Source of the DNA: Candidatus Poribacteria bacterium | GTDB taxonomy: Bacteria > Poribacteria > WGA-4E > WGA-3G | Direction: 5' to 3' | Length of the DNA: 45,872 bases | Assembly: GCA_012270795.1 (NCBI GenBank) | Contig: JAAXHO010000180.1 | Coordinates: forward strand, 1-45,872 | Shown here: in pieces, positions 1-45,872 of the stretch | How the letters are laid out: every line of letters starts with the position of its first letter | How positions within the stretch are numbered: position 1 is the stretch's first letter | The notes under the pieces: generated by a model | Database searches by the model: none | What the model was told of the DNA's origin: nothing | Seen by the model: the letters and a program-made list of their open reading frames with translations, nothing else | Made by a program: the position numbers and the translations under genes

Positions 1-111
1 GTAATTAACTGGCACAAGTCGTTATAATATTCAAATCGTATATTTCGTTATACTATTCTACTCAATTGTGTTAGATACAACACATAACCTTTTAGGAGGG
101 ATTTAACCCGA

Positions 112-1131
112 TTGCAAAAACAAGAATTAAAGGGCGTTCCTATTCAGAACAACGCTGAAGTACAAGTTCTATTCGGACAAAGTGATGCTTTCTTAAAGAT
201 CATTGAAGAGGATTTTAATGTACGTGTTGTTTTAAAAAGCGATAGAATCGCTGTCCTTGGCGAAAACTTATCAGAGGTTAATAGAGTCATAGCTGTATTA
301 GAATCGCTTTTGCACCGTATCCGCAAAGGTGAACGAATTCAAACGACTGATGTCAACTACGCTATTCGCGCAACTGAAGAGAATGGCGCGGGGACATTAG
401 ACAAGAAACCTACAGAATCTATACCTGTGTTTTCTAAACGTGGTACAATTCGACCGAAAACTGCTGGGCAGAAAAGATACGTTGAAGCGATCAAATATAA
501 CGATCTGGTGTTTGGTATTGGCCCCGCAGGTACCGGTAAAACTTACTTGGCTATGGCGATGGCAGTTTCTGCACTTAAGAAGGGAGAAGTAAGTCGAATC
601 ATTTTGACAAGACCCGCAGTTGAAGCAGGAGAACGACTCGGATTTCTTCCGGGAGATATAGCTGCAAAGGTACATCCATATCTACGACCTTTATATGATG
701 CTTTGTATGATATGATGCCACCTGACACACTTGATAGTTATATTGAACGAAATATTATAGAAGTCGCGCCAATTGCTTTTATGAGGGGAAGAACACTCAA
801 TAATTCTTTCGTAGTTCTTGATGAAGCACAAAATGCTACTATTGAACAGATGAAAATGTTCCTAACACGACTCGGGTTTGATTCAAAAGCAGTCATAACT
901 GGTGATATCACACAAACCGACCTACCTACTCATAAAATCTCCGGACTTGCTGATGCACAAGAGGTACTTTCGGATATCAAAGGAATTCAGTTCATTTACT
1001 TTACAAGAGTAGATGTCGTACGCCATGAGTTAGTACAACGAATTATTGAGGCTTATGAAGAATCGTCAAAATTCAAAAAGAAACGGTTAGTAACTGAGCT
1101 TGATGAAAAATCTGAAGGTAAAGAGGTGTGA
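112..1131 (+). CDS. ybeZ: PhoH-family ATPase (YbeZ-like)
   Basis: This is a PhoH/YbeZ-type P-loop NTPase, 339 aa, normal length for the family. A small KH-like N-terminal region (about residues 15-75) precedes the ATPase domain. The Walker A motif GPAGTGKT lies at residues 137-144 and the Walker B motif VVLDEAQN at 234-241. The start is TTG at 112, chosen because a strong ribosome binding site AGGAGGG lies at 94-100 and no ATG is better placed. It overlaps ybeY by four bases (GTGA), so the two are translationally coupled. In other bacteria YbeZ works with the endoribonuclease YbeY in rRNA maturation and RNA quality control; the conserved neighbourhood phoH-ybeY-corC supports the same role here. 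Activity itself is inferred. Confidence 0.95.
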   Translation: MQKQELKGVPIQNNAEVQVLFGQSDAFLKIIEEDFNVRVVLKSDRIAVLGENLSEVNRVIAVLESLLHRIRKGERIQTTDVNYAIRATEENGAGTLDKKPTESIPVFSKRGTIRPKTAGQKRYVEAIKYNDLVFGIGPAGTGKTYLAMAMAVSALKKGEVSRIILTRPAVEAGERLGFLPGDIAAKVHPYLRPLYDALYDMMPPDTLDSYIERNIIEVAPIAFMRGRTLNNSFVVLDEAQNATIEQMKMFLTRLGFDSKAVITGDITQTDLPTHKISGLADAQEVLSDIKGIQFIYFTRVDVVRHELVQRIIEAYEESSKFKKKRLVTELDEKSEGKEV

Positions 1132-1601
1132 TAGATATTACCAATATCAGTAAGAGGCGTTCGTTTGATGTTGATATTGTTTTTAGTGCTGTCTTAGCAA
1201 CATTAACTGCACATAATATTGCGAATAAAGAGGTGAGTGTGTTGTTAACCGACGATACACGTATTACAGAATTGAACCGTGATTATCGTGGGTGCGATTC
1301 TCCTACAGATGTGTTAGCATTTTCTCAACTCGATGGTGAAAATTCAGATGCGTTGAATTCTGATATTCTCGGAGATGTTGTCATCTCTTTAGAAACTGCG
1401 GAACGGCAGACAAGAGAATCTAACCATTCCCTTGAAAATGAGGTAATGCTCTTGACAGTCCACGGTGTACTACACCTGCTTGGATATGACCATCAAACGG
1501 AAAATGATGCTATAAAAATGTTTGACAAACAGAATTCTATCCTAAATGAGTTACTTGCCAAAAAACATTTAGCGGTTCAATGTAAAGAGATCAAAGTTTA
1601 G
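1128..1601 (+). CDS. ybeY: rRNA maturation endoribonuclease YbeY
   Basis: YbeY is a zinc-dependent endoribonuclease for 16S rRNA 3'-end processing and ribosome quality control. The protein is 157 aa, standard for the family, and carries the signature HGVLHLLGYDH at residues 112-122, giving the three zinc-ligand histidines H112, H116 and H122. The start is GTG at 1128, overlapping the upstream PhoH stop codon (GTGA), with AAAGAGG just before it. The order phoH-ybeY-corC-like is conserved in many bacteria and makes the assignment firm. Confidence 0.95.
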   Translation: MIDITNISKRRSFDVDIVFSAVLATLTAHNIANKEVSVLLTDDTRITELNRDYRGCDSPTDVLAFSQLDGENSDALNSDILGDVVISLETAERQTRESNHSLENEVMLLTVHGVLHLLGYDHQTENDAIKMFDKQNSILNELLAKKHLAVQCKEIKV

Positions 1602-1703
1602 ATTCTTGTTCTTAAGTATTGTCAATTTGTAGTTCAATTCAAAATATCTTCGTTTGTGTACAAAAAACGACAATTAATATTACACGGAGGTGTGATTTTA
1701 CAT

Positions 1704-2972
1704 TTGGATGACCGTCATATAATAAAAATAGTTATTTTAGGTGTTCTGTTAATTCTAAACGCATTGTTTTCTGCTGCTGAAGCTTTACTTGCTCGTTTAA
1801 CTCGCACGAATATTTTAGAATTTGCTGAAGAAGGCGGAAAACGTTACGAAGTATTGACATCGCTATTACACCATCCACGGCGTTATTCACTGACCATAAT
1901 TACAGCAAAAACACTACTAATGACGGTAAGTGTTATTCTGTTTATGACCTTTTGGAAAAACCTCATCCTGGGTGGTATAATCGCTGTGTTGTTTCTTGTC
2001 GTTTTTACAGAACTTTTTCCAAAAAACTATGTGCAGAATAGTCCCAGTGGAACCACAATTCATGCCTTGCGTGCTCTACGTATCGCCTATTTCGCGGGTT
2101 TTATAGTCTTGATTCCACTGAACTTTCTTGTGAATCTTTTTATCCGTGTCTGTGGTGGTAAGGTGACATCTGCCCAAGACAGTATTGTATCACCTGAGGT
2201 ATTGGAAACACTTGACAATGTTGCACAAAGCAAGGAATTAATAGGTCCAGATAACCGTGAAATGATTTCACGAATTTTAGACCTACCAGATAAAGTGGCA
2301 AGGGAAATAATGGTAGCACGAACAGATATGGTGTGTCTTGAAGTGGGAACACCTGCTGATGAAGTCTTGCAAACTACGATTGCATGCCGACATACAAGAA
2401 TTCCAATATATGAAGATACAATTGATAATATCGTTGGAATTCTTCATGTCAAGGACATGTTAGATTGTTGGGCAGAAGACAAACCGATTAAACTTGAAGA
2501 ACTTATTGTTGGCCGCACACCGTTTTTTACACCTGAAAGTAAGAATATATCTGAATTATTTAGAGAACTTCGTGAACACAAACAACATATAGCAATAGTG
2601 GTTGATGAATACGGTGGAACTGCTGGAATAGTAACTCTTGAAAACATCATAGAAGAGATCGTTGGTGAAATCCAAGATGAAGACGAAATAGATGAACAAG
2701 ATGCATATATACAAATTACACCAGACACTTTCTCTATTGATGCAAGAATGAACTTAGATGAACTAAACGAAAAACTGGGAACAGAACTTGAAGCAGAGAA
2801 TATTGATACTATTGGTGGATACATTGTTGATCACCTTGGAAGAGTACCAGAAATAGATACAGTCTTCACATACAGAGGAATAGAGTTCACAATTTTGGAT
2901 GCAGACGAACGTAGAATTCACCGAGTAAAAATTCAGATGCCAAAGTCCAGTGCTGATGACGTTGAAGCATGA
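1704..2972 (+). CDS. CNNM/CorC-family membrane protein (DUF21 + CBS pair + CorC_HlyC)
   Basis: This is a hemolysin-C/CorC-type protein of the CNNM family, linked in other bacteria to magnesium or cobalt homeostasis. The N-terminal third is hydrophobic with about four membrane segments (DUF21 region). A CBS pair follows; the second repeat contains VVDEYGGTAGIVTLENIIEE, the family hallmark. A C-terminal CorC_HlyC domain ends the protein. An upstream GTG at 1656 would lengthen it by 16 residues, but TTG at 1704 is preferred because GGAGGTG at 1687-1693 is the only good ribosome binding site, and a basic stretch before it has no family support. It follows phoH-ybeY in the same direction, as in the classic ybeZ-ybeY-ybeX cluster. 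Confidence 0.88.
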   Translation: MDDRHIIKIVILGVLLILNALFSAAEALLARLTRTNILEFAEEGGKRYEVLTSLLHHPRRYSLTIITAKTLLMTVSVILFMTFWKNLILGGIIAVLFLVVFTELFPKNYVQNSPSGTTIHALRALRIAYFAGFIVLIPLNFLVNLFIRVCGGKVTSAQDSIVSPEVLETLDNVAQSKELIGPDNREMISRILDLPDKVAREIMVARTDMVCLEVGTPADEVLQTTIACRHTRIPIYEDTIDNIVGILHVKDMLDCWAEDKPIKLEELIVGRTPFFTPESKNISELFRELREHKQHIAIVVDEYGGTAGIVTLENIIEEIVGEIQDEDEIDEQDAYIQITPDTFSIDARMNLDELNEKLGTELEAENIDTIGGYIVDHLGRVPEIDTVFTYRGIEFTILDADERRIHRVKIQMPKSSADDVEA

Positions 2973-2985
2973 TTTAGAAATTGAT

Positions 2986-3014
2986 TTGACATTGTGATAG
3001 AAGTAGGATATAAT
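2986..3014 (+). promoter_or_regulatory. Sigma70-type promoter of tRNA-Pro
   Basis: A TTGACA hexamer at 2986-2991 and TATAAT at 3009-3014 are separated by exactly 17 bases, a perfect consensus. The predicted start falls about 5-8 bases before the first base of the tRNA at 3026. Confidence 0.85.
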
Positions 3015-3025
3015 TAGAGACAGAA

Positions 3026-3100
<75 letters not shown>

Positions 3101-3140
3101 TCTATTCACTCCTATCAACACATCTTTAAATATTGAAAAC

Positions 3141-3935
3141 ATGCCTACTCAAAAAACTGCAGCTATCGTACTGCGTGCTTTCCCACTTCGCGAAGCTCAC
3201 AAAATCATCACTTTCTATACGCCTGATTACGGGAAAGTGAAAGCCGTTGCTTATGGAGTAAAAAGTCCAAAGAATAAGCTTAGTGGGAGTTTAGAACTTC
3301 TCAATCACGGCATGCTCCTATTTAATTATCGTGAAAACAGAGATTTGCAAAACCTGTCAGGATTTGAACTCATTGATGGTTTTGATGGTATACGTAACGA
3401 TTTTGCACGTATTACCTACGGTTGCTATTTAGCTGAATTAGTTGATGCAATCGCTTCAGAAGGTGATGCAAACGCTCAAGTATTTACGCTACTCCGCAAT
3501 TCTTTCCAATTACTGGAAGATATACAAGATGTTCCGTTACTTGCGCGGTATTTTGAAATTAAGTTTCTTGACCTATCAGGATATGCACCGCAGCTTTCTA
3601 TATGTGCAAACTGTGGTACAATTGTAACGCCCGCATTCATTCAGAAATCACCTCAAGCAAAATCTAAAACCCCGATACTTCACTTCAGCGTCCGAAATGG
3701 GGGTATGCTTTGCACAAACTGCCAAAACAGAGATACCTCTGCTTTCACAATTACACCAGGAAGTTCTGAATTGCTAAAAACACTAAGAAAATCTGAACTG
3801 AATAAATTAAGTAGAATACGTCCCTCAACACTAAATCATCGTGAACTGAAACTTATACTGAGTAGTTTTATCAAATACCATACTGAGCGACACCTAAAAA
3901 GTCTTACATTCATAGAAAGTGTTTTAGAAATGTAA
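3141..3935 (+). CDS. recO: DNA repair protein RecO
   Basis: RecO loads RecA onto SSB-coated single-stranded DNA in the RecFOR pathway. The 264-aa protein has the N-terminal OB-fold start (KTAAIVLRAFPLREAHKI) and a zinc site built from C155/C158 (CANC) and C191/C194 (CTNC). Length is typical. The gene follows the tRNA with no strong ribosome binding site, so it may be read on the tRNA-Pro transcript; that linkage is inference from spacing only. Confidence 0.93.
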   Translation: MPTQKTAAIVLRAFPLREAHKIITFYTPDYGKVKAVAYGVKSPKNKLSGSLELLNHGMLLFNYRENRDLQNLSGFELIDGFDGIRNDFARITYGCYLAELVDAIASEGDANAQVFTLLRNSFQLLEDIQDVPLLARYFEIKFLDLSGYAPQLSICANCGTIVTPAFIQKSPQAKSKTPILHFSVRNGGMLCTNCQNRDTSAFTITPGSSELLKTLRKSELNKLSRIRPSTLNHRELKLILSSFIKYHTERHLKSLTFIESVLEM

Positions 3936-3969
3936 CGTCTGCTGAAATCTACTGCATTTGGATGTCGCT

Positions 3970-4011
3970 CTTACAGAAGAGGTGTATAATTATTTTCAAA
4001 CTTCACCATAG
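3970..4011. repeat. Solo end of a dispersed MITE
   Basis: About 40 bases here (core GGTGTATAATTATTTTCAAA, then CTTCACCATAG) match the terminal inverted repeat of the complete MITE at 20079-20316 with a few mismatches. No partner end or core is present, so this is a truncated or solo copy. It lies at the start of a 513-base gene-free stretch (3936-4448) that is filled almost entirely by small repeats. Confidence 0.65.
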
Positions 4012-4038
4012 TTTAGTGACGTTTAGTTAAAGTTAAAA

Positions 4039-4189
4039 AATACAACATTCGGTTTGACGTGAATATATGGGATTTTCATATACGGTAAGGTTTTTAATCC
4101 CAAGAACACAAACCGAATCCCAAATACAAAGGATCTGGGTAACGGCAAAATGCACGGATCTGACACTATTAGGTTAGTTGAATAGATTC
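4039..4189. repeat. Dispersed ~150-bp structured repeat, copy A
   Basis: The stretch is close to 90% identical by eye to 28386-28538. Both copies contain an outer inverted repeat (ATTCGGTTTG at 4047-4056 with CAAACCGAAT at 4109-4118), an inner stem (GGGATT at 4069-4074 with AATCCC at 4096-4101) and a conserved 3' part with GGATCT twice around AACGGCAAAATGCA. Stem sequences are conserved while the apical loop varies, which fits a folded RNA or a hairpin-based mobile unit. No coding potential is visible and I do not recognise a known RNA family. Confidence 0.7.
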
Positions 4190-4233
4190 CTAACTTATGC
4201 ATTCCCCTTACCAGTGGGTCTTTAAGAGAAAAT

Positions 4234-4341
4234 GCGTAAGCCCTGAATATAATAATTTAGTTTATTATAACCACACTAAGGTTTGGACAGTTTCTGTCTG
4301 TTTCATGTTGTGTTCTCAAGTATTTCTATCAGGACTTACGC
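4234..4341. repeat. Small inverted-repeat element (MITE-like)
   Basis: GCGTAAGCCCTGA at 4234-4246 and TCAGGACTTACGC at 4329-4341 are inverted copies with one mismatch in 13, bounding about 108 bases of AT-rich non-coding DNA. The size and ends fit a miniature inverted-repeat transposable element; no second copy was found in the window. Confidence 0.5.
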
Positions 4342-4358
4342 AATGTATATTCAAAAGT

Positions 4359-4413
4359 CCCCTGATAAGGGGTAAATAACTAAAATAACGACTTTTTACC
4401 CCTTTATCAGGGG
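4359..4413. repeat. Long imperfect hairpin upstream of the secreted protein gene
   Basis: CCCCTGATAAGGGGTAAA (4359-4376) pairs with TTTACCCCTTTATCAGGGG (4395-4413), an 18-bp stem with one bulged base and an 18-base loop. It lies about 35 bases before the start codon at 4449. It could be a repeat element, a terminator for leftward or rightward transcripts, or an mRNA leader structure; there is no U-tract after it. Confidence 0.5.
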
Positions 4414-4448
4414 GAGCATAAGTCTTATAATTTAGAGGAGGTTTCATT

Positions 4449-6290
4449 ATGCCTACACAAATTAAAACCAATTTTTTGTTTTTCACGTTTACATTGTTGA
4501 TGTGTCTCAATTCCTTGTTCTTAATGAAAACTGCTGCACAAGACAACATTGAACCCGTTGTCGCCCCCACCGACTCCAACTATACCTTTGAAAGTATTGA
4601 AGTTCCGGGTGTAGACTTTTTAGCAGTGACCGCCAGCAGCGACTTCGAGGACTATGCAGGCTACACAAAAAGTGCGGATGGTGAAAAAATGGTCGCCTTT
4701 ACGCTCATTGACGGCGTTTTTACGACCTATGCTTTCCCCAACGCAGAGAACACCTATTTCTACGCGCTCGGTAATGATGGTTGCGCTGCCGGACATTACC
4801 AAGACAACGAGGGGGTCTATCACGGTGTTATCTTGGAAAAGGGTGTGCTTACGCAACACGATTTCCCCGGTGCTGTGGAAACGGAGATATATGGGATTTC
4901 TGACGAAACAGGCGCGCTGACAGGGAATTTCACAGACGCTCAGGGGGTGCGTCGTGGGTTCACCGGCGATACCGTCATTGAAGCCCCGGGTGCCTCGGAG
5001 ACCTTCGCTGACTTTGTGGCTGCGGGTCGACTCGTGGGGAGTTACGTCGATGTTAAGGGACTTTATCACGGATACATACATACGAACGGCCAATTTACAT
5101 CTATCGACTTGGAAGATGCCGAAAACCTTGAATACTATTTTTTCCATGCGATCAACACTGCGGGGATTTTCGTTGCCCGCTCCAAACGGATCGGGGATGT
5201 CCCGCGCACCTACATCGGCTCAGCACGTGGGAGCTCTGAATTACAGGTGCCGGGCAGCGTCAGCACGGAGGGCTGGAATATCAATGAGGACGGCTCTGTC
5301 GTCGGGACCTATGTCTCCTCCGATGGACGCAGACACGGTTTTATCGCAAGACCCGCTACCCAGGTAGTGAGCGATCATTTTGGTAATGTCTTCAATGTCA
5401 CATTGACGAAAGGTTTGAACATGCTTTCTCTGCCTTTAGCACCACCAAAACCGATGACCGCAAAATCCCTTGCAGGAATAACAGGCGCGACTGTTGTCAT
5501 AGCACTTGATGCCGCAAATCAACGTTTCATGGGCTGGACACCAGGCGCACCTAACGATGGATTTACAATTGAAGGTGGACAAGGCTATATCGTCAATGTC
5601 CCACAAACTCGTAACTTCGCCTTCGTCGGTGCACCATGGACAGATCAAACCGAGGCTGCTGCAGCACCCGCAATAACTAAAAAGATGTCCCATGCCGTGT
5701 GGGCATTCGTTGTCAGCGGAAACTTAGATAGCATCCAATCTGCTAATGGTTACACCGTCAAAGTACAAAACCTGAGAACGAACACTGTCATGACGGCTCG
5801 GGTACACAGTAATTACTTCGCTGCCGCCACAGCAGATCTCAGTTATCGCAGTGTTGTTGAAGCAGGTGACAAAATAGAAATAACCGTTACTGATACGAAC
5901 GGAAATATTGTGTCAGAAAAATTCAATTTCACGGTAAATGCAACACATCTTGAGAACGCTGTTATGACTGTGAAACTTGACGGTATCGGATCCCCAAAAC
6001 GGAGCCAGCTTCTGCAGAATTATCCCAATCCGTTTAACCCTGAAACATGGATTCCGTATCATCTTGCAGAAGCAGGGGTTGTTTCTCTCTCTATTTATGA
6101 CGCTTCAGGTAAACTTGTCCGAACATTTTCACTTGGTCACAAACCAGTAGGTTTCTATCAAAGCCGTGGAAACGCTGTTTATTGGGACGGACGAAATACG
6201 TTGGGTGAAGCAGTTGCAAGTGGTGTCTATTTCTATCAACTGACAACGCCTACATTCCAGCAGATACGACGACTCGTCATCTTGAAGTAG
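4449..6290 (+). CDS. Secreted beta-propeller-like protein with C-terminal FlgD/sorting-type domain
   Basis: This is a 613-aa exported protein of unknown function. A signal peptide covers about residues 1-32. Residues about 45-300 contain repeated short units of the type GxYxDxxGxYHGY and GFxxxxGxFTxIxxPxA, resembling extracellular HAF-type repeats and probably forming a beta-propeller. A middle region (about 310-510) looks like Ig-type or cohesin-like beta domains. The C-terminus (about 520-613) has NYPNPFNPETWIPYHL followed by a FlgD-like Ig fold ending in RRLVILK, like secretion or sorting domains of type IX-like systems and common in Poribacteria. The start is supported by GAGGAGG at 4435-4441. 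The propeller part is visibly more GC-rich than both flanks, suggesting domain transfer. Confidence 0.82.
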   Translation: MPTQIKTNFLFFTFTLLMCLNSLFLMKTAAQDNIEPVVAPTDSNYTFESIEVPGVDFLAVTASSDFEDYAGYTKSADGEKMVAFTLIDGVFTTYAFPNAENTYFYALGNDGCAAGHYQDNEGVYHGVILEKGVLTQHDFPGAVETEIYGISDETGALTGNFTDAQGVRRGFTGDTVIEAPGASETFADFVAAGRLVGSYVDVKGLYHGYIHTNGQFTSIDLEDAENLEYYFFHAINTAGIFVARSKRIGDVPRTYIGSARGSSELQVPGSVSTEGWNINEDGSVVGTYVSSDGRRHGFIARPATQVVSDHFGNVFNVTLTKGLNMLSLPLAPPKPMTAKSLAGITGATVVIALDAANQRFMGWTPGAPNDGFTIEGGQGYIVNVPQTRNFAFVGAPWTDQTEAAAAPAITKKMSHAVWAFVVSGNLDSIQSANGYTVKVQNLRTNTVMTARVHSNYFAAATADLSYRSVVEAGDKIEITVTDTNGNIVSEKFNFTVNATHLENAVMTVKLDGIGSPKRSQLLQNYPNPFNPETWIPYHLAEAGVVSLSIYDASGKLVRTFSLGHKPVGFYQSRGNAVYWDGRNTLGEAVASGVYFYQLTTPTFQQIRRLVILK

Positions 6291-6452
6291 TAATACCATT
6301 TCTAATTGATAATGTCTCATTAACTGATAGGGATATGGTAGGAGCGACCTCCGGGTCACGACCGGGAGGTCGCTCCTACCGAAGAGAAGTACCCCAACCA
6401 GCAATAACAGTGGAATTCCTTAATGAGACAATATTTTTTAGAATTGGTATAA
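6291..6452. repeat. MITE with IS630-like ends and REP-like hairpin core
   Basis: The ends are inverted copies about 33 bases long: TAATACCATTTCTAATTG... on the left and the reverse complement of ...TTTAGAATTGGTATAAG on the right, both running into TGTCTCATTAA. In the middle a 16-bp perfect stem (6337-6352 with 6365-6380) has the sequence GGTAGGAGCGACCTCC. The left end matches that of the decayed IS630-like element at 41424-41670, so this is probably a non-autonomous derivative mobilised by such a transposase. It starts immediately after the TAG stop of the preceding gene. It fills the first part of the 529-base gap before 6820. Confidence 0.75.
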
Positions 6453-6463
6453 GAAAAAATACC

Positions 6464-6494
6464 TTATGGGCGGTACCACAGTGCCCGCCCATAA
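6464..6494. terminator. Terminator-like hairpin
   Basis: TTATGGGCGG (6464-6473) pairs perfectly with CCGCCCATAA (6485-6494), giving a 10-bp stem with an 11-base loop between A-rich flanks. It could end transcription of the secreted-protein gene, though a clean U-tract is absent; a repeat origin is equally possible. Confidence 0.35.
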
Positions 6495-6636
6495 ATCCAA
6501 AAAGTAGAAAATGAGAATTCGTTTTTAAAAAATCTAAAATTGTTCAAAAACTTCCCGCCTTAGACACACTTTTCAATCCCAAAACACGCTTACGAGCGAA
6601 AACTGAATAGTTTTTTACCTAAAAATGCAAAAGTAT

Positions 6637-6665
6637 TTGCCTTGTAGATAAATTTAGGGTATAAT
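6637..6665 (+). promoter_or_regulatory. Probable promoter of the TonB-dependent receptor gene
   Basis: TTGCCT (6637-6642) and TATAAT (6660-6665) are spaced by 17 bases, leaving a leader of about 150 bases before the start codon at 6820. I see no riboswitch fold or known operator in the leader. Confidence 0.55.
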
Positions 6666-6819
6666 CCTTTTAATAGGAAGTAAAGGAAAATCGGATCCAG
6701 TTGTGAGATGCTTAGACAGTCCAATTAATCTGTTTCCGTTATTTCTGCGGATTATTTTATCTATCGTAAGTGAATACGCTTGTGTAAGTTTTCAACATTG
6801 GGAAAGAGGAGAATGTGCC

Positions 6820-9800
6820 ATGAAAAAAAATAATACCTTCAGAAAGGCAGTACTATTCGTGTTGAGTATAGCATGTATAACAACAGTCGGCACTCATAGT
6901 GCCACTGCCGCTACAACAGGAAAAATAACAGGTATCGTCACTGCAGAAGCAACAAAACAACCTATAGCAAATGCGAAAGTAACAATTGTCGGTACAAGTA
7001 CTACTGCAACAACAAACAATTCTGGTTACTATGTTATGACCAATATTGATCCAGGGGGATATGATGTCCAAGTTGAACTCACCGGCTACCGTTCCAAGAC
7101 CGTTCAAGCAACGAAGGTTTTTGCTGGACTTACCACAACCATAAACTTCGCATTGGCGGCTTCCGAAGTTGTTGAACTTGAAGGTGTAACTGTAACCGCA
7201 ACTAAACCACTCATCAAGAAAGACGTAACACAAACAACTCGAATAATTGAAGCAGACGAAATCACCTCCATGCCACGCGACACTGTGAACGGTATTCTCC
7301 AGACACAAGCCGGTGTTGCAGTACTAAATGCATCCGGCTCACTTCACATTCGCGGGGGTAGGTCAATGGAGACAAAATATCTTATTGACGGAATTCCAGT
7401 AAACGATCCAATATTTAGAGGACTGGGATTGCAAATTAGTACAAATGCCCTTGAACAGATGGAAGTAATTACTGGCGGATTCAATGCAGAACACGGTGAT
7501 GCACAATCCGGTGTGATAAATCTTATTACAAAGGCTGGAACAAACAAATTCAGAGGGAATTTCAGGTATAGAGTCGGTCAATGGGGGCAGCATCATGGCG
7601 ACCCTGTCTTTGGTCCTTGGTTAAACCCAGATGACGACTTTCAACCAGTAGCACTTGAACCTTTTAGAGGTGTTTTTATTGGACAACCTTATGCGTATCA
7701 AAAACCATATCGAGATGCAGAACTAAGGAACCTCACTGTATCAGACTTGGAAAATCTTGAAGGTGATGATAAGATAGTCTTCACAGAGATTTATCCAGGT
7801 GTGTACATAGATAGAACAGAAAATCCGTTATTACCAGTGACTGATCCAGAGACAGGTGAAGACAAGATTGATCCTGATACAGGTGAAGTCATTATGGAAC
7901 GACAACCCTTCAAGGATGCGGATGGCACTATAATTGACTATGAGAAAAAACAGGTTACCTTATCGGACGGTTATATCGTGGATCTCAAACAGTACAGCGG
8001 TCTGTTCAACAATACAAAAAATTATAAGTTAGCTCCGAGCCATATCGGAGAATTTGCGCTCAGTGGTCCAATATGGGGAAATCGGTTGACATTCTCCTTC
8101 GCCAGTCAGTTGCGACGCGATGAAAGTTACCTGCCCAATAGCGGTAGCGGCGGGCACACACTCCAGGGTAAACTCAAGTATGAAATAACGCCTGAACTCA
8201 AACTTACCGCAAGTGGACTCTACGATGAACGCGAATTCAACAACTATGGTGGGAGCCTACGTTTTGTACCCAATGCAATTGAAGTTGACAATAGGGACGG
8301 ACGCAGTCTTTCCGTTCAACTCTCACACAATATCAACTCAGGCACCTTCTATACCTTGACATTTGGACAATTCCACCGTTCTTATAGGAGCCACCAACCC
8401 GGAAAAGTTTGGGATCCGCTGAATAAATCGTTTGAGGAAAACGCATGGGATCCTAAAATAACTGTTGATCCAGAGATTGCGGAACAGTATCCAGATCCCG
8501 AAACTGCTGTCTTTATGCAGAATCAAAAGGAAGGTAGAATTAGAAACCCCGCACAACAGGCGTATAACGACACAACCTACGATGTGGCAGGAGATAACAA
8601 CTTCTGGACCACTCGCAATTCCACAACATCAATTTTCAAAGGCGTTTTTGCGAGTCAAGTTACGGAGAATCATCAAATTCAGACAGGGATTGAATTTTCA
8701 ACGAACCATCTCTACAATCTTGGCACACAAAATTATGGGAGTTCAAACCTCTATATGGAGTATTATGATGTAACGCCTACATCCGTTAGCTTATATGCTC
8801 AAGATAAAATGGAATATGAAGGCATGATTGTTAACATTGGATTACGGTATGACAGTTATAACCCAGATGGGGGTTCACCTGCTGACCCATCCAACCCCCT
8901 CATACTGAAATCAGATGGCACAATCCTCCACACAAACAGTGAAGGAGATGAAGCAGAAAAACTGCTATCCGAAGATGATGCACGTGAATACATCAGTGAA
9001 CTTTCAAAATCCTTTGATACACTTCCCGAAGTTGGTCTACCGGTCATCAAGGAGTGGGAGAAGGCATCTACCAAACATATGTTAGCACCACGGCTCGGTA
9101 TCTCATTCCCAATTACTGATAGAACGAAGTTGCACTTTACTTACGGACATTATTACCAGATACCACGCGGAGATGACCTCTACGAAAACCTTAGCTTTGA
9201 TATGCGCGGCGCAATCCGAAGAAGAGGGAATCCGAACCTTGAACCAGAGAAAACTATCGCTTATGAAGTCGGGATAGTTCAACAATTCACAGATGACTTA
9301 ACCATTGACATCACGGGTTTTACAAAGGATATAGACAACCTTGTCAATAGCGTATTTGTTGGTATTAACAATGAATATAGTTATTTCATCAACGATATAT
9401 ATGGGCGTATACAAGGGGTTGAACTGGCAATCCGAAAGTGGCGAACAGGAAATAGTCCTGTTTCTGGTATGCTGAGTTATACCTATTCAGTTGCAAAAGG
9501 TAAAGGTTCCAGTCGTGCTTTGGGATATCTCACTGCTTACCGTTCACAGCCGGAAGTGACCGAAAGTCACCCATTAAATTGGGATCAGCGTCACATTGTT
9601 TCCGCATTTTTAGATATTCAACTGCCCTTTACATCTGCTGTCAACTTTGTAGGTAGATACGCCAGCGGATTACCCTACACACCCAATCCGAACTCCCCTA
9701 TCAAACCCGCGATCAACTCTAAACGTTTTCCTGCAACCTACAATGTAGATGCACTTATTAGCAAACGAAGTAAATTCGGGGGACTAACCTATACCTTCTT

Positions 9801-9963
9801 CGCGGATATTCGTAACATTTTCAATACGAAAAATCTCTATAACCTACTTGATCCTGTTACTTATGACCGATACGGTATTCCGTTGACTGCACAGAAGCAC
9901 ACGAGCCCAGCTTCATGGAGTTCACCGCGCTTGGTTATGGTGGGTGTGAGTCTGGATTTTTAG
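6820..9963 (+). CDS. TonB-dependent outer-membrane receptor with carboxypeptidase-like N-terminal domain
   Basis: This is a 1047-aa outer-membrane beta-barrel transporter that takes up a large ligand using TonB energy; the ligand is unknown. The start is the ATG at 6820 (MKKNNTFRKAV) preceded by AGAGGAG, with a clear signal peptide ending near ATAA; a longer upstream reading frame to 6703 lacks a ribosome binding site. After the signal peptide comes a CarboxypepD_reg-like beta domain (GKITGIVTAEATKQPIANAK), then the plug domain (VTVTATKPLI, LHIRGGRSMETKYLIDGIP, VITGGFNAEHGDAQSGVINL) and a long barrel with LAPRLGISFPITDRTKLHF and a C-terminal aromatic residue (VSLDF). The architecture is SusC-like in its N-terminal domain but no SusD partner follows. 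Confidence 0.92.
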   Translation: MKKNNTFRKAVLFVLSIACITTVGTHSATAATTGKITGIVTAEATKQPIANAKVTIVGTSTTATTNNSGYYVMTNIDPGGYDVQVELTGYRSKTVQATKVFAGLTTTINFALAASEVVELEGVTVTATKPLIKKDVTQTTRIIEADEITSMPRDTVNGILQTQAGVAVLNASGSLHIRGGRSMETKYLIDGIPVNDPIFRGLGLQISTNALEQMEVITGGFNAEHGDAQSGVINLITKAGTNKFRGNFRYRVGQWGQHHGDPVFGPWLNPDDDFQPVALEPFRGVFIGQPYAYQKPYRDAELRNLTVSDLENLEGDDKIVFTEIYPGVYIDRTENPLLPVTDPETGEDKIDPDTGEVIMERQPFKDADGTIIDYEKKQVTLSDGYIVDLKQYSGLFNNTKNYKLAPSHIGEFALSGPIWGNRLTFSFASQLRRDESYLPNSGSGGHTLQGKLKYEITPELKLTASGLYDEREFNNYGGSLRFVPNAIEVDNRDGRSLSVQLSHNINSGTFYTLTFGQFHRSYRSHQPGKVWDPLNKSFEENAWDPKITVDPEIAEQYPDPETAVFMQNQKEGRIRNPAQQAYNDTTYDVAGDNNFWTTRNSTTSIFKGVFASQVTENHQIQTGIEFSTNHLYNLGTQNYGSSNLYMEYYDVTPTSVSLYAQDKMEYEGMIVNIGLRYDSYNPDGGSPADPSNPLILKSDGTILHTNSEGDEAEKLLSEDDAREYISELSKSFDTLPEVGLPVIKEWEKASTKHMLAPRLGISFPITDRTKLHFTYGHYYQIPRGDDLYENLSFDMRGAIRRRGNPNLEPEKTIAYEVGIVQQFTDDLTIDITGFTKDIDNLVNSVFVGINNEYSYFINDIYGRIQGVELAIRKWRTGNSPVSGMLSYTYSVAKGKGSSRALGYLTAYRSQPEVTESHPLNWDQRHIVSAFLDIQLPFTSAVNFVGRYASGLPYTPNPNSPIKPAINSKRFPATYNVDALISKRSKFGGLTYTFFADIRNIFNTKNLYNLLDPVTYDRYGIPLTAQKHTSPASWSSPRLVMVGVSLDF

Positions 9964-9989
9964 TTGAATCAATAATAAGGAAGCAAACA

Positions 9990-10238
9990 ATGCGAATTCA
10001 AGAAATTGCAGAAGCCATAAAAACATTAAGTCCCACTGATCGGCATCACTTACGGAAACTATTGAAAGAGCAGGACGAAGCTGATAAACTGGCAGTATTT
10101 CATCAAGTCCTGCTGTCACAAGGCTTAGTTAAAGAAGTGAAGAAATCTCATGGTACTGCTACGATTGAACGGCAACTCATTGAGATCAAGGGGAAACCTG
10201 TCTCAGAAACAATTATTGAGGAGCGGAATAGACGATGA
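9990..10238 (+). CDS. Putative antitoxin of a type II toxin-antitoxin pair
   Basis: This small 82-aa protein is highly charged and helical in its first half (IQEIAEAIKTLSPTDRHHLR), with a C-terminal tail ending GKPVSETIIEERNRR. The tail and the layout resemble antitoxins paired with PIN-domain toxins. The start is ATG at 9990 with AATAAGGAAG before it; a longer frame from 9915 runs inside the receptor gene and is rejected. Its stop overlaps by ATGA the start of a reading frame that begins like a PIN toxin (MIY.MDSS after one base is restored). The toxin partner is broken, so this antitoxin is probably a leftover. The family assignment is inference from size, tail and neighbour. Confidence 0.6.
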   Translation: MRIQEIAEAIKTLSPTDRHHLRKLLKEQDEADKLAVFHQVLLSQGLVKEVKKSHGTATIERQLIEIKGKPVSETIIEERNRR

Positions 10239-10427
10239 TCTACTTATGGATAGTAGTTGTCTTTTTCCAGAGGACTCAGTCTGTCTGATTATTGAGGTAA
10301 GATCAATACGGTATTCCGTTGACTGCACAGAAGCACACCAGACGAAAAAGCCGTTAATGAAGCATTAAGATCCGTATTAAAAGTCATAGATGATACTAAA
10401 CACCTAAATATTCATCGCGAACAATAG
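10235..10427 (+). pseudogene. Broken VapC-like PIN toxin with an inserted receptor-gene fragment
   Basis: The frame opens ATGATCTACTT then ATGGATAGTAGT; restoring one T gives MIYFMDSSCL, the typical first beta-strand and catalytic Asp of a PIN-domain VapC toxin. The frame is lost at once and homology disappears. Bases 10306-10338 are an exact copy of 33 bases from the 3' end of the receptor gene (9870-9902), showing that a rearrangement overwrote the toxin. A final open stretch to TAG at 10425-10427 encodes about 28 charged residues I cannot assign. The overlapping ATGA with the antitoxin gene supports the toxin origin. Confidence 0.55.
10306..10338 (+). repeat. 33-bp direct duplicate of the receptor gene 3' end
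   Basis: The sequence beginning ATACGGTATTCCGTTGACTG is identical over 33 bases to 9870-9902 inside the TonB-dependent receptor gene. The copies are 436 bases apart in the same orientation, so recombination between them would delete the receptor 3' end and the antitoxin. Confidence 0.9.
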
Positions 10428-10490
10428 CAAGTATTGTATGGGAAACTCAAAGGATGCCAATAACTTTACACACCCAGAGGAAAAATGAAT

Positions 10491-10519
10491 TTGACTTTAC
10501 CTTTGGCTTCTGTTAGAAT
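10491..10519 (+). promoter_or_regulatory. Sigma70-type promoter of the LamG protein gene
   Basis: TTGACT (10491-10496) and TAGAAT (10514-10519) have a 17-base spacer. The gene start at 10552 follows with GGAGG at 10540-10544, so the leader is about 25 bases. Confidence 0.65.
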
Positions 10520-10551
10520 ACTATATCAAATACATTTTTGGAGGAATTTTA

Positions 10552-11346
10552 ATGAGAAAAAAGCTAATTACTATGACGATTACTGCAATACTGCTTTTAG
10601 CAGTCAGTTACACTTACGCTTTAGAACAGGAAGACATTTTAGTCTACTATTCATTTGATAATCTTGATGGAAATACGATAAAAGACAACTCAGGAAATAA
10701 TCGCGATGCAGAGTTAGTTGGTAATGGTGAACTGGCTGAAGGAGATTTGGGAAGGCGATTTGGGAAGGCGATCCATCTCACTAGCGGTGTTGTACGATTG
10801 AGTAATGCTAACGATGTTATCATACCAATCAGTGAAAATGGTGAAGTTACGATGGCAGCGTGGTTCTATCTGAACAGTCATAGTAATTATGACGGAATCG
10901 TCTCAATTGAGGTGCCTGGGGGAGATTGCTGCGAATTTCGTATGATGGTAGACCCTAATTTTAAACCTTTTTGGGACGCAGCCCATCATGTGGATAGAAA
11001 GTTGGATAGCTTTACTTTTGAATTAAACAAATGGTACCACTACGTTTTAGTCGCTGATGGTAAGGATGGAAAAATTTATGTCAACGGTGAATTTGTCGGA
11101 TCGCAGCCTGAAAACTTTGAGTTCCCAAATTACGAACAGGCATCAGTTTTCATTGGTGCAGGTGAAAGTGTCAACAGTCACAAAGTTGAGGACGCGCTTA
11201 TTGATGAAGTCGCCATCTATTCAAAAGCATTGTCCGCAGAGGAAGTAAAAGCGTCTAAGGAACTGGGTGTTAAGGGTGCTCTCGCTGTCGAAGCAGAACA
11301 CAAATTGGCACTTACCTGGGGACAGTTGAAATCAGATTTTCAATAG
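10552..11346 (+). CDS. Secreted LamG/concanavalin-like lectin-domain protein
   Basis: This is an exported 264-aa protein. A signal peptide (residues 1 to about 23, ending YTYA) is followed by a LamG_3 jelly-roll domain (about 30-235) with the usual landmarks: VYYSFDNLDGNTIKDNSGN, GEVTMAAWFYL, WYHYVLVADGKDGKIYVNGE and LIDEVAIYSKALSAEEV. Such domains bind carbohydrates or proteins at the cell surface. A 13-bp tandem duplication at 10744-10769 is read in two different frames (GDLGRRFGKAI), a sign of past slippage. The two genes after it run in the same direction with gaps of about 35 bases and may be co-transcribed. Confidence 0.88.
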   Translation: MRKKLITMTITAILLLAVSYTYALEQEDILVYYSFDNLDGNTIKDNSGNNRDAELVGNGELAEGDLGRRFGKAIHLTSGVVRLSNANDVIIPISENGEVTMAAWFYLNSHSNYDGIVSIEVPGGDCCEFRMMVDPNFKPFWDAAHHVDRKLDSFTFELNKWYHYVLVADGKDGKIYVNGEFVGSQPENFEFPNYEQASVFIGAGESVNSHKVEDALIDEVAIYSKALSAEEVKASKELGVKGALAVEAEHKLALTWGQLKSDFQ

Positions 11347-11379
11347 GCATTACCACTCCGAAGTGGGGAACAGACATTT

Positions 11380-11823
11380 ATGAAATTTGGGTTTTTATCA
11401 AGGATATTTGAAGGTGCTTTGAGTATTGAAAAAACTTACAACCAATGTGATAAAGCGTTGGGTGCTTTACGCGCTTACAATGAAAAACGTCAACAGGAAA
11501 ATGTCCCATACTCCGCTTCAGAAAAAGCAGAACTTAACAATGTGGTTAGTATTGCAATAGAAAACGCAACGCGGCTTGTTGAGAAGGAAGGGCAACGGAA
11601 TTGGCCCGGTGTTTTTCGGGAGATGCACAAAAACTTGGCGAACATTTATCTGGAACTTGAAGAATATGATAAGGTTCGGGAAGCGTGTGAACGTTTGCAG
11701 AACTACGGAGAAGTGGGAAAACTGGATGCAGAGGAGGTCATCAAAAACCTTAACGAAAGGGAGAATGGTGATTCCCCATCTACGGATTCTACACACCCTC
11801 CCTCTCAAAATCCAAATCCTTAA
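11380..11823 (+). CDS. Small helical (TPR-like) protein of unknown function
   Basis: I do not recognise a named family for this 147-aa protein. Residues about 15-120 are almost all helix with spacing like two or three TPR units (for example LANIYLELEEYDKVREAC). The last 20 residues are a Ser/Pro/Asn-rich tail. There is no signal peptide or membrane segment. It lies between the LamG protein and a BatA-like VWA protein; Bat/aerotolerance clusters often contain TPR proteins, which makes a supporting role near the membrane possible, but this is inference. Confidence 0.65.
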   Translation: MKFGFLSRIFEGALSIEKTYNQCDKALGALRAYNEKRQQENVPYSASEKAELNNVVSIAIENATRLVEKEGQRNWPGVFREMHKNLANIYLELEEYDKVREACERLQNYGEVGKLDAEEVIKNLNERENGDSPSTDSTHPPSQNPNP

Positions 11824-11859
11824 CAGATTGTATTACCTATTGTTTTGCAACGATGAGAA

Positions 11860-13749
11860 ATGGCATTTTTAAATCCTATTGCTTTCTACCTGTTAGGAAC
11901 TATCCCAATCGTTTTTGCGTTGCACTTTCTGAAGTTACGCAGACAACGGTACGTTGTGCCGAGTATACTACTCTGGCGCACAAGTACTGAAGATCAGAAG
12001 GCGAACATACCCTTTAAACGGCTTCGGAATCTGTTGTTACCTTTTCTGCAATGCTTGTTTCTCCTTCTCATCATTACCAGTGTTGCGCGGCCAGCATTGC
12101 GAATTCCAAGTATCGTCCATGGTAAGATCATCTATATCATTGACAATTCTGCCAGCATGCTATCAAGAGAGTTAGGAGAAACCAGGTTATCACTCGCCAA
12201 AAAAGAAGTACTGAAACAGATAAAACAGGTTTCTGCAAGTGGTGGTGGTGTCATGATAATGGCAACGCAGCCATCAAAGCATCATATTCATCAGGCATTT
12301 ACAACGGATAGCCAGAAGTTGCAAAAGGCAGTAGAGAACATCCCATCAACACATATCGGACATCAAACGACATCCGTTTTTGACCTTGCAGTTCAATATG
12401 TAGACACACCTCAAGATAAAATAGTTTTTGTTAGTGATTCTTTTGAGAATATGCGTGTCACATCAATTCCTATCAACAAAATTGCTATAGGAAGTAGCGT
12501 AGAGAACATTGGTATTGTCCAATTCAACGTAGAGCGAATTGCCGATCAATACACTGTCCTTGCAAGGATACAAAATTGGACTGAAACAGAAAGACAAGTA
12601 GACACACGATTAGAACTGGAAGGCAACAGACCGATTTCTGAAAAAACAGTGAAAATACCTGCTGGAGATGTGCAATCTGTATTGTATTCCATCAGTGCAG
12701 AAGGTTTAGAAGGAATTGCAATTAGTCTCCATCTCGTCGATGTCACGGACGACTTTGCTTTAGACAACAGCGTTTGGGCAATCCTCAAGCCAGCGAAACA
12801 ATTCCGTATACTACTTGTCAGTGACCAAAACCAACCGTTTTTGACACGACTATTGAATAGTGCTGGAGACTATATTGAACTGCAGTCAGTTTCTACTGCA
12901 GAATTTAATGCAGCTGCGGATAAGGATGTCGTAATTTTTAATGGTGAAATCCTTAAATCAAAGGATTTTTTTTTCAATCCTGGTAGAGAAACCGTTATTT
13001 TTGTCAACCCAAAAGGTGCGTTGCCAGTTCTGACAGAAACTGCTTTTGATGTTATTTCAACACCTGTTTCCGTTATTAAAGAGGATAAGACCCATCCTAT
13101 TATGCAAGGTATATCCTTTATGGGATTACGGATAAAGGAATCTGTTGAAAGAAAACTACCCACAGGGGGGAGTACCATTATTGAATCGGAAAAGGGACCG
13201 TTAATTTGGCTTGGAACAGAGGCGAGTAAACACTTCCTCGTTTTTGAATTTGACGCTTTCAATCCAGAAATATCTTCTTTTCCAATCACGATTCCAGATG
13301 TTGCCCTCTTTATGTATCAATACTTGGAATGGCTTGATTCCAGAACCGCAACAGTACAATCAATTTCATTACAGCAAACAGATGATGGGATGCGTTTTCG
13401 GACTGGAGAGAAACTAAAAATAGACCTATCCAATAGTGAAACAAGAAATATCCAAGTGAAAAAACCTGATGGGATTATGGTTGATTTAAATAACGATGTG
13501 TTTACAGAAGCAGATCAAATCGGGGTTTATTCTGTGTATGAAGACGAATTGCTTTTTGACCGATTTGCAGTGAATTTACTTGATCCATCGGAATCTGCGT
13601 TGACATCTACCAACTCAGAAAACAACGCACAAGAACCTGAAGAGAATATAAAAACGCTAAAACCTTTGATGCAGGAGATTTGGCAATGGGTAGCACTATT
13701 CGCTGTCGGTTTCCTCCTCTGTGAGTGGTGGTGCTATCACAGAAATTAA
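11860..13749 (+). CDS. BatA/VWA-domain membrane protein
   Basis: The 629-aa protein starts with a BatA N-terminal domain (FLNPIAFYLLGTIPIVFALH, then an RRQRYVVPSILLWR stretch), has a second membrane segment at about 58-77 and a von Willebrand A domain from about residue 88. The MIDAS motif DNSAS (DxSxS) is present at IIYIIDNSASML. A long beta-rich region follows and a C-terminal membrane helix (about 609-625) ends the protein. Proteins of this kind occur with MoxR ATPases and DUF58 proteins in envelope-stress clusters, none of which is visible next to it here. Its 3' end overlaps the convergent dockerin-thioredoxin gene by 54 bases. There is no strong ribosome binding site before the ATG at 11860. 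Confidence 0.82.
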   Translation: MAFLNPIAFYLLGTIPIVFALHFLKLRRQRYVVPSILLWRTSTEDQKANIPFKRLRNLLLPFLQCLFLLLIITSVARPALRIPSIVHGKIIYIIDNSASMLSRELGETRLSLAKKEVLKQIKQVSASGGGVMIMATQPSKHHIHQAFTTDSQKLQKAVENIPSTHIGHQTTSVFDLAVQYVDTPQDKIVFVSDSFENMRVTSIPINKIAIGSSVENIGIVQFNVERIADQYTVLARIQNWTETERQVDTRLELEGNRPISEKTVKIPAGDVQSVLYSISAEGLEGIAISLHLVDVTDDFALDNSVWAILKPAKQFRILLVSDQNQPFLTRLLNSAGDYIELQSVSTAEFNAAADKDVVIFNGEILKSKDFFFNPGRETVIFVNPKGALPVLTETAFDVISTPVSVIKEDKTHPIMQGISFMGLRIKESVERKLPTGGSTIIESEKGPLIWLGTEASKHFLVFEFDAFNPEISSFPITIPDVALFMYQYLEWLDSRTATVQSISLQQTDDGMRFRTGEKLKIDLSNSETRNIQVKKPDGIMVDLNNDVFTEADQIGVYSVYEDELLFDRFAVNLLDPSESALTSTNSENNAQEPEENIKTLKPLMQEIWQWVALFAVGFLLCEWWCYHRN

Positions 13750-14325
13750 CGCCGCAAGCACACGGTTTACCAACGTCTCCTTCGGCATTGCACCGAAAAA
13801 CCTGGATACCTCTTTTCCTTCATAAAATAGGATGTATGTCGGTGTACCGCGAATGCCGTATTCTGTTGTTTTTACTAAATTTTGGTTCACTTCTAATTTT
13901 GCAACAGTGAAAACGTCACGATATTCTAAGGCAATTTCAGAAACCACCGGTTTCATCAATAAACAGTAAATTCAGTAAACCGAGTGGAATTCAACTAAAA
14001 TCGGTAGCGATGCATTATTAACGGTAGTGTCAAAAGTTTTGTCCGTTATTTCAAGTGGAACACCAGAATACTTACCAAAATGGCTTGCTATCAATGTAAG
14101 GTCAAGTATGTTGACATCACCATCACCGTTGACATCAGGATTTGAGGACTGATTTTCAGTAGGTGTTTCCCCAAAATGGGATGCAACGAAAACTAAATCA
14201 AGGATATTAATGATTCCATCTGTATTCACATCAGAGGCAAGGAGACTATCAAATTCTGTTTCTTCTTGAGCAGAGACCATTGAAAACAGACATATAGAAA
14301 GGAGTAAACATAAGCATTTTTTCAT
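13696..14325 (-). CDS. Secreted dockerin-thioredoxin protein, probable selenoprotein (in-frame TGA at 13974-13972)
   Basis: Read through a single TGA, this gene gives a 209-aa protein: signal peptide (MKKCLCLLLSICLFSMVSA), two dockerin-type calcium repeats (DVNTDGIINILDLVFVASHFG-type, about residues 32-85) and a thioredoxin domain (about 97-205). Around the TGA the protein reads ILVEFHSVY-U-IYC-LLMKPVVSEIA, which aligns residue for residue with E. coli thioredoxin [20 protein letters not shown], so U118 sits at the nucleophilic Cys32 and C121 at Cys35. Later family features (TVAKLEVNQN, YGIRGTPTYILF with the cis-Pro) are intact, so the part after TGA is under selection. The start is ATG at 14325 with AAGG before it; ATG at 14340 overlaps the E2 stop but has no ribosome binding site. 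The alternative is a nonsense mutation of a Cys codon; see findings. The TGA would otherwise split it into frames 13972-14340 and 13696-13959. Confidence 0.8.
13940..13974 (-). promoter_or_regulatory. Candidate bacterial SECIS hairpin after the in-frame TGA
   Basis: On the minus strand, GAAACC (13954-13949), a GGT loop (13948-13946) and GGTTTC (13945-13940) form a perfect six-pair hairpin. The loop begins 23 bases after the TGA, inside the 16-37-base window known for bacterial SECIS elements, and its first two bases are G, as required for SelB binding. No folding program was run. Confidence 0.6.
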
Positions 14326-14336
14326 AAACATAACCT

Positions 14337-15704
14337 TCATATAAGCAATAGATAGGGGTTTTGAATATATTGAGAGACGTTTTGAAGGAACTGGGCAGCA
14401 GGTGCACCGTCAACGATACGATGATCAAACGTCAAACTGAGTGCTAACATACTTCTTATTGCGATTTCATCGTTGTGAACGACAGGTTTCTTTGCTAACC
14501 GACCAACACCGAGGATTGCACATTCAGGCGGATTGATAATCGGTGTGAACGCCTCAATACCAAAATTACCAAGATTTGTTAAAGTAAAGGTGCCACCTTG
14601 CAATTCACTAGGTGTGAGTTGATTGTTTCGTGCTTTGTCTGCTAAGGTTTTTAACTGTTCGGAGATAGCACGCAAACCGATCTTATCAGCATTTCGAATC
14701 ACAGGCACAACAAGACCGTCTTCCAACGCAACTGCAACCCCGATGTTGATGTCAACTAACATTTCAATCCCTCTGTCAGTGAGTGTTGCATTTAGTCGTG
14801 GATGTTCCCGTAGTGCTGCCGCAACAATCTTAACAAGCAGATCGGTATAGGTGAGACTCACCTCGCTTCTTTGCAAATCTTCGTTGAACAATGTTCGTAA
14901 TTCAACGAGTGCCGTCGCATCAACTTCGGTGTGCAATGTGACACTGGCATTCATCTGTAGACTCATTGTCATACGTTCTGCGATTATATTCCGCATACTA
15001 CTTAGTTCAATAATGTCTGATGCGACAGATTCAGGACGGAATACATGTGCGGGTATCTCATCTGTGGCTTGCAGCACATCATCGCGGACAATCCTGCCAT
15101 CGGGACCGGAACCTGCAATTGTAGCGAGGTCAAGACTAAATTCCCTTGCCAACCTTCGCGCAAGTGGAGATGCTTTAAGGCGGGTTGATTCAGTTGTCGT
15201 CGGTTCTCTGGTCTCAACATAGCGGTGTACATCGCTTTCAAGGATACGACCCCCAGGACCAGATGCTTTCACTTGTGCTAAGTCAATTGAGAGTTTTTCT
15301 GCTAATTGTTGCGCGGATGGAGATGCTTTAATGGGCACGGTCGTTTGCGTGGACGGTTTCGACTGTGTTCTGGTTGCTTCAGAAGGTGTTGTTTTATGCT
15401 GCTCAGGTGCATCTATCTCCTGTGCTTGTGCTGCAGTATCTGCTACCACACGTTCAACTTTCTCTCCCGGTGCTGCGATAACGGCTAACAACGCATTGAC
15501 AGGGACATCGCTGCCTTCTTCTGGAAGTATCTGTGCAATAATGCCATTAGTGGGAGATTCCTGCTCATGAACAACTTTGTCCGTTTCAATTTCCAATAGA
15601 GGTTGTCCTTCGGTTACGGAATCACCTTCCTTAACAAGCCATTTACCGATTTTCCCTTTTGTCATTGTTTGATCCATCTGTAGCATTCTTAGCTCAACAG
15701 CCAT
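14337..15704 (-). CDS. Dihydrolipoamide acyltransferase (E2 of a 2-oxoacid dehydrogenase complex)
   Basis: E2 transfers the acyl group from lipoamide to CoA at the core of pyruvate, branched-chain or acetoin dehydrogenase complexes. The 455-aa protein has an N-terminal lipoyl domain with the modified lysine in ETDKVVHE (K43), two peripheral-subunit-binding domains (SPSAQQLAEKLSID...GRILESDV and SPLARRLAREFSLD...GRIVRDDV) and the C-terminal catalytic domain with DHRIVDG. Two subunit-binding domains instead of the usual one is noteworthy. No E1 or E3 gene lies nearby, so it is an orphan here and its substrate is open. The start ATG at 15704 has GGAGA eight bases before it; it overlaps the small upstream gene. 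The stop overlaps the ATG at 14340 by four bases. Confidence 0.92.
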   Translation of the reverse strand: MAVELRMLQMDQTMTKGKIGKWLVKEGDSVTEGQPLLEIETDKVVHEQESPTNGIIAQILPEEGSDVPVNALLAVIAAPGEKVERVVADTAAQAQEIDAPEQHKTTPSEATRTQSKPSTQTTVPIKASPSAQQLAEKLSIDLAQVKASGPGGRILESDVHRYVETREPTTTESTRLKASPLARRLAREFSLDLATIAGSGPDGRIVRDDVLQATDEIPAHVFRPESVASDIIELSSMRNIIAERMTMSLQMNASVTLHTEVDATALVELRTLFNEDLQRSEVSLTYTDLLVKIVAAALREHPRLNATLTDRGIEMLVDINIGVAVALEDGLVVPVIRNADKIGLRAISEQLKTLADKARNNQLTPSELQGGTFTLTNLGNFGIEAFTPIINPPECAILGVGRLAKKPVVHNDEIAIRSMLALSLTFDHRIVDGAPAAQFLQNVSQYIQNPYLLLI

Positions 15705-16029
15705 CAACTTCTCCTATTTTCTGATGATGTCCATCATTTGGTTTTTCTATGAGTTGTAAGAGACGTTCTATGTTTTCATCTTTTTCCAGAATGAGGGCGA
15801 TTTTTTGGTATTGATCCCCCTTGAAAAATGCTTGAACAAAAGGACTAAAGGCAATCAACAACTGTGATCCTAAGAAGTTTAGGGGTTTGCCTGTTTCAAG
15901 AAATATGATAGCTGGCGCGGTTAGATTTCTACGCTTGATCCATAGTGCCAGTTTTTCTAACAAAGCGAGTTGTTCTTCCTCCGGTATATCTTCAAGCACA
16001 CTCGGTATTTCGTGGTTAGGATTATGCAT
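15694..16029 (-). CDS. Small conserved-looking hypothetical protein
   Basis: This 111-aa protein is acidic in its first 25 residues (PEEEQLALLEKLALWI) and has a central hydrophobic stretch (LNFLGSQLLIAFSPFVQAFF) that could lie in or against the membrane, then a helical tail. I do not recognise a family. It overlaps the E2 start by 11 bases, so the two are translationally coupled and it may serve the E2 complex. The start ATG at 16029 has TAGGTG seven bases upstream; GTG at 16038 is a less likely alternative. Confidence 0.6.
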   Translation of the reverse strand: MHNPNHEIPSVLEDIPEEEQLALLEKLALWIKRRNLTAPAIIFLETGKPLNFLGSQLLIAFSPFVQAFFKGDQYQKIALILEKDENIERLLQLIEKPNDGHHQKIGEVDGC

Positions 16030-16079
16030 AGTAAACACCTACATAATACATTGATACGCGTAAGATGGTTTTTTTAGAA

Positions 16080-17120
16080 TTAGAGATCCAAATCACTTAG
16101 GTAATCGGCAATATGTTTGGGTTGACCGTCAACTGACGTTTCCATCGCAGCAATGACGAGGACAAAACTCTTGATATTGTCTTGAATCCGCGTTGCAGAG
16201 GGTTCACCCCCATCAAGCCAGTTCAGAAACTCGTCAAATAGATATGTGTGTGCATAATGTGAAATAGGAGGAGCCTCATATACCTCTCTTTCACCACCCA
16301 CGCGATGAATCGTCATCTGGTTGCCGCCTCCGATTTCAACTGTGCCTTCCTCAAACTCTGCACGATAGTGTTCTCCATTCCAACAATTGATGATACCTGC
16401 TGCAGAACTGTTCCCTTCATAAGAGGCATGGACACCGTTATCCATACGCATTAAATAGTATCCGCTGGAAAAATGTTTGAAACTTGACCATTCTGGATTC
16501 CAGCCAAAACCAACTAAGGTTTCACAATCACCACCAGAGAGAAATCGAAGCATATCCAGGTGATGTACAGATGCTTCAAATAGCAAACTGAAATCCATAT
16601 CGTGCCGCCAATCCACACCCCACGATAGATAGCGACGGTAATCACAAGCATATCTTCCGACAATATGTTGTAACCGTCCTAACCTACCTTCCTCTCGGAT
16701 ACGTACTAATTCCTGCTTGTTGTTCGCGTAACGATAGTTTTGGATGATAGCACACGGTAATCCAGTTTTTTGTGATGTGCGCACCATTGCCTTCGCTGCG
16801 TCTAAAGTATCAGCGATCGGTTTTTCACTTATTACAGGCATACCGTTTTCCATTGCTGCAACTGCTGCAGGACTATGGAAAGGTGGGGGTGTTGCGACCC
16901 CACAAAAATCTGCCTTGACCGATGCACACGCCTCGTTGAAGTCTGTGAATAGTTGTGACGAACTTAGTCCTAACGCTTTGCCTTGTGCTTCAAGAACATT
17001 GGTCTTAATATCTGCTAAGCCGACAATCTCAACACGGTCACCGAAAGTGTTCGTGAATTGACGGATCCAACCGCCTGCCATTCCGCTGCCACCAATCATT
17101 AGACATTTGAGTTTAGCCAT
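16080..17120 (-). CDS. Gfo/Idh/MocA-family oxidoreductase
   Basis: This is an NAD(P)-dependent sugar or inositol-type dehydrogenase, 346 aa. The N-terminal Rossmann fold begins with MIGGSGMAGGWIRQF, and the family motif EKPIAD (here SEKPIADTLDAAKAMV) is present, followed by the C-terminal alpha/beta domain with WRHDMDFSLLFEASVHHLDM where the conserved His region lies. The substrate cannot be told from sequence; such enzymes are abundant in Poribacteria-like genomes for sugar turnover. The ATG at 17120 is preceded by AAGGAGAA. Confidence 0.92.
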   Translation of the reverse strand: MAKLKCLMIGGSGMAGGWIRQFTNTFGDRVEIVGLADIKTNVLEAQGKALGLSSSQLFTDFNEACASVKADFCGVATPPPFHSPAAVAAMENGMPVISEKPIADTLDAAKAMVRTSQKTGLPCAIIQNYRYANNKQELVRIREEGRLGRLQHIVGRYACDYRRYLSWGVDWRHDMDFSLLFEASVHHLDMLRFLSGGDCETLVGFGWNPEWSSFKHFSSGYYLMRMDNGVHASYEGNSSAAGIINCWNGEHYRAEFEEGTVEIGGGNQMTIHRVGGEREVYEAPPISHYAHTYLFDEFLNWLDGGEPSATRIQDNIKSFVLVIAAMETSVDGQPKHIADYLSDLDL

Positions 17121-17191
17121 ATTTTCTCCTTAAAATTGCGTTTGCCTTATTTAGACAATCCAAATCATTTTTCAATTACGAATTATCCTCA

Positions 17192-17532
17192 TCACCATTC
17201 AATATCATCGAGTGTTTGTGCGGTTGCTACCTGTTCTAAAAGGGCATCAAGACGGGAACGACTTCGTATCCTTGAGATTTTACTGATAATGGTATCGGGA
17301 ACTTCGTCGATTCGTATATCAAGCAATTTCAAAAGGAACTCACGTTTAGCTTGTATTTCTCCGCGTATTCACTTTGTTGTATAAGAGCTTCTGCACCTGT
17401 CATAATGATGTTTTCTACCTCCTTATCATGGGTGTAGGTTTGTATGAGTTGTCGTAATTGTGTTTGTTCCAACTTTCGTATTAAATAAGGTGCGTATTCT
17501 TCTAAATCTGCTATTTTCGTATCTGTTTGCAA
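17192..17532 (-). pseudogene. Frameshifted DUF4351/Rpn-type C-terminal protein
   Basis: The first frame (from 17532, MQTDTKIADLEEYAPYLIRK) ends early at 17329, but one base inserted at GCGGA near 17361 restores GCGGGAGAA and continues as GEIQAKREFLLKLLDIRI...RSRSRLDALLEQVATAQTLDDIEW to TGA at 17192. The restored tail resembles the C-terminal DUF4351-like region of PD-(D/E)XK nuclease-type (Rpn) transposase-like proteins and is similar to the fragment at 45691-45872. The nuclease domain itself is missing, so this is a truncated and frameshifted remnant, or a small stand-alone gene with a sequencing error. Confidence 0.6.
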
Positions 17533-17604
17533 GGCATCTCCTACGTTATTCTATATAATCGTATAGGATAACGTAATTCGGTGGTGATGTCAATAGTTTT
17601 GTGA

Positions 17605-17765
17605 CAGAGGCATTCAATTGTCGATTTAGCGCAGAATCTAACATAGGATTCTTAAGGTAGGAGCGATCTCTGGTCGCGACCAAAGGTCGCTCCTACAGAA
17701 GATAGGGAATATTCGGGGTTAGGAACCCCTCCAACAAGGATGCTTTGGACAATTGAATGTCTCTG
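17605..17765. repeat. MITE with REP-like core (161 bp)
   Basis: CAGAGGCATTCAATTGTC (17605-17622) and its inverted copy GACAATTGAATGTCTCTG (17748-17765) differ by one base. Inside are a 40-base palindromic unit GTAGGAGCGATC...GGTCGCTCCTAC (17657-17696) and a small hairpin GGGGTT-AGG-AACCCC. It occupies most of the non-coding gap 17533-17829. Confidence 0.75.
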
Positions 17766-17829
17766 GGTGTGTCTGAGATAGAATTTTCAAGTCAAAGGTA
17801 TTCATTCCGTTTAGGCAAGAGTCATAAGT

Positions 17830-18345
17830 CTATGTCTTTAGATTTTTCCGCATGATTCTACCGCGTAAAACATAATCATCTTTACCATGTCGTCCACGCT
17901 CAAATTCCGATTCGGTTGCTTCCCTACGTACCACTGCTGGTACTCCCATTGCGATTGTTCCGGGAGGAATTTCCTGTCCTTCCCGTACAAGCGTTCCCGC
18001 TGCAACGATGGCGCGTTCCCCGACTTTGCAACCTGTTAAGAGGATCGCTCCCATCCCAATTAATGCTTCATCACCGACAGCACAACTGTGAAGAATCGCG
18101 CCGTGTCCAATAGTAACATCATCACCGATAAGACAAGGTATATCTTTGTCCATGTGTACCACTGTTCCGTCCTGCATGTTGGTGCGGCAACCAATGTGGA
18201 TAGGTTCAAGGTCACCCCGCAGCACACAGTTAAACCAGATACTTGACTCCTCTCCAATTTTCACATCTCCAATAATCATCGCCCCTGGGGCGATAAAGAC
18301 AGAGGAATGTATATTTGGCGTTTTCCCCTCATATTCAATTATCAT
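17830..18345 (-). CDS. Gamma-carbonic-anhydrase-like (left-handed beta-helix) protein
   Basis: This is a 171-aa protein of the YrdA/PaaY/gamma-carbonic anhydrase group. Hexapeptide repeats run through the first 140 residues (IIGDVKIGEESSIWFNCVLR, GAILLTGCKVGERAIVAAGT). The metal-binding histidines are present in VVHMD and IGHGAILHSC. It may hydrate CO2 or act on a CoA thioester; the family includes both active and inactive members. The ATG at 18345 is preceded by AAGGAAGG; an upstream reading-frame extension to 18381 is rejected for lack of a ribosome binding site. Confidence 0.88.
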   Translation of the reverse strand: MIIEYEGKTPNIHSSVFIAPGAMIIGDVKIGEESSIWFNCVLRGDLEPIHIGCRTNMQDGTVVHMDKDIPCLIGDDVTIGHGAILHSCAVGDEALIGMGAILLTGCKVGERAIVAAGTLVREGQEIPPGTIAMGVPAVVRREATESEFERGRHGKDDYVLRGRIMRKNLKT

Positions 18346-18398
18346 TTTTCCTTCCTTTCTGTAAGAGCAAGTTAGAAACACGGTTATTTTGTAAACGA

Positions 18399-20033
18399 CT
18401 ATTGAACGACCAACAATTTGCGTAGGTATTCCACACCTATCTTATACGAGATCGTTAATATGATCCAAAGAACACTCAGCGATATTAGGAATAAGCCCAA
18501 TTTACTCATGTGCCAGAATATAATGGGTACAATGATGAAAGTTACATTAATGATTAGCGTTGTTTTAAAGGTCAACACACGTAAAAATGGTTTGGGTTGA
18601 TGTGTCAATTCAGCCATCCAAGGTAACGTGCCGATTGTTGTATTCAATGCACATGCAGTTGGTAAGACTATCAGGGGAGTCACAAGAAACGTCATCCAAC
18701 TCTCTATGGGGATTTGGAGTAGGAGAATAGAAACTAATGCCCAGAATTCTGCATAAATCAAAGCACAAAACAGAGATGTCAAGAACTTGCTTGTATAAAC
18801 CAATGTCGGTGTGATAGGTGCAGTTTTCATCATCCACCATGTTTTAGCTTCTTCTCGCAACCCGTTACAACTAATTCCGAATGTAATTAGCAAACTATAC
18901 AGAACTATCTGAACCGTGAGAACTTCTGTTATATTTGAAAGTGCATAGTTGCCACCCACAAATAGATATCCAATATGAACGACCAAAAAGAGTGTCAACA
19001 TAACAATTGCAATAACACGTCCTGTACGTCTGATGAATATAAAGAAATCTTTTGATATCATTGCATGTATTTTTCCACGTCGGAATTTGATAGCAAATTG
19101 ACTAAGTGGTGAAACTGTTGTATTTCTTTCTTTAGTGGGAGATTTACGTTTGGCTTTTAATTGCCTGATGTTCTCCCAACCGCGTTGATAAATCCACTGT
19201 GCCGTGAACATTGCTAATACAACGGACACACCCATTATACCAAATCCAACAAGGCTCCATCTCAGTCGTTCCCAAACCGTAGCTTCTGTTCCCCAGCTCA
19301 TAAGTAGATTTCCCATCCAATTGTGTGGAGACCACGTAGCATTTGTCTCGGTTGCACTTGCTGATGCCCAATCTAATAAAAGACGTTTGAAAGGGAGTTC
19401 ATCCATCCCAGAAATCAAAGTAAAGGATAGCAAGAAACCTACTATCACACCGACACTCGTCCCAATAACCTTTAGTGTAGCAAGTAATTTTGTAGAAGAA
19501 AAGAACCTTGCCATAACCATCATGCTGATAGTTACATAGCATGAAATCACAATTAGCATGCACAGTGAAACGGGTATGAGAACAACATAGTAATGCCATG
19601 GGAATTCAGAAATCACTCCAAAAACAACCCATGGTGGCCCTAAAAAACAGAGTGTGCTCATTATGCGTGAGAGGGTGATATGAATGAATTTATTGCCGAA
19701 TATTGTAACAGGTTTTATAGGTGCAGCATGCAAGAGTTGTGTTTCTTTTGCCCCATATAGTATCTCTAATGAACTTTCCATCAACTCCTTTACAATAACA
19801 ATTATTCCGAATACCATGAAACCGTTAATTACACTTAATAGTAACGGTTCGGGGGCATCAATAGACCTAAGGTGCGAAAAAAGCGAATATCCCAACACTG
19901 ACAAGGCAACGATGAAGACGAGATAACCGATACCCTTCAAGATGCTTTTTCGCAAGACTTGTCCATCTTTGGTAAAACTGTTCAACCATGCTTGGTAATC
20001 TGCTCTTAACAGAATCTTGTTATTTTTCAACAT
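18399..20033 (-). CDS. ABC transporter permease (putative ABC-2 exporter)
   Basis: A 544-aa integral membrane protein with roughly twelve hydrophobic segments in two halves separated by a charged loop around residues 290-320 (KAKRKSPTKERNTT). It resembles large ABC exporter permeases that carry GIS/NGL(R/Q)-type loops (SCNGLREEAKTWWMMKTAPI). The ATP-binding gene lies upstream on the same strand, and the 319-base gap between them is occupied by a MITE. The substrate is unknown. No strong ribosome binding site is visible before the ATG at 20033. Confidence 0.85.
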   Translation of the reverse strand: MLKNNKILLRADYQAWLNSFTKDGQVLRKSILKGIGYLVFIVALSVLGYSLFSHLRSIDAPEPLLLSVINGFMVFGIIVIVKELMESSLEILYGAKETQLLHAAPIKPVTIFGNKFIHITLSRIMSTLCFLGPPWVVFGVISEFPWHYYVVLIPVSLCMLIVISCYVTISMMVMARFFSSTKLLATLKVIGTSVGVIVGFLLSFTLISGMDELPFKRLLLDWASASATETNATWSPHNWMGNLLMSWGTEATVWERLRWSLVGFGIMGVSVVLAMFTAQWIYQRGWENIRQLKAKRKSPTKERNTTVSPLSQFAIKFRRGKIHAMISKDFFIFIRRTGRVIAIVMLTLFLVVHIGYLFVGGNYALSNITEVLTVQIVLYSLLITFGISCNGLREEAKTWWMMKTAPITPTLVYTSKFLTSLFCALIYAEFWALVSILLLQIPIESWMTFLVTPLIVLPTACALNTTIGTLPWMAELTHQPKPFLRVLTFKTTLIINVTFIIVPIIFWHMSKLGLFLISLSVLWIILTISYKIGVEYLRKLLVVQ

Positions 20034-20078
20034 TTTAATTGCAATTAATCATCCAGTATTTTTTTGATGAAGATTAAC

Positions 20079-20316
20079 TATGGTGAAATATGGAAATAAT
20101 TATACACCTTACTTGTAGGAGCAACCCGGGGAATGCCATAAGGCATTCATACCGTTGATTTCTGGTCGCGACCAACAAATCAAGGAATCAACGGTATGAA
20201 TCATGGCGAATCATGTAGAATACCATACGCGTATTCTACCAAGCGCATTCGCCCAACGGCATTCCCCGGGTTGCTCCTACAAGTAAGGTGTATAATTATT
20301 TCAATTATTCACCATA
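20079..20316. repeat. Complex nested-palindrome MITE (238 bp) between ABC transporter genes
   Basis: The outer inverted repeats are about 55 bases (TATGGTGAA..., TTATACACCTTACTTGTAGG, AGCAACCCGGGGAATGCC and the mirror), nearly perfect. Inside are further hairpins: GAATGCC-ATAA-GGCATTC; a 16-bp stem ATTCATACCGTTGATT with AATCAACGGTATGAAT around the palindrome GGTCGCGACC; and GTAGAATAC-CATACGC-GTATTCTAC nested in GGCGAAT/ATTCGCC. The same inner parts occur at 21861-22059. No gene is encoded. Confidence 0.85.
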
Positions 20317-20352
20317 AATAACCTTGACCAGTAGATTATTGTAAAAATACGC

Positions 20353-21123
20353 TTATGCATCTGCAGTGAGATCGAGAAAAATATCCTCTAATGTTTCTGT
20401 CCGATGTTCGGAGGTAAGTCCTGATGTATGTGAATACGAATCTCTTTTCTTGTTCTGTAATTCCGACAGCGTTCCGACAGCAACAAGTTTTCCCTTACTG
20501 ATGATACCCACTCTATCACAGATACGTTCAGCAATTTCAAGGATATGTGTTGTCATGAAAACGGTTGACCCCTGTTCACAACGTTGACGCAAAACTTCTC
20601 TGACAGTGCGAGCACTTTTTGGGTCTAATCCACTTGTGGGTTCATCAAGGAATAGTATTTGGGGATGGTGTATCAAAACAGAAATAAGCAGGATTTTTTT
20701 CTGCATCCCATAGGAATATCCTTTTATAAGGTCATCTGCAGCATCGACGAGTTCAAGTTGTTCAAGCAGCTCCCCCATTTCATCTTCTGTTTGCTGTGGA
20801 GGCACCTCATATAAATCTGCTATCATCCGGACAAACTGTCTGCCACTTAACGCTTCGTAAAGTTGGGGTGTATCTGGCATGAGGCCGAGGATCGCTTTTG
20901 CTTCTAAGCTCTGTTCCTGAATATCGTAACCACCGAGTTTGGCGGCACCCGATGTTGGGCGCAGCAAACCTGTGAGCATATTGATGGTAGTAGTCTTACC
21001 TGCACCGTTAGGGCCGAGAAAACCGAATATTTCACCTGAATCAACTCTAAGCATGAGCGAATCCACTGCACACAATTCACCGAAATATTTCGTCAGTTTA
21101 TAGGTTTCAATCATTACTGCCAA
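20353..21123 (-). CDS. ABC transporter ATP-binding protein
   Basis: This ATPase subunit (256 aa) powers the exporter whose permease lies downstream at 18399-20033. Walker A GPNGAGKTT, signature YSYGMQKK (a degenerate but functional-looking LSGGQ), Walker B ILFLDEPTSGLDP and the H-loop MTTHIL are all in order. The start used is TTG at 21123 with AGGGA before it; ATG at 21114 is a good alternative and matches the usual family start MIE. Both overlap the end of the PspA-like gene, so the two are coupled. Confidence 0.93.
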   Translation of the reverse strand: MAVMIETYKLTKYFGELCAVDSLMLRVDSGEIFGFLGPNGAGKTTTINMLTGLLRPTSGAAKLGGYDIQEQSLEAKAILGLMPDTPQLYEALSGRQFVRMIADLYEVPPQQTEDEMGELLEQLELVDAADDLIKGYSYGMQKKILLISVLIHHPQILFLDEPTSGLDPKSARTVREVLRQRCEQGSTVFMTTHILEIAERICDRVGIISKGKLVAVGTLSELQNKKRDSYSHTSGLTSEHRTETLEDIFLDLTADA

Positions 21124-21775
21124 GAATATCCCTTTTTAGTGCTTCAAGTGCGTCATCGACGTTAAATGCTTCTTCTTTTTTCATATCACTCTGTTCACTA
21201 TTTCGTTGTCTGCGTTTTTCCCATTGTTTCGCTTCTGCTTCTGCCTTTCTCAACGCCTCTTCTGCATGTTGTATAACATTATTTGCATCAGATAGTTCAA
21301 ACTCTGCCAATATCTTATTGAATTCTGATCGGGTTTTTGCCTGTTGATGACGTTGGGAAAGTTCCTTAAGTTTTATGGATATTTCATGAAACTGCTGATA
21401 AAAATCCTTTAGTGCACCTGTTAACTCATTAATGACTTGTTCCTGTTCGTGAATTTGACCTTCTAATTCATTTGCACGATTCTGATGCTGATTTATAAGG
21501 TGTTGTGCTTCTTTTTCGTTTTCTGCATCAAGACTTTGTGAAGCCGTTTCAGTTTTTTCACGCAAAGAGTTTAAGGCTTCAATGACTTGTTGATATTCTC
21601 TCTTGAGTCGTTGTTCTTCTACAATCGCTGTAGCAATAAGCCCTTTCGCCTCTTGAATGCGTTTTTTCATTTCCTCAGTTGATTTCTCAACAAGAATTTC
21701 GCCGTTTTCTGTTTCTTCAATAAATTGGTTGATGCTTTCTTTGACTTGTTCTGTTATCTGCTTTAGTGTTTTCAT
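21107..21775 (-). CDS. PspA/IM30-like coiled-coil protein
   Basis: The 222-aa protein is almost wholly alpha-helical and highly charged, with long coiled coils (for example EKSTEEMKKRIQEAKGLIATA and GQIHEQEQVINELTGALKDF), matching the PspA/IM30 (bacterial ESCRT-III-like) pattern. These proteins coat and protect stressed inner membranes. The ATP-binding gene overlaps its 3' end, which links it to the ABC exporter; PspA-like proteins near ABC exporters suggest an envelope-stress response. The assignment rests on helix pattern and length, not on a single diagnostic motif. Confidence 0.75.
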   Translation of the reverse strand: MKTLKQITEQVKESINQFIEETENGEILVEKSTEEMKKRIQEAKGLIATAIVEEQRLKREYQQVIEALNSLREKTETASQSLDAENEKEAQHLINQHQNRANELEGQIHEQEQVINELTGALKDFYQQFHEISIKLKELSQRHQQAKTRSEFNKILAEFELSDANNVIQHAEEALRKAEAEAKQWEKRRQRNSEQSDMKKEEAFNVDDALEALKRDILGSND

Positions 21776-21860
21776 GGTACAATACCTCCAAGATGTATCA
21801 CATCATAAAACATTGACTTGTTTTAATAGAGACTAATGATTGTATTAAGATAGAGAGAAC

Positions 21861-22059
21861 TTATAATGAATTCATTGAAATAATTTACACATCTTCTGTA
21901 GGAGCGACCTTTGGTCGCGACCAACAAATCAACGGTATGAATCATGGCGAATCATGTAGAATACCATACGCGTATTCTACCAAGCGCATTCGCCTTATGG
22001 CATTCCCCGGGTAGCTCCTACAACTCAGAATGTAGAATTAATTGTATAATCTACTATAA
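21861..22059. repeat. MITE related to the 20079-20316 element
   Basis: The element shares with 20079-20316 the palindrome GGTCGCGACC, ATCAACGGTATGAATC, GTAGAATACCATACGCGT and the GGCATTCCCCGGGTAGCTCC end. Its 5' half is shortened, lacking the GGAATGCC hairpin arm, so the left REP-like part (TGTAGGAGCGACC) joins directly. The outer ends are more diverged. It fills the gap before the methyltransferase gene. Confidence 0.75.
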
Positions 22060-22062
22060 ATG

Positions 22063-22935
22063 CTACAATGATTCGTAATTAGCGTTTACAAGTTCTATTC
22101 CATAGAGTTTTAACCTTCGCATGATACTATGAATTGCTGGGATATTGTTATCAATCAAGATAGAGGATCGGTTATGTAAAGCTGCTGCTTCTCCAAATGA
22201 ACCGCTACCAGCAAAGAAATCCAAAAGCGTATCCCCAGGAGATGAATGCACTTTGACGATTCTATTGAGGATTCCAAGAGGTTTTTGTGTCGGATAGCCT
22301 GTTTTTTCCTGTCCATTCGTGCTGACAATAGTGTGCCACCAGACATCAGTAGGTGTTTTTCCGCGAGCTGCCTTCTCTTTTCCTACTAAACCTGGTGCCA
22401 TATAAGGTATCCTGTCCATCTCTTCATAGTGAAAAGTATAATGTTTTGGCGTTTTGACATACCATAATATGTTATCATGTTTGGCTGGCCATCGTGATTT
22501 AGCTCTTGCCCCATAGTCATAAGCCCAGATGATTTCGTTCACGAAGCAGTCGCGTCCGAATACATCGTCAAGTACAACTTTACAGTAATGTACTTCCCGG
22601 TAATCAATATGCAAGAAAAAACTACCTTTTAGTTGTAGAACTCGATATGCCTCCTCAAAACGGGGACGCAAAAACTTTAAGTAGGCATCAGAACTCTCAA
22701 ATTTGTCAACGTACTTCCTTGTTTCGCCCTTATTAGTACGATAAGTTTTGCCTTGAAAACCTACACGGTCCCCTTTATCATCCTGTTCAACCTGCATTTC
22801 AGTATGCAGTCGGTATTTTCCAGTGTTAAATGGAGGGTCAATGTAGATAAGATCAACACTCTCATCAGCGACATATTCCTGAAGAATGCTAAGGTTATCC
22901 CCATAAAAAAGATGATGTTTTGAATTACAAATCAT
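22063..22935 (-). CDS. Site-specific DNA methyltransferase (N6-adenine/N4-cytosine type)
   Basis: This 290-aa protein has motif IV DPPF in DLIYIDPPFNTGKYRL near the N-terminus and the AdoMet-binding motif FAGSGSFGEAA near the C-terminus, i.e. the beta-class order of amino-methyltransferases. No restriction endonuclease or specificity subunit lies beside it, so it may be an orphan regulatory methylase; the target site is unknown. It stands divergent to the lipoprotein gene at 23151, with a 215-base AT-rich intergenic region. Confidence 0.9.
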   Translation of the reverse strand: MICNSKHHLFYGDNLSILQEYVADESVDLIYIDPPFNTGKYRLHTEMQVEQDDKGDRVGFQGKTYRTNKGETRKYVDKFESSDAYLKFLRPRFEEAYRVLQLKGSFFLHIDYREVHYCKVVLDDVFGRDCFVNEIIWAYDYGARAKSRWPAKHDNILWYVKTPKHYTFHYEEMDRIPYMAPGLVGKEKAARGKTPTDVWWHTIVSTNGQEKTGYPTQKPLGILNRIVKVHSSPGDTLLDFFAGSGSFGEAAALHNRSSILIDNNIPAIHSIMRRLKLYGIELVNANYESL

Positions 22936-23150
22936 TGGTATTTCGTCGATGCAAACAATATTGCTTTTACTGTGATTTTACTTTTTTGTGGAAAAATTAT
23001 ATCAGAGTATGTATAATTTATCAACTATATTGTCCTTTCAAATTTGTAAATATTCAAACATCAGTTTTTTATCAATCGGATGGAAAACATACATACATAA
23101 TAAGAAACAAATCATTTTGTTTAAGACAATCACAGTAGGTAAATACAATC

Positions 23151-24263
23151 ATGCGAATATTTTGTAAAGTTATACTTTTCATCATCATTACTATCCAATT
23201 GGGTTGTAGTATTGTTCTTTTCAATGGACCAAGTCGTGAGACAGTATCGCAATTAAAACAGAAATATGCTGTAAAGTTAGCCTCTACTTGGAGAGCAGAA
23301 CAAGCAGATGCCCTTTTAGAAACCTTTAACGCAATTTTTCTAAACACTGAAGATACAACAATTAGTATGACACCATCTGTCTGGGAGATCAGTAATAAAA
23401 TCTTAGAAGATGATGTCCAGATTGAATCTATAAAGAAATTGGAACATGTTACAATTCGTAGTGATGTTTTTTATATTGAAGAATCTCAAGAAGAAAATTC
23501 TCAAGTAGAACCTCTATCTAATCAACGGCTTTATCGGATTGTCGCACAATTCGTAACAAAGAATTGGACAAATACTCCTGCAGTAAAACTAATTCTGAAA
23601 GATGGCACAGACAGAAATGCAATAGAACTCGTACTGGAAAAGATGTACGGTTTGAGTTTAGTTCGTAAAGAGACACCTGAAGCACAAAAAATTGGACAAA
23701 AACTACAAAAATACATAGGCCAAATACACTTAACGCAATTTAAAAACGAGGAACTGATGCAGCTTATGTCTGTGTATGATAAATTCCCTAAAGGACTAAA
23801 CAAAATACCCAAGTTAAAATATCTTGCTCTGAGCCAGAGAGCACCGTATGCAGGTTCCGCGTGGATAGTCGCAGATTGTGTAGAGTATGCTGACCGAACT
23901 TTTCACATAAAAAATCAAAATGAGTTTCAACGTATTATCATTCATGAAAAAGCACATTTTTTATGGGAATATGCCCTTAATGGCAAGCTGAGGAAACAGT
24001 GGTCAGACCTTGGCGGTTGGCAAAAAACCCCTAAAAATAGGTTCGGATGGTCAAATACCAGAAGTCGAAAAGAATTTGTCACTGCTTATGCCCACTCAAA
24101 AAATCCAAATGAAGATTGGGCAGAAAGCGTAGCATATTATCTTATCCATCCTGATAGGCTTCGTTCAGCTTCACACACCAAGTACGATTTTGTTGATCGT
24201 GTTATGCAAAAATATAGTGATGGAAGTGTTCCATTCAAACGATTGCAACAATTGGAAGATTGA
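23151..24263 (+). CDS. Zincin-type metallopeptidase lipoprotein
   Basis: The 370-aa protein begins with a lipoprotein signal peptide (hydrophobic residues 5-18, lipobox LGC with C19). A central helical region carries no known motif. Near the C-terminus, HEKAH at 265-269 is a zincin HExxH motif and NEDWAES (about 320-326), 50 residues later, offers a third Glu ligand, the gluzincin layout seen also in lethal-factor-like metalloproteases. It is probably a membrane-anchored zinc protease facing the periplasm. I cannot name a family or substrate. Downstream comes a separate promoter for ruvX. Confidence 0.7.
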   Translation: MRIFCKVILFIIITIQLGCSIVLFNGPSRETVSQLKQKYAVKLASTWRAEQADALLETFNAIFLNTEDTTISMTPSVWEISNKILEDDVQIESIKKLEHVTIRSDVFYIEESQEENSQVEPLSNQRLYRIVAQFVTKNWTNTPAVKLILKDGTDRNAIELVLEKMYGLSLVRKETPEAQKIGQKLQKYIGQIHLTQFKNEELMQLMSVYDKFPKGLNKIPKLKYLALSQRAPYAGSAWIVADCVEYADRTFHIKNQNEFQRIIIHEKAHFLWEYALNGKLRKQWSDLGGWQKTPKNRFGWSNTRSRKEFVTAYAHSKNPNEDWAESVAYYLIHPDRLRSASHTKYDFVDRVMQKYSDGSVPFKRLQQLED

Positions 24264-24282
24264 CTTGGATTACATATTTATC

Positions 24283-24311
24283 TTGACGAGACATTTATTT
24301 TTGTGTAAAAT
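24283..24311 (+). promoter_or_regulatory. Sigma70-type promoter of ruvX
   Basis: TTGACG (24283-24288), a 17-base spacer and TAAAAT (24306-24311) precede ruvX by about 50 bases. Confidence 0.65.
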
Positions 24312-24362
24312 TGGGGAGTGTGCAAAATTAGAGAAAAAATGGATACCGTAGGAGGATGACAA

Positions 24363-24776
24363 ATGAGTGTTTTACTCGGATTAGATGTCGGTGATATAAG
24401 AATTGGTGTAGCAGTTAGCGACGTTCTTGGAAGTGGTGCGCACCCATTATGTACTTTGACTCGCACAAATAGACAAAGGGATATAATTGCAATCGGTGAT
24501 CTGGTATCTATTCACAACGTTGAACGAATCATCATCGGACTACCAATTTCTCTTGATGGGTCCATCGGCGCACAAGCAGAGAAAATACAGAAATTTGGCG
24601 ACCGTCTTTCTAAAGGGCTCCAAATTCCAGTTGAGTTCATGGATGAAAGGTTTACAACCATAGAAGCAGAAGAATTTTTGGATAAAGCAGAAATAGATCC
24701 CAAAGACCGCAAAAAAATCATAGACCAAGTAGCCGCGGTGATTATTTTAGATGAGTATCTTCAAAATAACACTTGA
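24363..24776 (+). CDS. ruvX: Putative pre-16S rRNA nuclease / Holliday junction resolvase-like RuvX (YqgF)
   Basis: RuvX/YqgF is an RNase H-fold nuclease implicated in 16S rRNA 5' processing and resolvase-like activity. The 137-aa length is typical. The first catalytic Asp is in LLGLDVGDIRIGVAVSD; the motif FMDERFTTIEAE holds the conserved Glu and Asp. The ATG at 24363 is preceded by TAGGAGGATGAC. mltG follows 85 bases downstream, a common pairing in bacteria. Confidence 0.95.
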   Translation: MSVLLGLDVGDIRIGVAVSDVLGSGAHPLCTLTRTNRQRDIIAIGDLVSIHNVERIIIGLPISLDGSIGAQAEKIQKFGDRLSKGLQIPVEFMDERFTTIEAEEFLDKAEIDPKDRKKIIDQVAAVIILDEYLQNNT

Positions 24777-24861
24777 AAAAAGAAAGGATTGGGTTTCAAA
24801 GTTTTGCTAACGTGATGCAACAAGGTTTATTTTATATGCGGTTATAATATGGAGGTATGTA

Positions 24862-25902
24862 ATGTTCCTGCGTAAAATCGGAACAATATTGGCTCGGAAA
24901 CGAGTTCAAAACTTCGGAATTTACATGCTCGGTTGCCTCGGCATTACCTGCTTCTGTATGGTAATGATCGGTTCATACTACATTGCTCCAATTGCCTCAT
25001 CAGAAGAGATTGTTTCTATCACAGTAGAACCTGGCAGTAGTACAACGAGTATTGCGAACCTTCTTGCTAAGAACGATTTAATCCGAAGTCCATTTGTTTT
25101 CAAACTTGTGGTACGTTATGAAGGAGTTGGGAAACAACTCCGAGCTGGCAACTATCAACTTAGCCGGGACATGTCACTCACGCGGATTATTGATGAACTC
25201 AAAAAAGGGCAAATTGAGTTTAGAACTTTCACTGTTACTGAAGGAATTACTGCATTAAAAATCGCTGATCTCTGGGAATCTACTAACTTGGGTACAGCAA
25301 AAGAATTCATTGAAGCGATGCAGGCACCTGAATTGCTGGAAAAGTATGTGCCTGAAGGGGCAACAGCAGAAGGTTACCTGTTTCCCAATACTTACAAATT
25401 TTCAAAAGGGAGTACGGCAGAAATAGTTGTCACGTTGATGTTGACTGAGTCCCATAAGAGATGGACGGAGACAATGACTGAAGACGCAAAGTCATTAGGA
25501 TTAACACGACATCAAGTGATAACGCTTGCATCTATTGTTGAAAGAGAAGCAGGTTCCAAAGATGAGATGCCATTAATTGCGGGTGTCTTTCACAATAGAC
25601 TTAAATCAAACTGGAAACTTCAAGCGGATCCTACCGTGCTTTATGCATTAGGGGATCCTGATCGCTTGCTGACAAGAGAAGATTGGAAATATCAATCCCC
25701 TTATAATACGTATTTACATAAAGGTTTACCGCCAGGCCCCATCGGAAATCCCGGTATGGCAGCTATATTAGCCGCGTTGAAACCAGAAAAAACATCTTAT
25801 TACTATTTTGTCGCAATTGGGAAGGGCAAACACCATTTTTCAAAGACACTTGCAGAACATAATCGAATGATCTATGAGATTAAAAGAAGAAATGCCAATT
25901 AA
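24862..25902 (+). CDS. mltG: Endolytic murein transglycosylase MltG
   Basis: MltG cleaves nascent peptidoglycan glycan strands and thereby limits their length. The 346-aa protein has one N-terminal membrane helix (about 20-42), a LysM-like region and the YceG catalytic domain with IVEREAGSKDEMPLIAGVFH and LQADPTVLYALG and SPYNTYLHKGLPPGPIGNPG. The catalytic Glu lies in the VEREA stretch. The start ATG at 24862 has GGAGG ten bases before it. It is downstream of ruvX on the same strand. Confidence 0.95.
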   Translation: MFLRKIGTILARKRVQNFGIYMLGCLGITCFCMVMIGSYYIAPIASSEEIVSITVEPGSSTTSIANLLAKNDLIRSPFVFKLVVRYEGVGKQLRAGNYQLSRDMSLTRIIDELKKGQIEFRTFTVTEGITALKIADLWESTNLGTAKEFIEAMQAPELLEKYVPEGATAEGYLFPNTYKFSKGSTAEIVVTLMLTESHKRWTETMTEDAKSLGLTRHQVITLASIVEREAGSKDEMPLIAGVFHNRLKSNWKLQADPTVLYALGDPDRLLTREDWKYQSPYNTYLHKGLPPGPIGNPGMAAILAALKPEKTSYYYFVAIGKGKHHFSKTLAEHNRMIYEIKRRNAN

Positions 25903-25982
25903 CATAATTCGATCTACCAAATCATAACTCGTTTTTACTTTTATCATAAATATATACACCCGAACGGAGCAAAAGATAATAT

Positions 25983-27293
25983 ATGGGAATAGTTGAATCG
26001 CAACAGACACTTCAATCTGAAATTACGGTATCCGGTGTTGGATTGATGCTGGGTGCACCCGTTGACCTGACAATAAAACCGGCACCTGCAGATTCCGGTA
26101 TAGTTTTTCAACGGATTGATCAAAAAGGGACTTATGAGGTGAAAGTTTGTCCAGAGAATTGGGCAGATGTACTCCCACGTTGTACTAGTCTACAAGACAA
26201 TGGCACAACAATTAGCAGTATTGAACATCTTATGTCTGCACTTGCAGGACTTAGGATAGACAATGCAAGGATAGAACTCAACGCACAAGAACCTCCTGCC
26301 CTTGACGGTAGTGCATTGACCTACATTACAAATATACAAGACGTTGGACTGAAGAAGCAGGATGTCCCGCGTCGCTTCATTGAAATAACAGAACCTTTTG
26401 CTATTTCTGATGAAAACAAACAACTGATTTTCCTACCTTCAGATACGTTTGAAATTACCTTTGCTTACGATCATCCTGGGACTGAACCCCAATTCGCCAC
26501 TTGGGAGATGACTGAAGAAACCTATATCAACGAAATTGCCCCTGCACGCAGCTTCTGTTTTGAGTCTGAAATTGAAGCGTTAAAGTCTTTAGGAATCGGG
26601 AAGGGAGCCAGTTATGATAACGTCCTCATCGTCGAAACGGATGGAGGCACCAGTTCTGAGCTAAGGTTCAAAGATGAATTTGTTCGACACAAAACACTTG
26701 ACCTCATCGGTGATCTTTACCTTGCAGGACACCTACCGAAGGCACAAGTGATAGCAATGCGTACTGGACATACGTTCCACGCGCAATTTGTTCAAGCATT
26801 AGATGAAAAAAGTATACTGGATACAGTAAAGACGAATGAAAGCAAAGTAACGCAGCCTGTTGAAGCAAACGAGATATACCGAATTCTACCCCATAGACAC
26901 CCAATGTGTTTGGTTGATCGTGTCATTGAATATGAAAACGGTACACGTGCTGTTGGTATAAAGAATCTTACCTTTAACGAACCTATATTTGAAGGACATT
27001 TTCCAGCACATCCTGTGATGCCCGGTGTTTTACAGGTAGAAGCACTTGCACAACTCGGTGCATGGTTATTGCTTCAGGAAATCGGAGAAGAGGATCAACT
27101 CGGGTATTTTCGCTCTATCAGCAAAGCAACTTTTCGGAAAACTGCCATTCCGGGTGACCAATTGCGTTTAGAAGTTGAAATTGTTCAACGTCGCAGCAAC
27201 TTAGCACGTATTAAGGGAGAGATTTTCGTTGACGGTGCACTTGCAACTGAAGCTGAATTGTCCATCGCCCTTGCGTCAACAGGAAATGAATAG
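25983..27293 (+). CDS. lpxC-fabZ: Bifunctional LpxC-FabZ (UDP-acyl-GlcNAc deacetylase / hydroxyacyl-ACP dehydratase)
   Basis: Residues about 1-280 are LpxC, the zinc deacetylase committing lipid A synthesis: SIEHLMSALAGL (first zinc His and the catalytic Glu), RHKTLDLIGDLYLAG (second His and Asp) and RTGHTFH (catalytic His). Residues about 290-436 are FabZ: ILPHRHPMCLVDRV with the active-site His and EPIFEGHFPAHPVMPGVLQ with the catalytic Glu. The fusion is known from Bacteroidetes and some other Gram-negative lineages. It is followed by lpxA, so lipid A and fatty-acid steps are grouped. The ATG at 25983 has GGAG about 14 bases before it, a slightly long spacing. Confidence 0.95.
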   Translation: MGIVESQQTLQSEITVSGVGLMLGAPVDLTIKPAPADSGIVFQRIDQKGTYEVKVCPENWADVLPRCTSLQDNGTTISSIEHLMSALAGLRIDNARIELNAQEPPALDGSALTYITNIQDVGLKKQDVPRRFIEITEPFAISDENKQLIFLPSDTFEITFAYDHPGTEPQFATWEMTEETYINEIAPARSFCFESEIEALKSLGIGKGASYDNVLIVETDGGTSSELRFKDEFVRHKTLDLIGDLYLAGHLPKAQVIAMRTGHTFHAQFVQALDEKSILDTVKTNESKVTQPVEANEIYRILPHRHPMCLVDRVIEYENGTRAVGIKNLTFNEPIFEGHFPAHPVMPGVLQVEALAQLGAWLLLQEIGEEDQLGYFRSISKATFRKTAIPGDQLRLEVEIVQRRSNLARIKGEIFVDGALATEAELSIALASTGNE

Positions 27294-27363
27294 CCATGAC
27301 CATATCAACATAACATATTAACTTCTAAAAAAGTTCTGACAATCAAAAAGTAGAGGTAAACTT

Positions 27364-28194
27364 GTGACAGAGACAAATATTCATCCAACGGCAATTATTT
27401 CACCCAAGTCCGAATTGGGAGAAGGTGTTCAAATCGGTCCATATTCACTGGTCGGCGACTATGCCCAGATTGGCGCAAATACCGTCATTGGCCCGCATGT
27501 TCAGATTGACAAGTGGACAACCATCGGTGAAAATTGCCAAATCTATTTCGGTGCTACCCTCGGCAATCCCTCAAAAGACCTTAAATATAAAGGGGAACGA
27601 AGTTTTGTACGTATCGGAAATGGAAACGTGATTCGTGAATATGTCTCTATTTCCCGCTCAACTATTGAGGATGGTGAAACTGTCGTCGGGGATAATAATC
27701 TTCTTATGAACTGGGTGAATATTGCCCATGATTGTATCGTCGGCAGCAGAATCATCATGGCAAATTTCGCTTCCCTTGCTGGACACGTAACCATTGAGGA
27801 TGATGCACGCCTTGGTGCTTATGCTGCCCTACATCAGTTCGTCCGTGTTGGTAAAATGGCAATGGCGGGCGGCTGTTCAAAAATCGTCCAAGATATCCCA
27901 CCTTTTACACTTTCCGCTGGTCAACCTGCACGTGTGCGTGATCTCAATCGTCTCGGTATCCGCACATCACGAATCAATCCACTATCCAAACTATCTCCTG
28001 AAACATTTGATGTTCTAAAGAAAGCCTTCCGTATCCTATTCCGTTCTGGGTTGCCTTTACGACATGCTGTTACAAAAGCAAGAGAGGAATTACCCCAAGA
28101 CCCAGAAGTAGAATACCTCCTCCAGTTTATAGAAACCTCCAAACGCGGTATCGGGTTTAGCCATCCAAATCGTTCTGTGAAAGGTGATGGATGA
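27364..28194 (+). CDS. lpxA: UDP-N-acetylglucosamine acyltransferase LpxA
   Basis: LpxA performs the first step of lipid A synthesis, transferring a hydroxyacyl chain from ACP to UDP-GlcNAc. The 276-aa protein is a left-handed beta-helix (many hexapeptides, e.g. IGPYSLVGDYAQIGANTVIG) with the catalytic His region NIAHDCIVG and the family signature VHQFxxxG (here LHQFVRVG) followed by GGCSKIVQDIPP. The C-terminal helices start at about 195. The GTG start at 27364 is chosen because GAGGTAAAC precedes it and there is no nearer ATG. Confidence 0.95.
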   Translation: MTETNIHPTAIISPKSELGEGVQIGPYSLVGDYAQIGANTVIGPHVQIDKWTTIGENCQIYFGATLGNPSKDLKYKGERSFVRIGNGNVIREYVSISRSTIEDGETVVGDNNLLMNWVNIAHDCIVGSRIIMANFASLAGHVTIEDDARLGAYAALHQFVRVGKMAMAGGCSKIVQDIPPFTLSAGQPARVRDLNRLGIRTSRINPLSKLSPETFDVLKKAFRILFRSGLPLRHAVTKAREELPQDPEVEYLLQFIETSKRGIGFSHPNRSVKGDG

Positions 28195-28220
28195 TTTACA
28201 ACAAGATTGGAATTAGGAAA

Positions 28221-28352
28221 ATGGCAGCAGCAGCAAAACGCAAACAGAAACTTGAAGCTGAGTTGGAAAAACTTCGTACCCAACTCGCTAATGGACAAAA
28301 AAACGCTTTTCTAAACAAAACTATAGTAATTTTTAGGTTGACATTTTTTTAA
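28221..28352 (+). CDS. Very small coiled-coil peptide (43 aa)
   Basis: From ATG 28221 (TTAGGAAA eight bases before) runs an open frame of 43 codons with a charged Ala/Lys/Glu helix (RKQKLEAELEKLRTQLANG) and an unrelated hydrophobic tail ending at TAA 28350-28352. It may be a real small protein or the 5' stub of a larger gene cut off by the repeat insertion that follows. The last codons overlap a promoter at 28338. Confidence is low. Confidence 0.3.
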   Translation: MAAAAKRKQKLEAELEKLRTQLANGQKNAFLNKTIVIFRLTFF

Positions 28353-28366
28353 ATCAATATTATAAT
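28338..28366 (+). promoter_or_regulatory. Perfect sigma70 promoter before structured repeat copy B
   Basis: TTGACA (28338-28343), exactly 17 bases, TATAAT (28361-28366). The predicted start lies near 28373, just ahead of the structured repeat at 28386. It could drive a small RNA from the repeat or the downstream chaperone operon from 28721. Confidence 0.75.
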
Positions 28367-28385
28367 TTCGTGATGTTTGTTAAAT

Positions 28386-28538
28386 AATACAACATTCGGT
28401 TTGACGTAAATTTCAGGGATTTTCGTATATGATAAGGTTTTCAATCCCAAGAGCACAAACCGAATCCCGAAAACGAAGGATCTGAGCAACGGCAAAATGC
28501 ATGGATCTGACACTTTATAGGTTAGTTGAATAGATTCT
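28386..28538. repeat. Dispersed ~150-bp structured repeat, copy B
   Basis: This copy matches 4039-4189 over its full length with the same outer stem (ATTCGGTTTG / CAAACCGAAT), inner stem (GGGATT / AATCCC) and conserved 3' part; differences fall mostly in loops. It is part of a 368-base non-coding stretch between 28353 and 28720 that also holds a pair of short repeats. Confidence 0.7.
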
Positions 28539-28556
28539 ACCGAACCCTGAATTTGT

Positions 28557-28630
28557 AGCACCAGCGGTGCGAAAGGTGTATAGAAACGTAAATGCATTCA
28601 GTAACCAAGCACCAGCGGTGCGAAAGGTGT
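28557..28630. repeat. Two direct copies of a 22-23-bp hairpin repeat
   Basis: The unit AGCACCAGCGGTGCGAAAGG plus TGT occurs at 28557-28579 and 28608-28630. GCACC-AGC-GGTGC inside it is a five-pair hairpin. Copies are 51 bases apart. The unit resembles short REP-like repeats; only two copies are visible. Confidence 0.8.
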
Positions 28631-28720
28631 TGAAAAAACAATACAAACGAAAACTGTCCAAACTACAGTAAACAAGAGAGGATTTATGAAAATAGAAAAG
28701 CAATATTAGGTTGTTAAGAT

Positions 28721-29575
28721 ATGATGGTAATAGAATTATTTGTTTATGTCACCATAGCATCTATGATGATAGTTTGCGTAAACGTTTTGAAAAAAAGTGG
28801 AATTGTAAAGAAATCCGATTATAATTATTTCTATATTCTGCTATTTCTAATTCTTACGCAGATTGTATTCACGATTATTCAGAATCTTGTATTGACTTCA
28901 TCACAGATACAAGTTTTTAAACCTACCATGACCCCGATCTATTTAGGAACAATACTCGCCCTAACTCTTTTGTATGTTATAACACGAATTACAGTGTCAT
29001 CCATTGAAACCCAAGAAGATGCACGCGTCTGGATAGGATGGGCAATGTTTCTTGTATTGGCGGCAGGTTTTTGTGCATTATTGATAGGACTCCCCGATAC
29101 AAAAACTGATCTATATAGAATACCTTTTGCATTTGCATTGTGTGTTGGTATGATATACTATCCGACTGTTTTTGATCGGTTGTCCATATTGAAGGGTGCT
29201 GCTGAAGAGCGAACGATTGAAAAGAGTGTAGAAGGACACAAAGAGTCTGTAATTAACTTAGCTATTGAATCGTGGCGTTTTGCAAAAAATTATGAACGTA
29301 TGTTAACACGACTCAATACTAATCAGACAAAACGGTATACAAGGCAGTTACAGCAATTTGTAAAAAAGACTGAGGAATCCCTTTTGGATGTTGGTTTACG
29401 TGTGGTGAATGTTGAAGGTTATCCCTATGATCCAGGTATGGCGGCGACACCACTTAACATTGAAGATTTTGCCCCAGACGATCATTTAGTAGTCGATCAA
29501 ATGCTGGAACCAATTATTATGGAAGGGACGGTTTTAGCAAAAACAGGAACAGTTATTTTAAGGAGAAAAGATTAA
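28721..29575 (+). CDS. Five-TM membrane protein with GrpE-like C-terminal region
   Basis: The first half of this 284-aa protein is membrane-embedded, with about five hydrophobic segments (roughly 2-24, 37-58, 70-92, 102-122, 130-147). The second half is cytoplasmic: a helical stretch (VNLAIESWRFAKNYERMLTR, then QLQQFVKKTEESLLDVGL) followed by a beta-rich tail GYPYDPGMAATP ... DHLVVDQMLEPIIMEGTVLAKTGTVILRR. The tail order (helix, Gly-x-Pro-(Y/F)-DP, then the v-D-q-m-L-x-P sheet) mirrors the GrpE beta-domain, so it may act as a membrane-bound nucleotide-exchange factor for the Hsp70 encoded next. Its stop TAA overlaps the ATG of the Hsp70 gene by one base, indicating coupling. The GrpE likeness is inference by eye. 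Confidence 0.65.
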   Translation: MMVIELFVYVTIASMMIVCVNVLKKSGIVKKSDYNYFYILLFLILTQIVFTIIQNLVLTSSQIQVFKPTMTPIYLGTILALTLLYVITRITVSSIETQEDARVWIGWAMFLVLAAGFCALLIGLPDTKTDLYRIPFAFALCVGMIYYPTVFDRLSILKGAAEERTIEKSVEGHKESVINLAIESWRFAKNYERMLTRLNTNQTKRYTRQLQQFVKKTEESLLDVGLRVVNVEGYPYDPGMAATPLNIEDFAPDDHLVVDQMLEPIIMEGTVLAKTGTVILRRKD

Positions 29576-30585
29576 TGGAGAATTTTGTCGGTATTGATTT
29601 AGGAACAACGAACAGTGCTATATGTACTTTCGATAAAGAAACACAACAAACTCGAGTTTGGAAAAGTCCCGAAACGAATGATGTAACACCATCTGCGATC
29701 TATATTGACAGGCGTGGAAATGAATATGTGGGGCAAAGAGTCTATGACGCTGCACCGCGCAGTCCAGATAATTGTGCGGCATTATTCAAGCGTTTTATGG
29801 GAACAAACACACCAATTGAATTGTCTGCGGTTGATAAGACCTTTACACCAGAGGAATGTTCTACCAAGATACTGAAAACAGTATACGGTTTCCTTCCAGA
29901 AGAAATAAGAAATTCTCCAGATACAGGCACTATCATTACTGTTCCTGCAGCCTTCAATCAGATGCAGAAAAATGCAACGATGACAGCTGCTGAAATGGCA
30001 GGAATTGGCAAAGTTGAACTCGTGCAGGAACCAGTTTCAGCTGTGATGAGTTTTATGAAAACCAGTGGTGGAAAGGATGGTATCTTTTTGATCTATGATC
30101 TTGGTGGTGGCACACTGGATATTGCTATTGCAGAAAGTATCAGAAAACGTGTAAGTATCCTTGCACACGGAGGCATTCAAATGTGTGGTGGACGAGATTT
30201 TGACCGAACTCTTGTTGACAATATAGTTCGACCATGGCTCAATGAGAATTTTGATCTGCCTGATGACATATCTATTAATCCAACATTTAAAACACTCCTA
30301 CGTCTTGCTACGTGGGCAACTGAAAAAGCGAAGATAGAACTCTCATCAAAAAATGAAGCGATGATTAGTCTATCTGAAGTTGAAATCCGGACCAATGATC
30401 TAAATGGTGACGAGATTTATCTTGAGATTCCTTTGAATAGAAACACTTATGACGCATTGATTGAAGATCAGATCGCCGAAACGATAGATGCAGCCAGGGA
30501 AACACTTTCAAAAACTGGATATACGCCTAATGATATATATCAAATATTGTCTGGGTTGGAGGTCCCACACATTACAAACCGTTAA
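29575..30585 (+). CDS. Divergent Hsp70 (DnaK-like), nucleotide-binding part; frame lost at 30553
   Basis: This is the actin-fold ATPase of an Hsp70-type chaperone. The first phosphate loop is VGIDLGTTNSAI (residues about 4-15), the connect and second phosphate region YDLGGGTLDIAI around 179-190, and TVPAAFNQMQ around 122. The frame runs to a false stop at 30585 (ending VPHITNR). One base missing in the G run at 30553-30555 explains this: reading the next frame from there gives GVGGPTHYKPLRDKVAFELG, the expected adenosine-binding motif of Hsp70. The complete gene would span 29575-31670, about 698 aa. The start ATG overlaps the stop of the membrane gene upstream. Confidence 0.85.
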   Translation: MENFVGIDLGTTNSAICTFDKETQQTRVWKSPETNDVTPSAIYIDRRGNEYVGQRVYDAAPRSPDNCAALFKRFMGTNTPIELSAVDKTFTPEECSTKILKTVYGFLPEEIRNSPDTGTIITVPAAFNQMQKNATMTAAEMAGIGKVELVQEPVSAVMSFMKTSGGKDGIFLIYDLGGGTLDIAIAESIRKRVSILAHGGIQMCGGRDFDRTLVDNIVRPWLNENFDLPDDISINPTFKTLLRLATWATEKAKIELSSKNEAMISLSEVEIRTNDLNGDEIYLEIPLNRNTYDALIEDQIAETIDAARETLSKTGYTPNDIYQILSGLEVPHITNR

Positions 30586-31670
30586 GGGACAAAGTTGCTT
30601 TTGAACTTGGAATTAAGGGAGATAAATTTGATGTAAATCCCATGACTGCAGTTGCTGAGGGAGCAGGTATATGGGCAGAATCTGTCGATTGGGATTCTGC
30701 TGATGATAAACAAAATTCTAAATCTAAAGATGTAAACATTGAAGCCAAAGCCTCAGATAATCAAAAATTTATTTTCAAGTATAATGACCGAACACCTGAT
30801 GATACTACTAAAATTGCATTACAAGTAGAAGGACAAGTACCAACTGGTTATGAGTTCCAAGTCAACAGTCTTGATAGTGGTTGGACTTCAGGGCGTATAC
30901 CACTCCAGCATGGAGCAACTATTGATGTAAACTTGATGGAATTGGGAGAAAACAAATTTAGTTGCATAGTATACGATGGATCTGGTAATACGATAAAACA
31001 GGAAGAAATCGTCATTAGAAAAGTAGATATTTCTATGGACAAAATTCCTGCTGAACTCTCAATTGCACTGGAGGTAGTTAGAGAAGTTGGAGGGGAAACC
31101 GAATTGGAGTATTTAGTTAAGGAAGGTGAACTGCTACCTAAAGAAGGGGAAACCACAGTCTATGCTGCAGAAGCTCTTGAAGCTGGATCATCAAATTCGC
31201 TGAATTTTAAAATAAGAGAAATTGACTCCAGAGGTAATAACAAACCAATTGCCTTGTTAAAAATAAAAGGCGATGATTTGCCTGAAGGATCTATTCCTAT
31301 AAATGCTCCATTAAAATGCTCTTATGTAAAAACTCGTGGAGGGTACATAAATTTTGAAGTTGAAGTTGAAGGAATTAGCAGAACATTTGACGATGTCCTT
31401 TATATAGACGACGAGTCTACACCAGATGCTTTACATATTGCTAATGGAGTAAGACTGGTTACAGCACGTATTGACCGTATGGAAAAACTTGTTGGTTGTG
31501 ATTCTGAACTTGATAAAGCAAGAAAGAAAATTGAATCTGCTTTAACAATTGATCCTAATGAATCTGACCCTGAAAAAGTATTAAGTGCAAATCAAGATGT
31601 CCTAACAGCCGAAAAGTTAATAGAACAAGTAGAAAAAAACCAGAGAACATTAAGAAAGTCCGTCAAATGA
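30556..31670 (+). CDS. Divergent Hsp70, C-terminal part (second half of frameshifted gene)
   Basis: This frame continues the Hsp70 after the shift: end of the ATPase (NPMTAVAEGAGIWAES) and then a C-terminal part unlike the DnaK substrate-binding domain. Residues after about 60 form an Ig-like beta-sandwich (TKIALQVEGQVPTGYEFQVN, GATIDVNLMELGENKFSCIV), then a second beta module and a helical tail (GVRLVTARIDRMEKLVG, LIEQVEKNQRTLRKSVK). An internal ATG at 30642 could give a separate product, but no ribosome binding site supports it. It overlaps the next gene by ATGA, so translation coupling continues along the operon. Confidence 0.7.
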
Positions 31671-32134
31671 GGCTTGATGATGTTATCAAAGATTTTGATG
31701 TCAATATCCGACAGTTTTCACGTCAATCGGAAGCTTCAGAATTTGATAAACTGGCAGAAACTGCACAACGTTCCATTGACATTGACGATGATGATTTTGA
31801 CAATCATCTGGGTGAGTTAAAAGGGAGGATTTTCCAAATTCTATGGAGGCAAGATTGGTTTGTCATCCAACAATTTATTTACTTTGCAAATTCACCACAT
31901 CTTTTCAAAAACAAAGATCGTTATGAAGAACTTGCCCATATAGGCATGAAACTATTAGAACATCCAGAAATCAAAGAAATACTGGATGGCAAAAGAATTG
32001 CGACAATAAAGAGTGAAGTGGTTGATCAGCTTCGTCGAATAGTGGTTCAGATGATGGAAATTCTATATGATCGTAGCGGTTTGTCTCCTGACGATATTAC
32101 CAACATCCTTGCTGAAAAAATGAATGTGCGATAA
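31667..32134 (+). CDS. Small helical partner protein in the Hsp70 operon
   Basis: The 155-aa protein is acidic and helical (SIDIDDDDFDNHLGELKGRI, RQDWFVIQQFIYFANSPHLF, VDQLRRIVVQMMEILYDRSG). No signal peptide, membrane helix or known motif is visible. The start ATG overlaps the Hsp70 stop by four bases (ATGA), so it is made together with Hsp70 and may complete its C-terminal domain or bind clients. I do not recognise a family. Confidence 0.7.
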   Translation: MRLDDVIKDFDVNIRQFSRQSEASEFDKLAETAQRSIDIDDDDFDNHLGELKGRIFQILWRQDWFVIQQFIYFANSPHLFKNKDRYEELAHIGMKLLEHPEIKEILDGKRIATIKSEVVDQLRRIVVQMMEILYDRSGLSPDDITNILAEKMNVR

Positions 32135-32144
32135 GTTCCACGTT

Positions 32145-32294
32145 ATGTCGGTATTGAATTATCACAATGAAAATTATGTCGGTATTCACTTAGGAACAAC
32201 GAACAGTGTTATTTCCATTTACGATACAAAAAGAAAGATTGCATCGGCGAAACCTATTATTCAAGACTTATCCGGGAAAAGACCTATTACATAA
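32145..32294 (+). pseudogene. Relic of a second Hsp70 (N-terminus only)
   Basis: An open frame of 49 codons contains NENYVGIHLGTTNSVISIYD, clearly the first phosphate loop of an Hsp70 and nearly identical at DNA level to 29575-29630 (shared ATTTAGGAACAACGAACAGT-type stretch). The Asp of DLGTTNS is His here. It ends at TAA 32292-32294 after DLSGKRPIT, and the rest of the Hsp70 is gone. The deletion joins it to the beginning of the next paralogue. Confidence 0.75.
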
Positions 32295-33501
32295 TCCCTT
32301 TTATATTTTAGAAGTGACACAGCGAGATAACAAGCAAAGGATTATAGAGCAAGCAGAAGAACAGAGTCTATTATCAGATCCCGAAAAATGTCAGAATTTA
32401 CAGAATACGCTGATATTTCCCCGAAAACGTATATCTGCTGAGATAGCATGGTTGCCCGGTGTGAGTCCAAATCGTGTTAATGACACCTTGTTGTTATTTG
32501 AAACATCTGCAGGAAATCGTACTGGCAATTCAAAGGTAACGTCTTTCGCTTCAAATGATTCACTCGTTTCTGTATTATTACGTATACCTTATGCAGAGTC
32601 AGAAACCTTAGCAGACGAAGTCTTGGAATCATTAATTTCACCTGATCAACATTCAAAGAAAGAAGATAACATTGTGGAAATCAGCAAGTTTCTCGGATTT
32701 GATAAACTGATCCCTATTGCACGTGCTAACTTACTTGCTGCTCGGATGTTACGTTTGCCAGATTATACACCTGACATAGTTGTCAAGGGGATATTTGCAA
32801 TTGCTCAAACTTATGATAAAATTAATCCGTCAGAAGTACGTGCAGTTCTCAATGATGAACGCCAACAGTCAGGATTTCCAGAAATTACGCATCTTTCAGA
32901 TATAAAAACAGCAATACAAGATATTAGACACTATTACAAACAGGTTATCAAGTTTGTTCTGGAAAGTATTTATACTGTGAAAGAACGAGCTCAAACTGTC
33001 ATGACAATAGTTGAATCTGCAACCGAAAATAATCCATCCAATTTGCCAATATTAATTGAAGATGCAATTGATTCCTATGAGGATATTGCTCAGACATCTC
33101 TTGTAAAAGAGGAAAAAAAGATTGAGGAATATGACAAAAAACTGCGAATTGCTGCGGAGAATGAGGAACATGAATCGACTTTTTCGCGGACGGTAGACGG
33201 TTTAAATGATACTGTCAAAGATTGGGTTATCATAGCACAACCTATTCAAATAAATAAACGCAGAAGAGGTTTAAAACATGCTGCAAGTCATGATATATCG
33301 GAAAGGGTTCGCCTATTAGCCATTTTCCTGTTTAATGAATATGACAAGCTTAATTCCTCGCAAAAAATCTTAAATACGTTAAATAAAGTGTTCTCAGAGT
33401 TCCCTGAGATTACAGAACGTATCACTGCTGATCTTGAAACACTTAATAAAATTTCTCAACAACGTGAAAACAATTCACAAGTATCACTTTTTGATAATTG
33501 A
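32206..33501 (+). CDS. NPFxIL/J-domain-like protein, paralogue 1 (start fused to Hsp70 relic)
   Basis: From about residue 26 this protein (DLLHNPFYILEVTQRDNKQR) aligns with the protein starting at 33520 (DLLKNPFHILGATTRDDKIR), including RISAEIAWLPGV. The module recalls a J-domain (helix II, helix III and an Ala/Leu-rich part) but has no HPD tripeptide. The body is helical, with TVMTIVESATENNPSNLPIL and a C-terminal region DTVKDWVIIAQPIQINKRRR shared with the paralogue. The true start is uncertain: the first 25 residues come from out-of-frame Hsp70 relic DNA. GTG at 32206 has AGGAA nine bases before it and is the best available start. The natural start, equivalent to that at 33520, has been lost by the deletion. 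Confidence 0.65.
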   Translation: MLFPFTIQKERLHRRNLLFKTYPGKDLLHNPFYILEVTQRDNKQRIIEQAEEQSLLSDPEKCQNLQNTLIFPRKRISAEIAWLPGVSPNRVNDTLLLFETSAGNRTGNSKVTSFASNDSLVSVLLRIPYAESETLADEVLESLISPDQHSKKEDNIVEISKFLGFDKLIPIARANLLAARMLRLPDYTPDIVVKGIFAIAQTYDKINPSEVRAVLNDERQQSGFPEITHLSDIKTAIQDIRHYYKQVIKFVLESIYTVKERAQTVMTIVESATENNPSNLPILIEDAIDSYEDIAQTSLVKEEKKIEEYDKKLRIAAENEEHESTFSRTVDGLNDTVKDWVIIAQPIQINKRRRGLKHAASHDISERVRLLAIFLFNEYDKLNSSQKILNTLNKVFSEFPEITERITADLETLNKISQQRENNSQVSLFDN

Positions 33502-33519
33502 TGACATAAGGGAGTAGAT

Positions 33520-34512
33520 TTGGACCTATTAAAAAATCCTTTTCATATTCTGGGTGCTACAACGCGAGATGATAAAATTAGAATAATGGATCTTGCAGAG
33601 GAAGGCAGCCTGTTATCAGATGAAAACGAATGTATGGATGCCCAACCGACGCTGACACGTCCACAAAATCGGATCTCTGCAGAAATCGCTTGGTTACCTG
33701 GAGTGGATCCAGAACACGTTGATTCTCTGTTAAAACAGTTGGATGCTCCTCATCAAAACCTACTCAACATTACCGATCTACCACCACTTGCAAGTGCCAA
33801 TTTCCGAACTGCAGGATTTTCACGTCTCACAAATATTGCCTCTGCAAACCTAATGGAGTGGATTCTTGCAATCGCCAACGATTATGAGAAAATAAGTACT
33901 GAAGAAGTTCGGAATACACTTAACGAAGAACGTGAGATTTCTAGTTTTCCTCAAATTACGGATTTATCAGTAATAACTGCAGAAATTCAGAAGCAAAGAC
34001 ATTACTATAGTCAAATACTTTCCTCTGTAATTAACAATCTATCCGTAACTGAACGTGCAAGAACATTAACCTTGACACTTGAGACAGTAATAGGCAATAG
34101 TAACAACAGATGTCCTATATTGATTGATGGCTTAATTCAGTCATATGAAGTTCAGGTCGAGAATGATTTAGAGAAGAAACAGAAAATTATTGAAGCACAA
34201 GACGAAAAAATTCGTGCAATGGTAAATGCAGGAAATTCAGAAATCTCGCTGCAACAACATGTAGACTCACTCCTTCAAACTGTGAAAGAGTGGGACACCA
34301 TTGCACAACCGATACAATTAAGTAAAAGAAGTAGGGGAGAACGGCATACTGCAAGTTTTGAAATTGCTGGTCAAGTCCGAAATTTGGCAGTTGATATTTT
34401 CAATGATTATAGCAAATATGAAATCTCACAGAAACTCTTAAATTTACTCCCTGATGTGTTTGCAGAAGTGCCTGAAATTGTTGAACCAATTGAAAAGATA
34501 AAAGGGATTTAA
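33520..34512 (+). CDS. NPFxIL/J-domain-like protein, paralogue 2, N-terminal part
   Basis: The protein begins MDLLKNPFHILGATTRDD (TTG start with GGGAG before it) and contains RISAEIAWLPGVDPEHVD, then long helices and the conserved stretch QTVKEWDTIAQPIQLSKRSR (about 255-275). It is a paralogue of the gene at 32206. The frame ends at TAA 34510-34512 after EKIKGI; restoring one T in the run 34508-34510 gives KGDLKARIHEEKSF-type continuity into 34509-35003, so the original gene was probably about 494 aa. Its role is inferred to be an Hsp70 partner from operon position and the J-like N-terminus without HPD. Confidence 0.75.
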   Translation: MDLLKNPFHILGATTRDDKIRIMDLAEEGSLLSDENECMDAQPTLTRPQNRISAEIAWLPGVDPEHVDSLLKQLDAPHQNLLNITDLPPLASANFRTAGFSRLTNIASANLMEWILAIANDYEKISTEEVRNTLNEEREISSFPQITDLSVITAEIQKQRHYYSQILSSVINNLSVTERARTLTLTLETVIGNSNNRCPILIDGLIQSYEVQVENDLEKKQKIIEAQDEKIRAMVNAGNSEISLQQHVDSLLQTVKEWDTIAQPIQLSKRSRGERHTASFEIAGQVRNLAVDIFNDYSKYEISQKLLNLLPDVFAEVPEIVEPIEKIKGI

Positions 34513-35003
34513 AAGCACGGATACATGAAGAAAAAAGTTTTCAGAAGTTTAAAGTGGTTGAAACACATGCGAAAAAACTTAAGGAAGCTGCAGATGCGAA
34601 AAGACCTGATTATTCTTTAACTCTGATGGTCAATCAGCTCATACAAACTGTCAAAACATGGGATCCCTCGACGCAACCTATTGAGGCTAATGGTGCTGTA
34701 GCAATTGTTGTTAGAAACATTGCACTTCATCTTTGGAATAAACATCAAAAACTTGATTACGCTATACAAATTACAAATGCCCTCATTGAAATATTTAAGG
34801 GTGTGATTGGGATGGGTGAAATAAATCGCAAACTCAATGAGGACAAGAAAGCGTTAGATGATATTGAAGAACAGAGAAAACGTCAACGTGAAGAGGAACG
34901 GAGAAAACATCAACGTGAATCTGTAGAAATCCCCAGCTGGTTTTGGAAATTGATCTTCTTAGGTATAATGCTGCTCATAGGAGCATTGTCACAGAACTGT
35001 TAG
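34509..35003 (+). CDS. NPFxIL/J-domain-like protein, paralogue 2, C-terminal part with membrane anchor
   Basis: This frame continues paralogue 2 after a one-base loss at 34508-34510. It repeats the C-terminal domain (LIQTVKTWDPSTQPIEANGA matches LLQTVKEWDTIAQPIQ in the first part), so the intact protein would have had two tandem copies. An EEQRKRQREEERRKHQRE charged coil and a single C-terminal transmembrane helix (WKLIFLGIMLLIGALS) follow, placing the protein at the membrane like the GrpE-like protein of the operon. ATG/GTG starts inside (34554) have no good ribosome binding site. Confidence 0.6.
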   Translation, partial: LKARIHEEKSFQKFKVVETHAKKLKEAADAKRPDYSLTLMVNQLIQTVKTWDPSTQPIEANGAVAIVVRNIALHLWNKHQKLDYAIQITNALIEIFKGVIGMGEINRKLNEDKKALDDIEEQRKRQREEERRKHQRESVEIPSWFWKLIFLGIMLLIGALSQNC

Positions 35004-35056
35004 TTTCTGGTAGCTGCAAATATGTTCCAAATTTTCATTGTCTTGGAGTCCGAATT

Positions 35057-35242
35057 ATGAACAAAGAATGCCTATCTCACCTACTAACAGAAACAGAACG
35101 AAACCACTTTGAAAAACAGGGATACCTCTACGTCCCAAACGCATTATCATCAGATGTCCCCCTCCCAGAACACGAAATCAGTCGTGCCCCGCGCGAGAAA
35201 ACAGCAGAAGGCATTCCAAAAGACGCAATGCTGTTTGTGTAG
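35057..35242 (+). pseudogene. Truncated phytanoyl-CoA dioxygenase-like gene (N-terminal stub)
   Basis: The 61-residue frame begins MNKECLSHLLTETERNHFEK and GYLYVPNALSSD, the typical first helix and strand of phytanoyl-CoA dioxygenase (PhyH) family proteins. After that the sequence jumps to an unrelated or distal piece (PEHEISRAPREKTAEGIPKD) and stops at TAG 35240-35242. The Fe(II) ligands are missing, so it cannot be an active enzyme. An internal deletion is likely. GGAG lies nine bases before the ATG. Confidence 0.55.
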
Positions 35243-35311
35243 AACCTGGTACAGCTGTCTAAATTTGCCATTTTTTGTTAAGTGTGGTATCCTATATCTT
35301 CAAGGAGGATT

Positions 35312-36079
35312 ATGGAACCTGTGGCATCATTAAACGACATAGCAAACGAATTCATCTGTGAAGAAATTGAAGAATACTTGGAACGTCCCGATGAGATAGA
35401 ACGTTTTATTGAGATGTTTGCACAAGCATCAACCGACATGCAGGATATTGCTGCTGCACTCATTGACGGTGACCACCACACCGTAGACGAATTGACCGAA
35501 AACGCACTCACAGAAGGCACTGAAGCATTGGAGATAATGGACGATGGGCTCATCGCTGGTATGGGTATAGTCGGCATAAAGTTCCGCGAAAACTTCATCT
35601 TTGTTCCAGAAGTACTCGCGTGTGCCCGCGCAATGAAAGCGGGAATGGCACACATTGAACCGATACTCTCAGAGTCCGGAATTGAACCTGTCGGCACTGT
35701 CATCATGGGCACTGTCAAAGGTGATCTGCATGATATTGGCAAAAACCTATGCATCATGATGTTGCGCGGCGCAGGGTTTGTCGTACACGACCTTGGGGTG
35801 GATACCTCCGAAGATGAATTCATTGAGGCAGTTGAAGAATACGAAGCACCAATCTTAGGGATGTCCGCGCTGCTAACTACTACAATGCCAAACATGGGTA
35901 AAACTATAGACGCATTCATTGATGAGGACCTACGTGAAGAGGTAAAGATAATGGTCGGCGGCGCACCTGTCACACAGACATTTGCAGACGACATGGGAGC
36001 TGATGGATACGGAAAAGATGCACTCGCATGTGTCGCTTTAGCAAAGCAGTTCCTTGAGGAAACTGACGAGGAATGGTAA
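35312..36079 (+). CDS. Corrinoid (B12-binding) methyltransferase protein
   Basis: This 255-aa protein carries a methyl group on cobalt between methyltransferases. A helical B12-binding N-terminal cap (about 30-120) precedes the Rossmann-like cobalamin domain with GDLHDIGKN (H140 is the lower cobalt ligand), MSALLTTT (S/T near dimethylbenzimidazole) and MVGGAPV. The start ATG at 35312 is preceded by AAGGAGGAT. The gene is followed by a RACo-type activator and a homocysteine methyltransferase, so the methyl acceptor is probably homocysteine; the methyl donor is not identified. Confidence 0.92.
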   Translation: MEPVASLNDIANEFICEEIEEYLERPDEIERFIEMFAQASTDMQDIAAALIDGDHHTVDELTENALTEGTEALEIMDDGLIAGMGIVGIKFRENFIFVPEVLACARAMKAGMAHIEPILSESGIEPVGTVIMGTVKGDLHDIGKNLCIMMLRGAGFVVHDLGVDTSEDEFIEAVEEYEAPILGMSALLTTTMPNMGKTIDAFIDEDLREEVKIMVGGAPVTQTFADDMGADGYGKDALACVALAKQFLEETDEEW

Positions 36080-36094
36080 CTCTCAGAAAAATAT

Positions 36095-38023
36095 ATGAAA
36101 AAGATTGACAAAAACGAATACGAAAAACGGCTCAACAAAATCACACAAATCTTTGAAGAACTTGTTGTCCATGCTGATGAACAGGCAACCTACCGTTGTC
36201 CATACAAGAACCGATTCGACCACTGCACAGCAAAGTTTGGCTGCCGAAACCAACGAAAAATCAAAGAAGGGACTGGACTCCTATGCGTTGGAGATGACAA
36301 ATTAGATTACCGCAACGCTTGGGAAATAGACGAAGTTGAAGGTATCGCACAACTTGAAAAATCAAAAGGCACAATCACATGTGACGGAAAAGTCTACCAA
36401 CTTACACCAGGGAAAACTGTCTTTGATTATGCTGACGATTTAGCTGTACAAGTCCCTACCTCATGTTTTCGAACCGGTCAATGTCACGAGTGCATCGTTG
36501 AGATCACACGTGGCATGGAGAGCTTGCGACCCCGAAACGAAGCCGAATCTTTTCTCCGAGATAACTACCGACTCGCTTGTCAATCCATCGTTCTGGACGT
36601 TAATTCAGACATTGAATTCACCCCGCTGCGCCGCACACCAAGAATCCTCACACATATCGCCACCGAAGACATAAACAGAAAAGATGGCACCGTAGCATCT
36701 CTGAATCCAATTGTCACACGTCAAGACGGGATAGTATATTACAACAATGAACCTATTGACAGATTTCGTGGACATACCTACGGATTGGCTATAGACATCG
36801 GTACAACCACTGTCGTGGCAAACCTGGTGGATTTAGAAACTGGAAAGACAGTGTCTGTCAGTTCCTTTGAAAACCCGCAACGTTTCGGGGGAAGTGATAT
36901 TATGCACAGAATCTCTTATGATGGTGAATTTGAGGGGGAATTGCGGAAATCACTGATTGCAGCTTTGAACAGCCAAATTATGGATATGTGCGAAAAACAC
37001 AACTTTGCTCGGCAAGAAATTTATGAAATCGTAGTCGCTGGAAACACAACGATGCGAGACATTTTCTTCAGACAGGATATTCAGAGCATCGGACAAAAAC
37101 CATATAAATCTGTCATTGAGCATGAATATCTCAACGGCACCCGGTCAACAACCTCTCTCACTGAAAAAGCACGTCGTTTAGGTGTTCGGTCAAATCCGAA
37201 GGCAATGGTTTACAGTCTCCCTTTAATAGCAAGTCATGTCGGCGCAGATGTCGCAGCCGATCTGGTTTCAATCAACATGCAATCACAAGAGGACATTGTG
37301 ATGTTGGTTGATGTCGGCACAAACACAGAGGTGGTCGTTGGAAATTCAGAACGTATGGTCGCGGCATCATGTCCTGCAGGCCCCGCTTTTGAAGGCGGTG
37401 GCATACAATATGGAATGCCTGCATATCCCGGTGCAATCGAATCGGTCAAATGGAATAATGGCAAAATTAGTTACGAAACGATTCAGGATGAAAATCCGCA
37501 AGGGCTGTGTGGTTCTGGACTTATTTCTCTATTAGCTGAACTCCGCAGGCACGATCAGATGAGTTCAAAAGGGGTATTTGCAGATAGGAAACAACAGGTC
37601 ATGCACATACTACCTGAACACGGAATCACTTTCTCACGTGAGGACGCAAGCAATTTAGCACAAGCAAAAGCAGCAAACTACTGCGGACAATATATTGTCC
37701 TACGCCATTTCGGTTGTTCTCCACAGGAGATCAGCAAACTCTATTTAGCAGGTGGATTTGCTAACTACGTGAACGTGAAAGACGCTATTGATATAGGGTT
37801 TCTTGCACCTGTACCTGTAGGTCGTATTGTCAAAGTTGGAAACGCTGCCGTTGGCGGTGCAAAAGCAATCCTGCTTTCAAGAGAAAAACGCGCAGAAATT
37901 GAAGCGTTGGCGAAAAATATGGAACATATTGAACTTGAAACTACGCCAGACTTCTTTGACATTTTTGTTGAGGGTTGCCAATTCAAGCCGATGCCAACGA
38001 AAATTATCAAACCTGAGGAGTAA
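36095..38023 (+). CDS. RACo-type reductive activator of corrinoid proteins (2Fe-2S + ASKHA domain)
   Basis: RACo-like proteins reduce inactive Co(II) corrinoid proteins back to Co(I) with ATP. The 642-aa protein has a Cys-rich N-terminus (YRCPYKNRFDHCTAKFGC), a plant-type [2Fe-2S] ferredoxin domain with CFRTGQCHEC and a later Cys (LACQS), and the large ASKHA ATPase part (DUF4445-like) with LAIDIGTTTVVANLVD, VVAGNTTM, VDVGTNTEVVV and LAGGFAN. The extra N-terminal Cys cluster (five Cys in the first 65 residues) is not standard in the RACo proteins I know and could bind another cluster or zinc. It follows the corrinoid gene by 15 bases. Confidence 0.9.
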   Translation: MKKIDKNEYEKRLNKITQIFEELVVHADEQATYRCPYKNRFDHCTAKFGCRNQRKIKEGTGLLCVGDDKLDYRNAWEIDEVEGIAQLEKSKGTITCDGKVYQLTPGKTVFDYADDLAVQVPTSCFRTGQCHECIVEITRGMESLRPRNEAESFLRDNYRLACQSIVLDVNSDIEFTPLRRTPRILTHIATEDINRKDGTVASLNPIVTRQDGIVYYNNEPIDRFRGHTYGLAIDIGTTTVVANLVDLETGKTVSVSSFENPQRFGGSDIMHRISYDGEFEGELRKSLIAALNSQIMDMCEKHNFARQEIYEIVVAGNTTMRDIFFRQDIQSIGQKPYKSVIEHEYLNGTRSTTSLTEKARRLGVRSNPKAMVYSLPLIASHVGADVAADLVSINMQSQEDIVMLVDVGTNTEVVVGNSERMVAASCPAGPAFEGGGIQYGMPAYPGAIESVKWNNGKISYETIQDENPQGLCGSGLISLLAELRRHDQMSSKGVFADRKQQVMHILPEHGITFSREDASNLAQAKAANYCGQYIVLRHFGCSPQEISKLYLAGGFANYVNVKDAIDIGFLAPVPVGRIVKVGNAAVGGAKAILLSREKRAEIEALAKNMEHIELETTPDFFDIFVEGCQFKPMPTKIIKPEE

Positions 38024-38034
38024 AAACATAAAAA

Positions 38035-39033
38035 GTGAAAACATTTCGTGAACGTCTCAAAACAGACATACCAATCCTATATGATGGTGGATTTGGGTCA
38101 CAACTTTTTGCCCGGAACATCCAACTTGCAAATAGTGCATTAGCAAATAAATCCTATCCCAATGATGTGATTGACATTCACTTAGATTACATCAAAGCTG
38201 GTGCGGATGTGATCGGCACAAATACATTTGTGGTTTCCCCACTCCACCTACAAATGGCTGGACAGGATAAATCCGATGCAAAACAACTCACAAAACTTGG
38301 GGTACAACATGCAAAAGATGCCGTTGCAAGATGTGAAAAAGAGGTATATATTGCTGGTTCAGTCGGCCCATCTCCAGGGGCAATAGAGGCAGATAGTGGT
38401 GATACTACATTCGGCATAGCAAATGATGAAGTACGGGAAGCACATAAACTGGTAATAAATACGCTCGCAGAAGAGGGTGTGGATTTTCTCTGTCTGGAAA
38501 CGATGTTCTCTGCAAAAGAAGCCGCGATTGCAGCTGATGTCGCGCGAAAAACTGAACTTCCTATCGCTGTAAACATGACATACAAATGCACAAAAGACAG
38601 AAAAACTGGTGAAATCACATATAAAACCGATTGGGGACATTCTGCAACACATCTACTCCAAATCCTTAACAGTGGTGAATTCTCAAATGGAGATTCACTC
38701 ATAGATAACATTGACATCATTGGTCTAAACTGCGGTGCAGAAACAAAGCACCAGGAACATTCTGGAATGCCTTATGCCATCAATGGAACTAAACAATTAC
38801 ATGATGCTTTTATAACTTTAGGCATTAACGGGAAACGGATGATGGCGTATCCAAACGCTGGCATGCCCGAACTGAATGAAAACTATGAAACTGTCTATAC
38901 ACAAGACGCGGATGAAATGAAAGCGTACATCCCAGAACTCATCGCAGCCGGAGCATACATTATCGGAGGCTGTTGCGGCACAACTCCAAAACACATAAAG
39001 GCATTCCGTCAAGCTATTGATACTAACACATAG
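38035..39033 (+). CDS. Homocysteine S-methyltransferase family protein
   Basis: The 332-aa protein is a zinc-dependent TIM-barrel methyltransferase. The zinc Cys residues lie in IIGLNCGAE and GGCCGTTPKHI at the C-terminus, and the N-terminus YDGGFGSQL plus ADVIGTNTF match the family. In MetH the same domain transfers methyl from cobalamin to homocysteine. Here it is the third gene of a corrinoid cluster, so the enzyme probably makes methionine from the methyl group on the B12 protein. GTG at 38035 is the start, with GAGGAG overlapping the stop of the upstream gene. Confidence 0.92.
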   Translation: MKTFRERLKTDIPILYDGGFGSQLFARNIQLANSALANKSYPNDVIDIHLDYIKAGADVIGTNTFVVSPLHLQMAGQDKSDAKQLTKLGVQHAKDAVARCEKEVYIAGSVGPSPGAIEADSGDTTFGIANDEVREAHKLVINTLAEEGVDFLCLETMFSAKEAAIAADVARKTELPIAVNMTYKCTKDRKTGEITYKTDWGHSATHLLQILNSGEFSNGDSLIDNIDIIGLNCGAETKHQEHSGMPYAINGTKQLHDAFITLGINGKRMMAYPNAGMPELNENYETVYTQDADEMKAYIPELIAAGAYIIGGCCGTTPKHIKAFRQAIDTNT

Positions 39034-39062
39034 ATATCATTGAACTTAATAAAGATATACCC

Positions 39063-39683
39063 ATGCGAACACGTGTTAAAATATGTGGAATTACAAACCT
39101 AATAGATGCTGAAACGGCACTTAAATCAGGGGCAGACGCACTCGGATTTATATTCGTCCCAGACACACCACGTTACATTACACCTGATAACGCATCAGAA
39201 ATAATCACGGAGTTACCTCCATTTATTGCAACCGTAGGCGTTTTTCGCAATTCAGAACAAACAGAAGTTCAGGCAATTGCACTGGAATGTGGTATCACAT
39301 CTATCCAATTACACGGTTCAGAAACACCAGAATATTGCAACCAGTTGTCATTACCTGTAATAAAGGTGATTGAATTACAGAGCGAAAATGACTTACAGTC
39401 TATAGAAAAATACACCGTGAATGCATTGCTCGTAGATAAGCCAAAAGCTATTTCAACGGGAACAATCAATTTAGAACTTGCCAAAAAGGCACGAACTTAC
39501 ACAAACAGACTCATCCTTGCTGGCGGTTTGACTCCAAACAACGTGGCAGACGCAATCCGTTGTGTCAAGCCTTATGCAGTGGACGTTGCAAGTGGCGTTG
39601 AAGCAGAGAAACGTAGAAAGGACCCAGACAAAATAAGTGCGTTCATGCAAGCTGTAAGCGAAATTGATAGACAATTATATTGA
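39063..39683 (+). CDS. trpF: Phosphoribosylanthranilate isomerase
   Basis: TrpF performs the Amadori rearrangement in tryptophan synthesis. The 206-aa TIM barrel has the N-terminal KICGITN with the catalytic Cys, the Asp in LLVDKPK, and the C-terminal phosphate site LAGGLTPNNV and DVASGVE. No other trp gene lies near, so the pathway is scattered. The ATG at 39063 has only a weak ribosome binding site. Confidence 0.95.
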   Translation: MRTRVKICGITNLIDAETALKSGADALGFIFVPDTPRYITPDNASEIITELPPFIATVGVFRNSEQTEVQAIALECGITSIQLHGSETPEYCNQLSLPVIKVIELQSENDLQSIEKYTVNALLVDKPKAISTGTINLELAKKARTYTNRLILAGGLTPNNVADAIRCVKPYAVDVASGVEAEKRRKDPDKISAFMQAVSEIDRQLY

Positions 39684-39699
39684 GTAGGTAGACTGAACT

Positions 39700-40197
39700 A
39701 TGAAAACAATTACATTAACTTATAAAAGGCTGCCAGATCGAATCAATTATTATAAACAGCAACTGTTATATGCAGATGATGACGTAATTGTTACAACTCA
39801 AAAAATAAAACCCTCAACGGAAATGATCCAAAACGGAAAAACTGTGTTAGGAGACAATTTCACAGCAATCTGGTTCGTATTTTCAGGGCTCTGGTACGAC
39901 ATCGGCAAAATATACAATCTAAACAACGAATGGACAGGTTACTTTTGTGATATAATAAAACCAGTGAACCTTTCTTCAAATAATTTTGAAATTGTTGACC
40001 TATTCCTTGATTTGTGGGTATCCCCCGATGGCAGTTATGAAATTCAAGATGAAGACGAATTTGAAACTGCTCTTAAAAAAGGTGTTATTGCCACCGAATT
40101 AGCAGAAAAAGCACGGAATGCGTTATACGACTTGATCGATGAAGTTGTGTCAGGAAAGTTTCCACCCGAATTTGTAAAAAACTTCAAATTTCAATAA
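39700..40197 (+). CDS. DUF402-family protein
   Basis: The 165-aa protein matches the DUF402/FomD-like pattern: FSGLWYDIGKIYNLN, GYFCDIIKPV and VDLFLDLWVSPDGSYEIQDEDEFE, an acidic metal-binding surface. Characterised relatives hydrolyse nucleoside tri- or diphosphates or act on nucleotidyl phosphonates. It sits 16 bases after trpF. The exact substrate is unknown. Confidence 0.82.
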   Translation: MKTITLTYKRLPDRINYYKQQLLYADDDVIVTTQKIKPSTEMIQNGKTVLGDNFTAIWFVFSGLWYDIGKIYNLNNEWTGYFCDIIKPVNLSSNNFEIVDLFLDLWVSPDGSYEIQDEDEFETALKKGVIATELAEKARNALYDLIDEVVSGKFPPEFVKNFKFQ

Positions 40198-40214
40198 ACG
40201 ATTGGAGTCTTGAC

Positions 40215-41423
40215 ATGTCTATTTTAGCAATCAATGGCGGTGAACCGATCCGAACGAAACCTTATCCAACATGTCCCACACTTGATCCTGCAGACATAGA
40301 AGCCTTTGAAAGCATTTATAACAGCAAACGATGGGGAGTTAGCGGTTCAAAAGTTCCCGAATTTGCAAAGCAATTTGCCGAATTCCAAGGTGCAAACTAT
40401 GGTGTGTGTGTCAATAGCGGCACAACCGCACTCTACGTGGCATTGAAAGCTGCAGGCGTAGGACCTGATGATGAGGTAATCACCACCCCATACACCTTCC
40501 AAGCGACCATCGTTGCAATTCTTATGACACACGCCAAACCTGTCTTTGTGGACACTGCACCGGACAGTTTTCTCATAGATGTTTCCAAAATTGAGGATGT
40601 AATCACCGATAAGACAAAAGCAATCCTACCTGTTCACATTGCAGGTTACCCCGCAGATTTAGATGCACTTGTTGATATAGTCGAAAGGCATAATATCAAA
40701 CTTATTGAGGATTGCGCGCAAGCACACGGGGCAGAATGGCGAGGAAAAGGTGTCGGAAGTTGGGGACATTTCGGGTGTTTCAGCTTCCAAACTTCAAAAA
40801 ACCTCTGTGCTGGAGAAGGTGGAATCGTTCTCACCAACGACAGAGAACTCTATGAACGCGTATATGCATTACATAACTGCGGACGCACACCTCCTGAAGC
40901 CAAATTTGGAAATGTAGAATCCTTCGGTGGAAACTTCAGAATGACTGAATGGCAGGCAGCCCTACTGCTCTCACGCTTGACGCGCCTTGAAGATGAAACA
41001 AACTACAGACACATGAATATGCGTTGGTTAGACGGTTGGTTTGGTGAAATTCCCGGGATAAAAGTCACACGACTAGATCCCCGCGCTACACGCTGCGGTT
41101 CTCACGGATACAAAGCAATCTTTGATTCTGAAGAATTTGATGGTATCTCCCGTAAGACATTCCTTGACGCAATACGTGCTGAAGGCATCCCCATGGGGTA
41201 TTGGTACACAACACCAATGTACCGTGCTTCATTTCTAAAATCTAACCTTTTTGGGCAAAACCTTGACTATTCCAATGTTCACTGTCCAGAAACTGAAAAG
41301 ATATGCCAAACCGGACTCGCCCTAAGTCAAAACATCTTGCTCGGTACAGAAGAGGATATGGAAGACATCATTAAAGCCACAGCCAAAATCCGCAGAAACG
41401 TTGGTGAATTAATGGATGAATAG
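40215..41423 (+). CDS. DegT/DnrJ/EryC1/StrS-family aminotransferase
   Basis: This is a 402-aa PLP-dependent sugar aminotransferase or dehydratase. Family motifs are SGTTALYVALKAAGVGPDDE, VHIAGYPADLDALVDI, LIEDCAQAHGAEWRGK and FSFQTSKNLCAGEGGI, the Lys in TSKN being the PLP-binding residue. The donor substrate (nucleotide sugar or an inositol-type ketone) is not evident. It begins 17 bases after the DUF402 gene. Its TAG stop touches the end of a decayed insertion element. Confidence 0.93.
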   Translation: MSILAINGGEPIRTKPYPTCPTLDPADIEAFESIYNSKRWGVSGSKVPEFAKQFAEFQGANYGVCVNSGTTALYVALKAAGVGPDDEVITTPYTFQATIVAILMTHAKPVFVDTAPDSFLIDVSKIEDVITDKTKAILPVHIAGYPADLDALVDIVERHNIKLIEDCAQAHGAEWRGKGVGSWGHFGCFSFQTSKNLCAGEGGIVLTNDRELYERVYALHNCGRTPPEAKFGNVESFGGNFRMTEWQAALLLSRLTRLEDETNYRHMNMRWLDGWFGEIPGIKVTRLDPRATRCGSHGYKAIFDSEEFDGISRKTFLDAIRAEGIPMGYWYTTPMYRASFLKSNLFGQNLDYSNVHCPETEKICQTGLALSQNILLGTEEDMEDIIKATAKIRRNVGELMDE

Positions 41424-41670
41424 TAATACCATTTTTAATTGATTATATGACATTAGCGGCTTCTATAAAAAATGAAAATCCCGTTATTTTTGCCATCATT
41501 TCTGCTGAATAAGTGTGAAGTATCTCTGTTATTTTTGCCTGCATATCCTCAAGTGTTTCGTATACTTGGCAAAACAACTTTGCTTTTAGGTCTTGCCATA
41601 GTCTTTCAATCGGGTTCAACTTCATTTCTAACAGCCGGTAACGAGAGAAAATTTAATTGAAATAGTATTA
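41424..41670. mobile_element. Internally deleted IS630-like element
   Basis: The left end TAATACCATTTTTAATTG and the right end, whose reverse complement is TAATACTATTTCAATTAA, are inverted copies. Between them lies the C-terminus of an IS630-type transposase on the minus strand. IS630 elements duplicate a TA dinucleotide, and TA is present at both ends. The left end also matches the MITE at 6291-6452. Confidence 0.8.
41443..41625 (-). pseudogene. IS630-family transposase, C-terminal fragment
   Basis: The fragment begins MKLNPIERLWQDLKAKL, the DDE transposase C-terminal signature of IS630/Tc1-mariner enzymes that holds the last catalytic Glu. The first two acidic residues and the DNA-binding domain are absent, so it is inactive. 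Confidence 0.8.
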
Positions 41671-41690
41671 TTTTCAAATTTTACAACAGT

Positions 41691-41789
41691 TTGGACATTG
41701 AAATTTATGAAACAAAATATGGTGTGTTTATATGTGCTGTTGGGTTTATAGTTGCAGTCGTTGGTGTGTGGGAGATGCCTAAGGATTAG
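41691..41789 (+). other. Short membrane-segment reading frame, possible gene tail
   Basis: From TTG 41691 an open frame of 32 codons encodes one hydrophobic segment (YGVFICAVGFIVAVVGVWEM) and ends PKD-stop. There is no ribosome binding site. It may be the 3' end of a membrane protein gene cut by the IS630-like element next to it. The rest of the 434-base gap 41424-41857 holds the element and nothing else I can identify. Confidence 0.25.
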
Positions 41790-41857
41790 AAAACAATGTT
41801 AACAGAGGAGGGAGAGAACTAAAAGTAATATTAACAGATACATAAGAATAGAAATAC

Positions 41858-42292
41858 CTACTTTGGCATGCGTCTGACCCACAAAAACAGAGCGAGATTC
41901 ATTGCCCCGATAAAGCCGAAAATGTATGATTGTATTCCAGCTAACTTTGCTGTTGATTTTATCAAGAGAATTCCTAAGATAGGCAACCCGAGCATTAGAC
42001 ATGTAAAGAATGTTAAACTTTTCGCACCTTTTGCGTCCCAAAATGTGATTTCACGTCTCAACACTTGTAAGAATGAGTTTTCCCAAAGTAGTGCTGTCCA
42101 TTTTCCCTGCATAAAACCGAGTATAAACCCGACTGCATATCCCAAAACAGACCAACGCAGATCAATGTTCTTATCCATTGAAATCACAACAATCCATAAC
42201 ACCTGCCCCAAAAATGTAATGATGATAAACGCCAAAAAGACAGGCATTTTCATATAGAAGGGGAGCATACGCTGTGATAATCTGTTGTTCAT
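41858..42292 (-). CDS. Small integral membrane protein of unknown function
   Basis: The 144-aa protein has four hydrophobic segments (PVFLAFIIITFLGQVLWIVV, RWSVLGYAVGFILGFMQ, SLTFFTCLMLGLPILGILLI, SYIFGFIGAMNLALFLWV). I do not recognise a family. Its start overlaps the purQ stop by ATGA, so it is co-translated with purine genes, though a purine role is not implied by sequence. Confidence 0.7.
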   Translation of the reverse strand: MNNRLSQRMLPFYMKMPVFLAFIIITFLGQVLWIVVISMDKNIDLRWSVLGYAVGFILGFMQGKWTALLWENSFLQVLRREITFWDAKGAKSLTFFTCLMLGLPILGILLIKSTAKLAGIQSYIFGFIGAMNLALFLWVRRMPK

Positions 42293-43101
42293 TTTAAGTT
42301 TGTTATTGCATAGTTGACAGCGTTCTTGAAAATAGCGAGACCGTCACCTTCGTCTGGTAGTTCTTCGCGTGTCCATCGGGGATGGTTCCATTTTGTCAAA
42401 AACCTTTCGGGATGCGGCATTAGACCGAATATTCTCCCAGTTATATCGCATATCCCCGCGATATCAGCATCAGAACCGTTAGGGTTATGCGGATAAGCAG
42501 TTTTTTCTGTGGACAATTTCGTTCCGTTTCCATATCGTAACACGATTTGATTGTTCGTTTCCAATTCTGTTAGCACATTCGGTGGTGCAGTGAACCTGCC
42601 CTCAGCATGTGCGACTGGAAGATATAGGTGTTGTTTTATGCCTTTTGTAAAGATACATGGACTCTGTTGTGTGACCAATTCAACCCAACGACATTCAAAT
42701 TTCGCAGATGTATTCATAGCCAAAGTGGTGCTTTGTGCTGTTTCCTCGTTGTCATTTTGTGGGTTGAGTTCTGTCCCCGGTAGCAATCCTGTTCGTACAA
42801 GTACTTGAAATCCGTTGCATATCCCAATAATCAGTTTTTTGTCATCAACAAACTGATGGAGTGCTTTTTTCAGTTTATGTTTCATTTCAACTGCCAGGAG
42901 GATACCTGCGGCAATATCGTCGCCATAAGAGAACCCGCCAGGGATAGCAAGAATCTGATAATCGGATAGGTTAGTCTTAGTTGAGATAAGATTCTGAATA
43001 TGGACTAAATCGGTTTCTGCACCCGCGAGTTGAAACGCAACGTCTGTTTCTGCATCGCAGTTTGTTCCTGCTGTTCGTAGGATCAGTACTTTAGGTTTCA
43101 C
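42289..43101 (-). CDS. purQ: Phosphoribosylformylglycinamidine synthase glutaminase subunit PurQ
   Basis: PurQ supplies ammonia from glutamine for the fourth step of purine synthesis. The 270-aa class-I glutamine amidotransferase has the catalytic Cys in GICNGFQVLVRTGLLPG, GGFSYGDDI near the N-terminus, and the His/Glu pair in PHPERF. Its length is slightly above the small-type PurQ, with an insert around residues 105-160. It follows purL with a 42-base gap. Confidence 0.95.
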   Translation of the reverse strand: MKPKVLILRTAGTNCDAETDVAFQLAGAETDLVHIQNLISTKTNLSDYQILAIPGGFSYGDDIAAGILLAVEMKHKLKKALHQFVDDKKLIIGICNGFQVLVRTGLLPGTELNPQNDNEETAQSTTLAMNTSAKFECRWVELVTQQSPCIFTKGIKQHLYLPVAHAEGRFTAPPNVLTELETNNQIVLRYGNGTKLSTEKTAYPHNPNGSDADIAGICDITGRIFGLMPHPERFLTKWNHPRWTREELPDEGDGLAIFKNAVNYAITNLK

Positions 43102-43143
43102 GTTTTTCTCCTTATTGGATAAAACACCTCTATTGCTGTAAAG

Positions 43144-45540
43144 TTACGAATGCAACGGTGTTTGCCATGCAGATTTGAGTTTGTTAATGGTGGTTTCAAG
43201 GACAGTTTTTCCAGTCAATCCATTGATGATAAAGTCTGATGTATCAGTTACAGTTCCTAAACACCCAATTGGTACATCAGTCATGTGTTTTTCAAAAGTG
43301 TCTTTGTTTTCAGGTTCAACTTCTACAAGGAATCGACTGTTTGATTCTGAAAACAACAGAAAATCATCATGAGTGGTCTCTTCACTGGTTGGTATATTAA
43401 CAAGGTTCAATAACATGCCGTAGCCGCCTGAGAAAGCCATTTCTGCAGCTGCGACTGCGATTCCGCCTTCTGAGCAGTCATGGCATGAGCACACCAAACT
43501 ATTGTCAATGGCGGAACTGAGTTTGTCCATAGTGGGTTTGCCTTCACTTGGTCGCACTACAGGCGCAGTATTGCCGATGTAACCGTGTATGTTGAAGTAG
43601 TGGGAACCTCCCAATTCAACATAGGTTTTTCCAACAACATAAATAAGATTACCGGGAGATTTTACATCCATTGTAATTGCTTTGCAGACATCAGGCATTA
43701 CACAGATTGCTGATATGAGCAGGGTTGAAGGGATTGCGCGTTGTTCTCCTGTGGTTGTATCACGGTATTCGTTGTAAAGACTATCTTTGCCAGAGATGTA
43801 AGGTGTTCCATAAGCAGTTGCGATGTCATAACACGCTTTCGCTGCCCGAACCAATGCTCCCAAGCGATCGGGTTTGTCAGGATTTCCCCAACAGAAGTTG
43901 TCTAACAGTGCCGTTTTTTCAAGTGTTCCACCGACAGCGACTATGTTTCGGAGTGCTTCATCAATCGCTGATGCTGCGCTGAGATACGGATCAACATCAC
44001 TATATTTGGGGTTGATACCGTTTGCTACGATAACTGCTTTTTCACTTCCGATTATGGGGGTCGTGACGCATGCGTCGCTGGGGCCATCGTTTTTCACGCC
44101 GACGAGAGGTTTGATAACGATGCCGCCCTGTACCTCATGGTCGTATTGACGGATCACTGATTCTTTGCTGGCTATATTTGGACTTGCAAGGAGTTTGTAT
44201 AGGTCTTCAGTGTAGTCTTCTGTTTTGTTATCACGCGATGGCATTTCTTTGTTTTGCGACGGTTGCCATGTTGCTTTCTTAACATGTTGTGGTAGGCCTT
44301 TGTGCAGAAAATGCATGTCTAAGTCCACAACAACTGAGCCTTCGTAGAATACTTGCAATCTATGAGTATCTGTAAATTTACCGAGAACGGTTGTTTCCAC
44401 CATTTCTGCTTCACAGATTTCCATGAGTTCTTCCAGATTATCGGAGGGTACAGCGATGACCATCCGTTCTTGTGCTTCCGAGAGCCATATTTCCCAGGGA
44501 GCCAATCCTTCGTATTTTAGCGGGACTCGTTCAAGGTGTACCTCTGCACCGGTATCTTCTCCCATTTCACCGACGGCTGAAGAGAAACCACCTGCGCCAC
44601 AGTCTGTAATTGATCGGTATAGGTTGCGATCGCGTGCTTGCAACAATGCGTCAACTATTTTCTTCTCCATTATTGGATTGCCGATTTGTACAACGCTGCC
44701 AAGGTTTTCAGAAGTATCGTCCAATTCGGCAGAGGAGAAGGTTGCCCCGTGTATTCCGTCTCGTCCGGTGCGTCCACCGATAGCAACAATTAAGTCTCCC
44801 GGTTCAACGGATTTGTCGCATCTATCTTTTGGAATGAGTCCGACGTTTCCACAGAATACAAGCGGATTTGCGGTGTAGCGGGAGTCAAATAGGATAGCAC
44901 CGTTTGCTGTTGGGATACCCATTCGGTTGCCGTAATCTCGGACACCGGCGACAACCCCTTTGAACACGCGTTTAGGGTGAAGCGTGCCTTTGGGCAACTT
45001 CTTATAAGGTGTGTCTGGTAAGCCAAAGCAGAAAACGTCAGTGTTTAGGATAGGTTTTGCGCCGAGTCCTGTGCCGAGGGCATCGCGAATGACACCACCA
45101 ATGCCAGTACCTGCACCGCCATAAGGTTCAATGGCTGATGGGTGATTATGCGTTTCTACTTTGAAGACAAGATTGAATGTCTCATCAAATTCTATGATAC
45201 CCGCATTGTCAGAAAAGACAGAGACACACCAAGGTTTGTCTATCTCCTCAGTTGCACGCTGGATATAGGTTGGAAACAAACCGTCAATCTGTTCCGTTTC
45301 TTTACCCTTTTCGGAATAAATTATCATGCTTTTGAAAGTTTTGTGGACACAATGTTCTGACCATGTCTGAGCGATTGTTTCGAGCTCTACATCGGTTGGG
45401 TTGCGTTGCAGTTTGGCAAAATGGTCCTGAATTGTTTGCATCTCGTTTAGGTTTAAGGATAGTGTTTCTTCTTGACTGATACGCATTAATTCAGCATCAT
45501 TTGCATTTATTATCTGGAACTCGTTTACCTTGTTAGACAT
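43144..45540 (-). CDS. purL: Phosphoribosylformylglycinamidine synthase subunit PurL
   Basis: PurL is the ATP-dependent amidotransferase of the fourth purine step. The 798-aa protein shows TWSEHCVHKTF (catalytic His), NAGIIEF, the GTGIGGVIRDALGTG loop, and C-terminal duplicated AIRS-type domains (CHDCSEGGIAVAAAEMAFSG). The start is ATG 45540 with GGAG eight bases before it; the open frame to 45597 lacks support. It is longer than the usual small PurL (about 740 aa), and no purS gene is seen upstream within the window, so subunit structure is open. Confidence 0.95.
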   Translation of the reverse strand: MSNKVNEFQIINANDAELMRISQEETLSLNLNEMQTIQDHFAKLQRNPTDVELETIAQTWSEHCVHKTFKSMIIYSEKGKETEQIDGLFPTYIQRATEEIDKPWCVSVFSDNAGIIEFDETFNLVFKVETHNHPSAIEPYGGAGTGIGGVIRDALGTGLGAKPILNTDVFCFGLPDTPYKKLPKGTLHPKRVFKGVVAGVRDYGNRMGIPTANGAILFDSRYTANPLVFCGNVGLIPKDRCDKSVEPGDLIVAIGGRTGRDGIHGATFSSAELDDTSENLGSVVQIGNPIMEKKIVDALLQARDRNLYRSITDCGAGGFSSAVGEMGEDTGAEVHLERVPLKYEGLAPWEIWLSEAQERMVIAVPSDNLEELMEICEAEMVETTVLGKFTDTHRLQVFYEGSVVVDLDMHFLHKGLPQHVKKATWQPSQNKEMPSRDNKTEDYTEDLYKLLASPNIASKESVIRQYDHEVQGGIVIKPLVGVKNDGPSDACVTTPIIGSEKAVIVANGINPKYSDVDPYLSAASAIDEALRNIVAVGGTLEKTALLDNFCWGNPDKPDRLGALVRAAKACYDIATAYGTPYISGKDSLYNEYRDTTTGEQRAIPSTLLISAICVMPDVCKAITMDVKSPGNLIYVVGKTYVELGGSHYFNIHGYIGNTAPVVRPSEGKPTMDKLSSAIDNSLVCSCHDCSEGGIAVAAAEMAFSGGYGMLLNLVNIPTSEETTHDDFLLFSESNSRFLVEVEPENKDTFEKHMTDVPIGCLGTVTDTSDFIINGLTGKTVLETTINKLKSAWQTPLHS

Positions 45541-45690
45541 TAATATCTCCGCTATTTCCAAAGTTAAACCGCAGCCAAGCTGCAATGTTGGATACACCCA
45601 GAATTGAAGCTAAAACGCAAGGAGAGACCGAGAACTGCCAAAGAAAGGTTTAGGCGCGTGATAAATTCACGTATCGCTTTTGTCCCTGTT

Positions 45691-45872
45691 TTATTCTGAG
45701 TGTTCGTTATGGTTTTCACCTTCGGTGAGTGTGTCAACTTCTGTCCGAAGTTCCTCAAGCGTTTGGGTAGTGACGGCTTTCTCAAAGAGCATTTCAAGCC
45801 GGTTTCGGTCATTGAGGCTGCGAATCGTTTCGGCAAGTGGTTCTGGTACATTGTGAAATCGGAGTTGTAAGA
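45691..45872 (-). CDS. C-terminus of a DUF4351/Rpn-like protein (partial at window edge)
   Basis: The frame enters from beyond the window end and stops at TAA 45693-45691. It reads LRFHNVPEPLAETIRSLND and LEMLFEKAVTTQTLEELRTE, with an acidic tail ending HNEHSE. It resembles the C-terminal domain of the frameshifted gene at 17192-17532 (DEVPDTIISKIS, LDALLEQVATAQTLDDIE). Such tails follow PD-(D/E)XK nuclease domains in Rpn-type proteins; the nuclease part, if any, lies outside the window. Confidence 0.6.
   Translation of the reverse strand, partial: LQLRFHNVPEPLAETIRSLNDRNRLEMLFEKAVTTQTLEELRTEVDTLTEGENHNEHSE

Follow-up and report, generated by a model that had tools for sequence, protein, structure and literature searches.

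The repeat at two places in the window, a 45,872-nucleotide stretch of a Candidatus Poribacteria genome (contig JAAXHO010000180.1), is most probably a mobile promoter with a structured 5' leader that is kept as an expression cassette. We give this reading a probability of about 0.68. It is the simplest account to cover the conservation of the promoter, the orientation of the copies, the choice of genes behind them, the ancestral position and the empty sites. The evidence comprises sequence, synteny, covariation, orientation statistics and sites that are empty in a sister species.

We aligned the two window copies (4039-4189 and 28386-28538), and they showed 88-89% identity across ~150 nt at the positions where the sequence-only reading had placed them. 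A search of the window's own genome (G000) with the repeat gave 40 matches, the best with an E-value of 5e-74, far above chance. This genome is a fragmented MAG of 5.18 Mb in 298 contigs, and many copies lie at contig ends. Copies had been suggested for collection from the genome and its relatives, and a covariance model of the 3' half found 45 in G000, 14 in the nearest sister species (G013) and 0 to 2 in each of the remaining sixteen genomes of the genus. The ~150-bp repeat described at first is real and dispersed, but alignment of the copies with their flanks showed that the full unit is larger, with a promoter upstream and ~100 conserved nt, including a further G+C-rich hairpin, beyond the noted 3' end in other copies. 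The unit consists of a sigma70-type promoter (TTGACA-N17-TATAAT) and, behind it, a leader of ~230 nt containing four hairpins (H1 to H4). Truncated copies and mosaics also exist within the family. The features in the window are as follows.

28336-28556, plus strand: copy 2 of the cassette (promoter plus leader), covering consensus positions 1-221.
28338-28366, plus strand: promoter of copy 2, with TTGACA at 28338-28343, a 17-nt spacer and TATAAT at 28361-28366.
28721-29575, plus strand: gene downstream of copy 2, an ORF of 284 aa for a putative membrane protein (hydrophobic N-terminus), with an HSP70-like ORF behind it.
4008-4192, plus strand: copy 1 of the cassette, consensus positions 27-204, with the -35 region replaced and another repeat in place of the 3' strand of H4.
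4190-4249 (end approximate), plus strand: short palindromic repeat abutting copy 1, CTTATGCATTCCCC...ATGCGTAAG, of the AGGACTTACGCA terminal-repeat type.
4449-6290, plus strand: gene downstream of copy 1, a 613-aa ORF with an N-terminal signal-like segment (MPTQIKTNFLFFTFTLLMCLNSLFLMKTAAQ).
3958-6453, no strand assigned: 2.5-kb module of copy 1 and the 613-aa gene, absent from the matching site in G013.

Copy 2 is the older one, since its 5' end is also found at the matching site in G013 (contig C154:11-70). An 82-aa minus-strand ORF across copy 2 (28349-28597) was discarded as a mechanical ORF only. Immediately 3' of copy 2 lies a tandem AGCACCAGCGGTGCGAAAGGTGT repeat (28557-28586 and 28608-28637), and related sequence is frequent in most genomes of the genus. 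Further behind copy 2 are two neighbouring HSP70/DnaK-like ORFs (29575-30585 and 32206-33501) whose start regions are 81% identical. Elsewhere in the window, several palindromic GTCGCTCCTACAG... repeats form long inverted pairs (20054-20341, 21891-22028 and 17671-17703).

In the aligned copies the promoter-like TTGACA-N17-TATAAT sits ~28-35 nt 5' of the outer stem. Among the 51 copies long enough to judge, 29 matched TTGACA/TATAAT at 12 of 12 positions and 36 at at least 11 of 12, compared with ~0.1 and ~0.4 copies, respectively, expected from shuffled segments. The promoter of copy 1 is not intact, its -35 region being lost. In 30 near-full copies the minor-base frequency was 0.017 in each hexamer and 0.105 in the 17-nt spacer, so the hexamers are about six-fold less variable, and just 0.4% of the alternative placements with this shape were equally invariant. 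This is the pattern that selection on a used promoter would be expected to leave; descent from a few conserved master copies could contribute to it.

The outer 10-bp stem (H1) and the inner 6-bp stem (H2) were found in both window copies, as had been proposed. The helices lie at the following positions.

28394-28465, plus strand: H1 of copy 2 (28394-28403/28456-28465) enclosing H2 (28416-28421/28443-28448).
28478-28508, plus strand: H3 of copy 2, the covarying helix of 10 bp (28478-28487/28499-28508).
28520-28558, plus strand: family-wide core GGTTAGT and H4 of copy 2 (28528-28536/28550-28558), the 3' strand of H4 being decayed here.
4047-4118, plus strand: H1 of copy 1 (4047-4056/4109-4118) enclosing H2 (4069-4074/4096-4101).
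4131-4161, plus strand: H3 of copy 1 (4131-4140/4152-4161).

The description of conserved stems and a variable apical loop holds, since the mean minor-base frequencies of the stems in 29 copies from G000 (0.017 for the outer and 0.034 for the inner) are below those of the unpaired core (0.118) and the apical loop (0.139). The 3' part, on the other hand, had been taken to be single-stranded and instead contains the 10-bp hairpin H3 and the 5' strand of H4. H3 is kept while its sequence changes: among 20 leaders and copies, 12 have U-A and 6 have C-G at one pair, and at another 11 have C-G, 7 A-U and 2 G-U. Overall, 89.5% of the cells in this helix were paired, and two pairs showed 6 and 9 double changes. 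The covariation score of H3 was higher than in all 500 shuffles and fell from 0.262 to at most 0.097 when the partner strand was slid by 1-3 columns. The folding energy of H3 was -12.6 to -13.5 kcal/mol (z of -3.4 to -4.6), and that of H4 was about -11 to -12 kcal/mol. The 3' strand of H4 is often decayed among the dispersed copies. Comparison between species supports the predicted RNA fold. Covariation, which the sequence-only reading had named as a check, was thus seen for H3 between orthologs but not among the dispersed copies: the 29 copies alone gave no compensatory covariation beyond shuffles, and it is therefore the low variability of the H1 and H2 stems that suggests selection on the folded RNA after dispersal. 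The search of Rfam, also proposed at the outset, found no credible match for the repeat. The scan of the window matched only a tRNA, a permissive-threshold scan of four other copies gave nothing credible, and at the gathering threshold there was likewise no match to the repeat. The leader RNAs would represent a family that is absent from Rfam 15.

Relatives carry a divergent form of the leader, in single or low copy, across the host family. Its core, GGTTAGT...GAATAGATT...CCCTGAATCTG, was found in most of the genomes of the same GTDB family that were searched, mostly with 80-94% identity over ~50 nt; matches at E≤0.01 were obtained in 47 of the 83 relatives searched, some of them short or marginal. 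When 84,980 species genomes were scanned for the core pattern, it occurred only in records named Poribacteria. In front of orthologous genes the order of promoter, leader, Shine-Dalgarno sequence and ATG is conserved. The ATG lies 90-140 nt 3' of the core and opens secreted proteins beginning MxLSNK..FSL.., or truncated remnants of them. Proteins of the donor type have ~940-1360 aa, a signal-like segment and lamin-tail (PF00932; LTD) or Big_12 domains (Pfam). At loci without the protein gene, the first codons of that gene usually still follow the leader, which argues that the leader belongs to the secreted-protein gene and not the reverse. The window's own genome has an ortholog as well (G000:C176:6904-7126), followed by a gene for a 1080-aa secreted protein, with a dispersed-type copy directly upstream of the ortholog. 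Judged from sequence and gene order, the repeat in its ancestral form comprises the predicted promoter and untranslated 5' leader of a gene for a secreted lamin-tail/Ig-like protein. The repeat had been described as not explained by any gene; this does not hold, as the ancestral form is a gene leader and the dispersed copies stand in sense before genes.

At three loci of other Poribacteria (L099, L100 and L106), the leader, in some cases with the first codons, is kept and the body of the lamin-tail gene is gone or replaced, as if the gene body were often swapped or lost behind a constant leader. At three further loci (L116, L117 and L118, in G014, G002 and G008, respectively), two tandem leaders ~600 nt apart precede one lamin-tail gene, and between them lie a Shine-Dalgarno sequence and a truncated gene-like start. 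Keyword searches of poribacterial genome and transcriptome papers turned up Ig-like repeat proteins that have signal peptides or membrane helices, and no mention of intergenic sequence, repeat sequences, riboswitches or non-coding RNA.

We called the genes around 63 copy groups in G000 and G013 with a home-made codon-based caller. The next downstream gene was on the same strand as the copy in 45 of 47 cases (p=1.6e-11 against 50:50), compared to 34 of 55 for the upstream gene. The 45 downstream genes on the same strand fall into 29 gene families, and the 45 copies are not all independent since some were co-duplicated with paralogous genes. A strongly hydrophobic N-terminus was predicted for 29 of these 45 genes, as opposed to 86 of 305 in the background set and 39 of 117 among genes with a 5' gap of their own (p=6e-4 for the latter comparison). 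The remaining 16, e.g., RadC-like and sigma-factor-like genes (named from the N-terminal sequence only), have no such N-terminus. Copies of the 3' half without a promoter were also in sense orientation (6 of 6), so the promoter alone does not explain the sense bias, and this hints that the leader itself is worth keeping.

Two sites with target duplications, for which a check had been suggested, bear on how the cassette moves. Upstream of the RadC-like gene, a 3'-half copy forms an insertion of 362 bp that ends in AGGACTTACGCA/TGCGTAAGTCCT and is accompanied by a duplication of 5-7 bp, and the G013 site is uninterrupted. At C176:22609, an insertion of ~487 bp that is absent from G013 carries a promoter-degraded cassette as cargo; it has ATACCATTTCTAA ends and a TA/TAA duplication of 2-3 bp. 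Terminal repeats and target duplication together with an empty site were observed at these two sites only. In the sister species G006, ATACCATTTCTAA ends lie on both sides of an IS630-type DDE_3 transposase (L311); most of the IS630-type transposase loci examined do not have them. Many copies end at AGGACTTACGCA-type repeats. A matched pair of either tested repeat type was absent from most full-length copies, and the ends vary from copy to copy. The cassette and the gene behind it differ jointly between G000 and G013 at 3958-6453 of the window (the 613-aa gene) and at loci L222 and L238. The sequence-only reading had considered a hairpin-transposed element; mobility is supported, but as cargo of transposon-type terminal repeats and not by its own hairpin. 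Candidate terminal repeats of the cassette itself (GTTGACATTT at the 5' end and GTTAACATTT in the 3' tail) were too short for a claim. Repeats resembling ATACCATTTCT(A/T)ATTGAT, of the same terminal-repeat type as at C176:22609 and at the G006 transposase, also occur in the window at 6288-6322 and 41421-41455.

The repeat could instead be a selfish MITE, a non-autonomous transposon that inserts near gene starts with the promoter and hairpins as passengers without host function. Such an element would have the terminal inverted repeats and target duplications of the two sites, the frequent AGGACTTACGCA-type ends, and the truncated and mosaic copies. However, neither random nor gene-start-biased insertion would give 45 of 47 copies in sense, the promoter hexamers are kept while the spacer drifts, and the sequence was a family-wide conserved leader before it dispersed. 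We therefore regard a selfish element as quite improbable, and the plain MITE that had been offered as the fallback is not supported either. Regarding the small RNA family that had also been proposed, a structured RNA is supported but a free-standing ~150-nt RNA has little support. In its fuller form this alternative posits a discrete, trans-acting RNA of ~190 nt that ends at H4 and a U-rich stretch, with the gene behind it incidental and the copies raising the dose. The perfect promoter, the compact structure, the U-rich sequence after the ancestral H4 (TTCTTGATTTTT) with its folding energy, and the persistence of the leader in several genomes where the protein gene is truncated or lost are consistent with it. 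H4, however, is A+U-rich and would be a poor terminator, and its 3' strand is often decayed or, as in copy 1, replaced; moreover, the model has no place for the orientation bias toward the downstream gene. Because of the weak, often decayed H4 and this unexplained bias, we rejected a free small RNA as the main reading and consider it very improbable.

The leader could also be regulatory (an attenuator, riboswitch-like or protein-binding) and, by refolding of H3 and H4, put a regulon of exported proteins under the control of a sensed signal; this is a special case of the main explanation and not wholly opposed to it. The near-invariant core across genera, the covariation of H3 and the common leader before ~45 genes would fit. 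On the other side, we recognised no conserved alternative pairing and no terminator/antiterminator pair by eye or by folding, Rfam gave no match, and H3 was not recognised in the sister genus though the core was. Such a sensor is unlikely in our view.

Under the mobile promoter-plus-leader reading, the source is the promoter and the structured, untranslated 5' leader (~230-330 nt) of a gene for a secreted lamin-tail/Ig-like protein, which sequence and synteny show to be conserved through one family of Poribacteria. In G000 and its sister lineage, promoter and leader, without the start codon, would have been captured between transposon-type terminal inverted repeats. The captured cassette would then have been scattered to ~45 sites, with empty sites shown for two copies and gains or losses of cassette-plus-gene modules for others. 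By the statistics above, copies are kept in sense and usually lie no more than a few hundred nt 5' of a gene, and these genes are enriched for products that are exported or anchored in the membrane. RNA polymerase would start at the copied TTGACA/TATAAT and read through the folded leader into the gene behind, and the cassette would thereby affect expression and presumably benefit the host. By analogy with slpA-type leaders (PMC6482533), the 5' hairpins, with H1 ~20-30 nt after the presumed start, would most likely stabilise the message or tune translation.

Putative mobile promoters have been reported before (Matus-Garcia et al. 2012, Nucleic Acids Res 40:10032; van Passel et al. 2014, Genetics 197:291; cited in PMC8049555). 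Like the cassette, they are described as promoter-bearing repeats upstream of unrelated genes in one genome; the cassette differs in its long structured 5' leader, identified source gene, transposon-type ends and empty sites, and in the enrichment of the genes it serves for exported proteins. IS630/Tc1-mariner-type MITEs share with the cassette insertions the terminal inverted repeats, the small target duplication and the lack of an internal transposase. The cassette differs from them in being carried inside such repeats, and also inside repeats of a second type, in pointing the same way as the genes, and in its origin from a cellular leader. Since its structured leader is long and comes from an identified donor gene, and since it has no constant ends of its own, the cassette is not simply a mobile promoter or a MITE. 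It works like the former and travels like the latter. Leaders of S-layer genes, e.g., slpA of Lactobacillus, combine a strong promoter and a long folding untranslated leader with a large exported surface protein (PMC6482533). The ancestral leader resembles the slpA leader in layout, and by this analogy the cassette leader may stabilise its message. To our knowledge, slpA does not spread its leader. Correia elements of Neisseria and BOX elements of pneumococcus are dispersed intergenic repeats that carry promoters and can influence neighbouring genes. The cassette is likewise dispersed and intergenic; we know of no derivation of Correia or BOX elements from an identified leader of a conserved gene.

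Earlier evidence for mobile promoters came mainly from the repetition of sequence. In this case the donor gene and the amplified product are identifiable, as are the transposon-type ends, the empty sites in a sister species and the non-random recipient genes, and the predictions can be checked in existing sponge metatranscriptomes. If confirmed, the cassette would be an example of a mobile 5' leader that rewires regulation, in a phylum that is uncultured and associated with sponges. A bolder and doubtful extension is that the transposon-spread leader builds a regulon, giving scattered genes, most of them for exported proteins, a shared fate after transcription (in stability, signal response or membrane targeting). 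If that were true, the promoter-less 3'-half copies would act likewise, and the bacterium would recruit genes into a surface-protein programme by the insertion of an RNA leader.

Follow-up and report, generated by a model that had tools for sequence, protein, structure and literature searches.

A gene located on the minus strand at positions 13696 to 14325 of the window (the whole stretch of 45,872 nucleotides of Candidatus Poribacteria DNA that was analysed) very probably encodes an exported selenoprotein of 209 residues, consisting of a probable signal peptide, a type I dockerin and a thioredoxin domain, in which the UGA of codon 118 would be decoded as selenocysteine (Sec) with the help of a downstream stem-loop. 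A thioredoxin selenoprotein with a UxxC motif had been proposed at this place in a sequence-only reading, and the proposal is supported here by a codon conserved as TGA or Cys among orthologues, by the presence of tRNA-Sec, selB and selD in the genome, and by a hairpin with compensatory changes.

Gene structure and protein domains

The minus-strand frame running from 14325 to 13696 contains no stop except one TGA, at 13974-13972 (codon 118), so that the two adjacent frames noticed in the sequence-only reading are indeed one gene split by a TGA. The start was set at 14325 rather than at 14340 because in the orthologue L085 an in-frame TGA directly precedes the equivalent Met, and inspection shows a GAAGG that could be a ribosome-binding site (14334-14338, minus strand) 8 bases upstream of the chosen ATG. 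Residues 1-19 (14269-14325) probably form a signal peptide, judging by inspection of this sequence and of its orthologues (a hydrophobic core, and VSA followed by Q), residues 31-81 (14083-14235) form a Dockerin_1 domain (Pfam PF00404, 45.4 bits against a cut-off of 22.9), and residues 91-189 (13759-14055) form a thioredoxin domain (Pfam PF00085, 70.2 bits against a cut-off of 23.5), all of them on the minus strand. Neither the probable signal peptide nor the type I dockerin had been noticed in the sequence-only reading.

The translation read through the TGA includes FHSVY-U-IYC-LLMKPVVSEIA, FTVAKLEVNQN and YGIRGTPTY, and thus the family features that had been pointed out downstream of the TGA (TVAKLEVNQN, GIRGTPT). 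A phmmer alignment of residues 91-185 with Escherichia coli thioredoxin (1txx) has no gaps and places codon 118 (13972-13974) on the first active-site Cys and Cys121 (TGT, 13963-13965), which is present in all 34 orthologues described below, on the second, as had been claimed for the catalytic and the resolving Cys. The reading of codon 118 as Sec at the catalytic Cys position is based on the frame, on this alignment and on the orthologues. The domain shows, besides a PF00085 score above the cut-off, a Trx fold, a CxxC-type motif and the TPT (cis-Pro) motif, and thioredoxins make up the majority of the 60 best PDB sequence matches. The best of five AlphaFold2 models, built with 16 sequences, had a mean pLDDT of 77.5 and a pTM of 0.59 (71.6 to 46.7 mean pLDDT for the others), with block means of 77-95 across residues 91-200, and Foldseek matched it to E. 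coli thioredoxin 2trx with a TMt of 0.88. The TrxA thioredoxin equivalog TIGR01068 gave 67.6 bits, under the NCBIfam cut-off of 96.8, and no NCBIfam model reached its cut-off with this protein.

The complete dockerin module that precedes the UGA also fits a two-product selenium switch, in which cells short of selenium would export a 117-residue dockerin fragment with a role of its own, and selenium would allow production of the full enzyme. Some truncated product is to be expected from any gene with a Sec-encoding UGA, but the fragment would end in a partial thioredoxin domain, and its stability and use are purely hypothetical; we regard such a switch as unlikely. It would be compatible with the selenoprotein reading and not opposed to it.

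Selenocysteine machinery and the reading of UGA

The genomes searched were the source genome (G000), 17 of the same genus, 17 of the same family and 24 more distant ones, 59 in total. The source genome contains a tRNA-Sec (78.5 bits against a cut-off of 47; tca anticodon according to ARAGORN) that adjoins selB (352.9 bits against a cut-off of 242.25) on contig C275, between genes read as signal peptidase and lipA, as well as selD, located on contig C161 and with an in-frame TGA of its own in a CAGU motif. Of the machinery that the sequence-only reading had named as a check on its proposal, these three components are therefore present, but selA was not found in this assembly, which is 95% complete (PF03841 gave nothing, and TIGR00474 only a trace with an E value of 8.4e-4).

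TIGR00474 (SelA) scored over its cut-off in 50 of the 59 genomes; of the 30 with the TGA form of the gene, 27 are among these, including G013, the nearest one. The three TGA-bearing genomes without SelA over the cut-off are the source genome itself and two of 81% and 73% completeness. SelB was over its cut-off in 31 of the 34 genomes searched for it, among them 14 of 16 TGA-bearing ones, the two remaining being again those of 81% and 73% completeness. When the selA stretch of G013 (4.4 kb, also holding genes read as FGE-like and ABC-transporter) was searched in the source genome, no match was found within selA; the sole long match (70%, 1.2 kb) starts past selA, and the rest were short repeats or weak matches. 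Since the neighbours of selA are missing along with it, an assembly gap is indicated, and this is the likely cause of the absence of selA; it may also be a real deletion.

SepSecS (PF05889), which belongs to the archaeal type of Sec synthesis, was considered as a substitute of SelA. One partial match was found, with 20.7 bits (21.2 with its frame neighbours) against a cut-off of 21.1. This candidate was rejected, since PF05889 also matches Bacillus subtilis, Synechococcus and two archaea among 14 control genomes, and the match in the source genome was therefore taken as a generic PLP enzyme.

With selA not found, only part of the Sec synthesis route is accounted for in this assembly, which could be taken to mean that UGA is read here in some other way, by genome-wide reassignment or by leaky readthrough with Trp or Cys, and without Sec. 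TGA is, however, the ordinary stop of 12 of the 38 open reading frames of the window taken as main genes, and it has therefore not been reassigned. Moreover, all three TGA-bearing proteins that were seen in the source genome have their TGA at a redox-Cys position, tRNA-Sec, selB and selD are present, and selA accompanies the TGA form in 27 of 30 genomes, all of which makes a reading of UGA other than as Sec very improbable.

Codon 118 in related genomes

Some match to the protein was found in all 59 genomes. When an orthologue was defined as the best match above 190 bits covering both dockerin and thioredoxin, 34 of the 35 members of the family were found to have one, with G012 (95% complete) as the genome in which it was not found; in the 24 genomes outside the family the best match reached at most about 80 bits. 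Codon 118 was read directly at all 34 loci, 30 of them (28 TGA, 2 TGT) in one set and 4 further ones (2 TGA, 2 TGC), and it is thus TGA in 30 orthologues, TGT in two and TGC in two, and never a codon for another residue. This agrees with the expectation of the sequence-only reading that relatives would have TGA or Cys at this codon, and the decayed frames that would have spoken against it were not seen, since no orthologue frame is broken elsewhere, save that a TAA cuts the TGT form of G011 short by a few residues.

In a tree of 32 of the 34 orthologues (two TGA orthologues, from G018 and G027, being omitted) the four Cys forms make up two separate pairs, so that the Sec/Cys label needs two changes, whose direction is not given by the midpoint root used. 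SelA and SelB are present as well in three genomes with the Cys form (G007, G011 and G019), and this form therefore does not mean loss of the machinery.

The portion of the gene located after the TGA had a dN/dS of 0.17 against the nearest orthologue (Nei-Gojobori, 72 codons), and values between 0.07 and 0.53 were obtained among pairs with a dS of 0.05-0.9, the 0.53 corresponding to a single pair (L035/L036). A decayed tail would drift towards a dN/dS of 1; as estimated from these codon comparisons, the portion after the TGA is under purifying selection. A plain nonsense mutation, that is, a pseudogene with a stop that fell by chance on the Cys codon, would account for the single in-frame stop that splits the frame into two listed open reading frames, but the same TGA in 30 of 34 orthologues across two genera and the purifying selection downstream of it leave this explanation, already held less likely in the sequence-only reading, with hardly any probability at all.

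A wider scan of one genome per species (84,980 species), which relied on two conserved peptide patterns, so that divergent orthologues may have escaped it and records very near the source genome may be absent from it, found 84 loci, of which 80 were kept. Twenty-four of these cover most of both domains and one covers residues 68-193, and all 25 are titled Poribacteria. The remaining 55, which likewise include some from Poribacteria, match the dockerin and extend only briefly, if at all, past it, with L155 (29-137) as the longest. The nearest named orthologue, with 90% identity, comes from a contig belonging to a Candidatus Poribacteria MAG.

Stem-loop downstream of the TGA

A SECIS-like stem-loop of 15 pairs, found by folding and comparison, can be formed on the minus strand from the second base after the TGA (13925-13970), with an apical hairpin (13940-13954) of 6 pairs and a GGU loop (13948-13946). 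The hairpin, GAAACC-GGT-GGTTTC, begins at the 18th base after the TGA and its loop lies 23 bases from it, exactly as it had been described in the sequence-only reading. The latter had also held the hairpin to match what is known of bacterial SECIS elements. In geometry it does, with a GGU loop, 6 bp and 23 nt against the 4-16 bp of upper stem and 16-37 nt from UGA to loop used here as the criterion, but not in energy, because the fold of 55 bases reaches -6.3 kcal/mol, short of the limit of -7.5 kcal/mol or lower given for a bacterial SECIS model in the excerpted text of PMC13188914. The fold of these 55 bases is not better than those of dinucleotide shuffles (z of -0.30, 70 of 200 as good), and therefore folding of this single sequence would not single out the hairpin; comparison across relatives does. 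The other 27 TGA loci gave -7.7 to -19.0 kcal/mol when the best value over five lengths (57 bases at most) was taken, with no shuffle control, and several of them were predicted to fold in other shapes.

For the analysis of covariation, 28 TGA loci (25 distinct rows) were aligned without gaps. In the apical hairpin, 90% of the cells were paired, compared with 25-67% when the partner was slid, and 13 double-change cells were counted, compared with 5.0 in shuffles (none of 500 as high). The 15-pair stem-loop had 88.3% of cells paired, compared with 34-56% in slid versions, over which it is favoured by having been derived from one of the aligned sequences (that of the source genome), and 18 double-change cells, compared with 7.3 in shuffles (none of 500 as high). 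Two of the five covariation measures were not above the shuffles: how many pairs show a double change (322 and 328 of 500) and how many further pair types occur (50 and 86 of 500).

Because the element lies within coding sequence, synonymous codons were shuffled within columns as a control. The apical hairpin has 148 of 168 possible pairs, compared with a mean of 141.0 in these shuffles, and 9 of 5000 shuffles attained its value; the corresponding figures within the genus are 85 of 90 pairs and a mean of 81.9, with the value attained by 301 of 20000. These sequences are related, and their pairing changes are not independent events. The clearest compensation involves a Lys/Arg/Ala codon and a Val codon, the silent third position of the latter pairing with the second position of the former. 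In the 15 loci from the same genus, AAA is found with GTT in eight, AGA or AGG with GTC in three and GCA with GTG in one, with a mismatch (AGA with GTG) in three, and among the 13 loci of the second genus (g2), seven pair at these positions and six (AAG or AAA with GTC) do not. When codons were resampled in each of the 28 TGA loci separately, nine gave a p of 0.05 or below and six a p above 0.3, the value for the source genome being 0.16.

Of the 6 apical pairs, only 3 remain in one TGT orthologue and 2 in the other, and 8 of the 28 TGA sequences have only 4 (six from g2, with a TGT loop, and two of the same genus, with an AGT loop). One of the TGT orthologues, L038, nevertheless reaches -10.4 kcal/mol, in a different shape, and the RNAalifold consensus is shallow (-2.7 kcal/mol). 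An Rfam scan of the whole window found no SECIS-like family, with one tRNA at gathering level, and a scan of 13650-14400 found none either, with five sub-threshold matches to unrelated families. As judged from the aligned loci, the predicted mRNA stem-loop downstream of the TGA is conserved, with compensatory changes, and its apical hairpin is mostly lost in both TGT orthologues.

Other putative Sec proteins and possible function

A second TGA-bearing protein with a Trx fold is encoded in the source genome. It has a WUGWC motif, TPR repeats and the appearance of an exported protein, and its best NCBIfam score was to TsoB, with 71.8 bits, far below the cut-off of 805. In at least 14 of the 15 g2 genomes, among the matches listed, a further TGA-bearing thioredoxin match is found near the orthologue, at most about 1.6 kb away on its contig, and the three of these neighbours that were read (L180, L181 and L182) have a signal-peptide-like start, a dockerin, repeats and a Sec-thioredoxin of their own (UPFC). 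Of six short TGA-bearing g2 matches located elsewhere, the three that were read (L183-L185) are lipoprotein-like, with an IGC lipobox seen by inspection and a WUGFC or WUGAC motif. Taken together, this suggests that these Sec-thioredoxins constitute an extracytoplasmic set.

The selenoprotein reading would work as follows. SelB and Sec-tRNA(UCA) would decode UGA 118 as Sec, aided by the downstream stem-loop, and the predicted mature protein would consist of the dockerin module followed by the thioredoxin domain with a Sec118-x-x-Cys121 redox pair. Given the putative signal peptide, the protein would most likely be exported to the periplasm or the cell surface, so that its expected targets are disulfides or oxidised thiols located outside the cytoplasm. 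Sec makes the active site of a thioredoxin more nucleophilic; judging from fold and motif, the selenolate would attack these groups in extracytoplasmic proteins, and Cys121 would release it as in thioredoxin. In the source genome, Dockerin_1 was matched 32 times and cohesin 8 times (7 of these over the cut-off), so that a tether is possible, and the dockerin may well attach the protein to one of the cohesin-bearing proteins of the genome. It is conceivable, although we put it forward as a tentative idea with less than even chances, that Poribacteria use Sec outside the cell as a modular redox system, in which interchangeable Sec-thioredoxin heads would be mounted on dockerin, repeat-stalk or lipoprotein carriers, and the dockerin form would dock onto surface proteins that bear cohesins and face the sponge tissue.

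Relation to known proteins

According to the excerpted texts of PMC13188914, PMC9312934 and PMC2398784, UxxC thioredoxins are known bacterial selenoproteins, and the protein described here shares with them (PF00085, UxxC; excerpt of PMC13188914) the fold, the motif and Sec at the catalytic position. It differs in being a fusion, with a probable signal peptide and a type I dockerin in front of the thioredoxin domain, and in scoring below the TIGR01068 cut-off. The motifs here are UIYC, UPFC and similar ones, compared with the GP motif that we take to be of the thioredoxin type. The Trx fold is also common to DsbA-like, DsbG-like and TsoB (rhodanese/DsbD-fusion-like) selenoproteins, several of which are expected outside the cytoplasm. 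The entries for these other Trx-fold selenoproteins, in the excerpts of the same three sources, name no dockerin. With the type I dockerin proteins of cellulosome-like systems the protein described here shares a Dockerin_1 domain, which in it scores above the Pfam cut-off, but the partner here is a thiol-redox domain and not a carbohydrate-active enzyme.

A search of open-licence PMC papers found none that deals with selenoproteins of Poribacteria or with a selenoprotein combining dockerin and thioredoxin, and none in which dockerin is mentioned together with a thioredoxin domain or with Poribacteria. Sec decoding and the catalytic domain were already known; it is the exported dockerin architecture and its lineage that would appear to be new. 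The selenoproteome would thus gain a lineage and a design, that of Sec-thioredoxins for export and, seemingly, for docking, in a phylum of uncultured symbionts. The excerpted text of PMC5649159 describes SelA and SelB as co-occurring in the majority of sponge-symbiont bins, for which such proteins would offer a possible biochemical reason. Since standard gene calling would end the gene at the TGA, proteins of this kind are easily overlooked. When the window was scanned for further genes split by a TGA, under the requirement of one TGA per stop-to-stop frame and certain length limits, so that the scan was not exhaustive and missed the selenoprotein gene itself, three candidates were obtained, all of them 99-100% inside other open reading frames. 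The translation provides concrete peptides to be sought in sponge metaproteomes, and whether dockerin-cohesin docking serves ends beyond polysaccharide breakdown in these bacteria becomes a testable question.

Gene neighbourhood

The neighbouring genes do not explain the role of the protein. Upstream on the minus strand lies a gene for a 2-oxoacid dehydrogenase E2 acyltransferase (14337-15707), relatives of which flank the orthologue in all 17 same-genus loci, including that of the source genome, and in none of 13 g2 loci. On the plus strand, a convergent gene for a BatA/VWA protein (11860-13749) overlaps the selenoprotein gene by 54 bases at its 3' end, and its relatives flank the orthologue in 23 of 30 loci.

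Additional TGA-containing genes

A second selenoprotein is likely to be encoded in the same genome, on contig C168 (locus L075, 1324-2460, plus strand). In its predicted product, a signal-peptide-like start is followed by a thioredoxin-fold domain, with the TGA within a WUGWC motif (U, in-frame TGA read as selenocysteine), and then by TPR repeats. The top NCBIfam score of this protein is for selenoprotein TsoB, well under the TsoB cut-off. An in-frame TGA also interrupts the selD gene of this genome (L020, contig C161, 5213-6259, minus strand), within its CAGU motif.

In g2, a related genus of the same family, the orthologue of the dockerin-thioredoxin gene adjoins a gene of 614-718 residues (L180, 1058-2950, plus strand; L181, 168-2009, and L182, 743-2896, both minus strand), whose product has a signal-peptide-like start, a dockerin, several repeats and, at the C-terminal end, a Sec-thioredoxin (UPFC). 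Other g2 Sec-thioredoxins, bearing WUGFC or WUGAC, resemble lipoproteins by their IGC lipobox, as seen by inspection (L183, 464-949, and L185, 331-999, minus strand; L184, 247-774, plus strand).

Genomic surroundings and probable cohesin-dockerin pairs

The 3' ends of the selenoprotein gene and the convergent BatA/VWA gene share 54 bases (13696-13749 of the window), and these frames also overlap in a relative (L085).

Five of the eight cohesin matches of the genome (contigs C33, C137, C168, C192 and C272) have a dockerin match within about 105 bases downstream on the same strand, and the open frames that contain the two matches are equal in length. The proteins encoded there thus seem to bear cohesin-dockerin pairs, through which they could be linked into chains.
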